NCBI RefSeq assembly: GCF_003050865.1
Contig: NZ_QAOK01000016.1
Coordinates: 1-64,000, forward strand
DNA length: 64,000 nucleotides
Direction: 5' to 3'
From: Nitrosospira multiformis
GTDB taxonomy: Bacteria > Pseudomonadota > Gammaproteobacteria > Burkholderiales > Nitrosomonadaceae
Shown here: positions 1 to 64,000 of the stretch, piece after piece
Position numbering within the stretch: the first letter of the stretch is position 1
Layout: the number at the start of each line of letters is the position of its first letter
Position numbers and translations under genes: made by a program
Notes under the pieces: model-generated
What the model was told of the DNA's origin: nothing
The model's database searches: none
The model's input: the letters and a program-made list of their open reading frames with translations, nothing else

Positions 1-45
1 AGCGCGCTCACGTACCTCGGGGGAAAACTTGTTCTGTTTCTTCAT
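1..45 (-). CDS. IS3-family transposase OrfA, N-terminal fragment at window edge
   Basis: Fifteen codons are visible, reading MKKQNKFSPEVRERA, which is the standard beginning of IS3-group OrfA proteins, small helix-turn-helix DNA-binding subunits. The remainder lies beyond position 1. A GGAG element sits just upstream of the ATG. OrfA is usually followed by OrfB through a frameshift to give the active DDE transposase; that cannot be checked here. The match to the family start is strong, but the fragment is very short. Confidence 0.7.
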   Translation of the reverse strand, partial: MKKQNKFSPEVRERA

Positions 46-78
46 AGCTCCATTCTCTCAGATGTTGGAGCCTCTACA
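1..78 (-). mobile_element. End of an IS3-family insertion sequence (partial)
   Basis: Reading the minus strand, a short untranslated stretch leads into the first codons of an IS3-type OrfA transposase, so this is the left part of an IS that continues outside the window. The likely outer end is the TG dinucleotide at 78-77, since IS3-family termini commonly start TG, followed by TAGAGGCTCCAAC. The exact boundary is inferred because the other end and any target duplication are out of view. The IS end provides the TAG stop codon of the neighbouring HEPN-type gene. Confidence 0.7.
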
Positions 79-1387
79 AAACCCGGGGCGGTTCAACCTT
101 CACTTCGCGCAAAGTCTTATATCCCCTTTCAGTCAAGGCGACCATTGAGATTATTACCCACGCAACCCAGTAAGAAAAATTGTCAACAACCTTCGCCTCA
201 ATGTGACCAAACTCCGCGCGATGAATAGCTTTTGATCTCAACTGATACAATTTCTTAATCTGACGCTTGAATTCGGGGTAGTCCTCGGGCTTGATAACGT
301 TGAATCCGGCAAACGTGAGAACAGCAGTGATACCTTTCGCATTCATTTCAGTAATGTGATCTTGGTCAATCGAGAAGAAACACTCTGCACAACTCCATAA
401 CTTAACAAACTGCATTGTCAAGTTGCGGTCCTTGTATGCTTCAGCAAACCAATAAACCGCACGAACTATAGTATCCTCTAATTCACTTCGATTTCGTTTA
501 TCTGGTAAAGCGGACAGTTGCTTAAGAAAACATTCATTGGTCAAGTAAAGTACCGTAGCGGAGTCGAGAGGAAGATCTTGTTCTAGTCCCCACGCGTCTG
601 AAAGAGATGGATTTTTACCCCCCATTTCCCATCTAAGTGACCGTACCGCTTTTCGATACTCAGGGGGAGAAGTTAAGGCACGCACACGAGTACTACGTAT
701 TGCGGTTTTATTTAAGGCTGCACTATATACTGCCAGGATACCGATAGTTAATACTATCTGGTTCTCGAACTGCTCTGACGCAATATCAACACTTCCTTTA
801 GCAGAACCAATTAGCCAATGTGTCTCTTTGAACTGGGAATAAAGTTTCTCCGTGTCAAGGAAGCCGTTGAAGTCCACATTCTCAAGCAAAGCCTTGTCGC
901 TCTGCTGAATGCGCATCGATCCAAGATAAAGGATGTCTTGATCTTTTAGATCCAAACCCTCCACTTGGACCAGAAACTCGTAGTGCCTTATTTGCTGTAT
1001 TAGAGACTGAATAACCTCTTCAACAAACTCACGCCCGGCCGGTTTTGATCCCTTATTTAGCCATCGGCTATAGCTTGTCCTGATGGCGCTGTCGATTTCT
1101 GCTGGCGAAACAGAATTGGATAGCAGGGCTAAGTCACCTAATAAGCCAATCAAACGCCGCAACGCGGCAATCGCTTTAGCAGATAGAAATACGCTTGTCC
1201 CGCGCCACTCAACTTGGGGGTGAAAGGGAGACAAAAGCTTGAGTTCGTCAAGCGTGAGTTCCCGTAGAAACGCAGCAGGAGAGAAGAGAGTCTCCACATC
1301 TCTCTCGATTATTCTTTTTTGTTTTTTGGTTAGCGCTTCATCATACTGGCCCCTGCGCCATGTTTGCGCTGCCATCTCAATTGTCAT
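74..1387 (-). CDS. HEPN (ApeA-like) domain protein, possible defence RNase
   Basis: A 437-residue protein of unknown role. The last 100 residues look like a HEPN domain of the ApeA-like kind: a helix around LWSCAECFF, then the R-x4-H motif (Arg384 to His389, in LRSKAIHR) followed by long hydrophobic helices. R-x4-6-H is the catalytic motif of HEPN ribonucleases in toxin and abortive-infection systems. No signal peptide is seen. The gene is more AT-rich than the neighbouring core genes and sits between an IS end and an integrase, which suggests transfer. Its stop codon is formed within the IS terminus, so the natural C-terminus may be lost. No partner antitoxin is visible. The HEPN call is moderate; the defence role is inference. 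Confidence 0.55.
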   Translation of the reverse strand: MTIEMAAQTWRRGQYDEALTKKQKRIIERDVETLFSPAAFLRELTLDELKLLSPFHPQVEWRGTSVFLSAKAIAALRRLIGLLGDLALLSNSVSPAEIDSAIRTSYSRWLNKGSKPAGREFVEEVIQSLIQQIRHYEFLVQVEGLDLKDQDILYLGSMRIQQSDKALLENVDFNGFLDTEKLYSQFKETHWLIGSAKGSVDIASEQFENQIVLTIGILAVYSAALNKTAIRSTRVRALTSPPEYRKAVRSLRWEMGGKNPSLSDAWGLEQDLPLDSATVLYLTNECFLKQLSALPDKRNRSELEDTIVRAVYWFAEAYKDRNLTMQFVKLWSCAECFFSIDQDHITEMNAKGITAVLTFAGFNVIKPEDYPEFKRQIKKLYQLRSKAIHRAEFGHIEAKVVDNFSYWVAWVIISMVALTERGYKTLREVKVEPPRVL

Positions 1388-1799
1388 TTTTTACAGCAGG
1401 ACAGCGACTGAGTGCGATGTTGTATTCATGGTAAGCATTAATGACAACGAAAGTTCTTTTACTTCTATCTCTTTACCTTCCAAACAGATTTCCATCATCT
1501 CGCTCGTTTTTTACTTTTGACTAACAACTTACCAGCCGACTTCAGAGTTCGACCCGTGCACAACCGCCCATTATTCAACCAATTTACACGGAAAGAAGAT
1601 GCGGCAGGAATAACCTTGCGCAGCGCTCTGTGTAATTAGACGTGATTGGATTAGATAGGACGAATCTGTCCCCATTGCCCCGATAAAACCGTGAAATATT
1701 GGGGCAGCTGAGAGCTAATAGAGACGGCAAGCCCCAACCGCCCCAACATGCCCCAACAAAAAAATGACACGTGAAGGGATAGGGGGTATTTCTACCAAC
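1388..1799. other. Intergenic region between HEPN gene and integrase
   Basis: No convincing gene is seen in these 412 bases. The half next to the integrase stop contains short G/C-run repeats (listed separately). The rest is AT-rich and would hold the promoter of the minus-strand HEPN gene, but I see no clear -35/-10 pair. Confidence 0.5.
1699..1757. repeat. Cluster of GCCCCAAC repeats downstream of the integrase gene
   Basis: GCCCCAAC occurs three times in direct orientation at 1731-1738, 1740-1747 and 1750-1757, with an inverted TTGGGGC at 1699-1705. Spacing of the direct copies is 9-10 bp, close to one helical turn, as expected for protein-binding sites on one DNA face. Next to an integrase these could be arm-type recombinase or excisionase sites. 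That is inference from position and spacing only. Confidence 0.4.
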
Positions 1800-3002
1800 T
1801 TACGAAGCAATTTTTTTAAACGGCAGTACTGTGGCTCCGGGCTTTAGCTCATCCAAATAATCAGCCCAGTGCTGCATCATTTTTACCCGATCAGAAAAAT
1901 AATCCGCGTGATTGTACGTGCGACGCACTTGGTTTGGTTCAGTGTGAGCGAGCTGCTTCTCTATCCAATCTGATGGAAAGCGCATTTCGTTTAACCGGGT
2001 GCTCCCGGTCGTGCGGGTTGCGTGTGGACTAAATCTGCCAGCCCAACCAAGAGTGCAAAGCATTTGACGAAACGAAGCCGTTGACATTGGCCTCGTCCGA
2101 TCGTCCCTATTTGGAAAAAGGTGGGCATGGTGACCGGTTATACCGTGCAGCGCGTGAAGCATTGTAACCGCTTGGGCAGGCAAGGGTACAACATGCTCTT
2201 TCCGCTTTTTCATCCTCCCCGCAGGAATTCGCCATAACGCGGCGTCTAGATCAAACTCGGACCATTGAGCCTCGCACGCTTCCACGGTACGGCAGAGTGT
2301 TAACCACATCAAGCGAAAGGCTGCTACTGTTTCATACCGCCCTTTGTGCTTTTCCAAATCACGAAGAAGAGCACCAATTTCAACAGCATCAAGTGGGCGT
2401 TTATGTTGAGTCTTGTTCTTCGGCAGCGCTTCACGCCATTGGTGAACCGGGTTTGAATCAACTCGGAATGTTTCCGCTGCCAGTTCAAAAATGCCATACA
2501 TGGTGCGCTTGGCTTCGGCCATGACAGAAGCCCCGTTCTTCTCGGCAGCCTTCTTCAAAATCGTCAGAATTATAGACGGATCGATCTGTTTTATTGGAAT
2601 TTGCCCGATGGCCGGAAATACGACACGCCGAAGCATGGAAAGACGCTTGTTTTTAGTAATCTCTTCCCATTCCTTAAGCGCCAGCCATTCAACGGCTACC
2701 GCTTCAAAAGTGGTCGCCGCTTCTTTCTCACGTTTTATACGATCAAGCCGTCTCGCTTGAACAGGGCTTATCCCCTGTTTCACTAGGTCGCGAGCGCCTT
2801 CTCTTGCCTTTCGAGCATTAACCAAGCTGATGGTCGGATAATCTCCAATGGCAAACACATTTTCCTTACCGTGAAGCCTGAAGCGGTAGCGCCATGCTTT
2901 AACACCGTTAGATTTCACTTCCAAATACAACCCCTTCCCATCTGTAAGCTTATAAGATTTAGCTCGAGGCTTTGCATTTCGGCACTGGATATCGCTCAGC
3001 AT
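1800..3002 (-). CDS. P4-type tyrosine recombinase (integrase)
   Basis: A full-length 400-residue site-specific recombinase of the kind carried by genomic islands and P4-like phages. The N-terminal part (about 1-90, with the GKGLYLEV segment) is the DUF4102 arm-binding domain, the middle (about 97-185) the core-binding domain, and the C-terminal half the catalytic domain. Visible catalytic residues are Arg238, a Lys in the KKRKEH stretch near 265, His327 and Arg330 (HATR), His353 and Tyr363 (TYNHADY), so it should be active. The ATG has a good AAGGAG site upstream. It points away from ychF and probably marks one end of an integrated element including the HEPN gene. No tRNA target or att duplication is visible. 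Confidence 0.93.
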   Translation of the reverse strand: MLSDIQCRNAKPRAKSYKLTDGKGLYLEVKSNGVKAWRYRFRLHGKENVFAIGDYPTISLVNARKAREGARDLVKQGISPVQARRLDRIKREKEAATTFEAVAVEWLALKEWEEITKNKRLSMLRRVVFPAIGQIPIKQIDPSIILTILKKAAEKNGASVMAEAKRTMYGIFELAAETFRVDSNPVHQWREALPKNKTQHKRPLDAVEIGALLRDLEKHKGRYETVAAFRLMWLTLCRTVEACEAQWSEFDLDAALWRIPAGRMKKRKEHVVPLPAQAVTMLHALHGITGHHAHLFPNRDDRTRPMSTASFRQMLCTLGWAGRFSPHATRTTGSTRLNEMRFPSDWIEKQLAHTEPNQVRRTYNHADYFSDRVKMMQHWADYLDELKPGATVLPFKKIAS

Positions 3003-3123
3003 GGCATGGCTCCTTGGTTTTATTCGTACCCGCTTTTTTACTGATTCATTTTTCTTTATACCCTCTTTTATACCCGTTTATTTTCTGAATGGCAATATAT
3101 GTTGTCGGACTCCATAAAACAAC

Positions 3124-3150
3124 AAAGCCCAGTTTTTACTGGGCTTTTTA
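3124..3150 (-). terminator. Intrinsic terminator after ychF
   Basis: A 9-bp inverted repeat (AAGCCCAGT / ACTGGGCTT) with a four-base loop is flanked by T-rich DNA on both sides. It lies 45 bases beyond the ychF stop on the minus strand and would separate ychF from the integrase gene. Confidence 0.75.
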
Positions 3151-3194
3151 TTTATCCTGGACAGCGTTGGACGCTATAAGATATGGACTCAGGC

Positions 3195-4286
3195 TTAGAC
3201 GTTAAACCGAAAGTGCATCACGTCCCCATCCTTGACGACATACTCCTTGCCTTCCAGCCGCATCTTGCCCGCTTCCTTGGCGCCCTGCTCGCCTTTGCAG
3301 GCGATGAAGTCGTCATAGCTGATGACCTCGGCGCGGATAAAGCCCTTTTCGAAATCGGTATGGATGACAGCAGCGGCCTGGGGCGCGGTATCGCCTTTTG
3401 ATATCGTCCAGGCGCGCACTTCTTTCACCCCGGCAGTAAAGTAGGTCTGCAACCCGAGCAGCTGATAGGCTGCGCGCACCAGGCGGTTGAGTCCTGGTTC
3501 TTCCAGATTCAGATCGGCGAGAAAAACCTGCTTGTCCTCATCCGGCATCTCGGCAATTTCGGATTCGAGAGCGGCACAGATCGCAACGACAGGCGCGCCC
3601 TCGCCTGCCGCGTACTCTTCCACACGCGTGAGCAGGGGATTGTCGGTGAATCCTTTTTCATCGACGTTCGCTACATAAATGGCGGGTTTGGCTGTGAGCA
3701 GGCATAGCGGTTTGAGCAGTTCCTGTTGTTCTTTATCCAGCCCGAGACTTCTGACCGGCTTGCCCTGGTCGAGATGCTCCCTTACCTTTTCGAGCAGCGC
3801 CCCGAACTTGACCGCTTCCTTGTCACCGGACCTGGCAAGCTTGGTTTCCCGTTGCAGCACCTTTTCGACAGTTGCCAGATCGGCGAGTGCCAGTTCGGTG
3901 TGGATGGTTTCGATATCCGAGATGGGATCGACCTTGCCGGAGACGTGCACGACGTTGTCATTCTTGAAGCAGCGCACCATGTTGATGATGCCGTCGGTTT
4001 CACGGATGGTGGCAAGAAACTTGTTGCCGAGCCCCTCTCCCTTCGAGGCACCTGCGACAAGACCGGCAATATCGACAAATTCAACCACTGCCGACTGCAC
4101 CTTTTGCGGTTTGACGATCGCAGCAAGTTCAGTCAGACGAGAGTCGGGAACTTCGACGATGCCGACATTCGGTTCGATGGTGCAGAAGGGGTAGTTCTCG
4201 GCAGCGATGCCAGCCTTGGTGAGGGCATTGAAGAGGGTGGATTTTCCGACGTTGGGCAAGCCAACGATACCGCATTTCAGGCTCAT
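3195..4286 (-). CDS. ychF: Redox-responsive ATPase YchF (Obg family)
   Basis: A 363-residue translation-associated P-loop protein. The Walker A motif GLPNVGKS spans residues 9-16. The usual guanine-specificity motif NKxD is replaced by NVDE near residue 205, the known reason YchF prefers ATP. A TGS domain occupies about the last 80 residues. Length is typical. YchF binds ribosomes and is linked to oxidative-stress responses in other bacteria. It ends the minus-strand run tRNA-Gln/prs/rplY/pth/ychF, an order common in proteobacteria. The 227 bases between it and pth suggest its own promoter. Confidence 0.97.
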
Positions 4287-4430
4287 GGTTTATTTGGTTA
4301 CTCGTTCGAGGAGGCTGTAATGGTAATGGTTAGAAGAGTATCAGGGCGAGATTTCAATCATTCTCAAGGTACAGGTTAAATACGTTCCCGATAATCAACT
4401 TTCGGTGGATTTATCCCGAACGCATCCGAC

Positions 4431-4455
4431 CCTTCGACAGGCTCAGGGCGAACGG
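4431..4455 (+). repeat. Dispersed short repeat between pth and ychF
   Basis: The stretch begins CCTTCGACAGGCTCAGGG and ends with CGAACGG, a sequence I recognise as a common intergenic repeat in many proteobacterial genomes. A degenerate relative with the core CAGGCTCAGG occurs near 57.07 kb in this window. No coding capacity is evident. Confidence 0.5.
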
Positions 4456-4513
4456 TGGAGAAGGTAGAATCAAGAGGAACGAAACTGCCTAACTCAATGT
4501 CAGCCTTGAAATA

Positions 4514-5089
4514 TCAGCCTTGCTTCTGGGTATGCAGCTTCATCATTGCGGCCTGATAATTGCCTTCCGCGATGAGCGGCCAGACTTCGAGACTGTGGTT
4601 TATAGCCGTGTCGATCAGCGTCGCTTCTTCCTTGCGCGGGGGCTGCAATACGTAATTCACGACGGCATGCTTTTCTCCCGGATGGCCGATGCCGATCCGC
4701 AGGCGCCAGAACTCCCTGGTACCGAGATGCGCGGCAATGTCTTTCAAGCCATTGTGACCGCCCAGTCCGCCGTCGAGCTTCAGCCTGGAAACGCCCGGTG
4801 GCAAATCCAGTTCGTCGTGCACTACGAGCATCTGTTCAGGCTGAATCCGGTAGAAACGGCACAATGCAGCCACTGCCCTTCCGCTCGCATTCATGTAGGT
4901 CTGGGGATTGAGCAGCCAGGACTCAGAATCACCCCGGCCGATACGCGCGCACAAGCCGTGAAACTTCGCATCGGCCTTCAGCGTGACGCCCAATTGATCC
5001 GCCAGGCGGGCTACCCACCAGGCACCGGCATTATGGCGTGTTGCCGCATATTCCCTACCCGGATTGCCAAGGCCGACGATGAGCTTCAC
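4514..5089 (-). CDS. pth: Peptidyl-tRNA hydrolase
   Basis: A 191-residue enzyme that cleaves the ester bond of peptidyl-tRNAs released from stalled ribosomes, recycling tRNA in the cytoplasm. The GLGNPG motif at the N-terminus, Asn9 and His19 (in RHNAG) and the central DELDLPPG and [11 protein letters not shown] blocks are all present. The start is GTG, fixed by the conserved [10 protein letters not shown] sequence that must lie at the N-terminus. Directly downstream of rplY, the usual partner. Confidence 0.97.
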
Positions 5090-5111
5090 TGGATAAGACC
5101 CGAATCATTAA

Positions 5112-5152
5112 AACGAAAAGCCCGCGAAGCCAGAATGACCCCGACGGGCTGA
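5112..5152 (-). terminator. Possible hairpin between rplY and pth
   Basis: On the minus strand AGCCCG and CGGGCT can pair across a loop of about 22 bases and are followed by TTTTCGTTTT. The stem is only six base pairs, so it is at most a weak terminator or attenuator; pth is probably still partly co-transcribed with rplY. Confidence 0.35.
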
Positions 5153-5247
5153 AAAACTGATGTGATACCGGTAAATGCTGCACTGAGCGGATGCCGTGAT
5201 TCCACTCGCACCTTCCTGCGGAAGGCACTGCTCCGCCCTCCGCGGTC

Positions 5248-5934
5248 TTACTTTTTCTTTCCGGCGTCTTTTTTCTCGCCTTCCTTGGCGACGCCTTCTT
5301 TCTTCTGTACGGAGGTGGGTACGTCTCCCGCTGCTATGCCTCCGGCCGCTTCCTCAGCCGCTACCGCACGCGGAATGGCGATGGTCGCCACAGGGAGGTC
5401 TTCACCTTTTATCAGCGACGGAATTTCAACTCCTTCCGGCAACTGCAGGTTGCTCAGGTGTATGGTATTTCCGGCTGCAAGTTCACCCACATCTACAGAA
5501 ATGAATTCAGGCAGATCCTTGGGCAGGCAGGAAACATCCAGTTCGGTAAGCACGCGGCTCACCAGTCCGCCGGCCAGTTTCACCCCTGGGGCAATATCTT
5601 CGTTGATGAAGTGCAAGGGCACTTTCATATGGATTTTCTTGTTCGAAGCGACACGCTGAAAGTCGATATGCAGCACCTGGAGCTTGAAGGGGTGCATCTG
5701 TATATCCCGCAGCAGCACCTTTTCTTTCTGTCCCTCCACGCTCATCGTCAGGATGGAAGCATGAAAGGCTTCCAGTTTGAGCTGGTGATAAAGATCGTTG
5801 TGATCGAGTTCGATCGGTTGCGCCGGGTTTTCTCCACCATAGATGATTCCCGGTACCTTGCCGGAACCCCGCAGGCGGCGGCTCGCACCTTTGCCCTGCA
5901 ATTCGCGCTTTTCGGCGCTGACTTCAATTTGCAT
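5248..5934 (-). CDS. rplY: 50S ribosomal protein L25, long (CTC) form
   Basis: A 228-residue protein. The first ~90 residues are the L25 domain that binds 5S rRNA (start [14 protein letters not shown], with [17 protein letters not shown]). The following ~100 residues form the TL5/CTC extension, and the last 40 are an Ala/Glu/Lys-rich tail ending in KKDAGKKK. The short E. coli form has only the first domain. Placed between prs and pth as in most proteobacteria; 160 bases separate it from prs. Confidence 0.96.
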
Positions 5935-6094
5935 CTACTTTCTCCAGAATGTGGATCATCCGCGACCAGATGAATCCGATTAATAAACCTGTATATTGGG
6001 CTATCCTGCTCAAATCTCGGGCTATTCGCTGTCAGCTTGCTTCCCGTTTTGCTTCTTCATGCCGATATGTAATGTGTAATGCCTGGAACTCGTG

Positions 6095-7045
6095 TTACTC
6101 CATGAAAAGCGAACTCACGGAATCTTCGTTACTGATCCTGAGCATCGTTTCCGCGAGCAGGCTTGCCACGCTCAGCTGCTCTATGCGGACACATGCCCTG
6201 GCATCCTCCCGCAGCGGAATGGTATCGGTGACAACGAGCTTGTCTAGGGCGGAATTCTCGATCCGCTCCACGGCACTGCCCGACAGCACCGGATGCGTGC
6301 AATAAGCCAGCACGCGTTCCGCTCCCTGCTCCTTGAGCGCGTGCGCTGCTTCGCACAGGGTATTGGCGGTATCCACCATGTCGTCCATGATCACACAGGT
6401 GCGCCCGTCCACCTCGCCGATGATGTTCATGACCTTTGCTACATTCGCTTTGGGACGCCGCTTGTCTATGATGGCAAGGTCGCATTCGAGCCGTTTGGCC
6501 ATCTGGCGCGCACGCACTACTCCACCGACATCAGGGGAAACCACCACCAGATTCTTGAAATCATTTTTCCAGAGATCGCCCAGCAAGATAGGCATGCTGT
6601 AGATGTTATCCACGGGTATGTCAAAAAACCCTTGGATCTGGTCCGAATGCAGATCCATCGTCAACAGCCGGTCTATGCCGACACTGGTCAGCATGTTTGC
6701 CACTACCTTGGCCGTAATGGGTACCCGCACCGAGCGCGGGCGCCTGTCCTGGCGGGCATACCCGAAATAAGGCATCGCGGCGGTGATGCGCGACGCGGAG
6801 GCCCGCTTTAGCGCATCCACCAGCACCAGCAATTCCATCAGCGTATCGTTGGTGGGCATGCAGGTGGATTGCAGGACGAATACATCCTTGCCGCGGACAT
6901 TCTCAAGGATTTCCACCATTACTTCGCCATCGCTGAAACGGCCCACCGTGGCACGGCCGATGCGAAGATTGAGATGCCGCACGACATCCTGCGCCAGCTT
7001 GGGATTGGCGTTGCCCGTAAAAACCATCAAGCTATCGTAGGCCAT
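6095..7045 (-). CDS. prs: Ribose-phosphate pyrophosphokinase
   Basis: Makes phosphoribosyl pyrophosphate from ribose 5-phosphate and ATP for nucleotide, histidine and tryptophan synthesis. The 316 residues starting [11 protein letters not shown] match the family length. A frame extends 33 codons further upstream, but that part is unlike the family and I reject it. Visible signatures are RQDRRPRS, the metal/ATP site around [13 protein letters not shown] and the PRPP-binding loop [13 protein letters not shown]. It lies downstream of tRNA-Gln with a 124-base leader. Confidence 0.96.
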
Positions 7046-7169
7046 GAGAAAACCTAAAAGTCCGAAAATGCGGAACCGGTGCAACCGATGGAACCGGCAG
7101 ATGGGAAATTCATGGGAGCGAACAGGGACTGGCGGCAGGCCCACCCGGACGAATCATGGAGCTTAAAAC

Positions 7170-7244
7170 TGGCTGGGGAGGTAGGGATCGAACCTACGAA
7201 TGCCGGAATCAAAATCCGGTGCCTTACCACTTGGCGACTCCCCA
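7170..7244 (-). tRNA. trnQ: tRNA-Gln (anticodon UUG)
   Basis: The minus strand folds as a 75-base tRNA including an encoded CCA end. The acceptor stem TGGGGAG pairs with CTCCCCA, the T-loop reads GGTTCGATCC, and the anticodon loop ATTTTGAT gives UUG for glutamine. The unusual 5' U is typical of bacterial tRNA-Gln. The tRNA begins one base after the ispE stop codon, so it must be cut out of a transcript that also carries ispE and probably prs. Confidence 0.96.
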
Positions 7245-7245
7245 A

Positions 7246-8130
7246 TTATTCTTCTGCAAAATCATACAAGGGGTGGCGATCAAGTCCCTGCGCCACAAAA
7301 CCCTTCATACCGTATGGAACCTTCCCCAGCGCCGCTCTGGCCCTGGATTCGGTCGCAAACTCGGCAAAAACGCACGCGCCTGAACCCGTCATGGCGGCCA
7401 TCCTTGCACCCTCGAGCTGCCGCAACCACTCAAGATGACGTGCTACCTCTGGGTATGAGGCACATACCACCGGCTCGAGATCATTATGCCCCTGCTCGGT
7501 GGAAAAGGGCGGTATTTTGATCGGAATCGTGTTTCGTGTCAATTCCTTACTCGAAAAAACCTGTGCCGTTGATACGTGCACAGGGGGCGTGAGTACCAAG
7601 TACCATGCCGGGGGCAGCGCGATCGGCAGGAGTTTTTCACCGATGCCTTCGGCAAAGGCATTTCCACCGAAAACGAATACGGGAACGTCCGCCCCCAGCG
7701 CCGGAGCCAGTTTCAAAAGCTGGTTCCGGCGCCAGCCCAGCTTCCACAAGCGGTTGAGCGCCAGCAAGGTCGTAGCTGCATCCGAACTGCCGCCCCCCAG
7801 GCCGCCTCCCATCGGGATGCGTTTTTCCAGAAAAATGTCCACCCCCCAGAGAGTACCGCTTTCCCGTTGCAGCAGCTTTGCCGCGCGCACGCACAAATCC
7901 TGCTCTTCCGTCACCCCCGGAGTGGGCGTATGCAACCTGATCACACCGTCCGCGCGTAACCCGAAATGGAGCTGGTCGGCGAAATCCACCAGGCGGAAAA
8001 CGGTTTGCAGAAGATGGTACCCATCCTCCCTGCGTCCCACCACGTGCAGGAACAGATTGAGCTTGGCAGGCGCAGGACAGCTCAGTTCCGCCTGCGAATC
8101 CGCTTCAGTCTTCGACAGTATTCCATTCAT
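7246..8130 (-). CDS. ispE: 4-diphosphocytidyl-2-C-methyl-D-erythritol kinase
   Basis: GHMP-family kinase of the methylerythritol phosphate route to isoprenoids; phosphorylates CDP-methylerythritol. The 294 residues show the substrate-binding start PAPAKLNLFLHV, the ATP-binding glycine-rich loop PMGGGLGGGSSDAAT near residues 105-120 and the C-terminal MTGSGACVFAEF motif. Its start overlaps the end of lolB by 26 bases and its stop is one base from tRNA-Gln, so lolB, ispE and the tRNA form one transcription unit. Confidence 0.96.
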   Translation of the reverse strand: MNGILSKTEADSQAELSCPAPAKLNLFLHVVGRREDGYHLLQTVFRLVDFADQLHFGLRADGVIRLHTPTPGVTEEQDLCVRAAKLLQRESGTLWGVDIFLEKRIPMGGGLGGGSSDAATTLLALNRLWKLGWRRNQLLKLAPALGADVPVFVFGGNAFAEGIGEKLLPIALPPAWYLVLTPPVHVSTAQVFSSKELTRNTIPIKIPPFSTEQGHNDLEPVVCASYPEVARHLEWLRQLEGARMAAMTGSGACVFAEFATESRARAALGKVPYGMKGFVAQGLDRHPLYDFAEE

Positions 8131-8821
8131 CTATTACCAGCCGTATCCGCAGATCGTCACGGTTAAGTGTCAGCAGTCTGGCACGCGCAGCTTCTGACTG
8201 TGGAGTTTCAGCAGCTACCCCCGGCGAGTAGCCTGCATAAGTGATTTCCCATCCGTTCTGGCGAATGGCTGCCACGCGGCCCGCAATATCAAGGTCGATT
8301 TCGGAGGACGTGTCCGGCGAATTCGTGCCTTGCACCCAGTACTGCAAACCCGAGAGTGGCAAGCGCCAGCCCAATACCCGTTCTGTGAGTTCTTCCACAT
8401 TATCGGCGTAATAATGTTCCTGCTCGGCAGTTATCAAAGACACCCCATCGGCTGTGCGCTCAATCTGCCCCACAGCCTGACCTATGGGGGAGAGAAGGAG
8501 AATCTGATCGCTGTCCTGCAAGTGGCGCCACTGAACTCCACCGGAAAAACCGTCTCTGCCTTCTTTCACCGATACCCTGCCAATCAGCCGGAAGCCCGCG
8601 CTTTTCGCTTCCATCGCGCCGGGTTCCATGATAACAGTGCTGGCTACATTCTTTTCTTCTGGAGCAAGGGTCGCACAAGCGGAAAAAAAAGCAGGCGCCA
8701 GAAAAACAAGATGCCATGAACGCAAGGAACCAAGGGAGAGCAGGGAAAATCTTCCGAAATTTTTCAACTTCGGACAAGCCGGGTTCACAAAGCGAACAGG
8801 CTGCGAATCAACGCAGGGCAT
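8105..8821 (-). CDS. lolB: Outer-membrane lipoprotein LolB
   Basis: LolB accepts lipoproteins from the periplasmic carrier LolA and inserts them into the outer membrane. The protein has a hydrophobic signal segment followed by a lipobox ending FFSAC (Cys49), then the LolB body with F-R-L-I-G-R-V-S-V and GVQWRH near the start. With the ATG used, about 35 residues precede the hydrophobic stretch, longer than normal; a later non-ATG start is possible. Order TPR-lipoprotein/lolB/ispE is the common betaproteobacterial arrangement. Confidence 0.88.
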   Translation of the reverse strand: MPCVDSQPVRFVNPACPKLKNFGRFSLLSLGSLRSWHLVFLAPAFFSACATLAPEEKNVASTVIMEPGAMEAKSAGFRLIGRVSVKEGRDGFSGGVQWRHLQDSDQILLLSPIGQAVGQIERTADGVSLITAEQEHYYADNVEELTERVLGWRLPLSGLQYWVQGTNSPDTSSEIDLDIAGRVAAIRQNGWEITYAGYSPGVAAETPQSEAARARLLTLNRDDLRIRLVIDEWNTVED

Positions 8822-8840
8822 TCTCTATCCCACCCTCACG

Positions 8841-10562
8841 CTATTTCATGAACCTCTTCATCACGCCAATCAACGCTTCGTTGCCGGGATGATTCTTGAG
8901 CGCCGCCTGCCAGATCTCTTTCGCTTCGTCCTTCATTCCCTGCACCCACAACACTTCCCCCAGGTGAGCAGCGATTTCCGGATCGGGATTCATTGCAAAC
9001 GCCTGTCGCAGGTAGCTTAACCCCTGGTTGATGTCCCCCATGCGATAGTGCACCCATCCCAGGCTGTCAATGATGTAGGGATCGACAGGAGAAAGCTTGA
9101 TCGCTTTCTCGATCAGTTCCAGCGCCTCCGGCAGGCGCCGGCTGGAGTGCTCGGCAATACCGTAACCCAGGGCATTGTAGGCGTGAGCATGGTCGGGCCT
9201 CAGTCCGATCAATTTGCGCAGATCCTGCTCCATGATATCCGCCTTGCCTATTTTCTCCGCAGCCAGGGCACGGTCATAAAGCAGCTCGGGAGAATCGGGA
9301 AGTTTTTCAAGACCGCTGCTCAGGAGCTGAAAAGCTTTCCTGTAAGCGCCCGACTCGCGCAACAATTGCGCCTCGGCGATGATCACCTGTGCGCGCTGCT
9401 GGTCATTGGCCACCGGCAGTTGCTGCAAGTGCTGGAGACCCTCCTTCATTCTGCCCGTTCTGCTCAACAGGATGGCATATTTGATCTGCGCCGGGATAAA
9501 CTGGGTTCCATCCGTAACCGAACGATACCAGTTCAGCGCCTGGGGGATCTGCTGTTTTTTTTCACTGATGCCGCCGAGATAAAAGCGTACCATTCCCGGG
9601 TCCCGATACCCCAGTTCCAGCGCTCTTTTGAAATTCGACTCGGCTACATCGTAGTTCTGTAACTCCAGGGATAGCAGGCCGACGGCAACGGCAACATCCG
9701 GGTTATCCGGATTTTCTGTCAGCAATTTCTGGAACTGCTCCCGGGCTTTGCTATAATCCCTTTCAGCCAGCAGCAGGCGTGCATAGGTGATGCGTGTATC
9801 ATTGGCCTTGGGATAGCGCTTGAGATAATCGTCGAAAAACTCGATTGCGCGGGCGTTGGATTCGCGCGCCAGGATACGGCCTTCGTAAATTGCCGCCATC
9901 TCCCACTCCGGCCGCAGCGCCAGCGCTTTTTTCATTTCTTCCAGAGCGGTATCGAAACGCTCGGCAAACCACGCTGCCTGAGACTCGGCAAAATGCGCTT
10001 CCGGCAGATCGGGATAAGGTTGCGCGAGCTGCTGTACCAGTTCGAAGATTGCACTTTTGTTGGGACTGCGCACCAGCAGGCTGTTCAGTTGCATGAAAGC
10101 ATCATCGATCTTGTCTCCCGCAACCGCCAGCAATTTTTCCAGATGGGGACGGGCTTCATCCAATCTGTCAAAATGCACCAGCAATGCAGCCATCATCTGA
10201 CGGGCTGGAATCGATTCCGGATCGAATTCTGTCCAGATTTTTGCCGCTTCGAGGGCGAATGCCGGCTGGCGCGCCTGGAGCGCGGCTTCCGTGGCGCGCT
10301 GGGCCACGCGCGGATCCTGAGTGCTTTTTGCAAGCTTGAGATAAGTACGAAGACCGATTTCCGTGTCGCCCCGCTGCAGCGCTGTCTCCGCCAGCAGAAA
10401 ATCGAACAGCATGGAGGGAGTCAAATCCTGATTGGGTAATCTTGACTGCTCTGATTCCTTCTTCTCTGCCGGTTTTTCCGCCTTGAGAGGAGTCTTGGCA
10501 GGAAGATGTGAACAGGCGGCAAGAAAGAGCAGCGATAATGCGCCGGGAACTTTAAGACTCAT
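8841..10562 (-). CDS. TPR-repeat outer-membrane lipoprotein
   Basis: A 573-residue protein with a short lipoprotein signal ending LAAC (Cys17), a charged Pro/Lys linker, and then tetratricopeptide repeats over most of its length (for example around GYRDPGMVRFYLG and the C-terminal YIIDSLGWVHYRMGD block). TPR arrays hold protein partners; proteins of this type upstream of lolB are of unknown exact function. The start at 10562 places the lipobox correctly; a longer frame begins at 10625 but lacks a signal sequence at its front. Likely first gene of the operon with lolB and ispE. Confidence 0.85.
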   Translation of the reverse strand: MSLKVPGALSLLFLAACSHLPAKTPLKAEKPAEKKESEQSRLPNQDLTPSMLFDFLLAETALQRGDTEIGLRTYLKLAKSTQDPRVAQRATEAALQARQPAFALEAAKIWTEFDPESIPARQMMAALLVHFDRLDEARPHLEKLLAVAGDKIDDAFMQLNSLLVRSPNKSAIFELVQQLAQPYPDLPEAHFAESQAAWFAERFDTALEEMKKALALRPEWEMAAIYEGRILARESNARAIEFFDDYLKRYPKANDTRITYARLLLAERDYSKAREQFQKLLTENPDNPDVAVAVGLLSLELQNYDVAESNFKRALELGYRDPGMVRFYLGGISEKKQQIPQALNWYRSVTDGTQFIPAQIKYAILLSRTGRMKEGLQHLQQLPVANDQQRAQVIIAEAQLLRESGAYRKAFQLLSSGLEKLPDSPELLYDRALAAEKIGKADIMEQDLRKLIGLRPDHAHAYNALGYGIAEHSSRRLPEALELIEKAIKLSPVDPYIIDSLGWVHYRMGDINQGLSYLRQAFAMNPDPEIAAHLGEVLWVQGMKDEAKEIWQAALKNHPGNEALIGVMKRFMK

Positions 10563-10625
10563 GCGGAAATCCGGAAGATTCGAAAAAGAGGCTGCAAATG
10601 GATGGGTTCCTTCAGCACAGCCCAC

Positions 10626-10654
10626 ATATTAGGTATATTTTACGCTTATCACAA
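10626..10654 (-). promoter_or_regulatory. Predicted sigma-70 promoter for TPR-lolB-ispE-tRNA-Gln
   Basis: On the minus strand TTGTGA and TAATAT are separated by exactly 17 bases, 64 bases upstream of the lipoprotein start codon. No other strong pair is seen in the 225-base divergent region shared with the ABC module. Confidence 0.55.
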
Positions 10655-10787
10655 GTAGACACCTGAGCCGTACCATCTGCCCGCAAGGATTTACCGGAGG
10701 CGCCAGCTCCACCGTTGCGCACTGCCTTCCACTGAAATGGAAAAATGAACTTCGATCCATCCGCCAACCTGAATCATTGATCTTGTC

Positions 10788-11531
10788 ATGTCTGCAAAAA
10801 CAGAACAGAAAACCGTTTCAGCACATGACCTGAGTCGTTATTTTGGCGCTCGCATTGCCGTTGACCAGGTCAGCCTGGAACTGGAACAAGGGGAAGTGCT
10901 TGGTCTCCTCGGACCCAATGGCGCGGGCAAGACGACGATCATGCGCCTTCTTACCGGAAATCTTGCTCCCAACAATGGCAAGGTCGAAATCTGCGGCATG
11001 GATTTGCAGAAACAAACACTCAAGGCGAAAGCCTGTATCGGCTATCTGCCGGAGATACCCCCCCTCTACCGGGAGTTAACGATAGATGAGTATTTACGGC
11101 TTGCGGTGAAATTGCGTCGTCTCGCCCGTTCGAAAACAGACGATGCAATCAGGAAGGCAGTGGAACGTTGCGGGCTGGAGAATGTACGCCGGCGGCTAAT
11201 CGGCTCCCTGTCAAAAGGCTACCAGCAGCGCGCGGGTATAGCTCAGGCCATCATTCACGATCCGGCAGTCATCATTCTCGACGAACCGACCTCGGGGCTG
11301 GATCCCAACCAGATGCGCGAGGTCCGGTCACTCATTCGTGAACTTGGCGCAATGAGAAGCGTGATTTTTTCAACACACGCCTTATCGGAGGTTGAGAGCG
11401 TGTGCGACCGTGTGCAGATCATCAACCACGGACGACAGGTGTTCGAGGGCTCGGTGGATATGATGAAGCTGGAAGGAACCCGGCTCGAAGAGATATTCAC
11501 GCAATCCACCATGGAGAAAATTGAAACTTGA
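10788..11531 (+). CDS. ABC transporter ATP-binding protein, GldA-like
   Basis: A 247-residue ATPase with Walker A GPNGAGKT, signature LSKGYQQR (the variant seen in Gld/Nos/Ccm-type export ATPases), Walker B VIILDEPTSGLDP and the switch histidine in FSTHALSEVE. It starts a three-gene operon with a membrane permease and a GldG-like auxiliary protein. In Bacteroidetes such genes serve gliding; in proteobacteria the substrate is unknown. Its stop overlaps the permease start (TTGA), showing translational coupling. Confidence 0.9.
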   Translation: MSAKTEQKTVSAHDLSRYFGARIAVDQVSLELEQGEVLGLLGPNGAGKTTIMRLLTGNLAPNNGKVEICGMDLQKQTLKAKACIGYLPEIPPLYRELTIDEYLRLAVKLRRLARSKTDDAIRKAVERCGLENVRRRLIGSLSKGYQQRAGIAQAIIHDPAVIILDEPTSGLDPNQMREVRSLIRELGAMRSVIFSTHALSEVESVCDRVQIINHGRQVFEGSVDMMKLEGTRLEEIFTQSTMEKIET

Positions 11532-12262
11532 TTACGATCATTGCCCGGAAGGAGCTGGGAGTATTGTTCGGGTCCCCTTTGGCATGGGTAATACTTGCGC
11601 TGGCGCAACTGGTATTCGCCTGGTTTTACCTGGCGAATCTTGAAAGTTTCCTGCAGGTTCAACCGCAGCTGATAAGAATTGCCCACCCGCCAGGAGCAAC
11701 CGAAGCAATCGCGGCTCCGTTATTCTCCATAGGTGCAGTCGTGCTGCTGATGATAACGCCGCTTTTGACCTCCCGTCTCATTGCCGAGGAGCGCCGCAAT
11801 CACACCTTGCCTTTCCTGATTTCCGCACCTGTTTCAATGACGGAAATTGTCCTGGGAAAGTTTCTCGGCCTGATGACTTTTCTCTCGGCCATCATCGCCC
11901 TGATTGTCGCATTGACGGTTTCCCTGCTTGCGGGAGGCAAACTGGATTTCGGCCTGTTGCTGAGCAACATTGCTGGGCTGTGGCTTCTCTCAGCCTGTTT
12001 CGTTGCGCTCGGGTTATATATCTCCTGCCTCAGCACCCAACCTGCCATCGCGGGAGCAGCGGCGCTCTGCATACTTTTCGCGTTATGGATCATGGATAAC
12101 GCTGAAAGCGGAGAAAACGGCATAACGCGCAGCTTGTCCCCGTTCGCTCATTTTGAAAATTTCAACCGGGGAATGATCGATACATTCGATCTTGCTTATT
12201 TTGCTCTTTTCATTTTCTTTTTTCTGGCCTTATCCGTTCGCTGGCTAAAACTGTACAGGTAG
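11528..12262 (+). CDS. ABC-2 type permease, GldF-like
   Basis: A 244-residue inner-membrane protein with about six hydrophobic helices. The start MITIIARKELGVLFGSPLAWV is typical of ABC-2 permeases paired with GldG-type proteins. Translation begins at a TTG overlapping the stop of the ATPase gene. It lies two bases before the auxiliary gene. Substrate unknown. Confidence 0.85.
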   Translation: MITIIARKELGVLFGSPLAWVILALAQLVFAWFYLANLESFLQVQPQLIRIAHPPGATEAIAAPLFSIGAVVLLMITPLLTSRLIAEERRNHTLPFLISAPVSMTEIVLGKFLGLMTFLSAIIALIVALTVSLLAGGKLDFGLLLSNIAGLWLLSACFVALGLYISCLSTQPAIAGAAALCILFALWIMDNAESGENGITRSLSPFAHFENFNRGMIDTFDLAYFALFIFFFLALSVRWLKLYR

Positions 12263-12264
12263 GT

Positions 12265-13617
12265 ATGCTGCTCAAGAGGAAAAAACTGCGCTTGCGCTGG
12301 ACACAAAGCGCAACATTTTTGATATCGCTCATACTGCTGGTAGCGTTGCCCGGTTACCTGGCCTGGGAGAATCGCATCCAGTGGGATGTCACCCAGAACG
12401 AACGCAACAGCCTGAGCCCGACCAGCCTGGAGGTGCTGAAGCAAATGGAGGGCCCCCTGCTGGGGAGTGTCTACATATCTCCCCAGGATGCTCAATTTGG
12501 CAATGTATCCAAGATCATCCGTGACTTTCTGACACCTTATCAGCATGCCAAGCCTGATTTCGCTGTCACCTTTATCGACCCCTCCGAGCACCCCGAGCTT
12601 GCACGGGAGGCAGGTGTCGAGGGCAGCGGCGAAATGATCATCGAATATAACGGCAGGGTGGAACGGCTGACTACATTCAATGAGCATGCACTGATCAACT
12701 TGCTGATGCGGTTGATGCGCCCCGGCAGCAGGCCGGTAGTAACGCTCAGCGGCCATGGCGAACGCAGGCTGGACGGTATTGGCAATCGTGACCTCGGGGA
12801 ATTTGGGCAGCAACTGACGGCAAAAGGCTTCAGGATTCAACCGCTCAACCTGGTCACCACTCCTGAAGTGCCCGCAGATACGAGCCTGCTCGTCATTGCT
12901 TCGCCTCAGGCCGATCTGTCCGAGGGCGAGGTCGATCGAATACTCGCGTATATCGAGCGCGGCGGCAATCTTTTATGGCTGCTGGACCAGCAACCTTTGC
13001 ACGGATTGCAGCCACTGGCGGAGAAACTTGAACTGACTCTGACGCCCGGCGTGGTGATCGACCCGCAGGCGGGGCAGCTGAAAGCACCCGTAACTTTTTC
13101 TGTAGGCGCGGTCTACGGTGAACATCCCATCACCCGCAACTTTGACTACCTCACGGTATTTCCTTTTGCACGCCAGATCACAATCAACGAAAACGATGTA
13201 TGGCACAGCCTCTCGCTGGTGGAGGCCGGAGAAAACGGATGGGTGGAAACAGGCGATCTGAATGCCGGCATCGCATTCGATGCGATGTATGACGTATCCG
13301 GCCCGGTCAGTATCGCCGCTGTGTTGAGCCGCACGGTCAATGACCAGGAGCAGCGGGTCGCCGTTATCGGAAGCGGTTATTTTCTCGCCAACGCTTACCT
13401 CGGCTACGGCAGGAATCTTGATTTTGGCGTCAATCTCGTCAACTGGCTTGCCGGCGATGAAGACCTCATCGCTATCCAGCCACGAGCGACCATCGACAGC
13501 AGCTTGACCTTGAAGGAACCAACGCTGACGATAATGGCCTGGGCATTCCTCATCGTGATGCCGCTGATTTTCCTTGGAAGCGGGATGATGATATGGTGGC
13601 GGCGCAAAAGAAGATAA
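12265..13617 (+). CDS. GldG-like ABC auxiliary protein
   Basis: A 450-residue protein of the ABC-type uncharacterised transport family (GldG/IntraFlagellar-transport-like fold). One helix near residues 13-31 anchors it, a large periplasmic part follows (VTLSGHGERRLDG, GGNLLWLLDQQP), and a second helix near 425-445 closes it before the basic tail WWRRKRR. In many gammaproteobacteria a DUF4340 gene follows to complete the module; here mutM follows instead. Function in envelope export is inference. Confidence 0.82.
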   Translation: MLLKRKKLRLRWTQSATFLISLILLVALPGYLAWENRIQWDVTQNERNSLSPTSLEVLKQMEGPLLGSVYISPQDAQFGNVSKIIRDFLTPYQHAKPDFAVTFIDPSEHPELAREAGVEGSGEMIIEYNGRVERLTTFNEHALINLLMRLMRPGSRPVVTLSGHGERRLDGIGNRDLGEFGQQLTAKGFRIQPLNLVTTPEVPADTSLLVIASPQADLSEGEVDRILAYIERGGNLLWLLDQQPLHGLQPLAEKLELTLTPGVVIDPQAGQLKAPVTFSVGAVYGEHPITRNFDYLTVFPFARQITINENDVWHSLSLVEAGENGWVETGDLNAGIAFDAMYDVSGPVSIAAVLSRTVNDQEQRVAVIGSGYFLANAYLGYGRNLDFGVNLVNWLAGDEDLIAIQPRATIDSSLTLKEPTLTIMAWAFLIVMPLIFLGSGMMIWWRRKRR

Positions 13618-13765
13618 AGAATGCTTCTCGCTGCTTCTCGCTCAGGATACGGAGTAACCGATCAGTCGGTGAATCCAGAATCCTGGACAACGTTCCCCAT
13701 ACCCTGAGCATATCCTGACCATACCGGCGACCTCTTTATCCCAACATTCCATCCCGACATTCGAA

Positions 13766-14584
13766 TTGCCTGAACTGCCTGAAGTCGAAGTTGTCCGCCG
13801 CGGCATCGCCTCTGAACTCGAGAGGCGCAAGATCGCCAGCTTGACGGTACGAAATCCGAATCTGCGCTGGCCGGTGCCAGACCTTGAGCTAACCCTTCGC
13901 GGTCTGGAAATCAGAACGGTAACGCGTCGTGGAAAATACCTTTTGCTCGACTGCGGCGCGGGCACCCTGATCCTGCATCTCGGCATGTCTGGCAGCTTGA
14001 GATTGCTGCCCCTTGCAGCTAATATCGCCCTGCAGAAGCACGACCATGTCGATCTGCTTCTGGATAACGGCATGATTCTCCGTTTTCGGGATCCTCGCCG
14101 CTTTGGGGCTGTGTTGTGGACTGCGGGAAATGTCGCGGACCACCCGTTACTGTCTCGCCTGGGACCCGAGCCCCTTACCGAAGCATTCGACGGCAAGCTG
14201 CTGTACAGAAAAACCCGAAACCGTAGCGCCAGCATTAAAGAGGTATTGATGAACAGCCGTATTGTCGTCGGTGTCGGAAACATTTACGCAAACGAAGCGC
14301 TCTTTCTTGCTGGCATTCATCCCACCATCGCTGCCGGCCGAATTGGAGCGAGGAGATGCGCGGGATTGGCGCAGGCAGTCAAGGAAACCCTCGGGCGCGC
14401 GATAGAAGCAGGTGGCAGCAGCTTGCGCGATTTCGTTGGCAGCGATGGCAATCCCGGATATTTCCAGCAGCAGTATTGGGTTTATGGCCGGACCGGGCAG
14501 CCTTGCCGAAAATGTGGTACAAATATCGAACAGATCAGGCAGGGGCAGCGTTCGAGTTTTTATTGCCCGCGTTGCCAGAAATAA
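13766..14584 (+). CDS. mutM: Formamidopyrimidine-DNA glycosylase
   Basis: Removes oxidised purines such as 8-oxoguanine from DNA and nicks the abasic site. The mature N-terminus must be Pro-Glu-Leu-Pro-Glu; this fixes the start at a TTG codon at 13766, with the catalytic proline next. The HhH region ([17 protein letters not shown]) and the C-terminal zinc finger with CRKC and CPRC pairs are complete. 272 residues, normal length. It is followed closely by proC. Confidence 0.96.
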
Positions 14585-14598
14585 ATTTACTGGAATAC

Positions 14599-15414
14599 AT
14601 GAATATTACATTCATTGGTGGCGGCAACATGGCTTGCGCTTTGATTGGCGGGCTGCTGCAACAGGATTATTCACCGGCACAGATACGGGTAGCAGAGATC
14701 AACGCTGAAACCCGCGAGAGGGTTCGGCGTGAGTTTGGCGTGGAGACGGTCGCGGAACTTGCGCGGGGCATGATCGACGATAGGGAGATAATCGTGCTCG
14801 CCGTAAAGCCGCAGCAGCTCTCCATCGTGGCGCGCGGGCTCGCGCCGCTGCTCAAGCAGAACCTTGTCATCTCGATTGCCGCCGGTATTCGGGCAGAGGC
14901 CCTTTCGCAGTGGTTCGGCGGGCGTGCCCGCGTCGTGCGGGCCATGCCCAATACGCCTGCGCTGGTTGGCTCCGGCGTTACCGGACTTTATGCAATGGCA
15001 GGCGTGAACGATGAGGAAAAACGTGAGGCGGAGGCCATACTCCGTGCAGTCGGCACTGTGCTGTGGGTTGAAAGCGAAGAACTGCTGGATGCAGTGACTG
15101 CCACCTCGGGCAGCGGTCCTGCTTATGTATTCTACTTCATCGAGGCCATGCAGAAGGCAGGACAGGAATTGGGGCTGGATGCGGACCAGATGCGCAAACT
15201 GAGCATTGAAACCTTTCTTGGCGCCGCCAGGCTTGCAAGTGAGAGCATGGATGAGGCGAGTGTTCTGCGTGCGCGAGTCACATCGCCCGGCGGCACGACG
15301 GAACGCGCGATAAGGTCGCTGGAAAATGACGGTGTCAAAAACGGAATCATCCGGGCAATCCGTGTCGCATATCAGCGGTCACGCGAAATGGGCGACGAAC
15401 TCGGCCGGACATGA
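14599..15414 (+). CDS. proC: Pyrroline-5-carboxylate reductase
   Basis: Last step of proline synthesis, reducing pyrroline-5-carboxylate with NAD(P)H. The protein begins MNITFIGGGNMACALIGGL, the Rossmann motif, so the start is the ATG at 14599, although the frame stays open further upstream inside mutM. The C-terminal signature VTSPGGTTERAI is present. 271 residues, usual length. Followed by yggT-type and DUF167 genes, an arrangement common in proteobacteria. Confidence 0.96.
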   Translation: MNITFIGGGNMACALIGGLLQQDYSPAQIRVAEINAETRERVRREFGVETVAELARGMIDDREIIVLAVKPQQLSIVARGLAPLLKQNLVISIAAGIRAEALSQWFGGRARVVRAMPNTPALVGSGVTGLYAMAGVNDEEKREAEAILRAVGTVLWVESEELLDAVTATSGSGPAYVFYFIEAMQKAGQELGLDADQMRKLSIETFLGAARLASESMDEASVLRARVTSPGGTTERAIRSLENDGVKNGIIRAIRVAYQRSREMGDELGRT

Positions 15415-15477
15415 CAGAATAGAATGGAGAATAACCCATGCGCGCAAGTCGCGCAGTAAAAAACGGATAATACTTTC

Positions 15478-16050
15478 ATGATCAGTCAGATGCTCATATT
15501 TCTGCTCGATACCCTGCTGGGGTTGTTTTCCCTGGCGCTGCTGTTGCGCTTTTATATGCAACTGGTGCGCGCGCCGTATGGAAACCCGCTCTCGTCATTT
15601 CTGATTGCAATAACCGATTTTCTGGTCAAACCCGCAAGGCGCGTCATTCCCGGTTATCGCGGCATGGATCTTGCGACGCTTTTGCTGGCGTGGATTGCTC
15701 AAGTCATGTTGCTGGGGAGCGTGTTAATGCTGAAGGGTTACGACTTCAGCTCCACGATGGGCACTGCCGTAGGTGGACTGGCGCTCCTGGGGCTGGTGGA
15801 AATCATCAAGACGACGCTTTACATCATCATGGTGGCGATCATCATCCAGGCTGTGCTTTCGTGGATTAATCCCTACAATTCGCTGGCCCCGCTGCTCGAC
15901 AGCTTTACCCGGCCGTTTCTAGGCGTTATCCGCGAGCACATTCCTCCCATCGGAAATATCGATCTCTCGCCGCTGTTCGTACTGATCGTCATTCAGTTGC
16001 TTCTTTTTGTAACGGCGGGAATGGAGCGGGAAGTCAGTCGCTTGTTCTGA
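15478..16050 (+). CDS. YggT-family membrane protein
   Basis: A 190-residue inner-membrane protein with two YGGT repeats, each a pair of helices around a conserved segment (RFYMQLVRAPYGNPLSSFL and SWINPYNSLAPLL). The family is linked to osmotic tolerance and, as YlmG, to cell division and membrane organisation in other organisms. It sits two bases before the DUF167 gene and downstream of proC, the standard neighbourhood. Confidence 0.92.
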   Translation: MISQMLIFLLDTLLGLFSLALLLRFYMQLVRAPYGNPLSSFLIAITDFLVKPARRVIPGYRGMDLATLLLAWIAQVMLLGSVLMLKGYDFSSTMGTAVGGLALLGLVEIIKTTLYIIMVAIIIQAVLSWINPYNSLAPLLDSFTRPFLGVIREHIPPIGNIDLSPLFVLIVIQLLLFVTAGMEREVSRLF

Positions 16051-16052
16051 TC

Positions 16053-16370
16053 GTGGAAATCGCTTCAAGCGACGAATGGTATCGCAGCGATGATACCGGG
16101 AAGCGCCTGATCCTCACTCTGCACATACAGCCCGGTGCGAGGCGTACTGAAGTCGTCGGCCCGCACGGCGATGCCCTGAAAATCAAACTTGCCGCCCCAC
16201 GGGTAGAAGGTGCCGCGAATGCTGCTTTGCTTGCATTCCTCGCTGGGGTTTTTGGAGTGCCTCAGCGTCAGGTAATACTCAGGCAAGGAGCCAGATCGCG
16301 ACGCAAAATCGTTGAAATCGATGGGATGGCCTATGGAGCCGATATACTATTGAAGCAGGCTGCCAGTTGA
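16053..16370 (+). CDS. DUF167 family protein (YggU-like)
   Basis: A 105-residue soluble protein starting at GTG two bases after the YggT-type gene. The DUF167 core is clear: LHIQPGARRTEVVGPHGDALKI in parts, AAPRVEGAANAALLAFLA, and the basic GARSRRKIVEI segment. Biochemical role unknown. The tight spacing points to co-translation. Confidence 0.9.
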   Translation: MEIASSDEWYRSDDTGKRLILTLHIQPGARRTEVVGPHGDALKIKLAAPRVEGAANAALLAFLAGVFGVPQRQVILRQGARSRRKIVEIDGMAYGADILLKQAAS

Positions 16371-16444
16371 TACTTCGGCTATCCACTACTATTGCAAGTT
16401 CCCCAATCGGCATTCCATGAGCAAGCGCTTTCAAAAAACTGCCG

Positions 16445-17719
16445 TTATTTTGCGATCGTGATGCTTGGCACTCCCGAGCGCGGCAAATCCGTAACCGTCA
16501 TCTGGAACAGGAGATACAGCAGCTGGAAGGCGCTCCGGTTCCAGCGAGCCAGGGGTCCCCGGGTGTGTACCGAGTAATACTGATCATAGGCATGCACCCA
16601 CAGATCCGCTTCCCGGGGAGCCGAGTCCGTCACCAGCAGTTCCATGGTAGCAACAGGATTTTCATCATCCTCGAGGGGCGGTGTACGGAAGTCTTTCTCC
16701 ACATGATATTCCGACTCGTCGCCCAGGGTGCGTCCGAGGAAATTGAGAATGGCATGGAAGCTGCGGAGGCGAAAAGTCCCTTTCATGGGCCACTCCCCGC
16801 CATAATGATTGGGGCGAATATCGAAAGCGACATCATTGGGGCTCCATTCACGCGCCTCATTGCTCAAGCGCTTTCGCTCCTCCGGTGAGAGGATGTTGGG
16901 GTCATAATTGGTGATGAGAATAGGTCCCGCTGCCTGCTTGACCAGGATGTAGGTGTTTTCCCGCGCATCATAGCGTACGGAAAACTCTTTCTGCAGAGCC
17001 TGAAAACCTTCTGCTGTCACCGAGCCGGCGGGAATGGTCCAGGTCTGCTCCAGAATCAAAGGCTCCGCGTGGAGGTGGTTATTATCCTGTATGGCGGACA
17101 AATGCAGCACCACGCGCCTGAACATGCCGTAGCCGGGCGAATCAAAGGGGCGGTTGCGATAGGAAACCTGCCGGCCTTGGTTATCATTAATACGCACTTC
17201 CTGGGCCATCAGCCGCATCAGGAGATCGATATCGAAACGCTGACGGAGCAAAAGCGTGAGTTTGTTTTCCTGAAATGGGGTAAGCAGACGCCGGGCAAAC
17301 TCCTCTCCCTCTACGGGAACAATGGTGATCGTGGGATTTTCCGCCACGCTTCCCCCAAACACAGGCATCAGTATGCCGCCAGCATTTCCCGTCAACGCCG
17401 GGGTGGCGCCGGCACTGACACGGAAATCGAATGTTGCTGCGACGTTCGATACGCCGGTAAAGTGCACCGGCTGATTATGATAAGCACGCGCTATATTCAC
17501 CAGCAGTTGCCTGGAGGCGGCGTTGGTCGTAGCCTCGTCATAAGCGCCTACAGCACGATTGAGTGCAATGGGGGATGCGCAACCACCCAGCAGAAACAGG
17601 GGCAGGGGCAGGAGCAGGAGCAGGCATGGGGGCTGCGGCAAGGTGTCCGCGTGTCCAGTAGGGAAAAAGGCCATTCGTCTTGTTCTCTTTTTTGCCGGAT
17701 TATTTCCGGAATCTTTCAA
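16445..17719 (-). CDS. Lipoprotein of unknown function
   Basis: A 424-residue protein with a Leu/Pro-rich signal segment ending LLGGC (Cys47), so probably a lipoprotein of the envelope. I do not recognise the mature part, which is predicted soluble with many aromatic and Asn/Arg residues (RQLLVNIARAYHNQPVHF near the front). Translation may start at the TTG at 17719, overlapping the stop of the manganese exporter gene (TTGA), which supplies a positively charged n-region; an ATG at 17674 is the alternative. Coupling to the exporter gene suggests an operon but not a shared function. Confidence 0.7.
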   Translation of the reverse strand: MKDSGNNPAKKRTRRMAFFPTGHADTLPQPPCLLLLLPLPLFLLGGCASPIALNRAVGAYDEATTNAASRQLLVNIARAYHNQPVHFTGVSNVAATFDFRVSAGATPALTGNAGGILMPVFGGSVAENPTITIVPVEGEEFARRLLTPFQENKLTLLLRQRFDIDLLMRLMAQEVRINDNQGRQVSYRNRPFDSPGYGMFRRVVLHLSAIQDNNHLHAEPLILEQTWTIPAGSVTAEGFQALQKEFSVRYDARENTYILVKQAAGPILITNYDPNILSPEERKRLSNEAREWSPNDVAFDIRPNHYGGEWPMKGTFRLRSFHAILNFLGRTLGDESEYHVEKDFRTPPLEDDENPVATMELLVTDSAPREADLWVHAYDQYYSVHTRGPLARWNRSAFQLLYLLFQMTVTDLPRSGVPSITIAK

Positions 17720-18297
17720 AGCGCCAGATTTTTGCTCGCCTCAAGCAGGACCGCGATACCGATAAGGGCAAACACGGCTGCTGCAATTCCACGCACGAGG
17801 CGCGCCGGAATCCGATTCGCCAGGCGTTCGCCCAGATAGACTGCGGGAACATTCGCGATCATCATCCCGAGCGTGGTGCCTGCCACCACCGCGGAAAACA
17901 TCTGATACTGCGCTGCCAATGCCGCAGTCGCTATTTGTGTCTTGTCGCCCATTTCCGCAAGGAAAAAAACCAGAAGCGTCGCGCTGAAAACACCGGCCCC
18001 GTCGCCCCCGGTTCCGGACTGCGCTTCATCAAGCTGATCGGGAATGAGCGTCCAGATCGCCATGCCGACAAACAGCAGGCCAAGTGTCCAGTTCAGGGTT
18101 TCGGGACCAAGTTGCGTGATGATCCACGAACCGATTGCGGCAGCGAAGGCATGGTTCAACAGGGTAGCGACGAGTATACCGAGCACGATGGGAACCGGCT
18201 GGCGAAATTTTGCCGCGAGGATAAAGGCGAGAAGCTGCGTTTTGTCGCCAATCTCTGCGAGTGCGACAACGCCAGCCGAAACAAGGAAAGCTTCCAC
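17716..18297 (-). CDS. GDT1/TMEM165 family manganese exporter
   Basis: A 193-residue membrane protein with two copies of the family motif E-x-G-D-K-T (residues 15-20 and 115-120), each in a hydrophobic half of three helices. Family members move Mn2+ (or Ca2+) out in exchange for protons; bacterial ones protect against manganese. I choose the GTG at 18297 because GGAG lies nine bases upstream and the first motif then falls at the usual distance from the N-terminus. The frame stays open to 18417 but that stretch is part of a riboswitch. Confidence 0.88.
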   Translation of the reverse strand: MEAFLVSAGVVALAEIGDKTQLLAFILAAKFRQPVPIVLGILVATLLNHAFAAAIGSWIITQLGPETLNWTLGLLFVGMAIWTLIPDQLDEAQSGTGGDGAGVFSATLLVFFLAEMGDKTQIATAALAAQYQMFSAVVAGTTLGMMIANVPAVYLGERLANRIPARLVRGIAAAVFALIGIAVLLEASKNLAL

Positions 18298-18328
18298 GTT
18301 CTTACGCTCCAGGCCGGACAAGAATCGA

Positions 18329-18470
18329 GACCACGCTTCTCCCCAGCCTTCCGGAGACAATGTGGTCAAAGGTCTTGCCAGGCACGGAACTGCTTGCACC
18401 ATGACCGGACGGATCAAGTATGTTGATGCAAGCCCTTCAATTCGACGGAAGGAGGCTACTCCCCGATGAC
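18329..18470 (-). promoter_or_regulatory. yybP-ykoY manganese riboswitch
   Basis: The minus strand carries the hallmark GGGGAGTAGC (18464-18455) and the second conserved loop GGCAAGACC (18379-18371), both diagnostic of the yybP-ykoY Mn2+ aptamer, at the expected distance of roughly 75 bases. A further hairpin, GTGGTC with GACCAC (18367-18329), follows and lies just before the ribosome-binding site of the exporter gene, a plausible expression platform. Known riboswitches of this class turn on manganese exporters when Mn2+ is high, matching the GDT1-type gene downstream. Confidence 0.85.
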
Positions 18471-18681
18471 CGGAATATTCTACTTGCCGAATAAAACCTT
18501 GTCCATGCCTCAGGATCTGTTAACAAGCCCTGGTCAAGCCGATGCTCATGTGCAGATAACAACTCTAGCGGAAACCCACCGTGATTCTGCTAAGCTGGAT
18601 TTATATCGTCCATGAACAGGTTTGCAGGAGAAAGCCATTTTGCATTAAATATTTACCAATGAGATGAACGAGGAGTACCCC

Positions 18682-18873
18682 ATGTTCAGAAAGAATCTCC
18701 CACAGCGCGACAGCAGGAGTCTCGAGAACGAGGTCATCCTGGCTGTGATCGCGCTGTACCTATTGCTCGCACTCGTTATGACCGTCGTGCACTACATACA
18801 GCCGTCGGAGCAGATAGCGGCCACATCTTCCATGTCGCCTTCCCATCGGGAAAAAGCCGAAGCAAAAAAATAA
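18682..18873 (+). CDS. Small single-span membrane protein upstream of corA
   Basis: A 63-residue protein beginning MFRKNLPQRDSR, with one hydrophobic helix near residues 18-40 and a polar tail ending EKAEAKK. A strong AGGAGT lies just before the ATG at 18682; an ATG six codons earlier lacks such a site. I do not recognise a family. It sits 44 bases before corA in the same direction and could be a small regulator or partner of that channel; this is inference from position. Confidence 0.65.
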   Translation: MFRKNLPQRDSRSLENEVILAVIALYLLLALVMTVVHYIQPSEQIAATSSMSPSHREKAEAKK

Positions 18874-18917
18874 ACTGAAACCTGTGGTCGTACCACACCA
18901 CAAAAGGAGAGTTCATC

Positions 18918-19889
18918 ATGATTCGCAGTGTTGTGAGGGATAATCACTCACTCTGCGTCATTCACGGCCTGCCGCGGCGGGAGGGCGACGAGCATGTCGT
19001 CTGGCTTGAGATCAATGCGCCAACACCCGAGGACATTGTGTGTCTGAAGCAGCGCTTCGGCATCGATACGACGCCGCAGGCAGGCAGCGTCTCCGATGAT
19101 GGGACCTTCATGTACATGCGCGCCAAACTCCTCCGTCTGGGCAGCAACGGGACGCCGAGCTTTGGCGATGTAACTTTCATGCTGGGCGAGCAACTGGTCG
19201 CGATTCTCTGCCAGGACCCCGACTTCCACCCGTTCGACACCGCATTGCAGCGCATGAATCGCAGGCCGAATCATGCCCGGAATCCGAAATCGATACTTCG
19301 ATTATTGTTGCAGGTGGCCAATGACAGCGCGGATACGGTAATAGATCGTCTAGCGGATGAACTGGAGCGAAGCGCAGAAGAGATTTCCGAAATATCGGAT
19401 GGATATAACGCGCAGGGCAGGGAACTGGGTGTGCCTGACCTGATAGAGACCATGCAAGATCTGAATGAAAAGGAAGATATTATTTCGCGCTGCCTGGAAG
19501 CGCAGTTGTCGCTGGCGCGCACCGTGCGTTACTTGAGTGGGGAGATCGATAATGTGGCGGAGGCAGAGCTGCAGGTATTGACCACGGAACTGGCCGAAGA
19601 CGTGGCCGGCGTAAAGGAGCATGCCTACTTCGAGCACGAGAAGGTGCGATATCTGCAGAATGCGGTTACGAATATTCTCAACATCAAGCAGAACCAGATC
19701 GTCAAGGTCTTCACCATCATCACCGCAGTCTTCCTGCCGCCCACGCTGGTGGGCACCTTTTACGGCATGAACTTCGCTGTAATGCCGGAACTCGCGTGGG
19801 AATACGGATTCATCTATTCAATGGGCCTGACGGTATCGGCTGCGCTGCTGCCACTTATATATATAAAACGCAAGGGATGGTTGCGGTGA
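18918..19889 (+). CDS. corA: CorA-family magnesium/divalent cation channel
   Basis: A 323-residue protein. The first ~250 residues form the cytoplasmic funnel with a long helix (VRYLQNAVTNILNIKQNQIVKV), followed by two helices near the C-terminus separated by the selectivity motif G-M-N at residues 283-285. The basic tail YIKRKGWLR is typical. Family members pass Mg2+, Co2+, Ni2+ or Zn2+ (ZntB subgroup); the exact ion cannot be told from sequence. A good AAAGGAGAG precedes the ATG. Confidence 0.92.
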   Translation: MIRSVVRDNHSLCVIHGLPRREGDEHVVWLEINAPTPEDIVCLKQRFGIDTTPQAGSVSDDGTFMYMRAKLLRLGSNGTPSFGDVTFMLGEQLVAILCQDPDFHPFDTALQRMNRRPNHARNPKSILRLLLQVANDSADTVIDRLADELERSAEEISEISDGYNAQGRELGVPDLIETMQDLNEKEDIISRCLEAQLSLARTVRYLSGEIDNVAEAELQVLTTELAEDVAGVKEHAYFEHEKVRYLQNAVTNILNIKQNQIVKVFTIITAVFLPPTLVGTFYGMNFAVMPELAWEYGFIYSMGLTVSAALLPLIYIKRKGWLR

Positions 19890-20066
19890 GATTGCGACCA
19901 TATGCAACACGGAGACAACAGGATGATTCGCGGAACTCCAAAACCGCATTTTCAGTCTATCGCGGCAAGTGGACATTTCTTTGCTATATTGGACTTGCAA
20001 AAAGAATAAAAAGACGACTGCTTGAAGAGGGCTAAGCGGGACCCCACATAGAAAGGAGAAAATCTC

Positions 20067-20531
20067 ATGAAGAAGCTTCTGATCGCATCTGCTTTAAGCT
20101 TCGGCCTGGTTTCAATCGGCGCCCTTGCTCAGGAGGAAACGGAAGCCATAGGGAAGCCGGGCGACCCCAATCAGGTTTCCCGGATCGTTGAAATAACTGC
20201 GGTGGATAACCGCTTCAAACCTGACGAGATCAAGGTGAAACAAGGTGAAACCATAAAATTTCTGATCACGAACCTAGGCAAGAAAAAGCACGAGATGATG
20301 ATCGGCACTGCGGAAGAAATTGATAAGCATGGTAAAATGCTGAAAAAACACCCTGACCATGCGCATCCGGACCAGCCGGATATGGTCTCGATCGAGCCGG
20401 GCAAGACCGGGGAGCTGGTGTGGCATTTCACGGAAGCAGGCGTAGTGGATTTTGCCTGCCCGCTGCCCGGCCACTTCAAAGGTATGAATTTCCCAGGTAT
20501 GAAAGGCACAATCACAGTAGGAGCGAAATGA
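20067..20531 (+). CDS. Periplasmic cupredoxin
   Basis: A 154-residue type-1 copper protein. A signal peptide covers residues 1-21 (cleavage after GALA). Copper ligands are visible as His75 (KKKHEMM), Cys131, His136 and Met140 (CPLPGHFKGM). A His/Asp-rich stretch (KKHPDHAHPDQPD) between them may hold extra metal. Its stop overlaps the start of the DUF411 gene (ATGA), and a cytochrome c gene follows, so the three form a copper-related operon. Role as electron carrier or copper-resistance protein is not settled by sequence. Confidence 0.9.
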   Translation: MKKLLIASALSFGLVSIGALAQEETEAIGKPGDPNQVSRIVEITAVDNRFKPDEIKVKQGETIKFLITNLGKKKHEMMIGTAEEIDKHGKMLKKHPDHAHPDQPDMVSIEPGKTGELVWHFTEAGVVDFACPLPGHFKGMNFPGMKGTITVGAK

Positions 20532-21001
20532 AAATATCGAGACATGCAGTATTGGCTGGAATCATGTTTGCTGCCTTTGCGGGCGGCGCTTATGCTTCCG
20601 CAACAGTTGACGTTTACAAAAGTTCCACCTGCAAGTGCTGCGCGAAGTGGGTCGATCATATGCGTGCCAATGGATTTACCGTGAATACACATGATGTAGG
20701 CAACAAGGAAGCCCGTGAGCAGGCGGGCATCGCCCCTGTACTCGGTTCATGTCACACCGCGCTGGTCGACGGCTATGCAATTGAAGGACACGTGCCTGCA
20801 CAAGATGTCAAACGACTTCTCAAGGAGCGTCCCAGCGCCATCGGTCTGACCGCTCCCGGCATGCCGCATGGTTCCCCTGGAATGGAAGGCGAGCGTAACG
20901 ATCCATACGATGTACTTCTGATTAACAAACAGGGGGTCACATCGATTTACAGCCGTCATCTTCCCTCTGATCCGAAAACATCTGTGATGAGACTCAAATG
21001 A
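20528..21001 (+). CDS. DUF411 periplasmic metal-binding protein
   Basis: A 157-residue protein with a signal peptide (cut near AYA, residue 23) followed by VDVYKSSTCKCCAKWVDHM, where Cys35, Cys37 and Cys38 form the family's metal-binding cluster. The second half holds GHVPAQDVKRLL and the PGMPHGSPGME motif. DUF411 proteins often accompany copper-resistance genes and probably bind Cu(I). The ATG at 20528 overlaps the cupredoxin stop codon. Confidence 0.9.
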   Translation: MKISRHAVLAGIMFAAFAGGAYASATVDVYKSSTCKCCAKWVDHMRANGFTVNTHDVGNKEAREQAGIAPVLGSCHTALVDGYAIEGHVPAQDVKRLLKERPSAIGLTAPGMPHGSPGMEGERNDPYDVLLINKQGVTSIYSRHLPSDPKTSVMRLK

Positions 21002-21120
21002 GGAGCTTCAGATCATCGAGCGATAGCGAGGTATGCGATAAGAAGCTCGCGAGTCCCGGCATTCCGGGCAGTAGCCGTGGCGATAACCGGAAAAGTGACA
21101 GACATGAGAGTCGGACAATC

Positions 21121-21699
21121 ATGAATATGCGGTTACTGCTCCTGGCAAGCATGACGATTGGACTGATCGCGGGATGCGGCGAGCCGAAGCAGCTCGCCAC
21201 GCCACCTTCCGCCACGGAGACTGCGCCACCCGAGACGCCGTCCGCACCTTCCGCACCGCCTGCTGCCGAGTCCAGTACGGTTCCGGCTGAACCCACCCCA
21301 CCTGCCGCTGCTAAGGTGGAGCCGCCTAAAAACCTCGCCGCACGCAAGCTGGCGCCGGAAAGAATCAAGCGCGGTGAAGAGACTTATCGAAAGAATTGTG
21401 CAAGTTGTCACGGACCGAACGGTGAAGCCACGTCAGGTTGGCGTACTCCGGGACCGGACGGGCGGTATCCTCCACCGCCATTGGATGGCAGTGCTCACGC
21501 CTGGCATCACTCTACGGAAACGTTGGAAAAGATGATTCAGGATGGCAGCGTGGATGGCGCTATGCCTGCCTGGAAGGGAAAACTGACAGACCAGCAGATC
21601 GGGGACGTGATCGTCTGGATCAAATCGCTCTGGCCCGATGAGGTTTATGATATCTGGTACAAGGAAATCGAAAACAAGCCACAGCCGAAGCAGAATTAA
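21121..21699 (+). CDS. c-type cytochrome lipoprotein
   Basis: A 192-residue protein with a lipoprotein-type signal (IAGC, Cys19), a Pro/Ala/Thr-rich linker of about 45 residues that would reach across the periplasm, and one class I cytochrome c domain with the haem motif CASCH at 93-97 and a Met ligand in DGAMPAW. I start at 21121 because it places the signal at the N-terminus; the frame is open back to 20998 where an ATG overlaps the DUF411 stop. Likely electron partner of the cupredoxin. Confidence 0.85.
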   Translation: MNMRLLLLASMTIGLIAGCGEPKQLATPPSATETAPPETPSAPSAPPAAESSTVPAEPTPPAAAKVEPPKNLAARKLAPERIKRGEETYRKNCASCHGPNGEATSGWRTPGPDGRYPPPPLDGSAHAWHHSTETLEKMIQDGSVDGAMPAWKGKLTDQQIGDVIVWIKSLWPDEVYDIWYKEIENKPQPKQN

Positions 21700-21718
21700 G
21701 CGCTGACAGGCGAAGAAT

Positions 21719-21758
21719 GGGGTTAAGGATGAGGGCTGAAAGCCTTAACCCTTAACCC
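21719..21758 (+). terminator. Hairpin at the end of the copper operon
   Basis: GGGTTAAGG at 21720-21728 pairs with CCTTAACCC at 21743-21751 (and a second overlapping copy to 21758), with an inner GGCT/AGCC pair. No T-run follows, so it may stabilise the mRNA end or need a factor to terminate. Confidence 0.45.
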
Positions 21759-21976
21759 GATGGCATGATCTGAATCGATGGCCGAAATTCGCTGGATTGC
21801 TATGCTCCAGCCCATCCTGCCTTAGCTGTTTCTTCTGTCTCTTATCTTCGCTACCTTTGCCGGATTCTGGATCAATCCTGAATGATGAGGTGCCGAGTGA
21901 CGGACGTGCGTACGCGCTCAAGAGCATGAACGAGAGTAGCGGCGCACAAGTCCCTCTGCGAGCACCTATGGAGAAA

Positions 21977-22006
21977 GGAACCGTTGGAGATCTGCTCAGC
22001 GGTTCC
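21977..22006 (-). terminator. Terminator of the rpsP-rimM-trmD-rplS operon
   Basis: GGAACCGCTG and CAACGGTTCC (minus strand) pair over ten positions with a ten-base loop, followed by TTTCTCC. It lies 31 bases beyond the rplS stop. Confidence 0.65.
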
Positions 22007-22036
22007 TTGAAGCCGGCTTAATGCCGGTTTAATGGC

Positions 22037-22444
22037 TTAGGCCTGCTCGATCTTTTGCATTCCGTTTTCAGCCTTCCTGGCTGAAGCGCGAGCCGGCAGT
22101 TTTTCCCGAATGCGAGCAGATTTGCCGGAGCGATCGCGGAGATAATAAAGCTTGGCGCGCCGGACCGCCCCACGGCGCTTGATCTCTATGCTCGCAATCA
22201 GGGGAGAATAGGTCTGAAACGTTCTTTCCACTCCCTCGCCGCTCGATACCTTGCGCACGGTAAAGGCAGAATTGAGACCACGGTTACGCTTGGCAATGAC
22301 GGTACCCTCGTACGCCTGAATGCGTTTTCGGTCTCCTTCCACCACCTTGACGTTGACGACGACCGTATCTCCAGGGGCAAAATCGGGAATTGTCTTGCCC
22401 AGGCGGCTGATTTCTTCGCTTTCAAGTTGCTCGATCAGATTCAT
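22037..22444 (-). CDS. rplS: 50S ribosomal protein L19
   Basis: A 135-residue large-subunit protein at the subunit interface. The family blocks [43 protein letters not shown] and [11 protein letters not shown] are complete. The start is the ATG at 22444 ([11 protein letters not shown]) preceded by AGGAGT; the frame is open further upstream but unlike L19. The C-terminus is about 20 residues longer than in E. coli. Last gene of the rpsP operon. Confidence 0.97.
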
Positions 22445-22498
22445 TTCGTGACTCCTTGCCTTATATTCCTTGCGTTTCGGTAACTTCCAATTTGGCAC

Positions 22499-23269
22499 TC
22501 AATTCGCTTCGTATGCGTGCTGGAATTCTTCCAGCAACTTGCGCTCTTCCGCGGTGAGACCCTTCTCCATTTTCAATGCCAGCAGGTCAGGCCGCCGCAA
22601 CCATGTTCTCCCCAGGGACTGCTGTAACCGCCAGCGTTCAATCCTGGCGTGATTTCCGGACAATAAAACCTCGGGCACTACGCTTCCCCGATAGACCTCC
22701 GGCCGGGTGTAGTGGGGAAAATCCAGCAAACCTGCTGTAAAGGAATCCTGATTCGCGGATTCCGGATCTCCCAATACGCCGGGCAACTGCCGCACCAGAC
22801 AATCCATGAGCACCATCGACGCCAGCTCACCGCCGGATACGACATAATCTCCTATGGAAATCTCATAGTCCACCTGACGTTCGATCAGCCGCTCATCCAC
22901 TCCTTCATAACGGCCTGCCAGCAGCACCAATGCGGGCAATTCGCTTAATTCCATCACCACGTCCTGGTTCAGGGGTCTTCCCTGAGGTGACAGATAAATC
23001 ACTTTCGTATTACTGATACCACAGGCTCTTTGCCTTTCCCTGGCAGCGGCTATCGCTTTTTCCAGGGGCTCCGCCAGCATTACCATGCCGGGTCCGCCGC
23101 CATAAGGACGGTCGTCCACCCTGCGATAATTGTCCTCGGTAAATTCGCGCGGATTCCAGGTATACAGGCGATAAATGGCATTTTCATTTGCCCGCCCGGT
23201 TACCCCGTACCTGGTTACAGCGTTGAACATTTCGGGGAACAGAGTGATAACGTCGAAATTGAACGTCAT
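22499..23269 (-). CDS. trmD: tRNA (guanine-N1-)-methyltransferase
   Basis: Methylates G37 of tRNAs that read CNN codons, preventing frameshifts. The 256 residues begin [15 protein letters not shown]; the trefoil-knot SAM-binding region shows [13 protein letters not shown] and the GDYVVSGGE motif. Start ATG at 23269, three bases before the rimM stop, instead of a start seven codons earlier that would overlap rimM. Standard rpsP-rimM-trmD-rplS order. Confidence 0.97.
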
Positions 23270-23271
23270 AA

Positions 23272-23832
23272 TCAGTAGTCCAGACCCCAATCCGCCGTAA
23301 TCCGGCCCGCCGCCAGATCGACTTTGATGATTACCTGGTCAATGAAAGGTATCAGTCTTTCGGTTTCTCCCGGGTTTCGCACCTGAAGCACATCGTTCGC
23401 TCCGGTTTCCAGCAGCCCTGCCACCTTACCCAGCGCCTCACCCTGCAGATTGATGACCGCAAGCCCGATGAGATCCGACCAGTAATAACCTTCCTCGCCG
23501 CTCTCCGGTAATGCCGGCAACAGCCTGCGGGGAATGGCGATCTTCAGTCCCTTCAGTCGGGCAGCCGCGTCGCGATCCGCACATCGTTCAAGTGAGGCCA
23601 GCAATACGCTCCCGTGAACCCCGCCCTCGATCACTTTGAATTTGTGCCATTTGCCGCCCTCGCTGCCCAGCCACCAGTCCGGGTAATCCAGCAAGCCATT
23701 CACATATTCAGTATAGGGAAAAACCTTGATCCAGCCGCCTACCCCATATGGACCGGTAACGCGGCCCATTATCACCATTGGTTCGGTGGATTGGTCCGGT
23801 TCAGCTTCCTGCGACTTCTTGCCTGGAATCAA
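23272..23832 (-). CDS. rimM: Ribosome maturation factor RimM
   Basis: Assists maturation of the 30S head by binding S19. The 186-residue protein has the N-terminal barrel ([18 protein letters not shown]) and the C-terminal PRC-barrel ([28 protein letters not shown]). With the ATG at 23832 the gene overlaps rpsP by 32 bases and has an 18-residue polar leader; the ATG at codon 19 may be the real start. Confidence 0.95.
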
Positions 23833-24064
23833 ACTGCTTGATCAGCTTTTTCACGGTATCTGACGGCTGCGCACCTTTTGATTGCCAATAGGTGACGCGA
23901 TCCAGCTTGACGCGAAGCGATTCCTCACCCTCGGCTGCCCGCGGGTTATAAAAACCGACACGCTCGATAAACTTGCCATCACGCGCATTGCGTGAATCTG
24001 CTACGACCATATTGAAAAACGGGCGTTTTTTTGCGCCGCCTCGCGCCAGTCGAATAATGACCAT
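23801..24064 (-). CDS. rpsP: 30S ribosomal protein S16
   Basis: An 87-residue small-subunit assembly protein with the family start [17 protein letters not shown] and blocks [21 protein letters not shown] and [17 protein letters not shown] in parts. First gene of the ribosomal/tRNA-modification operon. The long overlap with rimM suggests either translational coupling or an internal rimM start. Confidence 0.97.
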
Positions 24065-24103
24065 GTAAATTGCCTATGGAGGTCCAAAATCGAAAAGGGT
24101 GTG

Positions 24104-24133
24104 ATTTTACGGCAATTTTCAGGGGTTTAGCAA
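24104..24133 (-). promoter_or_regulatory. Predicted sigma-70 promoter of the rpsP operon
   Basis: On the minus strand TTGCTA and TAAAAT are 18 bases apart, about 40 bases upstream of the rpsP start, in the 108-base gap between polA and rpsP. Confidence 0.55.
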
Positions 24134-24172
24134 GCAATACTTCTCCCCTTCCCGCTCTTTTCACCCCTGTGT

Positions 24173-26890
24173 TCAGTGCGCCTGCTCCCAGTTTGACCCG
24201 ATGCCTACCTCCACCAATAACGGGACCTGAAGTTGCGCCACGTTGCCCATGAGCCGCGGCAGCTCGCGCTTTATCGTCTCGATTTCATTTTCCGGCACTT
24301 CCAATACCAGCTCGTCATGGACCTGCATGATGAGTTTGCTGCGCAGGTCATGCCGCCGCAGCCAGTCATGCACTTCTATCATCGCAAGCTTGATGATATC
24401 CGCGGCAGTACCCTGCATGGGCGCATTGATCGCTGCGCGTTCTGCCGCCTGTCTGCGCATGCCGTTGGCACTGTTGATCTCCGACAGCCACAGGCGCCGC
24501 CCCAGGACAGTCTCCACGTAGCGGTTTTCCCTTGCGGTTTTTCGCGTCCGCTGCATGTAGTCCGCCACTCCCGGATAGCGGGCAAAGTAGCGGTCCATAT
24601 AGGCTCTGGCCGCGGCCCGCTCGATGCCTAGTTGCGTCGAGAGTCCGAATTCCGACATGCCGTAGATGAGGCCGAAATTGATGATTTTTGCATATCTGCG
24701 CTGTTCGCTGCTCACTGTTTCCAGGGGAACACCGAATATCTCGGAGCCCGTGGCGCGATGGATGTCTTCTCCTTGGGCGAAGGCCTTGAGCAGGCCGGCA
24801 TCCTGAGATATGTGCGCCATGATGCGTAACTCGATCTGTGAATAATCTGCGGAAACAATACTGTGCCCAGCCGGCGCGATGAATGCTTCCCGGATACGCC
24901 GCCCCTCGGCAGTGCGAATGGGTATGTTCTGCAGGTTCGGTTCGTTACTGGCCAGCCTGCCCGTTACCGCGACGGCCTGGGCATAATTCGTGTGCACTCT
25001 TCCAGTGATGGGATGCACCATGCGCGGCAGCTTGTCGGTGTAAGTCGACTTGAGTTTGGCAAGCCCGCGATAATCCAGCAGAGCCCTGGCGAGCGGATAA
25101 TCGAGTGCGAGTTTTTGCAGCACATCTTCGTCGGTGGAAGGAACGCCGCTCGGTGTTTTTTTTATGACAGGCAGCTTGAGTCTGTCAAACAGGATTTCCT
25201 GAATCTGTTTGGGTGAATTCAGGTTGAATGGCAGCCCGGCAATTGTGCAGGCGCGCTCCTCCAACGCCAGCATTTTCTCGCCGAGCTCGCGGCTTTGCGT
25301 TTCCAGCAATTTGAGATCCAGCAGCACGCCGTTGCGCTCCATCTCGAACAAGACATCCATCACGGGCATTTCCAGCGTGCGATAGATATGACCGAGCTTT
25401 GCATCCTTGCCAACTTCAGCATACAGATGCTGGTGCAGCTGCAGCGTGATATCCGCATCCTCGGCCGCATATTGCGCAGCGCGTTCGATATCCACCTGCT
25501 CGAAACCTATTCGGGCCGCTCCCTTGCCAGTGACTTCATCATAGCTGATGGTTTTGATCCCCAGATGCCGCAGCGCAAGGTTGTCCATATCGTGCGGGCG
25601 ATGGGATTCAAAGACATAGGATTGCAGCAGCGTGTCGTGAACGATTCCTTTCAACCCGATACCGTAGTTGGCGAACACGTGCCTGTCAAACTTCAGGTTC
25701 TGTCCCAGTTTCGGAGCGGCGGCGTCTGTCAGCCAGGGTTTGAGCTTTTCGAGTACAAAATCGAGCGACAACTGGCTGGGAGCGCCGGCATAACGATGCC
25801 CCAGCGGTACATATCCCCCTTGATGCGGTTCCACGGAAAACGAGATACCCACCAGCTCGGCACGCATCGGATCGAGCCCGGTCGTTTCGGTGTCGAGCGA
25901 AACGACCGGCGCGGCGGCGATTCGCATCATCCACTCATCAAGCTGCTCCGGGGTAAGAATGGCCTGATAATCAGCCTGCACCAAATTCGAGCCTGCTTGG
26001 GCTGAACCTGCAGAAAGCGCATCAGCGCCTCCTCCCGCCTGGGATTCCTGTTGCAGCTCGCGCAACCAGCTCTTGAAATCCAGCCGCTCGTACAACTCTG
26101 CGAGCTTTACTGTATTTAGGGGCTGGGGTCCGAGATCATGCAGGCTGACCGGCAACGAAACATCGCACTTGATGGAGAGCAGCTGCCGTGATCTGCTCAA
26201 CCAGTCCAGTGCATTGCGCAGATTCTCCCCGATCACGCCGCCTATTTCGTGAGCGTGGACAATCAGGTTGTCGAGCGTCCCATATTGGTTGAGCCACTTC
26301 ACCGCGGTTTTCGGTCCCACTTTCGCCACGCCCGGAATGTTGTCGACCGCGTCGCCCACCAGTGCCAGATAGTCGAGCATGCGTTCCGGGGATACGCCGA
26401 AACGGCCGAGCACACCGGCTTCGTCGAGTGTTTCATTCGTCATGGTATTGACGAGAGTCACCCGTGGGTTCACCAGTTGTGCAATATCCTTGTCGCCAGT
26501 CGAAATGATGCAGCGCATGTTCTCGCATTCCGCCTGCTTGACCAGCGTGCCGATCACATCGTCTGCCTCTACCCCTTCCACAGAGAGCATCGGCCATCCC
26601 ATCGCATTGATGCATTCCAGGAGCGGCGCGATCTGGGTGGCAAGCTCGTCGGGCATGGGTGGCCGGTTCGCCTTGTACTCGGCATAGAGCTCGTCGCGGA
26701 AAGTCTTGCCTTTTGCATCAAATACGCAAGCGCTATAATCGGCCTGATAATCCTTGTGCAAGCGACGCAGCATATTCAGCACGCCATAGACTGCACCGGT
26801 CGGCTCGTTATTGCGGTTGCGAAAATCGGGCAGCGCGTGGAAAGCGCGATACAGATAAGATGAACCATCGACCAGCAGTAGTGTTTTCAT
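24173..26890 (-). CDS. polA: DNA polymerase I
   Basis: A 905-residue repair and Okazaki-processing polymerase with all three domains: 5'-3' exonuclease (about 1-290, with SSYLYRAFHALP and VVGDAVDNIPGV-like block), proofreading exonuclease (about 315-500; SLDTETTGLDP keeps the acidic metal ligands), and the polymerase domain with SADYSQIELRIMAH, the O-helix around RRYAKIINFGLIYGMS, and MQVHDELVLEVP. Length and motifs are those of an intact family A enzyme. Divergent from the LOG-family gene by 21 bases. Confidence 0.98.
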   Translation of the reverse strand: MKTLLLVDGSSYLYRAFHALPDFRNRNNEPTGAVYGVLNMLRRLHKDYQADYSACVFDAKGKTFRDELYAEYKANRPPMPDELATQIAPLLECINAMGWPMLSVEGVEADDVIGTLVKQAECENMRCIISTGDKDIAQLVNPRVTLVNTMTNETLDEAGVLGRFGVSPERMLDYLALVGDAVDNIPGVAKVGPKTAVKWLNQYGTLDNLIVHAHEIGGVIGENLRNALDWLSRSRQLLSIKCDVSLPVSLHDLGPQPLNTVKLAELYERLDFKSWLRELQQESQAGGGADALSAGSAQAGSNLVQADYQAILTPEQLDEWMMRIAAAPVVSLDTETTGLDPMRAELVGISFSVEPHQGGYVPLGHRYAGAPSQLSLDFVLEKLKPWLTDAAAPKLGQNLKFDRHVFANYGIGLKGIVHDTLLQSYVFESHRPHDMDNLALRHLGIKTISYDEVTGKGAARIGFEQVDIERAAQYAAEDADITLQLHQHLYAEVGKDAKLGHIYRTLEMPVMDVLFEMERNGVLLDLKLLETQSRELGEKMLALEERACTIAGLPFNLNSPKQIQEILFDRLKLPVIKKTPSGVPSTDEDVLQKLALDYPLARALLDYRGLAKLKSTYTDKLPRMVHPITGRVHTNYAQAVAVTGRLASNEPNLQNIPIRTAEGRRIREAFIAPAGHSIVSADYSQIELRIMAHISQDAGLLKAFAQGEDIHRATGSEIFGVPLETVSSEQRRYAKIINFGLIYGMSEFGLSTQLGIERAAARAYMDRYFARYPGVADYMQRTRKTARENRYVETVLGRRLWLSEINSANGMRRQAAERAAINAPMQGTAADIIKLAMIEVHDWLRRHDLRSKLIMQVHDELVLEVPENEIETIKRELPRLMGNVAQLQVPLLVEVGIGSNWEQAH

Positions 26891-26911
26891 TTAACTTCCA
26901 AAGGTTTTCCG

Positions 26912-27640
26912 ATGAGCCTGAAAAACAAAGCAGCCCGTACCATGACAAACGATTTCCGGGAGAAGGCATGGTCAGGGCGTGAATCCTGGCGCGTGTTCGG
27001 GATTATGGCAGAATTTGTCGAGGCAACGGAACGCCTCCACGCCGTCATGCCCGCGGTCAGCATTTTCGGCAGTGCCCGCACCCTTCCTGATCATCCCTAC
27101 TATGAGTTAACTGAACAGATTGCACGGCAACTCTCTGATGCAGGCTTTTCCGTCATTTCCGGTGGAGGCCCGGGCATCATGGAAGCCGCGAACAAGGGGG
27201 CCTATTATGGCGAATCTCCCAGTATTGGATTGAATATTCAGCTGCCGCACGAACAGCACCGGAATGTTTATCAGGACGTCAGCCAGACGTTTCGCCATTT
27301 TTTTGCGCGCAAATACATGTTCGTCAAACTCGCGACAGCCTATGTGGTGCTGCCCGGCGGATTCGGCACGCTGGACGAACTGATGGAAGCGCTGACACTG
27401 GTCCAGACCGGGAAGACGCGCAGAATGCCCATTATCCTGGTTCGTTCGGATTTCTGGCGCGGCATGCTCGAGTGGCTACAGAACGTGCTCGTTGCGGAAG
27501 GCATGATCGCCCCGGAAGATATGGACCTGATCCAGGTAATCGACGAACCGGCGGAGGTGGTGGATGCGATATTCAAGTATTACGAGACGCGCGGCTTCGA
27601 GCCTTCCGCCGCCGAACGGGAAATTCAACTCAATCTATAA
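26912..27640 (+). CDS. LOG-family protein (nucleotide phosphoribohydrolase-like)
   Basis: A 242-residue Rossmann-fold protein. The family motif PGGFGTLDEL is clear, with the preceding SGGGPGIMEAANKGA nucleotide-binding loop. LOG proteins release the base from nucleoside 5'-monophosphates, such as cytokinin ribosides; in bacteria the physiological substrate is uncertain. Only 21 bases separate its start from that of polA on the other strand, so the promoters must overlap the coding sequences or be very compact. Confidence 0.88.
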   Translation: MSLKNKAARTMTNDFREKAWSGRESWRVFGIMAEFVEATERLHAVMPAVSIFGSARTLPDHPYYELTEQIARQLSDAGFSVISGGGPGIMEAANKGAYYGESPSIGLNIQLPHEQHRNVYQDVSQTFRHFFARKYMFVKLATAYVVLPGGFGTLDELMEALTLVQTGKTRRMPIILVRSDFWRGMLEWLQNVLVAEGMIAPEDMDLIQVIDEPAEVVDAIFKYYETRGFEPSAAEREIQLNL

Positions 27641-27695
27641 CAGCTAGGGCATTTCGGATAGAATGGCGTATTGACCTGACCCGCCGGGAGGCGCC

Positions 27696-28061
27696 ATGCG
27701 TCGTATCGTTGTTGCACTGTTATTGAGTTCTGCACTACCGGCGGCGGCGCAATCCAATCAGCCCAAGGATCTGCGGCCCATACCGGAAGTGCCGGAACCC
27801 CCGGAATTATCGCTGCCCTCGCCGGGCATCGAGGACGAGGAAGAATCGCTTGAGCCGCAGGTTACCATCACCAAGCGGGGAGAGGACCAGATCGAGGAAT
27901 ATCGCCTCAATGGACGCCTCTACATGATCAAGGTCATACCGCGTATAGGGCTTCCGTATTACCTGATCGACAATCGCGGCGACGGCACTTTTTCCACCCA
28001 CGACACAGGTGGTCTGGATCAGCGTATTCGCCCTCCGATGTGGGTGATACGAGAGTTCTGA
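27696..28061 (+). CDS. DUF2782 secreted protein
   Basis: A 121-residue protein with a signal peptide (cut after PAAA, near residue 18), an acidic Pro/Glu-rich linker, and a C-terminal DUF2782 domain (VTITKRGEDQIEEYRLNGRL, then IKVIPRIGLPYYLID). Function unknown. Genes of this type commonly lie between polA and thrB in betaproteobacteria, as here. Confidence 0.87.
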   Translation: MRRIVVALLLSSALPAAAQSNQPKDLRPIPEVPEPPELSLPSPGIEDEEESLEPQVTITKRGEDQIEEYRLNGRLYMIKVIPRIGLPYYLIDNRGDGTFSTHDTGGLDQRIRPPMWVIREF

Positions 28062-28118
28062 TTTCCCAGGACAGCCATTGCGCCTGATTAAACTGCTTCT
28101 GCCTTACTTTCCCGCTCC

Positions 28119-29069
28119 ATGTCTGTCTTCACCACTGTTACCCATGAGCAGCTTTCCGCGTGGCTGAGAAATTATTCCATCGGCAAACTGATCAATCTGC
28201 AGGGCATCTCTTCCGGCATTGAAAATACGAATTATTTTGTCACCACCAGCCACGGCAAATATGTTCTGACACTGTTTGAGAAATTGGCTCCGGCGGAGCT
28301 GCCCTACTATTTGAACCTGATGGCCTACCTGGCGCGCCACGGTCTTCCCTGCCCCAGCCCTGTGGCGGATCTCGCCAATAAATTCCTGGGAGAGCTCAAC
28401 GGCAAGCCGGCGAGCGTTGTCACCTGCCTTCCCGGAAAGTCGCAGGAATCTCCCACGGCGGCGCACTGTGCCGAGGTTGGCGAACTCCTGGCGAACATGC
28501 ATTTATCCGGCTTATCCTATCCGGAAAAAATGGAGAACTCGCGAGGACCCAGGTGGTGGAAAGCTGCGGCGCAGGAAGTCATGCCGTTTCTTTCAGAGGA
28601 TGAGGCGGCGATTCTCAGGGAGGAATTACGCTTCCAATCATCGCATCGGACGGAAAGTCTTCCGCGCGGCGTGATTCATGCCGACCTGTTTCGTGACAAC
28701 GTGCTTTTCAACGACGGCGCAATGGGCGGAGTGATCGATTTCTACTTTGCCTGCAACGACGTGCTGCTATACGACCTGGCGATTACGGCGAACGACTGGT
28801 GCCTCAACGAAAACGCGGAACTGGACGCGGAGCGAACCTCATCACTGCTCGAAGCCTATCATCGCACCCGGCCGCTGCTGGAGGTCGAGCGTGACGCCTG
28901 GCCGGTGATGCTGCGCGGCGGCGCGTTGCGCTTCTGGCTCTCACGCCTGCAGGATTATCACCTGCCGCGGGCCGGAGAACTTACGCATGTGAAGGATCCC
29001 GCTCACTTCAAGCGTATACTGAAAAACCATGCAGCAGCACGCTCGAAGCTCGCCGAGGTGTGGATCTGA
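28119..29069 (+). CDS. thrB: Homoserine kinase (APH-fold ThrB)
   Basis: Phosphorylates homoserine in threonine synthesis. This is the aminoglycoside-phosphotransferase-like form found in Pseudomonas and betaproteobacteria, not the GHMP form of E. coli. In 316 residues it shows the substrate segment [12 protein letters not shown], the catalytic loop [13 protein letters not shown] and the metal-binding GVIDFYFAC. No other thr genes adjoin it. Confidence 0.95.
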
Positions 29070-29132
29070 GCGTCAGTTGAACAGCCAGCGGCATGCCAGA
29101 GCATGGAAGGCGTTTACCGGAGAAAAAACAAG

Positions 29133-29870
29133 ATGGATATCAGGCAGGTAGATGGGAGAAGGGGATGGGAGTGGATAGCGGAAGGTTTTCAGTTGTTCCG
29201 CAAGGTTCCCATGATATGGATTCTTCTTTGCACCACCCTTCTGCTGATTGCAGCCACCCTGGGACTTATCCCGACAGCGGGCCAATTCATTTTCACGCTG
29301 CTCTCACCGGTATTCCTGGCGGGACTGATGATTGGCTGCAGAACGCTGGAACGCGGGGGACAACTGGAAATAGCCCATCTCTTTGCGGGCTTTCGCAACG
29401 CCGGGCCCCTGGTTACGATAGGAGGAATTTATCTGGTGGGCCAGGTGCTCATCGTTGGCATATTCATGCTGGTCGGGGGCGACGTGCTCATGAGTCTGCT
29501 GCTGGAAGGAAAACGGGTCGATGAAAACGAATTGAAAAACGTATCAGGCGATATGCTATCCGCTTCCCTGGTAGCGCTGACCCTGTCCATCCCTCTCCTG
29601 ATGGCGACCTGGTTCGCACCCCTGCTCACGGTATTCAATGAAATGCCTCCAGTGGAAGCAATGCGAACGAGCTTTTTCGCGTGCGTGAAAAATATCGTGG
29701 CATTCCAGATTTACCTGGTGGTACTCGTGGGGCTTACAATCACTGCCATGATTCCTTACGGCCTGGGATTTTTTGTGCTGGTCCCGACCGTTTTTGCTTC
29801 GATCTATACCAGCTACATGGATATCTTTCAGGAAACAGCGAACTCCGGGGATGTCACGGAAGCCGCGTGA
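29133..29870 (+). CDS. BPSS1780-family membrane protein
   Basis: A 245-residue integral membrane protein with about six hydrophobic segments. It starts MDIRQVDGRRGWEWIAEGF, the usual opening of this family, 10 bases after GGAGA; an ATG ten codons earlier is less likely. A conserved motif FNEMPPVEAMRTSF occurs in the middle. Function unknown; often found near thrB in betaproteobacteria. Confidence 0.8.
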   Translation: MDIRQVDGRRGWEWIAEGFQLFRKVPMIWILLCTTLLLIAATLGLIPTAGQFIFTLLSPVFLAGLMIGCRTLERGGQLEIAHLFAGFRNAGPLVTIGGIYLVGQVLIVGIFMLVGGDVLMSLLLEGKRVDENELKNVSGDMLSASLVALTLSIPLLMATWFAPLLTVFNEMPPVEAMRTSFFACVKNIVAFQIYLVVLVGLTITAMIPYGLGFFVLVPTVFASIYTSYMDIFQETANSGDVTEAA

Positions 29871-29977
29871 ATCCGCCTGGGAATTCCCAGCGGGAAATGC
29901 CGGCGGGAAACTACGGGGAGATGCGGAAGTGCAACGTTTCCAGCCCACACCGGACGGGCTCACATGGACTCATGAAC

Positions 29978-32224
29978 TCACACCGCCGTCAGTTTTGCGT
30001 ATTCCAGTAACAGCCACTTGGTGCCATTTCGGCCGAATTTAACCTCAACCCGCGCGTCTGCACCGCGGCCTTCGCAGCTGACGATCACCCCTGCCCCGAA
30101 CTTTGCGTGAACCACGTTCTGGCCCACCCGCCAGGGCGATGCCGCCGTCTCCCGGGTACCTGTTTCCCGGGTACCCGTTTCCCGGATTCGCGGGCGCGGC
30201 GCAAACTCCCGACCAGGGGAAACCGGCTCTGGTCGCCAAGGCGCTGTCTTCTGCACGGGTTGCAGCCATTTGAGCACGCTCTGGGGTATTTCCTCCAGGA
30301 ATCGGGTGGGAATGTTGTAGCGGGTCTGGCCATGCAACATACGGCTTTGGGCAAAGCTCAAATACAAGCGGCGACGCGCGCGCGTCACGGCTACATACAT
30401 CAGGCGCCGCTCCTCTTCCAGTCCCCCTGCCTCGTTACGGCTGTTATCGTGGGGAAACAGACCTTCTTCGAGACCGCTTAGAAATACGCTGTGAAATTCC
30501 AGTCCTTTGGCGGAGTGCACGGTCATCAGCTGCAAAGCGTCCTCCCCTCCGCCAGCCTGGTGCTCGCCTGCTTCCAGGGAAGCGTGATTGAGAAAAACGG
30601 CCAGGCCATCATCTTCGGTTTCATGCACGAAGGCAGTAGCCGCATTGATCAACTCGTTCAGATTCTCCAGCCGGTCGGTACCCTCGCGCTCGGCGCGGTA
30701 ATGCCCAATCAATCCGCTGTGCTCCAGCATGTGTCCGACGATTTCCGGGAGCGGCAGGGTTTCACAAACCTGCCGCATCGATTCGATCAGCGCGACGAAG
30801 CCCTCGATGCCTCTTCTGGGCCTGTCCGGCTCTTTATTCTCTCCCGTTCCTACTGGCGGCTTATTCGGCAAGCCTGACGTGGAAGGCTCTCTGCCCCTGC
30901 ATTTTTTCAACATCGCGTCCCAGAGACTTCCCCCTTCTTGCCTGGCTTCGTCCTGCAATTGCTCCAGGCTCCGCAGGCCGATGCCACGCGCGGGGAAGTT
31001 GACGATTCTCAGTAGCGCGTTGTCATCCTCCGGATTGGCTATCATCCGCAGGTAAGCCAATGCGTGCTTGATTTCCTGCCGCTCGAAGAAGCGCATTCCC
31101 CCGTACACCCGATAAGGCAGCGAGGCATTGAACAAGGCGTGCTCCAGAACGCGTGATTGCGCGTTGGAACGATAAAGGAGTGCGATCTGGGACAATGCGA
31201 CACCCTCCGCACGCAGGGATCTGACCTCATCCACAATAAACGCCGCTTCATCGAAATCAGTCGGAGCGTTGTATACGCGTATCGGCTCGCCACGTCCTTC
31301 CGAAGTCCAGAGATTCTTGCCGAGCCGTCCATTGTTATTGCGTATCAATGTATTGGCTGCATCCAGGATATTGCCATGTGAACGGTAGTTCTGCTCCAGC
31401 TTGATGATCCTGGGGATGCGAAAGTCCTGTTCGAACTCTCTCATGTTGCCGGTATTGGCGCCGCGAAAGGCATAAATGCTCTGATCGTCATCGCCCACGG
31501 CTAAGACAGCGGTTTTCGGACCGGCGAGCAGCCGCAGCCATTTGTATTGCAGCCGGCTCGTATCCTGAAACTCGTCCACCAGGATGTGCAGGAAACGACC
31601 GCGATAATGTTCGCGTACGATTTCGTTGCGCATCAGCAACTCATAGCTGCGCAGCAGCAACTCGGCAAAATCAACCACCCCTTCCTTGTTGCATTGTTGC
31701 TCGTAAGATGCATAAAACTCGACCATCTTGCGCGTGTAGTCATCGTACGCTTCCACCTGCGATGCGCGCAGCCCCTCCTCCTTGGCGTTATTGATGAACC
31801 ATTGGACCTGGCGCGGAGGAAATTTCTCATCATCCGCGCCCAGATTTTTCAGGATGCGCTTGATGACCGCCAGTTGATCGGCGGAATCCAGAATCTGAAA
31901 GGTCTGCGGCAGGCCGGCATCCTGGTGGTGAGCGCGAAGCAGGCGGTTGCATAAGCCGTGGAAGGTACCTATCCACATGCCGCGGATATTGATGGGCAAC
32001 ATGGCGGCAATGCGAGTGAGCATTTCCTTGGCCGCCTTGTTGGTAAAAGTGACGGCCAATATTCCGTGAGGACTGACCTCGCCCGACTGGATCAGATAGG
32101 CGATGCGAGTTGTAAGCACCTTGGTCTTGCCGCTGCCCGCGCCGGCAAGCACCAACGCCGACTGATGGGGTAACGTAACGGCTTCGAGTTGTTCCGGGTT
32201 TAGTGCGGTGAGTAGAGAAGACAT
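29978..32224 (-). CDS. uvrD: UvrD/PcrA-type DNA helicase
   Basis: A 748-residue superfamily 1 helicase used in nucleotide-excision and mismatch repair. Motif I AGAGSGKT near residue 28, motif II DEFQDT, motif III GDDDQSIYAFRGA, motif V TVHSAKGLEF and motif VI EERRLMYVAVTRARR are present. Start ATG at 32224 (MSSLLTALNPEQ); the frame is open 18 codons further. The C-terminal linker contains tandem RETGT repeats before the final Tudor-like segment (GQNVVHAKFGAGVIV). Confidence 0.95.
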   Translation of the reverse strand: MSSLLTALNPEQLEAVTLPHQSALVLAGAGSGKTKVLTTRIAYLIQSGEVSPHGILAVTFTNKAAKEMLTRIAAMLPINIRGMWIGTFHGLCNRLLRAHHQDAGLPQTFQILDSADQLAVIKRILKNLGADDEKFPPRQVQWFINNAKEEGLRASQVEAYDDYTRKMVEFYASYEQQCNKEGVVDFAELLLRSYELLMRNEIVREHYRGRFLHILVDEFQDTSRLQYKWLRLLAGPKTAVLAVGDDDQSIYAFRGANTGNMREFEQDFRIPRIIKLEQNYRSHGNILDAANTLIRNNNGRLGKNLWTSEGRGEPIRVYNAPTDFDEAAFIVDEVRSLRAEGVALSQIALLYRSNAQSRVLEHALFNASLPYRVYGGMRFFERQEIKHALAYLRMIANPEDDNALLRIVNFPARGIGLRSLEQLQDEARQEGGSLWDAMLKKCRGREPSTSGLPNKPPVGTGENKEPDRPRRGIEGFVALIESMRQVCETLPLPEIVGHMLEHSGLIGHYRAEREGTDRLENLNELINAATAFVHETEDDGLAVFLNHASLEAGEHQAGGGEDALQLMTVHSAKGLEFHSVFLSGLEEGLFPHDNSRNEAGGLEEERRLMYVAVTRARRRLYLSFAQSRMLHGQTRYNIPTRFLEEIPQSVLKWLQPVQKTAPWRPEPVSPGREFAPRPRIRETGTRETGTRETAASPWRVGQNVVHAKFGAGVIVSCEGRGADARVEVKFGRNGTKWLLLEYAKLTAV
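30147..30185 (-). repeat. 15-bp tandem repeat inside uvrD linker
   Basis: The unit CGGGAAACGGGTACC is repeated about 2.6 times, with one or two base changes, encoding RETGT-RETGT-RETAA in the linker before the C-terminal domain. In-frame 15-bp units can expand or shrink without breaking the gene. Confidence 0.8.
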
Positions 32225-32443
32225 ACAGCAAAGATTTTTTCGGTCCGGGCAGGGCCTGGAATCGTTCAGGCCGTGCAAAATCGGATTAAAAGCAATGTAG
32301 AACAGCTTGATGTTCCTGCATCCCGGCGCCTCCCTCCGATATATGGAATCTGCGCAAATCCGTGAGGTGCGCGCAGAAAGGGACGAAGGGACGCCGGGTT
32401 TGCAGGAGATTTTACTATAACGCCTCGGCGCTATTGCGCGCGA

Positions 32444-33316
32444 CTACTTTTTGCGGCTCGCTACCACGAGATCGAGAATGAGCGGCGTCAATATGAGCTC
32501 TATGGCCAGACCCATTTTCCCGCCGGGAACGACGATAGTGTTCGGGCGAGACATGAATGAGTTGTGAATCATGGCAAGCAGATACGGAAAATCCACATTC
32601 TTTGGATCGCGGAACCGGATCACGACGAAACTTTCGTCCAGTGCCGGAATATCCCGCGCGATGAAGGGATTGGAGGTATCCACTGTCGGTACCCGTTGGA
32701 AATTGATATGCGTCAGGGAAAATTGCGGAGTAATGTAATGCACGTAATCGTGCATACGGCGCAGTATCGTGTGCGTCACCGCTTCGGCCGAATAGCCACG
32801 CGCATTCATGTCGCGGTGGATTTTCTGAATCCACTCCAGATTCACGATGGGCACAACCCCAACCAGCAGGTCGACATATCTGGCCGCATCCACCGTGTCG
32901 CTCTGCACTCCTCCATGCAGTCCTTCGTAAAACAGCAGATCCGAGCCGGGCTTTATCGGCGCCCAGGGCGTGAAGGTGCCCGCTTTCTGCTGGTAGGGCG
33001 CAGCTTCCTCGTCATTGTGCAGATACAGGCGCGTCTCCCCGCCGCCAGTCTCGCCGTATTCCTTGAACAACGCTTCCAGCCTCTCGAACTCGTTGGCCTC
33101 CGGACCGAAATGACTGATGGGGCGTCCTCCGTCCTTTTCGGATTCGGCTACGGCTTTTTTCATGGCATCGCGATCATAACGATGGAAGCTATCCCCCTCC
33201 ACCACCGCAGCAGTCAGTTTCTCGCGCCGGAAAATGTGCTCGAAACTATTCTTGACCGTCGACGTACCGGCGCCGGATGATCCGGTAACGGCGATGACAG
33301 GGTGTTTTTGCGACAT
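32444..33316 (-). CDS. prk: Phosphoribulokinase
   Basis: Makes ribulose 1,5-bisphosphate, the CO2 acceptor of the Calvin cycle; its presence marks an autotroph. The 290 residues match the proteobacterial (class I) enzyme: P-loop TGSSGAGTST near residues 11-20, VVEGDSFHRYDRD, the HFGPEANEFERLE block, LFYEGLHGG and the C-terminal PGGKMGLAIELILTPL. It stands alone here without RuBisCO genes. A promoter could lie in the 357-base gap upstream. Confidence 0.96.
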   Translation of the reverse strand: MSQKHPVIAVTGSSGAGTSTVKNSFEHIFRREKLTAAVVEGDSFHRYDRDAMKKAVAESEKDGGRPISHFGPEANEFERLEALFKEYGETGGGETRLYLHNDEEAAPYQQKAGTFTPWAPIKPGSDLLFYEGLHGGVQSDTVDAARYVDLLVGVVPIVNLEWIQKIHRDMNARGYSAEAVTHTILRRMHDYVHYITPQFSLTHINFQRVPTVDTSNPFIARDIPALDESFVVIRFRDPKNVDFPYLLAMIHNSFMSRPNTIVVPGGKMGLAIELILTPLILDLVVASRKK

Positions 33317-33673
33317 ACAACTTCTCCTCGAACAAATAAGATAATAAGATGATGTTATGGAATCTTCGAACTCGTTGCCAAGCGAGCATGGAGAGCCTGT
33401 TCAGAGGCTTCCTGCAGTTCTTGTCTCAATACTTCGCTGTAATTCGCTGTAATCTTCCGCCGGCAATTTTAAGGTGCGTTATGATAACCGTTTTCTCAAT
33501 TATTTTGGTGGGAACAGAAGTCGCGGCATTCTCCGTCTTGCAAAACGAAAGTCAACGAAGAAAGCGGTGTTTGTGGCAGGCGAATGCGTCCACTACCCGC
33601 GGATGCCTGTTTGACATTTGTGCATCTCTGACATAGAATGCGCGGCTTTCAGTAAATAAGCAGGGGTAGGTTT
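33317..33673. other. Divergent intergenic region between prk and rplM
   Basis: Holds the rplM promoter (listed). A 95-codon frame on the plus strand has no ribosome-binding site and composition unlike coding DNA, so I do not call it. No LysR-type (CbbR) site could be recognised with confidence. Confidence 0.5.
33611..33639 (+). promoter_or_regulatory. Sigma-70 promoter of rplM-rpsI
   Basis: A perfect TTGACA is followed after exactly 17 bases by TAGAAT, 34 bases before the rplM GTG. This is the best promoter match in the window and fits strong ribosomal-protein expression. Confidence 0.85.
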
Positions 33674-34108
33674 GTGAAAACCTTTTCAGCCAAGCCACAT
33701 GAAGTGAATCGGGAATGGTTCGTGATTGATGCGGCGGACAAGGTACTTGGACGTCTCGCTGCCGAGATTGCCCATCGTCTTCGCGGCAAGCATAAGCCCA
33801 TCTATACGCCGCATGTGGATACCGGTGATTTCATTGTCGTGATCAACGTGGACAAGATGCGCGTTACCGGCAACAAGGCTGAAAACAAGATGTACTATCG
33901 CCACAGCGGTTACCCTGGTGGTATATACGAAACGAGTTTCGCGAAAATGCATGCGCGTTTTCCCGGCAGACCGCTGGAAAAAGCGGTAAAAGGCATGCTG
34001 CCGAAGGGTCCTCTCGGCTATGCAATGTTAAAGAAGCTCAAAATATATGCCGGCGCAGCACACCCACACGCCGCACAACAGCCGCGGCAACTTGAAGTCA
34101 GGGCTTGA
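33674..34108 (+). CDS. rplM: 50S ribosomal protein L13
   Basis: A 144-residue early-assembly large-subunit protein starting at GTG ([17 protein letters not shown]). The blocks [40 protein letters not shown] and [20 protein letters not shown] are characteristic. Followed by rpsI, the universal pairing. The C-terminal tail is slightly longer than usual. Confidence 0.97.
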
Positions 34109-34113
34109 TCATC

Positions 34114-34506
34114 ATGAATGGAACCTACAGTTACGGTACGGGGCGGCGCAAAAGCGCCGTAGCGCGCGTGTTCATCAAGCCGGGTAGCGGCGTGATAACA
34201 GTCAACAACAAACCCGTGGATGAATTTTTTTCCCGGGAAACGGGACGCATGGTGGTGCGCCAGCCGCTGGAATTGACCGGAAATCTCGATCGCTTTGACA
34301 TCCTGGTGAATATTCATGGCGGAGGCGAATCCGGACAGGCAGGCGCAGTGAGGCATGGAATTACCAGGGCGCTGATTGACTTCGATGCAACCCTGAAACC
34401 CGTATTGAGCAATGCCGGGCTGGTTACGCGTGACGCGCGTGAAGTGGAGCGCAAAAAAGTTGGCCTGCGCAAGGCACGACGCCGGAAGCAGTTCTCCAAG
34501 CGATAA
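34114..34506 (+). CDS. rpsI: 30S ribosomal protein S9
   Basis: A 130-residue small-subunit protein whose C-terminal tail touches the P-site tRNA; the tail ends RRKQFSKR as required. The start [16 protein letters not shown] and the block [12 protein letters not shown] are conserved. I use the ATG at 34114, five bases after the rplM stop, rather than an overlapping TTG. Confidence 0.97.
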
Positions 34507-34521
34507 GCTTTTATCTATCAT

Positions 34522-34573
34522 AAAAAGCCGCCTGTCCGCTGCTTCTGGCGGACAGGCGGCTTTTTTCTTTTTT
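34522..34573 (+). terminator. Strong intrinsic terminator after rpsI
   Basis: AAGCCGCCTGTCCG and CGGACAGGCGGCTT form a 14-bp GC-rich stem with a short loop, followed by TTTTTTCTTTTTT, 15 bases after the rpsI stop. Confidence 0.93.
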
Positions 34574-34680
34574 AGCGCCTGTAATCGTAAACCTTCCTGC
34601 CACAGACATCATCCGGATCTCAGTGTGAGGTAGATGCGGCGTGACAACGAATTTTAACCACACGAAAATCTCGAAGAACC

Positions 34681-35709
34681 ATGCTTAAGATTGGCATCGT
34701 AGGTGGAACCGGATATACCGGAGTGGAGTTGCTGCGTATTTTGTCTCAACACCCTCAGGTGAGTATCGAGGCAATTACATCGCGCAAGGAAGCTGGGATG
34801 GATGTCGCCCAGTTGTTTCCAAGCCTGCGTGGACGGATAGAGTTAAAATTTTCCGATCCCGCGGAGGCAAACCTCGATAAATGCGACGTGGTATTCTTTG
34901 CCACCCCGAATGGCATTGCCATGAAGCAGGTTCCATCCCTGCTCGATGCAGGCGTACGGATAATTGATCTTGCCGCCGATTTTCGCATCAAGGATATCGC
35001 CGTCTGGGAAAAATGGTATGGAATGTCCCATGCCTGCCCCGAACTGGTTGCGGAGGCGGTCTACGGCCTGCCGGAAATCAATCGCGACAGGATAAAGACA
35101 GCGCGGCTCATAGCCAACCCCGGCTGCTATCCCACGGCCGTGCAACTGGGTTTCCTTCCTCTGGTGGAATCAGGCGCCGTGGATCTGGATCATCTCGTCG
35201 CAGACGCGAAATCGGGCGTGTCAGGCGCAGGACGCAACGCGGAAATTCATACCCTTTTTGCTGAAGCAGCGGATAATTTCAGGGCCTATGGGGTATCCGG
35301 GCATCGCCATCTTCCCGAGATCAGGCAGGGCTTGTCACAAGCGGCAAAACACCCCATCGGCCTGACATTCGTACCGCACCTTACCCCGATGATTCGCGGC
35401 ATCCATGCCACGCTTTATGCAAAACTCCTTAAAGAAGTCGATTTGCAGGCGTTATACGAAAACCGCTACGTGAATGAACCGTTTGTCGACGTACTTCCGG
35501 CAGGCTCTCATCCGGAAACCCGCTCTGTGCGGGGTTCGAATCTCTGCCGCATCGCCGTCCACCGCCCCCAGGGTGGGGATACAGCCGTCATACTCTCGGT
35601 TACGGATAACCTTGTCAAGGGGGCGGCCGGGCAGGCAGTGCAGAATATGAATCTCATGTTCGGCTTGCCGGAAACTCTTGCTATCACCCACGTCCCCTTG
35701 TTTCCGTAA
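34681..35709 (+). CDS. argC: N-acetyl-gamma-glutamyl-phosphate reductase
   Basis: Third step of arginine synthesis, an NADPH-dependent reductase. The 342 residues show the NADP loop [17 protein letters not shown], the catalytic Cys149 in NPGCYPT and the conserved KSGVSGAGR and [10 protein letters not shown] segments. Often follows rplM-rpsI in betaproteobacteria, as here, but a terminator separates them. Confidence 0.96.
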
Positions 35710-35715
35710 GGAATC

Positions 35716-35759
35716 GGAATGACGAGATTCACAGTATTTTCTGGCCGGATCAATAGTCT
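35716..35759 (+). repeat. Dispersed 44-bp repeat, copy downstream of argC
   Basis: Begins GGAATGACGAGATTCACAG and ends GGATCAATAGTCT. A second copy at 48880-48922 differs at two bases and one single-base deletion. Both are intergenic. Confidence 0.8.
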
Positions 35760-35942
35760 TTGTCAAGATCGAAGTTCATCGTTAGAATATCCATAGTCGG
35801 CTGCGGGTTTCTCTCGGCACGTCTCCTGGTAGTGATCGAGAACCCGGCCTGCAAGAGAAACTTTCCATTATTTCGATCTGATGCTCTTTTGCGATGTTTC
35901 GAATACGCGTGGCTGCCGCTTCAAAGGGCATGACCTGCGCTT

Positions 35943-36722
35943 ATGATAAAGTCGCGTAACAGAAGGCAAAAAATAGCTGCGGCGCCAGCCGCGGTCCGAT
36001 TACAGACTCCCGCTCATGTCCGCTGGGCGACTCTTGCCATCCTGCTCGTGGCTGCGCTGATTCTTTCTTGGGGTATGTACGCTGCCGGGCGCAACGCCGG
36101 TATTCCCGACAGAATCGAACCTCCACGTGAAGAAAGAACTGAGACAGGACCGGAGATGGAGCGGTTGTCGCAGTCGAATGCCCGATTGCAGCACGAGAAT
36201 GACGAACTGCGCATAAAGATGGCGGGGCTCGATCAGCAGTTGCAAATGGATCAGGCCGCCCGTCAGGATATTGCAAGCCAGGTCAAGACCCTTCAGGGCG
36301 AGAATACGCGCCTCAAGGAAGAACTGGCCTTTTTCCAGAATCTTGGTTCTGCTCCCGGCAAGACCGGGCAGCGTGTTTCCATCGGGGGCCTGAAGCTTGA
36401 AAAAGGTAAACTGCCCGGCGAATACCGGTACAGCCTGCTTCTGGTTCAGTCGGGAGTGCGGGGCAAGGATTTTCACGGAAACCTGGAATTTGCCGTCAAC
36501 TTTCAGCAAAACGGGGAAAAAATGGTTCAGTCATTGACCTCCAACGAAACCAGCGACGACGACCCATCGAAGAAGTTTGATGTCAGCTTCCGATTTTATC
36601 GGCGGGTGGAAAGTACTTTCTGGCTGGCTCCGGATGCCATTGTCGACAGCTTGCAGGTGAAAGTGTTCGAGAAGGGCGAAACGCAGGCCAGACTCATGCA
36701 AACGGTGAATCTGTCTTTGTAA
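35943..36722 (+). CDS. DUF6776-like membrane-anchored coiled-coil protein
   Basis: A 259-residue protein with a basic N-terminus, one helix through the inner membrane at about 27-46, a coiled coil at about 70-135 (rich in Gln/Leu/Glu heptads) and a C-terminal soluble beta-rich domain. I recognise the arrangement upstream of bactofilin genes in betaproteobacteria but not a biochemical role. Nine bases separate it from the bactofilin gene, so the two are co-translated; it may anchor the bactofilin polymer to the membrane, which is inference. Confidence 0.75.
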   Translation: MIKSRNRRQKIAAAPAAVRLQTPAHVRWATLAILLVAALILSWGMYAAGRNAGIPDRIEPPREERTETGPEMERLSQSNARLQHENDELRIKMAGLDQQLQMDQAARQDIASQVKTLQGENTRLKEELAFFQNLGSAPGKTGQRVSIGGLKLEKGKLPGEYRYSLLLVQSGVRGKDFHGNLEFAVNFQQNGEKMVQSLTSNETSDDDPSKKFDVSFRFYRRVESTFWLAPDAIVDSLQVKVFEKGETQARLMQTVNLSL

Positions 36723-36731
36723 GGAGAGAAA

Positions 36732-37157
36732 ATGTTTGAGAAAATAGGCAAACCGCACAACCAGATCGATTCGCTTATCGGCGTTGATACTCACATTGAA
36801 GGAAATATCATCTTCAGCGGGGGAGTACGGATAGACGGTCGTGTTACGGGAAACATTACCGGGTTGAGCGACATGCCGAGCACTCTGGTTTTAAGCGATC
36901 AGGCGGTCGTAGAGGGTGTCATCCACGTTTCCCATGCGGTGATCAATGGCACGGTAGTCGGCACAATAAAGGTTACCGAGTATGTGGAACTCCAGCCAAA
37001 AGCAAAGGTCTGTGGCGATGTACACTATAAAGGCATGGAAATACATCTCGGCGCATCTGTTCAGGGCATGCTGCTCCATACAGAAATCCTGGAACGCGGA
37101 AGCAATGTCGTTACATTATTGCCGGCAGCCCAGATCAACGATTTGAAGCACGTGTAA
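36732..37157 (+). CDS. Bactofilin (polymer-forming cytoskeletal protein)
   Basis: A 141-residue protein of the bactofilin family. The beta-helical core shows repeated short strands ([44 protein letters not shown] in parts, [19 protein letters not shown]). Bactofilins assemble without nucleotides into filaments that place cell-wall enzymes. A strong AAGGAGAGAAA precedes the ATG. An M23 endopeptidase gene lies 1.6 kb away, a recurrent neighbour of bactofilins. Confidence 0.92.
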
Positions 37158-37195
37158 CCCTGTGCAATCTCTTACCAGGTAATTCGGAAACGCTT

Positions 37196-37579
37196 ATGAA
37201 CGCCCCTTTCAACAACGGTTCAAGTCAGACTGATTCGATGACGAACATCCCGACGCCATTGATCTTTACCGACAGCGCAGCAAACAAGGTCAGAGAGCTG
37301 ATCGAAGAGGAAGGAAACAACGATCTCAAGCTGCGGGTATTCGTGGCAGGAGGCGGATGCTCCGGCTTCAAGTATGGATTCACCTTCGATGAACTGATAA
37401 GTGAAGACGACACAGTAATGGAAAAAAACGGTGTCAAACTCCTGGTGGACGCAATGAGTTTCCAGTATCTGGCAGGAGCGGAAATCGATTATCAGGAAAA
37501 CGCAGAGGGCGCCCAGTTCGTTATCAAGAATCCGGGCGCTGCAAGTACCTGCGGTTGCGGCTCTTCATTTTCCGTTTAA
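37196..37579 (+). CDS. erpA: Iron-sulfur cluster insertion protein ErpA
   Basis: A 127-residue A-type carrier that delivers Fe-S clusters to apo-enzymes. The three cluster cysteines are Cys55 (GGGCSGF), Cys119 and Cys121 (STCGCGSSF). The N-terminal 20 residues are a polar extension. Follows the bactofilin gene and converges with anmK. Confidence 0.95.
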
Positions 37580-37606
37580 ACCCTGCGGGTTAACTCTGCG
37601 CAGGTC

Positions 37607-38707
37607 CTAAGCAGGGTAGATGGCTCCGAGAAGGCGTTCCCCCTTCGCGCCGGTAACCGAGGGAATATTACCAGGCATGCCACGGATGACTTGTCGCGCA
37701 AGCCAGCCAAAGGCGAAAGCTTCCAGCCAGTCCGCGTCCACGCCCAGGCTGTCCGTCAATCCAACTTTCCTGCCGGACAATGCCACCTGAAGGGAGGCGA
37801 CGAGCTGACTGTTCCGTGCGCCCCCGCCGCACACATAAATTTCAGCTGCATCCCCGCAGTAATCGAGTATACAACGGGCAATTCCGGTGACGGTCAGCTC
37901 CAGCAGGGTGGCCTGGACATCGGCCGGACTCTCATTTCCCTTCAGATAGCCGTCCAGCCAGGTTGTACTGAATAATTCCCTGCTGACGCTTTTGGGTGGG
38001 AGAAGGGAAAAAAACGGCAGTGCCAGCAGCTTTTCCAGCAGCAGGGGGATCGCTTTTCCGGTTGCCGCCCACCTTCCATCCTCATCATACGCTTGCCCGG
38101 TATATCGCGCACACCACTCGTCCATCATTGCATTGCCCGGACCGCAATCGAATCCTGTCACGTTTCCACTTCGCGGCAGATCAGTGAGATTGCTGATTCC
38201 CCCGACGTTGACGATCACGCGATGAACGTGCGGGTCCGCGAACAAAGCCTGATGAAATGCCGGCACCAGGGGCGCGCCCTGTCCTCCTGCAGCGATATCG
38301 CGACTCCTGAAATCGGAAACCACCCTGATTCCGGTGAGTTCTACCAGCAACGGGGAATTGCATAACTGGATGGTGTAACCCGCTTCTGCCTGGGGACAAT
38401 GACGTACGGTTTGTCCGTGACATCCGATGGCAGCGACTTCGTATGGCGCAACGCCGCTTTTGCGGAGCAGGCCCGCCACTGCTTCGGCGTAATGGCGGGC
38501 AAGCTGATTACCAAGCGTCGCGGCGCGGTGCAACTCGTCATGGCCGGGAAAGTGGAGTTCCTTGAGCTGTTCGCGGAGCTTTCCTGGGTATGGCAGATAG
38601 AAGTTGTTCAGTAATACCGGCGGAGAGGCTTCAAAATCGGCAAGTACTGCGTCGATCCCATCAAGGCTGGTGCCCGACATGATGCCGATATAATACTCCG
38701 CTTTCAA
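37607..38707 (-). CDS. anmK: Anhydro-N-acetylmuramic acid kinase
   Basis: Phosphorylates and opens 1,6-anhydroMurNAc released during cell-wall turnover. In 366 residues, the ATP loop IGIMSGTSLDGIDAVL, the segment AIGCHGQTVRH, VNVGGISNLT and FDCGPGNAMMDEW are complete. The start is TTG at 38707 with GGGAGAG upstream. It lies 51 bases downstream of the M23 peptidase gene on the same strand, so wall cleavage and recycling genes are co-transcribed. Confidence 0.95.
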   Translation of the reverse strand: MKAEYYIGIMSGTSLDGIDAVLADFEASPPVLLNNFYLPYPGKLREQLKELHFPGHDELHRAATLGNQLARHYAEAVAGLLRKSGVAPYEVAAIGCHGQTVRHCPQAEAGYTIQLCNSPLLVELTGIRVVSDFRSRDIAAGGQGAPLVPAFHQALFADPHVHRVIVNVGGISNLTDLPRSGNVTGFDCGPGNAMMDEWCARYTGQAYDEDGRWAATGKAIPLLLEKLLALPFFSLLPPKSVSRELFSTTWLDGYLKGNESPADVQATLLELTVTGIARCILDYCGDAAEIYVCGGGARNSQLVASLQVALSGRKVGLTDSLGVDADWLEAFAFGWLARQVIRGMPGNIPSVTGAKGERLLGAIYPA

Positions 38708-38758
38708 GTCTCTCCCGCTGACATAACCTTTATCCAGTCGATCCGGTCGACCACCCCG

Positions 38759-40306
38759 TTAATCCAGCAGTGCGAGATTGATGCCGCGCAGCATATCGAG
38801 CCTCGCCATCGACGATTTCGTTGATTCGTAAAATGCCGCGAGGTGTGTGGGAGCGATCGGTTTTCCTTCCGGCATGGGCTCCTTCAGAGGATCGCGTTGA
38901 ATGCCGTCGACACGGAATTCAAAGTGCAGATGGGGCCCGCTCGCCAGGCCAGTGGCTCCAACCCGCCCAATGGTATACCCCTGGCGGACACGCTGACCCT
39001 TGCGCAGCCCTTTGGCGAAAGCAGACAGGTGGCCGTAAACCGTGGCATACGACCCTTCATGCTCGAGGATGACCACGTTTCCATATCCTCCTTCCCATCC
39101 CGCCACCGCCACGACGCCATCGGCCACCGCCTTTACCCCTGTGCCGGTGGGCGCCACGTAGTCGATGCCCTTATGAGCCCGCCATTTTTTCAGGACTGGA
39201 TGGAAGCGGCCGGTGGAAAAACCGGAACTGATGCGAGAGAATTCCAGCGGCGAGCGCAGAAACACCCTGCGCAGGTTCTTGCCATCCGGCGTGTAATAAC
39301 CGCCTTCTCCACCGTCACTCCCCGGGAAGTACACTCCCCGATAAGGCACTCCCTGGTTGACGAACTCCACCGCCAGCACCCGGCCTGCTCTCGTCGGTTC
39401 CCCGTTGCCGTAGAGGGAATCGTACACCACCGTAAAACGGTCACCCTTGCGCAGATCGCGGTGAAAATCTATTTGGGAAGCAAGGATATCGACAATCTGG
39501 GAAGCCACGCTGTCCGGTATGCCCGCGCGGTCGATCGCAGAAAAAAGCGAGCTTTCGATCACGCCTGATTTCATCTGGATATGTGTTTCCAGCAATGCCG
39601 GCCTGTCGCTCATCACATAGCTGCCATCGCGTTTTTCCAGCACCACCTGTTCGCTGCCACCGGGAAAGTAGCGCAGCAGCAGCAACTCGCCCACAGCACT
39701 GGTTTCGGCATGCACCATTCTGCCCGCGACCAGTGGATGCAAAGCTTTCAGATCCGAGGTATCCCGAATGAGACGCGCCACGTCCTGATTATTCACTTCA
39801 AGCCGGGAAAGCAGGCTCCCGATGGTATCGCCCTGCTGGATACGTTCATGACGCCAGAAAGTCATGCCCTCCGCCGAGCCGGCGCGAATTTCCGGAATCT
39901 CCAGGCCGAGGACGACCTGCTCGACCGCCGGCACGTCTTCCACCGCCGTATCGGGGGCAATACCGAAGGCTGCCACCATTCCAAACAATGGAATGCTCGA
40001 TAACAGTATCAGGCCGCGCAGTGTTTTTCTTGTAAGTGTAAGAGCCTGGCTGTTGCTCACTATCTCAAGTCCCTGGTGAATGAGCCAATATAATCTGTTC
40101 CTTATGCGCGCCCATGTCTGCCTGCCGCTTGCCATCTCCCATGCCCGGGAAATCAGCTGGACGAATCTCTTTTTTATGGTTGCCAATATCCAGCTATTGG
40201 CCACTCTCCCCAACTCTCGTTGCCCGTGCCGAAACAGCCGGCACAATACATCCTTGGTGAGCGTCAGCAGACTGTGCGCGGAACCCCTATTCCTATATCC
40301 TCGCAT
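38759..40306 (-). CDS. M23 (LytM-type) peptidoglycan endopeptidase
   Basis: A 515-residue protein with a basic cytoplasmic N-terminus, a membrane helix near 95-115, a LysM-like/OapA segment (WRHERIQQGDTIGSLLSRL), a DUF-type middle domain and a C-terminal M23 domain. The zinc site is complete: the HKGIDYVAPTG motif and HLHFEF, with YGHLSAF. Such MepM-like enzymes cut D,D-crosslinks of murein to allow growth. Co-directional with anmK. Confidence 0.92.
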   Translation of the reverse strand: MRGYRNRGSAHSLLTLTKDVLCRLFRHGQRELGRVANSWILATIKKRFVQLISRAWEMASGRQTWARIRNRLYWLIHQGLEIVSNSQALTLTRKTLRGLILLSSIPLFGMVAAFGIAPDTAVEDVPAVEQVVLGLEIPEIRAGSAEGMTFWRHERIQQGDTIGSLLSRLEVNNQDVARLIRDTSDLKALHPLVAGRMVHAETSAVGELLLLRYFPGGSEQVVLEKRDGSYVMSDRPALLETHIQMKSGVIESSLFSAIDRAGIPDSVASQIVDILASQIDFHRDLRKGDRFTVVYDSLYGNGEPTRAGRVLAVEFVNQGVPYRGVYFPGSDGGEGGYYTPDGKNLRRVFLRSPLEFSRISSGFSTGRFHPVLKKWRAHKGIDYVAPTGTGVKAVADGVVAVAGWEGGYGNVVILEHEGSYATVYGHLSAFAKGLRKGQRVRQGYTIGRVGATGLASGPHLHFEFRVDGIQRDPLKEPMPEGKPIAPTHLAAFYESTKSSMARLDMLRGINLALLD

Positions 40307-40508
40307 AGGTTCCTCTTGACGTCATGGCTTCAGAATATGAGTCTAGCACAAAATCAGCAGCCCATATCAAGGCCACCCGCAAGCCCCCCTTAAAAGGCAA
40401 GACCCCTGCCTCAGATCAACCCGGAGATTGAAAGATATCGCTCCCCGACTTCATCTCCCGATTTGGCAGTAAAATAGCGCTCCCCAAACCCTCAGTTTTT
40501 CAGAACTT

Positions 40509-41699
40509 ATGTCTATAGCCGACCCCACTCTGGACCTGCTGGCATATCATGCGTTTCCTCACCTCGCCTCCGCCCTGCGCGTACGCAAGGAGGCCATCCT
40601 TCGGGAGTGGGAGAAGTCTGTCGCTTGCACCCTGCCCGCGGCTGACGCGCTCACGCTAAGAAACCTCCGCGACTCCGTGCCTCTTATCCTGGAAGAGGTG
40701 ATCGAAGCGTTTTCCTCCAGCCATCCCGTCACTACCCAGGCGCTGGTGGAAGGCAGCAAACTGCATGGCGAGTCGCGCTTTCAGGAAAATTACAACATGC
40801 GCGAACTGGTGGTCGAGTACCAGCTTCTGCGGCGCGTAATGATCGAACAGATTTCCGAAGAATTGAATGGCGAACTGGACGAGACAAGCAATGTTGCCCT
40901 GAACATGGCAGTAGATGCGGCGCTGCAAAGCGGAACGGTCATATTCGTCGAGAATCTGCAGCGGCAGCTCAAGTCTGCGACGGAAATCCAGTCCAAGTAT
41001 CTCTCTTTTCTTTCTCATGATCTTCGCAATCACCTCAACCAAATCACGCTATATATCCAGATACTTGCAATGAAGCTCGCAAAAATTCCCGAGCTTGCCG
41101 ACAACCTCGCGGACCTGGAGTCAGTCAGGAGCATCATACTCAAGACCACTGCTGGAATGGATCGCTTGCTGCAATCGGAGCAACTGCGAAAAGGGTACTT
41201 TCACCTGGCGATGGAAGTGGTGGATTTGAATTCCCTGTTATCTGAAGCAGTCGGGCAGATCACACCGGAAGCGCAGTTGAAGGGAATAGAGTTAAGCATC
41301 GATGTGCCGGACGGCGCGAAAGTGATCAGTGAAGAAGCGCTGCTGGTGCCTATATTGCAGAATCTGCTGGGGAACGCGGTAAAATACAGTTCGGGTGGCC
41401 GGATAGAAGTTACAGCCCGTCATAACGCCAGCAGGGAAGATAGTGCCTGGATCCTCAGCGTGAGCGATCAGGGTCCGGGTATTGCGCCGGAAAACCTGAC
41501 CCACCTGTTCGATGCTTTCCAGCGCGCCGATACCTACGGCAAACCGGGGGTGGGGCTGGGTTTGTCCATCGCTTCAGAAGCGACCCGGCTTTTGGGCGGC
41601 AAACTGGAAGTGGAGTCCGTGGTAGGGGTCGGTTCGACCTTCCGGTTGTTGCTTCCCCGCCAGATACTGGAAGACGAGGTTTCTGATCAAGGCGTGTGA
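40509..41699 (+). CDS. Soluble sensor histidine kinase with RsbRD-like N-terminus
   Basis: A 396-residue protein with no membrane segment. Residues about 20-145 resemble the RsbRD/RsbU N-terminal four-helix sensor domain. The H-box FLSHDLRNHLNQ puts the phospho-acceptor at His170; the ATPase domain has the N-box (LLGNAVKY), G1 (DQGPGIAPE) and G2 (GVGLGLSIA) motifs. No response regulator adjoins it, so it is an orphan kinase. Signal unknown. Confidence 0.88.
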   Translation: MSIADPTLDLLAYHAFPHLASALRVRKEAILREWEKSVACTLPAADALTLRNLRDSVPLILEEVIEAFSSSHPVTTQALVEGSKLHGESRFQENYNMRELVVEYQLLRRVMIEQISEELNGELDETSNVALNMAVDAALQSGTVIFVENLQRQLKSATEIQSKYLSFLSHDLRNHLNQITLYIQILAMKLAKIPELADNLADLESVRSIILKTTAGMDRLLQSEQLRKGYFHLAMEVVDLNSLLSEAVGQITPEAQLKGIELSIDVPDGAKVISEEALLVPILQNLLGNAVKYSSGGRIEVTARHNASREDSAWILSVSDQGPGIAPENLTHLFDAFQRADTYGKPGVGLGLSIASEATRLLGGKLEVESVVGVGSTFRLLLPRQILEDEVSDQGV

Positions 41700-41940
41700 T
41701 TTTGGCGTCTTTTTGCGGGATAAATATTCGCTCACTGGTATATGGGAGCTCGGCACGCTCTGTTGCTGATTATCAGCACTCCTTTCGTATAAAGCCTGTA
41801 TGGTATCTTCTTAAGCAAACGGGTTACGAAGATCGGGATCCGGGGGAGTTGATTTGAAAATGGTTTTCTGTCGTTCGGTTCCAAAGAAGAGATAGCGCAG
41901 AGGGACGCACTATCGCGCAAGCGCGAATCATTGAAGCACA

Positions 41941-43443
41941 TTGAATAAAATAATCCGCTCGGAATTACTGGTCTGTTTTCTGCTCGGCGCACTTACCGTT
42001 CCCGGTTTTGCGCCGTTTTATCTTTTTCCGATCCCGCTTGCGACCCTCGCGCTGTTGTGCCATTTCTGGCGCAACAGTGCGCGACCTCGCGCAGCCGGAT
42101 TGCTCGGCTTCTCGTTCGGCATGGGAATGTTCAGTGCGGGTGTCACCTGGCTGTATATTTCCCTGCATGATTTCGGCGCAATGCCAATGCCGGTGGCCGT
42201 GCTTGCGCTCATTTTTCTGTGCGGCTACCTCGCGCTGTTTCCGGCAATGACAGGCTGGACACTGAAAAAACTGGATATCGCGCCCCCTATCGTATGGGCT
42301 CTGGCTGCCGGGTCGCTGTGGGCCTTGTCTGACTGGCTGCGCAGCGTATTGTTCACCGGCTTTCCATGGCTGACCCTGGGTTACTCCCAGGCGCCACTCA
42401 GCCCCTTGGCTGGTTTCGCGCCCATTATCGGCGTATACGGCGTTTCCCTGCTGGTGGTGCTGAGTGCCGCGCTGCTGTGTTTGCTCGTTCAGAAGAAATT
42501 TCGCAAGCCCCTCTATTTTTTACCCCTGCTGACGCTCTGGCTTTTCGGTTTAGGCCTCCAGCAGATTCACTGGACTGAACCCGAAGGCGAACCGGTGACC
42601 GTAAGCCTGCTGCAGGGGAATATTCCGCAGGATATGAAGTGGCGTGAAGACCAGCTCATCAGTTCCATGGAAAACTACACGCGGCTTGCACTGCAAAGCG
42701 ACAGCCGCCTGATCATCACACCCGAAATTTCGATCCCGCTCTACCGGAATGAGGTATCGCCCATCTATCTTGCCCAGCTAGCCGCTCATGCAAGGCGGAA
42801 TAATGGCGACATTCTGGTTGGCCTGGTGGAAGCACCGGGTGGCCGCAGCGAATACTATAATTCCATGTTCAGCTTCGGCACCTCCCCTGAACAGAGTTAC
42901 CGCAAGTATCACCTCGTACCGTTTGGCGAATTCATCCCATTGAAGCCGGTGTTCGGGTGGATCATCAACGTCCTGAAAATTCCGTTATCCGATTTTTCAC
43001 GGGGCGCACTCGGACAGCAGCCCATGAATATCGCGGGGCAACGGGTCGCAGTGAATATCTGCTATGAAGACGTGTTCGGCGAAGAGATCATCCAGCAGCT
43101 GCCGCAAGCCACCCTGCTTGCCAACGTTAGCAACGATGCCTGGTTTGGCCGCTCCATCGGTCCCCGTCAGCACTTGCAGATCTCCCAGATGCGCGCCCTT
43201 GAGACGGGACGCTATATGGTGCGGGCAACCAATACAGGGGTCACGGCAATCATCGACGAGCGCGGCCGGGTGTTGCAGGAGGCGGAAATATTCACCACCA
43301 CCGCGCTGCATGGCACAGCACAGGGATTTGCCGGCGCCACCCCCTACGTGCGGTTCGGCAACAGCCTGATTCTCGGGCTTTGCGGAATATTGCTGGGGCT
43401 TGCCGTGTTATCCGCTTTTCGCGAAACTCGCAAAAAACGGTAA
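41941..43443 (+). CDS. lnt: Apolipoprotein N-acyltransferase
   Basis: Adds the third acyl chain to lipoproteins at the inner membrane. The 500-residue protein has about seven hydrophobic helices, six in the first 200 residues and one at the C-terminus, around a periplasmic nitrilase-fold domain. The Glu-Lys-Cys triad lies in TPEISIPL, the [12 protein letters not shown] block and NICYEDVFG. Start is TTG at 41941, the only codon in frame that gives the normal length. It would act on LolB and the other lipoproteins in this window. Confidence 0.94.
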
Positions 43444-43532
43444 AATCGCGTTCTCACGCAATTTTACGGCGCCTCTTACTGCGTCTTACTTTTACGCCTT
43501 TTTGTCAATTACGGTCCGGCTCAGAGTCTTAC

Positions 43533-44438
43533 ATGCGCACATTTCAGGAAATCATTCTTGCCCTGCAACACTACTGGGCCAGGCAGGGCTGCGCGCTGCT
43601 TCAACCGTACGATATGGAAGTGGGTGCGGGAACCTCCCACACCGCCACATTCCTGCGCGCGCTCGGCCCCGAGCCGTGGAAAGCGGCGTATGTGCAGCCC
43701 ACCCGCCGTCCGAAAGACGGGCGTTATGGCAAAAATCCCAACAGGTTGCAACACTACTACCAGTTTCAGGCGGTGCTGAAGCCCGCCCCTGCCAATATCC
43801 TTGAACTGTACCTCGGCTCGCTCGAAGAACTCGGTTTCGATCTCCGCCAGAACGATATTCGTTTCGTCGAGGATGACTGGGAAAACCCCACTCTCGGCGC
43901 GTGGGGGCTGGGCTGGGAAGTGTGGCTGAACGGCATGGAGGTGACGCAGTTCACCTATTTCCAGCAGGTGGGCGGCATGAACTGCAAGCCCATCACGGGT
44001 GAAATCACTTATGGCCTGGAGCGACTGGCCATGTACCTGCAAGGCGTGGACAACGTTTTCGACCTCACCTGGACAGAGGGGCTTTCCTATCGCGATGTTT
44101 ACCATCAAAACGAGGTCGAGCAATCCTCCTACAACTTCGAGCACAGTGACGCAGATTTCCTGTTCCAAGCCTTTGCAAGCCATGAAGCACAAGCCCGGCA
44201 TCTGGTGGAACAGGGACTGTCCCTGCCGGCCTATGAACAGGTGCTGAAAGCTGCGCACACTTTCAATCTTCTCGATGCGCGCGGCGCGATTTCGGTCACG
44301 GAGCGCGCCGCCTATATCGGACGTATCCGGGAGCTCGCACGCAGCGTGGCGCATGCCTATTACGAAAGCCGGAAGCGTCTGGGCTTTCCCTTGGCGCCAG
44401 TGGAATGGGCACAGGAATTGCTGGAGAAAGCCGCTTGA
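43533..44438 (+). CDS. glyQ: Glycyl-tRNA synthetase alpha subunit
   Basis: Catalytic subunit of the alpha2beta2 bacterial glycyl-tRNA synthetase. 301 residues from the ATG at 43533 ([19 protein letters not shown]), with the class II motifs in [19 protein letters not shown] and the [15 protein letters not shown] block. The frame stays open further upstream within lnt but that part is not family sequence. Overlaps glyS by four bases. Confidence 0.97.
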
Positions 44439-46642
44439 CTGAAACAACGCAAGCAACACAAGGTTTGGCAACCCGAAATCTTCTGGTTGAACTGCTGGTA
44501 GAGGAACTGCCCCCCAAGTCGCTGAAGAAACTGGGTGACAGTTTCGCGCAGGGAATAGCCGCAGGCCTGAAAAGACAGGACTTGGCGTGGGAAGACTCGA
44601 CCGTTACCCCTTTTGCCTCTCCACGGCGCCTTGCCGTACATCTCACACGCATAGCAGCACAGGCGCCGGACACATCCTCCCTGAAAAAACTGATGCCGGT
44701 AGCGGTGGGGCTGGACGCAAGTGGCCACCCCACTCCTGCCCTGCTCAAGAAGCTGCGCAGTCTTTGCGGCGATGCTGATCCTCTCCCTCTCCTCCCTCTG
44801 CTCAAGCGCGCCCAGGATGGAAAAAGTGAAACTTTATTTCTGGACAGCGTGGTGACGGGTGCGACGCTGGCGGAAGGCCTGCAGGCAGCGCTCGACGAGA
44901 CGCTGCAGAAATTACCCATTGCCAGAATGATGGCGTATCAACTGGCCGATGGCTGGAATACCGTCAATTTCGTCCGCCCGGCACATGCGCTCGTTGCCCT
45001 GCATGGGGAAGAAGTCGTGGACATATCCATATTGGGCCTGACAGCCGACCGGCAAACCCAAGGTCATCGTTTCGAAGCGATGACGAATCCGCTGACGGTG
45101 AAAGATGCCGACAGTTACGAACAACAGCTGCGGGAAGAAGGCGCGGTGATTGCGAGTTTCTCCCATCGTCGCGCCGAGATCGAGCGCCAGTTGCTGGGGG
45201 CCGCCAGCAAGGAAGACCTCGGATTGACCCAATATGACCGTCTGCTGGATGAGGTTACCGCGCTGGTCGAACGCCCCAACGTGCTGATGGGTAAATTTGA
45301 AACAGCATTCCTGGATGTGCCACAAGAGTGCCTGATCCTGACGATGCAGGCCAACCAGAAGTATTTTCCCCTGCTCGATGCCGCGGGCAGGCTTTCGCAC
45401 AAGTTTCTGATCGTATCCAATATCCGCCCGGTGGACGCGGGCGCAGTGATTGCTGGCAACGAGCGCGTACTGCGCTCGCGCCTTGCGGACGCAAAATTCT
45501 TTTTCGACCAGGATCGGAGGAAGACGCTGGCCTCGCGGGTGGAAGGCCTGCAGAGGGTGGTATACCACAACAAGCTGGGCACGCAGGCGGAACGGGTGGA
45601 AAGGATCTGGGCCATTGCACAAACCATCGGCTTACAGCTCGGCGGCAATGAACTTGCAGCCAGGGCGGGCGAAGCAGCCATGCTTGCCAAAGCGGACCTG
45701 CTCACCGACATGGTCGGCGAGTTCCCAGAGTTGCAGGGCATCATGGGACGCTATTATGCCAAGCATGACGGCGTGGCCGAAGAGGTCGCCGATGCGATCG
45801 AAGACCACTACAAGCCGCGCTTTGCGGGCGACGAATTGCCGCGCAATCTAGTGGGCGTATGCGTCGCGCTCGCCGACAAACTCGAAACACTTGTCGGCTT
45901 GTTCGGTATCGGCCAGATACCCACTGGGGACAAAGACCCCTTCGCCTTGCGGCGTCATGCGCTGGGCGTCATCCGGATACTGATCGAAAAAGAAGCGCCA
46001 CTTTCACTTGATAACCTGCTTGAGCAAACCGAGGGTATTTTTGGAAAAAGGATTAATGGCGTAACGGAAATCCTGAGTGATTTCATTTATGAACGGCTGC
46101 GCCATTACTTCAGCATAGAGTCATTTGATGACCAAGCTATTGAGTCAGGCAAGCGCGTTTACGTAGCATCTGCCGAGGACCGCCTCGCTTATTCGCCGCA
46201 GCAGATCGACGCCGTACTCGCCCTGCGGCCCCAGTTGCTGAATGATGTCAAAAAACGCCTGATCGCGGTGCGCGCTTTCGCCACCCTGCCGGAAGCCGAA
46301 AGTCTTGCGGCGACCAACAAGCGGGTGGGCAACATTCTCAGAAAAGCGGAAGTCGATGCAGCCGGGGAAATCGACACCGCCCTGTTGCAGGCGCCCGCGG
46401 AACAGGCGCTCCATCAGGCATTAAACCGTATAATGCCGGAAGCCGATACAGCCTTTACCGGGGGCGACTATACCGCTTCGCTACAGGCGCTGGCCGCACT
46501 GAAAGCCCCAGTGGATCAGTTTTTCGATACAGTGATGGTCAATACAGAGGATGCAGCGCTGCGCCACAACCGGCTTGCCCTGCTTGCGCAAATGCAGAAG
46601 ACAATGAACCGGATCGCAGATATTTCCCGACTGGCGATCTGA
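44435..46642 (+). CDS. glyS: Glycyl-tRNA synthetase beta subunit
   Basis: tRNA-binding subunit, 735 residues. I start at TTG 44435, where TTGA overlaps the glyQ stop and GGAG lies eight bases upstream; an ATG at 44405 has no such site. Family blocks include [14 protein letters not shown], the [11 protein letters not shown]-type segment (as [15 protein letters not shown]), HD-like region [13 protein letters not shown] and the C-terminal anticodon-binding domain. Coupled to glyQ. Confidence 0.96.
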
Positions 46643-46656
46643 TACGGTAACTGCTC

Positions 46657-47190
46657 ATGAAACTTGTCATTCTCGACCGGGACGGCGTCATCAATTATGA
46701 TAGCGCCGCCTTTATCAAGACGCCGGATGAATGGAAGCCGATTCCGGGCAGCTTGGAAGCAATCGCGCACCTCACGCAGGCGGGCTATCGGGTGGTGGTC
46801 GCCACCAACCAGTCCGGCATTGGCAGGGGTTTGCTGGATATGGTGTCATTCAATGCCATCAACGACAAGATGTGCAAAGCCGTCATCCAGGCCGGGGGAC
46901 GCATCGATGCGATGTTTTTCTGCCCCCACGCCAATACCGACAACTGCGGGTGCCGCAAGCCCGCTACCGGGATGTTCAAGGAAATTTCCGAACGCTTCGG
47001 GCTGGACTTGAAAGGTGTGCCTGCGATCGGCGACTCCCTGCGTGATTTGCAGTGCGCCGCCGCCGTCGGGGCGCTTCCCGTCCTGGTGCTGACCGGCAAA
47101 GGAAAAAAGACTGAAGCCGAGGATGGCCTGCCCGAAAACACAAAAATATTCGCCGATCTCTCGGCGGCGGTCAATGCCCTGACGCAATGA
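46657..47190 (+). CDS. gmhB: D-glycero-beta-D-manno-heptose-1,7-bisphosphate 7-phosphatase
   Basis: HAD-superfamily phosphatase of lipopolysaccharide heptose synthesis. 177 residues with the nucleophile Asp7 and acid/base Asp9 in LDRDGVIN, the TNQSGIGRG motif, and a zinc-binding loop CPHANTDNCGCRKP. Stop overlaps the plsC start (ATGA). The glyS-gmhB-plsC order is common in betaproteobacteria. Confidence 0.94.
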   Translation: MKLVILDRDGVINYDSAAFIKTPDEWKPIPGSLEAIAHLTQAGYRVVVATNQSGIGRGLLDMVSFNAINDKMCKAVIQAGGRIDAMFFCPHANTDNCGCRKPATGMFKEISERFGLDLKGVPAIGDSLRDLQCAAAVGALPVLVLTGKGKKTEAEDGLPENTKIFADLSAAVNALTQ

Positions 47191-47960
47191 ACTGGATTCC
47201 GGTCGTGCTGCGCTCCATACTTTACGCGCTCCTGCAACTCATCATCACCCCTTTTTACTTCCTGATCGTCTTTGCCGCATTCCCGCTTTCGCGCCTCAAC
47301 CGCTATCGCATCACCTCCGGCTGGGCGCACCTGATGCTGTTTCTGCTGACTGTGGTCTGCGGCATTCGTTATCGCGTCATAGGAAAGGAAAATATTCTCT
47401 CTACTCCGAGCATCATTCTGTCGAAACACCAATCGGCATGGGAAACAATCGCCTTCCAGCAGATCTTTCCGCCGCAGGTGTGGGTGCTAAAGAAAGAACT
47501 GCTGCTGGTCCCTTTTTTCGGCTGGGGCCTCGCTATGACTAATCCAATTGCCATTGATCGCAGTTCAAGAAAAGCTGCATTGAAACAGATCGTCGAGCAG
47601 GGAAAAGACCGGCTCAGGCAGGGATTCTGCATCGTCATTTTTCCGGAGGGCACCCGCATTGCCCCCGGCAAAAAAGGTAAATATGGCATTGGTGGCGCCT
47701 GGCTCGGCACCCATACCGGCGCCCCGGTCATACCGGTGGCGCACAATGCGGGCCGCTTCTGGGGCAAGAACGCCTTTATCAAGCGTCCCGGTACGATCAC
47801 AGTCAGTATCGGAGCGCCCATCGACCCCAGCGGCATGGAACCGGGCGAACTCAATGCAAAAGTGGAAGCCTGGATAGAAGCAGAGGTGGCGCGGATCGAT
47901 AGCCTGCATCCGGACGAAAACCCCAATCCGGACCAGACGCAAGAGGAACCTGCGGCGTGA
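47187..47960 (+). CDS. plsC: 1-acyl-sn-glycerol-3-phosphate acyltransferase
   Basis: Inner-membrane enzyme that makes phosphatidic acid. 257 residues with an N-terminal hydrophobic segment. The catalytic motif reads HQSAWE, that is H-x4-E in place of the usual H-x4-D, a variant I know from a proteobacterial subgroup; the second block FPEGTRIAPG and the IPVAHNAG motif are normal. Overlaps gmhB and the next gene by four bases each, so all three are translationally coupled. Confidence 0.92.
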   Translation: MNWIPVVLRSILYALLQLIITPFYFLIVFAAFPLSRLNRYRITSGWAHLMLFLLTVVCGIRYRVIGKENILSTPSIILSKHQSAWETIAFQQIFPPQVWVLKKELLLVPFFGWGLAMTNPIAIDRSSRKAALKQIVEQGKDRLRQGFCIVIFPEGTRIAPGKKGKYGIGGAWLGTHTGAPVIPVAHNAGRFWGKNAFIKRPGTITVSIGAPIDPSGMEPGELNAKVEAWIEAEVARIDSLHPDENPNPDQTQEEPAA

Positions 47961-48712
47961 AGAAGATTGCATTCCAAAGGACGAAGACGAGCAAACTCGC
48001 GGCAAACGAACTGCGCCGCATAAACCTGAACGGCAGCGAAGTCCCCTACACGCTCATGCGTTGCAGGCGCAAGACCATCGGCATGAGAGTGAGCAGCGAG
48101 GGCTTGACGGTGCGCATCCCGATGCGGGAATCATTGAGCTGGGTCGAATCCGTACTGCAAAAAAGAGCCGACTGGATCGTCACCAAGCTCGACGAATGGA
48201 AGAACAGAAAGCCCGCCCGCCCCGCGTGGGAAGCAGGCGCCATCTTCCCCCTGCTCGGAGAACCGTGGCAGGTGACGGTTACCTCCGCCGGAGCGGTACA
48301 GATGGTGCAGGCAAGCGAGAACGCCACAAGCAAGGATGAGCAGTTGGATCTATCCTTGTCTTCCGGGATTGCTGCCGAGCAAATCGAAAGCGCCGTGATG
48401 GAGTGGTACCGTCAGCACGCGCTGACCTGCTTTACCGAACGCATCACCCTTTACTCAAATAAACTTGGCGTGGCCCTGCCGCAACTGCGCCTCTCCAATG
48501 CGCGCACGCTCTGGGGCAGTTGCAACTCACACGGCGTCATCCGTCTCAACTGGCGGCTGATCCAGAAGCCCCTCGATCTGGTGGACTATGTCGTCGCGCA
48601 TGAACTCTCCCACCTCATCGAAATGAACCATTCGAAGGCGTTCTGGCAGACGGTGGGAAGCATGTATCCCGATTATGCGACGGCGAGGAAGAAGTTGAGG
48701 GGGATTGGATGA
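47957..48712 (+). CDS. YgjP-like (DUF45) zinc metallopeptidase
   Basis: A 251-residue protein of the M48-like DUF45 family, starting at GTG within the plsC stop (GTGA). The zinc motif H-E-L-x-H is present as HELSHLIEMNHSKAFW, with the upstream LRLSNARTLWGSC block typical of the family. Substrate unknown. End of the glyS-gmhB-plsC run. Confidence 0.9.
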   Translation: MKKIAFQRTKTSKLAANELRRINLNGSEVPYTLMRCRRKTIGMRVSSEGLTVRIPMRESLSWVESVLQKRADWIVTKLDEWKNRKPARPAWEAGAIFPLLGEPWQVTVTSAGAVQMVQASENATSKDEQLDLSLSSGIAAEQIESAVMEWYRQHALTCFTERITLYSNKLGVALPQLRLSNARTLWGSCNSHGVIRLNWRLIQKPLDLVDYVVAHELSHLIEMNHSKAFWQTVGSMYPDYATARKKLRGIG

Positions 48713-48784
48713 GGAAAGCTACTTAAAAACATGCTTACCAGCTTTGCCTCGCAAGCTATTAATTCGCGAGCAAACAGTACAAAC

Positions 48785-48820
48785 GTCATACCGGCGAAAG
48801 CCGGTCTCCCAGTGACATTC
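48785..48820 (+). repeat. Palindromic intergenic repeat
   Basis: Contains the hairpin ACCGGC-GAAA-GCCGGT at 48790-48805, led by GTCAT and followed by CTCCCAGTGACATTC. This shape is typical of REP-like or Correia-like dispersed elements in betaproteobacteria. It lies 75 bases before the dispersed 43-bp repeat, and the two may be parts of one mobile unit. Confidence 0.55.
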
Positions 48821-48879
48821 AAAGCACGCCATTATTGGTTTGGGCTGGATTCCGGTTTGCTAGATTCCGGGTCAGGCCT

Positions 48880-48922
48880 GGAATGACGGGATTCATAGTA
48901 TTTTCTGCCGGATCAATAGTCT
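48880..48922 (+). repeat. Dispersed repeat, copy upstream of lptM
   Basis: Begins GGAATGACGGGATTCATAG and ends GGATCAATAGTCT; nearly identical to 35716-35759. Confidence 0.8.
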
Positions 48923-49025
48923 CGAAATGTACCCTTATTAAGGGCCAATTTTAGAAAATTCGTGACTCCGCCAGAGTCCTTCCCCTTTGTGTTAGTATCC
49001 CCGATTTCTCGCCCCACACAACCCG

Positions 49026-49160
49026 ATGCGCCTCCTCACTCTTCTCGCCCTGACCGCCCTGCTGCTGAATGCCTGCGGCCTCAAGGGACCCCTCTATCTC
49101 CCGCAGGAGCCTGCTCCTGTGCAGCCACAAAAATCCCCGGATACAGAGAAAAAGAAGTGA
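49026..49160 (+). CDS. lptM: Small lipoprotein LptM (YifL-like)
   Basis: A 44-residue lipoprotein too short for most gene finders. A signal segment of Leu/Ala/Thr ends in the lipobox LLNAC (Cys17), followed by the family signature GLKGPLYLP and a Pro/Gln/Lys tail. LptM assists correct disulfide formation in the LPS translocon LptD in E. coli. It lies directly before lysA and its stop overlaps the lysA GTG (GTGA), the classic lptM-lysA arrangement. Confidence 0.92.
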   Translation: MRLLTLLALTALLLNACGLKGPLYLPQEPAPVQPQKSPDTEKKK

Positions 49161-50413
49161 GCAGTTTTCCTTCGTTCAGCTACCACAATGGTCGTTTGTG
49201 CGCGGAGTCGGTGCAACTGGAGCGCGTCGCCCTTGAATTCGGCACGCCCTGCTACGTCTATTCGCGTGCGGCGCTGACGGCAGCATACCGGGAATTCGAC
49301 GATGCCTTTGCGAGACGAGATCATCTAGTCTGTTATGCCGTCAAGGCCAATTCCAATCTTGCCATTCTCAACCTGCTGGCCCGCCTGGGGAGTGGTTTTG
49401 ACATCGTCTCCGGGGGAGAGCTTCAGCGGGTATTGAAGGCGGGGGGCGATCCACAAAAAATCGTTTTTTCGGGTGTGGGCAAGCAGCCTGCGGAAATGAA
49501 AGCGGCGCTCGAAGCCGGCATACGGTGCTTCAATGTGGAATCGGAAGCGGAGCTGCATGTGCTGAACCGCGTGGCCGGGGAAATGGGCAAGGTTGCGCCG
49601 GTGAGCCTGCGGGTGAATCCGGATGTGGATGCGAAAACGCATCCGTATATTTCCACCGGACTCAAGGAAAACAAGTTCGGCATTCCTTTCGATGAGGCAG
49701 AGGCGATTTATGCTTCTGCGCAGGAGCTCGGCAATGTACAGGTGGCTGGTCTCGATTGCCATATCGGCTCGCAATTGACGGAACTGGCGCCTTTCATCGA
49801 AACCTGCAAGAAGATGCTGGGGCTGCTCGACCGGCTGGAGGCGCAAGGGTTGGAGATCGAGCATCTCGATCTGGGTGGCGGCCTGGGGATACGTTATGCC
49901 GGAGAAAATCCCCCCTCGGCACGGGAATATGTCGAGGCGTTACGCAGCGTGGTAGGCAGTCGCAGGCAAAAAATCCTGATCGAACCGGGAAGGTCGCTGG
50001 TGGGGAATGCGGGTGTACTGCTTACAGCCGTCGAGTATCTCAAGCCTACGCCGCATCGCGATTTCGCCATTGTCGATGCGGCCATGAACGATCTGATGCG
50101 CCCGGCGTTATACAAGGCTTACCATGAAATCCTTCCGGTAGTTGCGCGCAGCGAGATGGATGCAAAAACCCATCAGGTTGTCGGCCCGGTGTGTGAAACC
50201 GGCGATTTTCTCGGACATGACCGCCATCTGGCGCTGGCTCAGGGTGATCTGCTCGCTGTGATGTCCGCCGGCGCTTATGGCATGAGCATGAGCTCCAACT
50301 ACAATACGCGCCCGCGCGCCGCCGAGGTGATGATCGACGGCAACCGTATCCATCTCATCCGCGAGCGGGAATCGATCGAGCAATTGATGGCGGGCGAGAA
50401 AATCCTCCCGTAG
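49157..50413 (+). CDS. lysA: Diaminopimelate decarboxylase
   Basis: Last step of lysine synthesis, PLP-dependent. 418 residues from GTG 49157 (protein start MSSFPSFSYHNG); a longer frame exists but covers lptM. The PLP lysine is in CYAVKANSNL, and the alanine-racemase-like barrel shows GLDCHIGSQ and DLGGGLGIRY; the active-site block GPVCETGDFLG is complete. Converges with mgtE twelve bases on. Confidence 0.96.
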   Translation: MSSFPSFSYHNGRLCAESVQLERVALEFGTPCYVYSRAALTAAYREFDDAFARRDHLVCYAVKANSNLAILNLLARLGSGFDIVSGGELQRVLKAGGDPQKIVFSGVGKQPAEMKAALEAGIRCFNVESEAELHVLNRVAGEMGKVAPVSLRVNPDVDAKTHPYISTGLKENKFGIPFDEAEAIYASAQELGNVQVAGLDCHIGSQLTELAPFIETCKKMLGLLDRLEAQGLEIEHLDLGGGLGIRYAGENPPSAREYVEALRSVVGSRRQKILIEPGRSLVGNAGVLLTAVEYLKPTPHRDFAIVDAAMNDLMRPALYKAYHEILPVVARSEMDAKTHQVVGPVCETGDFLGHDRHLALAQGDLLAVMSAGAYGMSMSSNYNTRPRAAEVMIDGNRIHLIRERESIEQLMAGEKILP

Positions 50414-50425
50414 CTATTACGCGAG

Positions 50426-51862
50426 TCACAGCAGGAAAAGAGTCGCAAGCCCGAGGAAGATAAAAAAACCTCCGCTGTCGGTCACGGCGGTGATCATCAC
50501 GCTGGAGCCCGCGGCGGGATCGCGCCCCAGGCTGTGCAGGGTCAGCGGTATGAGCACGCCCATGAGCGCAGCCAGCAACAGGTTGAGCATCATTGCCATC
50601 ATCATCACTAGGCTGAGCGAAAAACTGCGGTAAATGATGTAAGCAAACCCGCCGACCACCGCACCCCACACCAGGCCGTTTACGGCGCTCACGCCGATCT
50701 CCTTGGTGATCAGCGTGCGGGCATTCCCGCCATTCAATTGCCCCAGAGCGAGCGCCCGCACGATCATGGTAATAGTCTGATTGCCGGAGTTTCCCCCTAT
50801 TCCGGCAATGATTGGCATGAGCGCGGCCAGGGCAACGAGTTTTTCGATCGAATCTTCAAACAGGCCGATCACCCGCGAGGCGACGAACGCGGTAACAAGG
50901 TTGATGGCAAGCCAGGTCCAGCGGTTCTTGAGACTCTTCCAGATGGGCGCGAACAGGTCTTCTTCCTGACTCAAGCCGCCTACGCTCAGGGCTTCGCTGG
51001 CTGATTCTTCCCGGATAAAATCCATCACGGCATCGATCGTGACGCGCCCCACCAGTTTTCCTTCCGCATTCACCACCGCGGCGGTAACGAGGTCGTAGCG
51101 CTCGAACGCCTGCGCTGCCTGTTGCGCCCTTTCGTCAGGATAGAACACGATGGTTTCCTTGCTCATGACCGAACTTACCAGCACTGCCGGGTCGCTTACC
51201 AGCAGGCGGTTCAAGGGTAGCACGCCCTTGAAATACTCGTTCCGGTCCACCACGAACAACAGATCGGTCTGATCCGGCAACTCGTTCAGGCGGCGCAAGT
51301 AACGAAGCACCACTTCCAGCGTTACATCCTCACGAATAGTGACCACATCGAAATCCATGAGCGCGCCCACCGCGTCTTCCGGATAGGACATGGCCGCCCG
51401 CAGCTTCTCGCGCTCTTCCATGGGAAGAGACTGGAACACATCTTCGAGAACGTCGCGGGGAAGATCAGGCGCGATGTCCGCGATTTCATCGGCATCGAGC
51501 TGTTCTGCCGCAGCGCGCATCTCGCCGCGTTCCATCGAGGCGATAAGGGTTTCACGGACGGCGTCCGACACCTCCAGCAGGATTTCGCCGTCACGCTCCG
51601 CCTTGACCAAATCCCAGATCAGCAAGCGGTCTTCGAGCGGCATCACCTCGATGATGTGGGCGACGTCAGCGGGATGAAGCTCGTCAAGGAACTTTTGCAA
51701 CTCAGCCAGGCTTTGCCCGTGCAGCAGTCCATCCACGAGCGCCTGCTCGGGCATGGGCTGCGGTGGCAGTAGCTCTTCCGCGAGCTTGTGCTCGTACAGT
51801 AGCTGAACCACCCGCTGCAAATGTTCTTGCAGGTTTTCTGTTTCCCTGAGGTTATTTGCCAT
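50426..51862 (-). CDS. mgtE: Magnesium transporter MgtE
   Basis: A 478-residue magnesium channel. The N-domain (about 35-135, LHPADVAHIIEVMP), paired CBS domains (about 140-265) and five C-terminal membrane helices are present, with the pore motif PIIAGIGGNSGNQT. Cytosolic Mg2+ bound between the N and CBS domains gates the pore. Together with CorA this window carries two magnesium systems. Confidence 0.96.
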   Translation of the reverse strand: MANNLRETENLQEHLQRVVQLLYEHKLAEELLPPQPMPEQALVDGLLHGQSLAELQKFLDELHPADVAHIIEVMPLEDRLLIWDLVKAERDGEILLEVSDAVRETLIASMERGEMRAAAEQLDADEIADIAPDLPRDVLEDVFQSLPMEEREKLRAAMSYPEDAVGALMDFDVVTIREDVTLEVVLRYLRRLNELPDQTDLLFVVDRNEYFKGVLPLNRLLVSDPAVLVSSVMSKETIVFYPDERAQQAAQAFERYDLVTAAVVNAEGKLVGRVTIDAVMDFIREESASEALSVGGLSQEEDLFAPIWKSLKNRWTWLAINLVTAFVASRVIGLFEDSIEKLVALAALMPIIAGIGGNSGNQTITMIVRALALGQLNGGNARTLITKEIGVSAVNGLVWGAVVGGFAYIIYRSFSLSLVMMMAMMLNLLLAALMGVLIPLTLHSLGRDPAAGSSVMITAVTDSGGFFIFLGLATLFLL

Positions 51863-52087
51863 TAGGGGAGGTTCCTGGAACAGGTTTTACCTGATTGTAG
51901 GGAAAAAAACGTCGAATATTATGACAAGGCGAGCGAAGACGCAAACCCCCCCATAAAAGCATGGAGAAGCCAATCGGCAGCCAGCAACCGGCAGCGCCGA
52001 CAGCCAACGGGATGGAACTTCTCCCACAACTCGAGGCTCTGCCCGAAAAGCAGAGCCATCGGCCACCTCGACCTCTGCTATTTTATC

Positions 52088-52780
52088 TCAGGGAATGGAA
52101 GCCGATGCCATGCGACGCAGGATTATGCGCGTTTTCTTCGACAGCCAGGCCGTATTGCGATTTTCGTCGTAGAAGCGGGGACTGGGAACCATGGCAGCGA
52201 GCCGGGCCGCCTGCTCCCTTGAGACAGAAGAAGCGGAAATACCGTAGTAATGGCGAGCCGCCGCCTCGGCCCCGAACACCACATTGCCCCATTCGATCAC
52301 ATTCAGGTAAATCTCCAGGATACGGCGTTTGGACATCACCTTTTCGAGCATCAGCGTGATGAACGCTTCCTGGAGTTTGCGCCAGGGAGTTTTGTCACCG
52401 GAAAGAAACAGGTTTTTTGCCAGTTGCTGACTGATGGTGGAGCCCCCCATGATCAACCTGCCCTTTTTCAGGTTTTTCTCGTACGCTTTCTGGATAGCGT
52501 CGAAATCGAATCCTTCATGCTCCAGAAATTTCGCGTCCTCGGCTGCAATGATTGCACGCTTGAGATGCGGAGAAATCTGTTCGTAAGGAATCCAGCGGGT
52601 ACGCAGTGCAGCCTTCGTATTTTTTTCCCGCAGTGTTTCCAGCCGGGTTTGCATGAAAGCGCTGGAAGAAGGATTGAAATAGTTCCAGTAGACAACCTGG
52701 CTGAAAATCCAGAATTGATAGGTAAATATGGCGGCAATGAAAAACAGGAATATCCGCCAGAACCAGCGCTTGAAAAACAT
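52088..52780 (-). CDS. mtgA: Monofunctional biosynthetic peptidoglycan transglycosylase
   Basis: A 230-residue glycosyltransferase family 51 enzyme that extends glycan strands from lipid II. One membrane helix near residues 7-26 is followed by the catalytic domain with AAEDAKFLEHEGFD (catalytic Glu), GGSTISQQLAKNLFL and the KRRILEIYLNVIEWG block. I start at ATG 52780 (GGAATAATAAGA upstream) rather than the longer frame from 52831, which places polar residues before the helix. Confidence 0.94.
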   Translation of the reverse strand: MFFKRWFWRIFLFFIAAIFTYQFWIFSQVVYWNYFNPSSSAFMQTRLETLREKNTKAALRTRWIPYEQISPHLKRAIIAAEDAKFLEHEGFDFDAIQKAYEKNLKKGRLIMGGSTISQQLAKNLFLSGDKTPWRKLQEAFITLMLEKVMSKRRILEIYLNVIEWGNVVFGAEAAARHYYGISASSVSREQAARLAAMVPSPRFYDENRNTAWLSKKTRIILRRMASASIP

Positions 52781-52866
52781 TCTTATTATTCCTACTGTTG
52801 TTCCGAGGTTGCGCAGTTGCGCCACCCTCACTGGCGGATGACGCTATCGCTGCTCCGCCTATCAAT

Positions 52867-53694
52867 CTACGGACTGCCGAGGCTTGACCTTAACATTTCA
52901 ATGACCGGTTCCGTTTCCGGCCTTGTCCCGCGCCAGAGAAAGAAGGATTCGGCCGCCTGCTCCACCAGCATGCCGATTCCATCGGCCAGCCGCGCTGCCC
53001 CCTGCTGCTGCGCGAATTGCAGAAAAGGAGTGTGCCCCTTGCCGTACATCATATCGTAGGCCAGCGAAGCGGCAGCAAAAATACCTTTGGGCTGAGGCGG
53101 CAGGTCGCCGTGCAGGCTGGCGGAGGTGGCATTGATGACAAGGTCGAATTCCTGCCCCCGGAGATCCCCGTACGCTGTGGAGACAACGTTCCCCGAGGAC
53201 GCAAACAACTGCTGCAAGTCATCTGCTTTTTGCCGGGTGCGATTGGCAATTGTAAGCACCGCAGGCTCGTGCTCGAGCACGGGTCTGATTACGCCACGCG
53301 CTGCCCCACCCGCGCCCATGAGCAAGACCCGCCGCCCACCGAGCGCATATCCGAGATTGACGACGATGTCCCGCACCAACCCCGCACCGTCCGTATTATC
53401 TCCCAGGATGTCATCCGCCTCGAACACAAGCGTGTTCACTGCCCCAGCCGCCTTCGCCCGCTCCGTGAGCCGGCTTGATAGTGCGCACGCTTCCAGCTTG
53501 AATGGCACGGTTACATTCGCTCCTTTGCCGCCCCGCTGCCTGAAGGCAACTACCGTTTCCACGAATCCATCCAATGGCGCAAGTATCGCTTCATAATGGA
53601 TATCCTGCCCGGCTTGACGGGCAAACCCGGCATGAATCAGGGGCGACTTGCTGTGGGCGACAGGATTACCGATGACGGCATAAAGATCACTCAT
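52867..53694 (-). CDS. aroE: Shikimate dehydrogenase
   Basis: NADPH-dependent step of the aromatic amino acid pathway. 275 residues from ATG 53694. The shikimate site (GNPVAHSKSPLIH), the catalytic Lys in NVTVPFKLEA, the Asp in DNTDGAGL and the NADP loop LMGAGGAARGV are all present. Lies between mtgA and the TonB-like gene as in other betaproteobacteria. Confidence 0.96.
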   Translation of the reverse strand: MSDLYAVIGNPVAHSKSPLIHAGFARQAGQDIHYEAILAPLDGFVETVVAFRQRGGKGANVTVPFKLEACALSSRLTERAKAAGAVNTLVFEADDILGDNTDGAGLVRDIVVNLGYALGGRRVLLMGAGGAARGVIRPVLEHEPAVLTIANRTRQKADDLQQLFASSGNVVSTAYGDLRGQEFDLVINATSASLHGDLPPQPKGIFAAASLAYDMMYGKGHTPFLQFAQQQGAARLADGIGMLVEQAAESFFLWRGTRPETEPVIEMLRSSLGSP

Positions 53695-53812
53695 GGTCAC
53701 TCCCGGTGTAAGTCATGGAATCAGACTCCGACTGGAGCCCGACCGGGAGGAGGAAACAGGGAGACATGCGATTGTGAGCAATACCGGCGGGCAAATCGGT
53801 ACGCCCGCATGA

Positions 53813-54820
53813 TCACTCACTTGTCAGCTCATCGGCGCTGGTGAATACCCAGGAGCGGGTAATATGCAGGACGTCCGTATCACGGCTGAGTTCAGGAGGA
53901 AAAGGGGCGAAGCCATTTTGCCCCGCCAGCTTCACGATACGGACGGCTGCCTGATCCAGAATTTTCTTTCCGGAAGAGCGGTTTATTTCAACCGATTCCA
54001 GGCTGCCATCGGAACGGATGCCAACGGTAAGCTGCAAGCTACCATACAGCTGTTCACGTTTTGCCGCCTCGGGGTAATTGAGGTTGCCAATACGTTCTAC
54101 CTTGAGGCGCCAGTCTTCGGCATAACGAGCAAAACGATAGTCCCGGGTACGGCTTCCGATAAACTTTCGTTTCAGCGGCTTTTGATTGGTTTCAAGACTC
54201 GCATCGCCGCGCGCCGCTACGCGTGCGATTGCCAATCCGCGCTGAACCAGGTCCGCAGTATCAAAGATAGCGTTCTGGTCCTGCCTGGTTTGAATCTGAG
54301 GCTGAGCTTGGGCGACCAGGGGATCAGGCTCATCAGCACTTTGATGGCTGTCATTCTCAGTGACTGCCATCAATGGCGGTGTCCGGAGTTCGCGCGACCC
54401 TGCTTCCTGGACAGAGGGAGCGAAGGGGGCGGAATCGGCAATAGTCTCCCGGGGAATATTTGCTGCATCTTCCTGCTTCGGCAAGGGAGGAATGGGTTGG
54501 GTTGGATGACGGCTGGCGTTGCCTTTTACAGCTGGAGTGTCGCGCGCCACGCGCGGCAACGCTTCTTTCCTGTCCACCTTGTCCGCCTTGTCCGGATGGG
54601 GAGCGGGCTCCCTGTTCACCAGCATCACTTCCAGCGGCGCGCTCACTGCACGGATTTGCGAAAGAGGAAACTTGAAAGTAACGCCGGACAGAACCACGAC
54701 ATGGAGAATAACCGAGACCAGTATCGCGGTTTTCAGGCGCGATACTCCATTCAACGGCGAGCTGTAACTCGCGCCCGGATTAAACTCGTTTAAGGTCGGT
54801 ATTGTCGGATTGGCGCTCAA
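53813..54820 (-). CDS. TonB-like energy transducer
   Basis: A 335-residue protein with a membrane helix near 29-50, a long Pro/Ala/Glu-rich region to about 240 and a C-terminal TonB domain (YPEAAKREQLYGSLQLTVGI, SGKKILDQAAVRIV). It starts at TTG 54820. It may energise outer-membrane transport, but no ExbB/ExbD or receptor genes adjoin it; similar proteins next to aroE occur in many betaproteobacteria without a proven transport role. Confidence 0.88.
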   Translation of the reverse strand: MSANPTIPTLNEFNPGASYSSPLNGVSRLKTAILVSVILHVVVLSGVTFKFPLSQIRAVSAPLEVMLVNREPAPHPDKADKVDRKEALPRVARDTPAVKGNASRHPTQPIPPLPKQEDAANIPRETIADSAPFAPSVQEAGSRELRTPPLMAVTENDSHQSADEPDPLVAQAQPQIQTRQDQNAIFDTADLVQRGLAIARVAARGDASLETNQKPLKRKFIGSRTRDYRFARYAEDWRLKVERIGNLNYPEAAKREQLYGSLQLTVGIRSDGSLESVEINRSSGKKILDQAAVRIVKLAGQNGFAPFPPELSRDTDVLHITRSWVFTSADELTSE

Positions 54821-54895
54821 ATCTGCCGAAGACCGAAGAATAGTGAGGCTGAAAGGCCGTAAACCGTAACGGCCTGCTATGTTACAGGATAAATC

Positions 54896-56749
54896 TCAAG
54901 CTTGCAGTTTTCTCAGGAATTTTATGCTGAAGGTAAGTTCCAGCAGATCGATATTCGAGATTTCAACCTCGACAGCCGTTTCCGGCGGCAGCTCCGGCAA
55001 CGATGCAACACGCGCCACAAGCGGCAGGCGATCGAGCTTCACCAGGTTTTCCTTCAACACCTGCGCGCCTGTTGCCAGAACATTTTCCTGCAATAACCAG
55101 CGCAAGCACCAGTAGCGTTCCATCGAGCGTTGAAAATCCCCGTACACCTCATAAGTGGACTCGAAATTCCGCATGAACATGTGCAGGCTCTCGCTCTCCC
55201 TCGTATAAGGAGGTTCTTCTCCTCGCAGCAACGCAACCAGTTGCCGCTGATTGATGAAATCCACGTAGCGGCGCATGGGCGAACTGATCCAGGCGTACTG
55301 GGAAACACCGAGACCCTGATGCGGCGCCGGTGACGTGCTCATCCTGACCTTGCCATTGCCCTGACTCCGATAAATGCCGGCGACTCCGCTATCCGCAAGC
55401 AGCCGGCCCCATTCGGCATTCACGTAAATCATCAACTCAGACACTACCTTATCGATGGGCGAGCCCCGGCGGCGCTCGGTAATCATGATATGATCGCCGT
55501 GAAGATTGAAGCTGTAATCGATGCGTTCGTTATTGCTGTCGTTGGTCTTGCCCCGGAGTGTTTCCATCTTGCAGGCGAAATTCCATAGTGCGCCCAGCTC
55601 CCTGCCGAAGGGATGATCGATGTTTCCTCCAGCCAGGGTAGATTCATTGAATTGCTCCTCCAATGTGTCGTGTCGGAGGTTGACCGCAACCTTTACTTGC
55701 TCGATGCGCGTGCTGGTGGCAGTCACCGTGAAATCATCGGCCACGTCCAGATACATCGAGACAGCGGGACGCAATTGTTTTTCGTTCAATGTGTACTGCT
55801 GTATCACCGGTTCCGGCAACATGGTGATCTTGTTGCCCGGAATATACACGGTTGAGGCACGCTGTTCCGCCACTCTGTCCAAGGGCGAACCTGGCGCAAT
55901 GCCCAGCGTGGGTACGGCAATGTGAATGCCGATGCGGAAACTTCCCAGCGTTAGCGGCATAACGGAAAAGGCATCGTCAATTTCAGTGGTGGTGACATCA
56001 TCGATGCTGAAAGCGGCCACATCGGCTACCGGCAGATCGGGCAGGACCGCCAACTGATCTGCGTCCAGTTCTCCGAAGCCGGTACCCTCGGGAAAATGCT
56101 CCAGCAGGAAACGGTTGAGATGGTAGTCATGCGTCGAAGGAATCGCGCCGCATTTTTGCAGCAACTGGGAAACACTCAGTTTCGTTGCGGCACAGACGGC
56201 ATCCAGCGCTTTCCACTCGACCGAATTTTTTTCCGGACGATAAAGCAGATTGAACAGTGACGGCTTGAATTCTTCCGGGAGGATAAACTCGCTCAGCGAT
56301 TGCATATAACGAGCCTGCTGTTCCGCCTGGCGGCGCTTTTTCTCCTGGCTGGCAAGCGCCGCCTCCAGCGCTTTCGGCGGCGCAGCCTTGTAGCGGCCGC
56401 GCCCTTTCTTGTAAAAATACATCGGGGCGCTGTGCAGCCGGATCAATACCGCAGCCGCTTCTTCCGGCGTCACCCGATCGCCGAAATAATCTGCGGCAAG
56501 CGCATCGCTGGCAAATTCGGCCTCACTCTCGCAGCATTCCCAGAGAAAATTCGGGTCAAGGTCTTCCGCCGTTTTTTGCGCGACATCCATGAATTCAGTC
56601 AATGAGGACGCGTCAAACCGCAGCAGCACAGATGCTGCCTTTATTTTTGCTCGCTTGCCGTGAGGCGCCTCCACCTGCAGCGAAGTCGTGTTATCGGCAA
56701 GAACCGCACCTACCTTGAAGGTGCCTTCCTCTTCGTAAAAAACATTCAT
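54896..56749 (-). CDS. RNB-domain exoribonuclease (RNase II family)
   Basis: A 617-residue enzyme that degrades RNA 3' to 5'. The RNB domain spans about 235-540, with the metal-binding Asp cluster SIDDVTTTEIDDAF and the downstream SPAPHQGLGVSQYAW and SSPMRRYVDFINQRQL motifs. The N-terminal part differs from E. coli RNase II and R and lacks a recognisable cold-shock domain at the front; this is the shorter form usual next to aroE in betaproteobacteria. Confidence 0.92.
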   Translation of the reverse strand: MNVFYEEEGTFKVGAVLADNTTSLQVEAPHGKRAKIKAASVLLRFDASSLTEFMDVAQKTAEDLDPNFLWECCESEAEFASDALAADYFGDRVTPEEAAAVLIRLHSAPMYFYKKGRGRYKAAPPKALEAALASQEKKRRQAEQQARYMQSLSEFILPEEFKPSLFNLLYRPEKNSVEWKALDAVCAATKLSVSQLLQKCGAIPSTHDYHLNRFLLEHFPEGTGFGELDADQLAVLPDLPVADVAAFSIDDVTTTEIDDAFSVMPLTLGSFRIGIHIAVPTLGIAPGSPLDRVAEQRASTVYIPGNKITMLPEPVIQQYTLNEKQLRPAVSMYLDVADDFTVTATSTRIEQVKVAVNLRHDTLEEQFNESTLAGGNIDHPFGRELGALWNFACKMETLRGKTNDSNNERIDYSFNLHGDHIMITERRRGSPIDKVVSELMIYVNAEWGRLLADSGVAGIYRSQGNGKVRMSTSPAPHQGLGVSQYAWISSPMRRYVDFINQRQLVALLRGEEPPYTRESESLHMFMRNFESTYEVYGDFQRSMERYWCLRWLLQENVLATGAQVLKENLVKLDRLPLVARVASLPELPPETAVEVEISNIDLLELTFSIKFLRKLQA

Positions 56750-57154
56750 GAAATGATTCTAGGGGCAAGCGGAAAGACATGAGACTTGGCGAGGCCAGAT
56801 CTCAGTGCATATCGGTCATCAGATTATAGCCTATAGCCCGAAACGTATTTTCAGCAGGTTGGACCAGGCGCTGTTCCACCTGAGCAAAACGGCTGATGGT
56901 AAAGAGAAAAGGCTATCAATGATGACGAGGGCTTTGTCGTCAATCGAGACGACCCGCAGGAAGTCCCGAAAAACCCAAATCTTAGATGCTCGGCGGGGAC
57001 AAAAGTTTTCTATTCTGTCGGTTTTTTTCGACAAGATCACGCAGCGAACCTCCGTTCGCACTGAGTCTATCGGCAGGCTCAGGACAAGCTTGTCGAAGCA
57101 TACAAGGAAGGAGCGGTCCTCAGGATATGTTTCTCTGCCTGGCGATTAGCCGAT
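56750..57154. other. Intergenic region between the RNB gene and the hydrolase gene
   Basis: No gene recognised in 405 bases. A 114-codon frame on the plus strand has no ribosome-binding site or family resemblance. A degenerate relative of the 4.43-kb repeat (core CAGGCTCAGG) lies near 57070-57100, overlapping the inverted pair GACAAGCTTGTC. The region marks the border between conserved genes and the accessory cassette. Confidence 0.5.
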
Positions 57155-58468
57155 TTATGCAGTTGCGACGGCTCTGCGCACCATGTAGCCAACTTCCTTC
57201 CCTTTTACATCCTTGTGGTCCTTGATGAAATCGCTGGCTTCCAGATTGAAACAGGTGTCGGCCTTGAAAGTATAGGCACCGCCTACGGGAAGCAACTTAC
57301 CTTCGACGGCTTCGCCCTGCTCCATTTTCTGTGCTCCGTTACGACCCATCGCTCCAAACAGGTCATCCTTATCGCCAAACGCCATGGTTTTATCGCCGCT
57401 GATGCGAGATGCAAGCGGATATGCCAGACCTACCGCTCTATCATTGGGCGTATGCGTGATAAGGACTGGACCCTTGACTCGATGATTATCCACGACCCCA
57501 CGGTAAAATCCCTGTTCAATCCTTGAAAACCCGTTCTGGGAGAAAGCCGCCTGGAGAAGTGCCATGCTTTTTATCTTGTCGGTTTTCGAGTTCAGTGCCG
57601 CGGAGGTGACAACGCGGCAGCCGAAGCTGTGCCCGATCAGATGGATGCGTTCGACCTGCGAGGCAAGTTTATCGATCAACGGGGCAACCCCGTTCTTGCC
57701 AACGGCTCCCGATCGCGTCTTCATCTCATAGTAGGTGGTATAGTTGAGCAGATTTATGGCAGCTGCCTTGAATCCGGAAAGAATCTCTACCAGCCCCGCC
57801 GCTCCGCCTTCTGCCGGCGCGGGAGCGCTCACACCGAGCGGCAACGCTGCCCCGCCTCCCGCAACATCCTCGCCCAGATCCTCTTCCTCGGCCTTCAGGT
57901 TTTTCATCAATTCGTTGCCGTCATCCTTGAAGAAGATATTGGACGCATCCTCCTTGCCCGCGGCACTCGGATCGAGCAGGGAGCGCATTTTTTTCACAAA
58001 TTCATCCCGGACTGACGCTTTTTCCTCGAGGTCCGGAAGCAATGCTTTCGCCTCATCAAGAAGTTTCTTGTGCTCCGGATCGGTGAAAATTTCTTTCATG
58101 TCATCCAGTTTCTCTTCCAGCCGCTTGATGGCGTCGCCATTTCCACCCCCAAGGGCGGCGCCACCTCCCCCAGTGGCAGGAGTACCCGAAACGGCAACAG
58201 ATGTATCATATTCCCTGGATGGCCAGAATACCCCCAGAATGACAGGCTTTCGCCCGGACAAATCATTTGGTTGTGCGGTGGCGGCAAAACTTGCAAAAAA
58301 GCTGTTATATAGATCTTCTGCCTTGGACTTGTTGTTGTTCCACCCGTGCGACATGATGATAAGGTCAGTCACAGCGGCAGGCAGAACAATCCCCTTTTCA
58401 GGACCCTGCCCGTTCTTGTCGAAGCTTGCTTCCACGTAAGGAATTCCCGCGATTTCATCCATTGCCAT
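57155..58468 (-). CDS. Alpha/beta hydrolase with low-complexity insertion
   Basis: A 437-residue protein with an alpha/beta hydrolase core. The oxyanion segment is IIMSHGWNNNKSKAED (near 37-52), the nucleophile elbow IGHSFG gives Ser281, an acidic residue is in TPNDRAVG, and a His lies in IKDHKD near the end. A Gly/Ala- and Glu/Lys-rich insertion of about 140 residues (90-230) separates the first strands from the nucleophile. No signal peptide, so cytoplasmic. Good AAGGAGC site before the ATG. It follows the subtilase gene by 31 bases. A lipase or esterase role is family inference; the true substrate is unknown. Confidence 0.8.
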   Translation of the reverse strand: MAMDEIAGIPYVEASFDKNGQGPEKGIVLPAAVTDLIIMSHGWNNNKSKAEDLYNSFFASFAATAQPNDLSGRKPVILGVFWPSREYDTSVAVSGTPATGGGGAALGGGNGDAIKRLEEKLDDMKEIFTDPEHKKLLDEAKALLPDLEEKASVRDEFVKKMRSLLDPSAAGKEDASNIFFKDDGNELMKNLKAEEEDLGEDVAGGGAALPLGVSAPAPAEGGAAGLVEILSGFKAAAINLLNYTTYYEMKTRSGAVGKNGVAPLIDKLASQVERIHLIGHSFGCRVVTSAALNSKTDKIKSMALLQAAFSQNGFSRIEQGFYRGVVDNHRVKGPVLITHTPNDRAVGLAYPLASRISGDKTMAFGDKDDLFGAMGRNGAQKMEQGEAVEGKLLPVGGAYTFKADTCFNLEASDFIKDHKDVKGKEVGYMVRRAVATA

Positions 58469-58499
58469 GCTCCTTTTTTCTCTTTTTATACTTTCAAAA

Positions 58500-60596
58500 T
58501 TACACCGACTGAATAGCGCGCATCAGGTCAATGAGGCCAGTGCCCTGGAAGTAGCGGTCGCGCCGCAGGTCAGTAGCCGTATCAACGAAAATCTCTTTAA
58601 CACGTTCTGCCTTGCCGATGAACTCGGTTCGCACCGAGAGAAACGCGGCGATTGCGCCGCTGACATGGGGAGCCGCCATACTCGTGCCGCTGGTTTCGAC
58701 GTAGTCGCACTCGATGGCCTGCGCGCCCTCACTTTTTAAATGGCCCGTGGCACATGAGATGATTTTTTCGCCGGGCGCGACGAGGTCCGGCTTGAGGCGG
58801 CCGTCGCCCGTCGGCCCTTTCGAGGAAAAGTAGGAAACCCCGTAAACGTGCGGCATGTCGCGATGGGTCGAACCCACTGTAATAGCGAGTTCCGCATTGC
58901 CGGGATCATTGATGGTCAGCGCCATTCCTGCCGAGAGCGCACCTGTGGCGGCCTTCAACGTGCCGTAACCTGTATTGCCCGCGGCGACGACGACCACGAC
59001 GCCGGTTTTTACCAACCGGTCAACCTCGACGCAGAGCGGACTCTGGCCGCAGGCGAACCATTCCGGCTCGAAGGTATATCCCAGGCTCATGTTGACCCCG
59101 TGGATCAGAAGCTTTCGGCCGTAACCGTTGATCTCCTGCACGTGGGCGATGGCCGCGATGAGATTGCTCACGCTCCCTTTTCCGTTTTCGTCCAGTACCC
59201 GCAGGCTTATCAGCTTGCAGCGCGGCGCCATTCCGCTGATGCCGTCCACGAGTTTTATCTGCTGGTATTCGACATCTTCGGAACCCGTTTTCAGATAGCG
59301 GGAAACCGCTACAGGAACTCGGGAGGGTGCGGCGGAATCGCCCGCCGGAGGGGAAGCATCCGCTGGCGCAGTCCCTTCTGTTCCTCCCGGCGCACCGGCC
59401 GGACGCCACTCGCCGGCAATGATGCCTGCCACATGCGTCCCATGTCCGTTCTCATCGTCGAACGGGCCGCTGCCGTCAGCCGTAAAGTCTTTATGCCATG
59501 TGGAATCTTTATCGACGTTGTTGTGCTTGCGAAAGTGCTCATGATCCTGCTTTATTCCTGAATCCATCACCGCCCAGGTGATTCCGGCGCCCCGCGCGGA
59601 AAAAGAATTTTGCGCCGCATCCGCTTTTATCGTGGCGATGGAGTGAGTGATGGAGGCAGAAATCTCGAAATCCGGCCATATACGGAAGATAGCGCGAAAT
59701 TTGGCTGGGTTGATTTTTGCTGCACGAGCCTTCGCTTCATGGCTCGTACCCCGCACTTTTTCCTGAGCCTCGCGAGCCTTCACCTTTGCCTGGGCAACAT
59801 CGAGCTCGATGAGCGCCTTGATGGTACGGGCTTCCAGGCAGGCGAACATGTAGCCGCTTTCGTGCTGTTCCTTCTTGAGATGAACATCCTGGCCCGCGTC
59901 GTACACTTTCGCTTTGTTCTTGGCCTCTTCGATATTCTGGTAAATCCAGCGCCGGGCCTCTTCCCGCCCACCCGGATATTCGAGATTGATATCGATGATG
60001 ACTTCGTAACGTGTAGGGTGGATCCGAAGGATAGGCGATTTCTTTGGAGCTTCCTCAACCTGTGACAGCCGTTCGTTTGCGGCTGATATTCGCCGTATTA
60101 TGGTTGCGTGCAAGCTGGCAAAGCTGTAGGCGCCATCCTCCGAGACCGGCCCGATTTTCTGAGCCGCGATCGCTTCCTCGAGATCCTTGTGGCGCCGTTG
60201 CTCCATCAAAAAAAGATTTCCGTAAATATCAGACCGGCTCCTTGTCGAGCCGCCACGCACCGGCGTGCCCCGTGTCCCCGCTGGGGCCATCTCCTTGCTC
60301 TCTTCGACCCGTTTTTTCGATGCTTCCAATGCCTTCGCTGCCGCCTCTTCGGCCATCTCGACAACCAACTCCCGCATCTCCTCCGGCTTCCCATCGAATT
60401 CTCTGTTGTATTCGATCAGCGTATTGAATTCTCCATTTTCGGGAAACGGATGCGTAGCCCGAAAAGCTTCAATTCCTCTTAACTCCTCCTCCATCTGCCG
60501 CAGAAGAGGAATAGCAATCACGGAGCGGTCAAGCTCCAGCGGGTCAAAAACTTTGACAGTGGGCTGACTTTCCGGGGGCTGGTTGGAAGGGGACAT
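58500..60596 (-). CDS. Subtilisin-like (S8) serine protease with long N-terminal region
   Basis: A 698-residue protein. The first 335 residues are charged and partly coiled-coil (Glu/Ala/Lys rich near 70-105 and 210-295) with no signal peptide, so it is probably cytoplasmic. The catalytic domain follows: Asp345 (VMDSG), His385 (GHGTHVAG), oxyanion Asn541 (AAGNTG) and Ser639 (SGTSMAAPHVSG). All four key residues are present. A large loop after the His (about 400-430, Pro/Ala/Gly rich) is unusual. First gene of an operon with the alpha/beta hydrolase, and divergent from the cyclooxygenase-like gene. Confidence 0.93.
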   Translation of the reverse strand: MSPSNQPPESQPTVKVFDPLELDRSVIAIPLLRQMEEELRGIEAFRATHPFPENGEFNTLIEYNREFDGKPEEMRELVVEMAEEAAAKALEASKKRVEESKEMAPAGTRGTPVRGGSTRSRSDIYGNLFLMEQRRHKDLEEAIAAQKIGPVSEDGAYSFASLHATIIRRISAANERLSQVEEAPKKSPILRIHPTRYEVIIDINLEYPGGREEARRWIYQNIEEAKNKAKVYDAGQDVHLKKEQHESGYMFACLEARTIKALIELDVAQAKVKAREAQEKVRGTSHEAKARAAKINPAKFRAIFRIWPDFEISASITHSIATIKADAAQNSFSARGAGITWAVMDSGIKQDHEHFRKHNNVDKDSTWHKDFTADGSGPFDDENGHGTHVAGIIAGEWRPAGAPGGTEGTAPADASPPAGDSAAPSRVPVAVSRYLKTGSEDVEYQQIKLVDGISGMAPRCKLISLRVLDENGKGSVSNLIAAIAHVQEINGYGRKLLIHGVNMSLGYTFEPEWFACGQSPLCVEVDRLVKTGVVVVVAAGNTGYGTLKAATGALSAGMALTINDPGNAELAITVGSTHRDMPHVYGVSYFSSKGPTGDGRLKPDLVAPGEKIISCATGHLKSEGAQAIECDYVETSGTSMAAPHVSGAIAAFLSVRTEFIGKAERVKEIFVDTATDLRRDRYFQGTGLIDLMRAIQSV

Positions 60597-60961
60597 TGCG
60601 ACCTCTTGTCATGAGCCAGGATAACGTTGCATTCGCATTCTGATATTAGGCTATTTTTAAGTTTTTACAACAGATCACCGGTTTTGACGTTCCCTTTTTT
60701 ATGAACTATTGTGAATTGACGATATTCATGACAAAGCATGTTTTTGTGCGGGTTACGGGATTTCCTGTTCCAGTCCGGCGGTGAAAAGCAGTCCTTGCGC
60801 ATGCACGTTGACAGAGTCGAAAAATGAGCAATTCATCCACTCTCCGTGGACAGCATCGCTGGCTTGCCGATCTCTATCCGTGCATACACCACCGTTCTGA
60901 AAAACAAGAATATGGGATTCGTCAATGACTTGCCGCTTACACGAAGAAGGGGTGTGAGATT
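60597..60961. other. Divergent regulatory region between subtilase and dioxygenase genes
   Basis: 365 bases without a convincing gene. It holds the subtilase promoter (listed). On the plus strand a TTGACA at 60808 lacks a good -10, so the promoter of the cyclooxygenase-like gene is not resolved. Confidence 0.5.
60643..60670 (-). promoter_or_regulatory. Predicted sigma-70 promoter of the subtilase-hydrolase operon
   Basis: On the minus strand TTGTAA and TAATAT are 16 bases apart, with the -10 box 47 bases upstream of the subtilase ATG. AGAGGT precedes the ATG as ribosome-binding site. Confidence 0.55.
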
Positions 60962-62557
60962 ATGTATGAATTTTTTTTCCCGATCCTGTTTCGGATTGCG
61001 AACAGATTTCCCTGGCTCGTCAGAATTGTTTCGCGGATACCATGGTTACGGCGGTTTATCAGTGACGCTTTTGTCAACTGGCAAGCCTATTCCACAAACC
61101 CTCGGCCCCGGCCGTTCTCGCTGGCTTCATCTTATACGACCTGGCAATCGTTGACGGATAAGTCATTTACCGGACGGCATCTGCCGGAGGCGGAAGGGGA
61201 TCAGAATCTACCGGATATGGAAAGAGTCGTTGATTTATGGCGAAGAAAAGAGAACAAAGAAATATCCTCAGTCGATACAAGCATACTGTTTGCTTTCTTT
61301 GCCCAGTGGTTTACCGATAGTTTCCTCAGGACAGATTTTCGCGATCGCCGGAAAAATACATCGAACCATGAAATCGATCTTTGCCAGCTCTATGGTTTGC
61401 GGGAAGAAATTACGCATTATTTACGGCTGAAAAAAGATGGGAAGCTGAAGTACCAGATTATCGATGGAGAAATTTTTCCTCCCTACCTTTTTAACGTTGA
61501 AGAGACGACTACGGGCCACTGGGTGTTCGCAGATAAAGAATTCGAGAAGCTGCACCCCCGCGAGGTTCTGGATTTTGTTTTTAGCAATATCCCCGAGGAA
61601 CGGTTGAAACGCATGTTTGCCGCGGGGCTGGAGCACGGCAACTCGTCGGTTGGCTATACCATAATGAATACATTAATGTTGCGTGAACACAACCGGATTT
61701 GCGACCTGCTAAAAGAAGCTTACCCAACATGGGATGATGAACGCCTGTTTCAGACGGCAAGAAACATCATGGTTGTGCTGCTGATCAAAGTGGTTCTGGC
61801 CGATTACGTCTCGCGTTTTACACAGTTTGGTTTTACCCTCGACCCCTCCCCTGATCTGGCGGAAAGGCAGCGCTGGTACCGCACCAACTGGATCTCCCTG
61901 GAATTCAACCTTCTGTACCGGTGGCATTCCATGGTCCCCGAAAATTACAGGGTCGGTAACAAGTCATACCCGCTGGATGCGTTTCGTAACAATACCCCGC
62001 TGGCAATTCAACATGGCATCGGAAAACTGATAACGGCCGCATCGACGCAACGAGCGGGCCGTATTGGTCTTCACAATACACATAGTTACTTTTTCTATCC
62101 GCTGCCCGTTGGTGACGATAATCGAAGCGTCATGGAGCGCTCCATCGCAATGGGACGTCAGGCCAGGCTCCGTCCCTTCAATGACTATCGGGAAGCATTC
62201 AGCATGCCCCGTTTGCGGAGTTTCGAGGAATTGACGGAGGACAGTGAACTACAGCGGGAACTGAAGGACCTTTATAAAGACCGGATCGACGATCTGGAGT
62301 GGCAGGTTGGCATATTTGCCGAAGATCATGATGAAGGCTTCAGTCTTGGGCGTCTCATGGTACGGATGGTGGGATACGATGCGTTTACCCATGCGCTGAC
62401 AAACCCGCTTGTATCGATCTATGTACACAATGAAAAGACCTTTTCAAGGATTGGACAATCCGTTATTGAAGAAACAAGTTCACTCGCGGATATCGTCAAA
62501 CGTAATGTAAGGAATAGCGATACGGTCGTTGCAAGCTTCAATACATCTGTGCAGTGA
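60962..62557 (+). CDS. Cyclooxygenase-like animal-type haem peroxidase (fatty-acid dioxygenase)
   Basis: A 531-residue protein strikingly like prostaglandin H synthases. Matching blocks are FAFFAQ at 111-115, KDGKLKYQIIDGEIFPP at about 158-174, REHNRICDLLKEAYPTW at 241-257, and EFNLLYRWH at 314-322, which supplies Tyr319 (equivalent of the oxygenase radical Tyr385) and His322 (proximal haem ligand, His388). The distal His207 position is Asp119 (FAQWFTD), and the aspirin-site Ser530 aligns with Ala474. The N-terminus (1-40) is an amphipathic Trp/Arg/Ile stretch like the monotopic membrane anchor; there is no EGF domain or signal peptide. A lipoxygenase gene follows. Activity is inferred. Confidence 0.9.
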   Translation: MYEFFFPILFRIANRFPWLVRIVSRIPWLRRFISDAFVNWQAYSTNPRPRPFSLASSYTTWQSLTDKSFTGRHLPEAEGDQNLPDMERVVDLWRRKENKEISSVDTSILFAFFAQWFTDSFLRTDFRDRRKNTSNHEIDLCQLYGLREEITHYLRLKKDGKLKYQIIDGEIFPPYLFNVEETTTGHWVFADKEFEKLHPREVLDFVFSNIPEERLKRMFAAGLEHGNSSVGYTIMNTLMLREHNRICDLLKEAYPTWDDERLFQTARNIMVVLLIKVVLADYVSRFTQFGFTLDPSPDLAERQRWYRTNWISLEFNLLYRWHSMVPENYRVGNKSYPLDAFRNNTPLAIQHGIGKLITAASTQRAGRIGLHNTHSYFFYPLPVGDDNRSVMERSIAMGRQARLRPFNDYREAFSMPRLRSFEELTEDSELQRELKDLYKDRIDDLEWQVGIFAEDHDEGFSLGRLMVRMVGYDAFTHALTNPLVSIYVHNEKTFSRIGQSVIEETSSLADIVKRNVRNSDTVVASFNTSVQ

Positions 62558-62630
62558 TCAGTGAAAGATAGGGCACATAGAAAAGCTATGGAAACCAGGC
62601 AAGAACCTTATTTTTATAAAGGAGTGCCTC

Positions 62631-64000
62631 GTGTCGAACAAGCTACCGCAGAACGAAGAAAATACAGGTAAAGAAGATCGGAAGAATTATCTTCTTCAGA
62701 GGCAGGCTGAATATCAATACGCCTATGAGTATGTCGATACTATTGCAGTCGTGCGTAAACTGCCATGGCGGGAGATACCCGGTATTGGATACTGGCTCCG
62801 CGGGGGGATAAACCTTTTACGGTTGATTCCAAGTTTACCCCGCCTATCGGTTACCTTTTTGCGCTACCTGCTCGGCAAGCCGATGGAAAGTTATCGGGAT
62901 TATGTTTTTTTTCCGGCGAGTCCTCCAAACCCCGATCTCGTCGATAGCTTCCAGCAAGACCTGGTATTTGGCCTGCAACGCGTCATTGGAGTAAATCCTG
63001 TAATGTTGCGCGCTGTAACCCATCAGAATCCTCTGCCGGAAAAGCTGCCGGAACCTGAGATACGGCAAATTTTTGAAGAGCAGGTTGATGAGATCGACTA
63101 TGCGGCTGCCACCGAGCAAAAGCGCCTATACGTCCTGGACTACGCAGTCCTGGATGTATTGCAGTCAAACCCGGGGTATATCGATGGCGGACAAAAGCAA
63201 TATGTCACGACCCCGATCGTCGTGTTGTTCCTGCAATCGGATGGCATGCTGCGGCCGATTGCCATCCAGCTGTACCAGGATGCCAGGCCCGATAATCCAA
63301 TCTATACGTCAAAAGACGGCAATCTCTGGCTGACAGCGAAAATGTTCGCCCAGGTCGCAGATGGCAACCATCACATCCTGTATACCCATGCGACCCGTAT
63401 TCATTACGTGATGGAAGCCATTATCATGGCTTCACGAAGACAGCTTTATAAATCTCACCCGCTTTATGTTCTATTAAATCCGCATCTTCAATATACGCTC
63501 AATGTCAATCACCAGCACACTTTCCTGAAAGACCGGAAAGGACGGCCGGGCCGGTACGGTGAGCTATTTGCCGGAGACTATGACTCGATGACTCAGTGCA
63601 TGGCCAATGGCATGACGAGCTTTAATTTTAAAGAATCCGCCTTCCCTGATGATATTGCGAAGCGGGAAGTCGATAATCCTGATCTTTTTTATCCCTATCG
63701 CGATGATGGCATTTTGCTGTGGAATACGATTCAAGGCTTTTGCAAGGAATATGTCGATTTATATTACAAATCTGAAGCAGATGTTACTGACGACTATGAA
63801 ATTCAGGCATGGGCACATGATATCAGTGCGCGGGATCGCGGCAGAATTCCCGAGTTTCCCGCCAGATTTGGATCCAGGCAAGAGCTGAGCGAGACTCTCG
63901 GTCATATCATTTTCCTATGTACTGCTTTTCATTCCTGCATTCACTTCAACCAATACAAATATCCGGGATTCGTTCCCAATATGCCGCATTCGGCTTATGC
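62631..64000 (+). CDS. Lipoxygenase (C-terminus beyond window)
   Basis: 456 codons of a non-haem iron lipoxygenase, starting at GTG with AAGGAG six bases upstream. No PLAT domain; the N-terminus holds hydrophobic/amphipathic segments (IPGIGYWLRGGINLL). Iron ligands are visible: His253 and His258 (THATRIH, with the family block SHPLYVLLNPH just after), His434 and His438 (FHSCIHFNQY). The fourth is His as in animal 12/15-lipoxygenases, not Asn as in plant enzymes. The last ligand, the C-terminal Ile carboxylate, is out of view. It lies 73 bases after the cyclooxygenase-like gene with no terminator, so they form an operon. Confidence 0.92.
   Translation, partial: MSNKLPQNEENTGKEDRKNYLLQRQAEYQYAYEYVDTIAVVRKLPWREIPGIGYWLRGGINLLRLIPSLPRLSVTFLRYLLGKPMESYRDYVFFPASPPNPDLVDSFQQDLVFGLQRVIGVNPVMLRAVTHQNPLPEKLPEPEIRQIFEEQVDEIDYAAATEQKRLYVLDYAVLDVLQSNPGYIDGGQKQYVTTPIVVLFLQSDGMLRPIAIQLYQDARPDNPIYTSKDGNLWLTAKMFAQVADGNHHILYTHATRIHYVMEAIIMASRRQLYKSHPLYVLLNPHLQYTLNVNHQHTFLKDRKGRPGRYGELFAGDYDSMTQCMANGMTSFNFKESAFPDDIAKREVDNPDLFYPYRDDGILLWNTIQGFCKEYVDLYYKSEADVTDDYEIQAWAHDISARDRGRIPEFPARFGSRQELSETLGHIIFLCTAFHSCIHFNQYKYPGFVPNMPHSAY

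Follow-up and report, generated by a model that had tools for sequence, protein, structure and literature searches.

A gene for a cyclooxygenase (COX)-like haem dioxygenase and a gene for a lipoxygenase (LOX) stand side by side in an ammonia-oxidising bacterium, two known families in a new combination, and the arrangement recurs in every related genome in which we found close orthologs of both. The window, a stretch of 64,000 nucleotides, had been ascribed in a preliminary description to an autotrophic host, and the nearest named relatives, Nitrosospira multiformis, do identify an ammonia oxidiser. The pair is inherited with two peroxide-handling enzymes, and an uncharacterised oxidised-lipid pathway is therefore suggested, in bacteria that do not have a name for chemistry of this sort. 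On balance we think it probable that the two dioxygenases form a membrane-surface pair acting on fatty-acyl chains and feed a hydroperoxide-processing module made up of the co-inherited haem enzymes. The locus has the following features; the LOX reading frame is cut at the window end (64000), and the full gene was read from its own contig.

60962-62557, + strand: COX-like haem dioxygenase, 531 aa (PF03098, E=2.3e-42)
62558-62630, + strand: spacer of 73 nt, with an AAAGGAG ribosome-binding site at 62618-62624 and without a terminator-like site
62631-64295 on the contig, + strand: lipoxygenase, 554 aa, GTG start (PF00305, E=9.1e-55)
64514-65719 on the contig, - strand: catalase-related haem protein
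65716-67236 on the contig, - strand: DyP-type peroxidase
67242-68546 on the contig, - strand: 434-aa protein, family unassigned

Both reading frames and the 73-base same-strand spacer lie where the preliminary description had placed them, and its view of the products as two unrelated dioxygenases agrees with the profile matches, one to the PF03098 superfamily and one to the PF00305 lipoxygenases. None of the six terminator-like sites in the scan falls inside the spacer; the counts of promoter-like sites (7 versus 5.1 in shuffles) and terminator-like sites (6 versus 4.2) are near the shuffle level, and no structured RNA was found in stretch L002 at Rfam's thresholds.

We searched 199 genomes, the host's own and 198 relatives, with an ortholog cut-off of at least 73% identity for the pair. 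Close orthologs of both genes were present in 17 of them, the own genome included, in the genera Nitrosospira and Nitrosomonas, and in all 17 the two genes are adjacent, in the same order and on the same strand, with spacers of 54-184 bp. Since order, strand and short spacer recur in every ortholog-bearing genome, the arrangement is not a product of chance, and the conserved adjacency in relatives on which the preliminary description had staked its reading was found without exception. Presence of the pair is patchy (8 of 23 Nitrosospira and 9 of 80 Nitrosomonas, as genus counts), and one carrier is a strain of Nitrosomonas europaea. Gupta and Selinsky have reportedly reviewed bacterial orthologues of prostaglandin synthase. 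No published account of the pair was found in a literature search that lay mostly outside subscription papers; excerpts of one article note a lipoxygenase in Nitrosomonas europaea (PMC11941309), and excerpts of another describe bacterial cyclooxygenases as putative sequences only (PMC4420034).

The constant adjacency, together with the similarity of the two gene trees (tree distances correlate at 0.93), would also fit a tight coupling in which one fatty acid is oxygenated first by one of the two enzymes and then by the other, giving a doubly oxygenated oxylipin. Shared species history alone would yield some tree agreement. We regard sequential action as unlikely, however: in a GTDB genome scan, among the best 80 of 399 relatives, none of the 66 other COX-like loci had a LOX in its flanks, and of the 65 genomes with a COX-like gene outside the pair family, 50 were searched and 39 of these lacked any LOX match. 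COX-like paralogues, 39-43% identical and present in 11 genomes (the own copy at C7:14562-16064), were considered as a part of the system and rejected; 20-kb stretches around them in 8 of the 11 genomes contained no LOX or catalase-related match. The 18.6 kb covered around a 50% identical homologue in genome G057 are likewise free of a LOX.

The COX-like protein finds its best PDB match in COX-2 (E=1.7e-68, residues 12-519 aligned). The catalytic Tyr385 and proximal haem His388 of COX are kept as Y319 and H322, LLYRWH being aligned to TLYHWH, and both are invariant in 59 alignment rows, as are Q115, D119, D473 and A474. The residues of the COX channel are replaced: Arg120, Tyr355 and Ser530, on which prostaglandin synthesis relies, align to Gln41, Phe289 and Ala474. 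For this reason the sequence does not support the name cyclooxygenase in the strict sense; judged from its residues, it should give a hydroperoxide rather than prostaglandin H2. It might instead be a plain haem peroxidase and no dioxygenase at all, as its membership of the peroxidase/cyclooxygenase superfamily would allow, but this is very improbable: in the alignment the invariant Asp119 takes the place of the distal peroxidase-site His207, the protein retains Tyr385 and His388 of COX as well as its membrane-binding region, and COX-1/2 structures match at about 1e-68 to 3e-64 versus 4.7e-23 for the best peroxidase.

The motifs FTDSF (117-121) and GYDAF (471-475) match those of the 10S-dioxygenase B2J5P4, for which excerpts of PMC13049297 give a distal FTDSF and a terminal GxDAF. 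In a tree from which the Nostoc 10S-dioxygenase itself was left out, the COX-like sequences fall into a side of 42 rows, which includes the pair clade (SH-aLRT 100), and a side of 48 rows, which comprises all cyanobacterial rows except L119; the separating branch has an SH-aLRT of 99. The pair's COX-like protein thus stands outside the main cyanobacterial clade, so the regiochemistry of the 10S-dioxygenase is not transferable to it, and it is without the IM..YI..ITPY motif, having VLADYVSRFTQF instead. In the sister clades no common partner gene was seen by eye in the ORF lists of 10 loci and L049.

The LOX has its best PDB match in 5MED (E=4.2e-59), with an alignment that starts at residue 4. 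It contains the metal-ligand pattern of the family, with HATRIH (His-x4-His), HSCIH (His-x3-(Asn/His)) and a C-terminal Ile/Val; of the 17 orthologs, 7 end in Ile and 10 in Val. H253, H258, H434, H438 and Ile554 are the candidate iron ligands. Prediction of regio- or stereochemistry from the telltale residue was dropped because the alignment has a 3-residue insertion, near 296, just at that place.

Amphipathic N-terminal stretches had been proposed for both proteins, and helical moments bear this out. The best 18-residue moment is 0.65 within residues 1-60 of the COX-like protein and 0.67 within residues 31-95 of the LOX. Elsewhere in the two proteins, none of 42 and none of 40 segments attain these values; segment shuffles reach them in 6.8% and 3.5% of cases, and the support is therefore moderate. 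From residue 12 the COX-like N-terminus aligns to the COX-2 chain from residue 64 onward, the membrane-binding region of that enzyme. The most hydrophobic N-terminal 19-mers of both proteins are only mildly hydrophobic (0.38).

All 17 pair genomes carry the catalase-related haem protein and the DyP-type peroxidase. The catalase-related gene has matches in 49 of the 199 genomes, 18 of them at 89% identity or more and including all 17 pair carriers; the DyP gene has matches in 20, with at least 68% identity in those very 18 genomes. Co-occurrence of pair and module gives a hypergeometric P of 9e-20 within 120 family members, a value uncorrected for kinship. The module is next to the pair in Nitrosospira and about 10-16 kb off, on one contig with it, in six of the nine Nitrosomonas. 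Linkage explains part of the co-occurrence, given this distance and an S8 protease that flanks the pair in Nitrosospira and tracks with it as well (8 of 8, plus genome G017). Both observations could mean that pair and module merely move together as a hitch-hiking island and function apart. We consider this quite unlikely, since Nitrosospira and Nitrosomonas both keep the pair but have different immediate neighbours around it, and in the other three Nitrosomonas (G053, G076 and G094) the module lies on another contig than the pair, which is no measure of the true distance. The module can stand alone, as G075 (catalase-related and DyP genes) and the order-level relative G133 have it without the pair, and the trees of the pair agree less well with that of the catalase-related gene (0.77 and 0.73; 7 and 5 of 14 splits).

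The catalase-related protein gave profile matches to 3e4w, catalases and 1u5u. H103, R372 and Y376 are invariant in 14 members, a pattern of the catalase type, in which H103 would be the distal His and R372 and Y376 the R-x3-Y haem-ligand motif; 10 of the 14, though not the protein of the window genome, match PF00199 at E<=0.1. The protein is distantly related to coral allene oxide synthase and homologous to genes that neighbour COX-like genes in cyanobacteria. At 16 of the 66 other loci, all cyanobacterial, such a homologue immediately follows the COX-like gene in the same direction.

The shared inheritance of the pair with the catalase-related and DyP-type enzymes suggests that what follows downstream is the processing of hydroperoxides. 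From family knowledge and the conserved residues, the Tyr319/His322 haem machinery of the COX-like protein would take a hydrogen off an unsaturated acyl chain and, like the linoleate 10S-dioxygenase of cyanobacteria, form a single hydroperoxide and not a prostaglandin endoperoxide, and the non-haem iron of the LOX would make a hydroperoxide at a 1,4-diene, both enzymes probably working at the membrane face through their amphipathic stretches. COX and LOX enzyme types need trace hydroperoxide for activation, and it is thus possible that the two prime each other. The catalase-related protein may then cleave or rearrange the hydroperoxides and the DyP-type peroxidase may reduce or use them, with short oxylipins or clearance of lipid peroxides as the likely outcome. 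A variant in which mutually priming membrane dioxygenases act on a chain or lipid that would be new to these bacteria, and the lyase and DyP make a final signal or volatile, seems to us improbable.

LOX needs polyunsaturated fatty acids, and to our knowledge ammonia oxidisers are not known for them. A desaturase as the missing link was rejected: PF00487 matches 188 of the 199 genomes, and the family, with three genes in the own genome, does not separate carriers from non-carriers because every one of the 23 Nitrosospira has 3-5 copies, pair or not. Autotrophs of this kind would need an outside source, and the enzymes could serve as a shield or weapon, oxidising either foreign polyunsaturates of algal, plant or protist origin or damaged lipids of the cell itself, while the module clears the peroxides. 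The patchy presence would suit a niche trait, and the co-inheritance of two peroxide-handling haem proteins also speaks for this explanation, but producing lipid hydroperoxides is an odd route to detoxification, and neither N-terminus has the strongly hydrophobic stretch that, on hydrophobicity alone, would suggest export; we hold this explanation to be rather doubtful.

In animals, prostaglandin and leukotriene synthesis is begun by two unrelated enzymes that are encoded apart; here a single bacterial unit, kept in two nitrifier genera, contains both entry-enzyme families. An active pathway would mean either that these autotrophs produce or encounter polyunsaturated lipids or that the enzymes take other substrates. 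Should the mutually primed oxylipin system exist, bacteria would have a parallel to the arachidonate cascade in which the two entry enzymes of animals share an operon. For the question of how a haem dioxygenase and a lipoxygenase are coupled through hydroperoxide, the pair is a natural model.

The mammalian prostaglandin H synthases (COX-1/COX-2) share with the COX-like protein the fold family, the membrane-binding region and, by alignment, Tyr385 and His388, but differ at the four replaced positions Arg120, Tyr355, Ser530 and His207, and an EGF region would not fit into the few residues of the COX-like protein that precede residue 12. In Nostoc, the 10S-dioxygenase and catalase-like genes are adjacent. 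Nostoc punctiforme has a linoleate 10S-dioxygenase and a catalase-related 10S-hydroperoxide lyase (Brash et al. 2014, as cited in excerpts of PMC9579011 and PMC13049297), and the catalase-like protein cleaves the 10S-hydroperoxide to 1-octen-3-ol (excerpts of PMC9579011). As far as these excerpts describe it, the Nostoc system resembles ours in its COX-like haem dioxygenase with FTDSF and GxDAF motifs and in that its genome, like those of the nitrifiers, also encodes a catalase-related haem protein; Nitrosospira has the gene for it at the locus of the pair. It differs in that the immediate partner of the nitrifier gene is a lipoxygenase, that the nitrifier COX-like protein sits in another clade, and that the catalase-related gene of the nitrifiers lies convergent to the pair or far from it, encodes an extra amphipathic N-terminus and overlaps the DyP gene. 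The closest solved LOX, Cyanothece LOX2 (CspLOX2, 5MED), is aligned over the N-terminal stretch too and, according to excerpts of PMC5437038, likewise has a catalytic domain without a C2-like domain; unlike CspLOX2, the nitrifier LOX has by alignment His rather than Asn at the fourth ligand position and the insertion near 296, and its gene adjoins a COX-like gene. Coral fusion proteins (1u5u, 3dy5) also associate a LOX with a catalase-related haem enzyme, and a catalase-related/lipoxygenase fusion protein is described for Acaryochloris in excerpts of PMC11719350; in contrast to these fusions, so far as the excerpts go, the nitrifiers encode the LOX and the catalase-related protein as separate genes and add a COX-like dioxygenase.

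The two dioxygenase genes lie side by side on one strand at the end of the window, and both were assigned to families with Pfam:
60962-62557, + strand: COX-like haem dioxygenase gene (An_peroxidase, PF03098, E=2.3e-42).
62631-64295, + strand: lipoxygenase (LOX) gene, 554 aa, crossing the window end (Lipoxygenase, PF00305, E=9.1e-55).
They are separated by 73 nt, and the remainder of the LOX gene was read from the organism's own contig, C16 (70630 bases). The preliminary description stated that these genes adjoin and inferred that their products act in sequence on the same fatty acid; the observation is correct, and the interpretation is supported in part. The pair and its neighbours are known families in a new combination, and the pathway is open to test.

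When the COX-like protein was searched against 199 genomes including its own (E<=1e-10), matches were found in 24: 17 at no less than 73% identity, one (G057) at 50%, three genomes with only a paralogue (G013, G112 and G113) and three with weak matches. LOX matches were found in 18 of the 199 genomes, namely the 17 COX-like carriers and G150, whose LOX is distant (34%). The expected conservation in relatives held: in 17/17 carriers LOX comes second, in the same orientation as the COX-like gene, with 54-184 bp between the two and a purine-rich site ahead of the LOX start. The carriers are 8 of 23 Nitrosospira and 9 of 80 Nitrosomonas, both genera of autotrophic ammonia oxidisers. Because the genes directly flanking the pair are not alike in the two genera, it is the COX-like and LOX genes that make up the conserved unit. 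Tree distances for the two proteins are correlated (0.93), with 9 of 14 splits in common.

Two COX-like genes without a LOX neighbour were also seen. One is a second copy in the same genome (C7:14562-16064, locus L050), which is 39% identical and falls on the opposite side of the COX-like tree from the paired clade. The other is the 50% identical gene of G057, adjoined by a divergent His-rich protein gene (locus L049, 17728-18408) whose product has, by eye, the appearance of a fatty-acid hydroxylase or desaturase.

GTDB genomes were scanned once with alignment A1, giving 399 relatives, and the best 80 of these were analysed with flanks of up to 8 kb per side (shorter where contigs were short). 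LOX was present in the flanks of 14 of these 80 loci, which belong to 14 of the 17 carriers, and in 0/66 of the others. A whole-genome search of 50 of the 65 non-family genomes from the same best 80 gave a LOX match (E<=1e-6) in 11, of which three are weak (E 6e-11 to 2e-7). In a quick-method, midpoint-rooted tree the paired COX-like proteins form a single clade of 17 (SH-aLRT 100) that groups with proteobacterial and actinobacterial proteins (support 93); the cyanobacterial proteins, locus L119 excepted, lie across a branch of support 99.

As a yardstick of divergence from the window genome we used a gene taken for lysA by eye. Across the nine Nitrosomonas that carry the pair, lysA is 68-77% identical to the window genome's copy, the COX-like protein 73-83%, LOX 74-84%, the catalase-related protein described below 89-94% and the DyP-type peroxidase 68-75%. 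For G063, G076 and G094 identity is higher for the COX-like gene (82-83%) than for lysA (68%), which hints that the COX-like gene may have been transferred between lineages.

Past the window end are three further genes:
Contig C16 64514-65719, - strand (convergent to LOX): catalase-related protein gene, recognised with a 14-member profile.
Contig C16 65716-67236, - strand: DyP-type peroxidase gene, overlapping the catalase-related gene by 4 bases.
Contig C16 67242-68546, - strand: gene for a protein of 434 aa with a very hydrophobic stretch and no Pfam match, adjoining the DyP gene.
They form a three-gene unit on the - strand (contig C16 64514-68546, or 4514-8546 of the stretch L002). Conserved beside it in Nitrosospira is a gene for a 170-aa protein without a Pfam match (L002 8775-9287, -), distant copies of which (43-46%) are close to some Nitrosomonas pairs. 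Close to the contig end is the beginning of an FAD-binding oxidase (L002 9984-10538; PF01565, first domain part only, 184 aa).

Single-sequence searches with the product of 64514-65719 gave no Pfam family and no PDB sequence match. Its 14-member profile matched 3e4w, catalases and the coral allene oxide synthase domain 1u5u (E=1e-11 to 1e-9), and 10 of the 14 members matched the Catalase model (E<=0.1). Invariant in the members are a His and an R-x3-Y motif, which fit the haem ligands of catalases on the distal and the proximal side. Homologues are present in 18 of the 66 other COX-like loci (from the best 80 of 399 relatives), directly downstream of the COX-like gene in 16, all cyanobacterial. 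In Nostoc punctiforme the 10S-dioxygenase and catalase-like genes are presumably neighbours. A catalase-like haem protein of this organism cuts the 10S-hydroperoxide to give 1-octen-3-ol (PMC9579011).

Of the 199 genomes, 49 gave a match to the catalase-related gene, 18 of them with at least 89% identity, and 20 gave a match to the DyP gene, 18 of them with at least 68%. Both sets of 18 are identical, comprising all 17 pair carriers and G075, which lacks the pair; the hypergeometric P for the overlap is 9e-20 among 120 family members, uncorrected for shared ancestry. In six of the nine Nitrosomonas carriers this catalase-DyP module is on the same contig as the pair, about 10-16 kb away, and in three (G053, G076 and G094) on a separate contig. 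A flanking S8 (subtilase-family) protease gene also tracks with the pair, being present in 8/8 carrier Nitrosospira and G017 and missing in 14 of 15 non-carriers, and this counts against over-reading the co-inheritance. That protease gene and an alpha/beta-hydrolase-like gene (window 57155-60596, -) are divergent from the pair and occupy the same site in the eight carrier Nitrosospira. The module can also occur on its own: G133, a relative at the level of the order, carries the catalase-related, DyP and 434-aa genes as a group and yielded neither a COX-like nor a LOX match.

Most likely, the COX-like protein and LOX would work on a membrane face to produce acyl hydroperoxides, which the catalase-related and DyP enzymes would then process. 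The COX-like, LOX and catalase-related proteins each have an amphipathic stretch. That of the catalase-related protein has a helical moment of 0.65, reached in 0/32 other segments but in 9.6% of shuffles, and the cyanobacterial homologue at locus L112 lacks this N-terminal part. We infer that the two dioxygenases would prime each other by hydroperoxide, because the activation chemistry of both enzyme types involves it. We know of no polyunsaturated fatty acids from these ammonia oxidisers, and a comparison of desaturase genes did not separate pair carriers from non-carriers.

In alignment, LOX retains its ligand positions; the fourth is His, whereas in Cyanothece LOX2 it is Asn. While the COX-like protein shares the catalytic Tyr and proximal His with COX-2, the places of Arg120, Tyr355, Ser530 and His207 of COX-2 are taken in the alignment by Gln, Phe, Ala and Asp, and the label cyclooxygenase is not supported in the strict sense. 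The distal Asp and 'DA' are invariant across the 59 rows of alignment A3. The Nostoc 10S-dioxygenase carries FTDSF and a GxDAF motif (PMC13049297), and the COX-like protein has FTDSF and a GxDAF-type motif as well. On account of these replaced residues, the Asp and 'DA', and the common motifs, we call it a putative 10S-dioxygenase-like haem dioxygenase rather than a cyclooxygenase, a name that would not fix the carbon oxidised, as its clade differs from that of the Nostoc enzyme.
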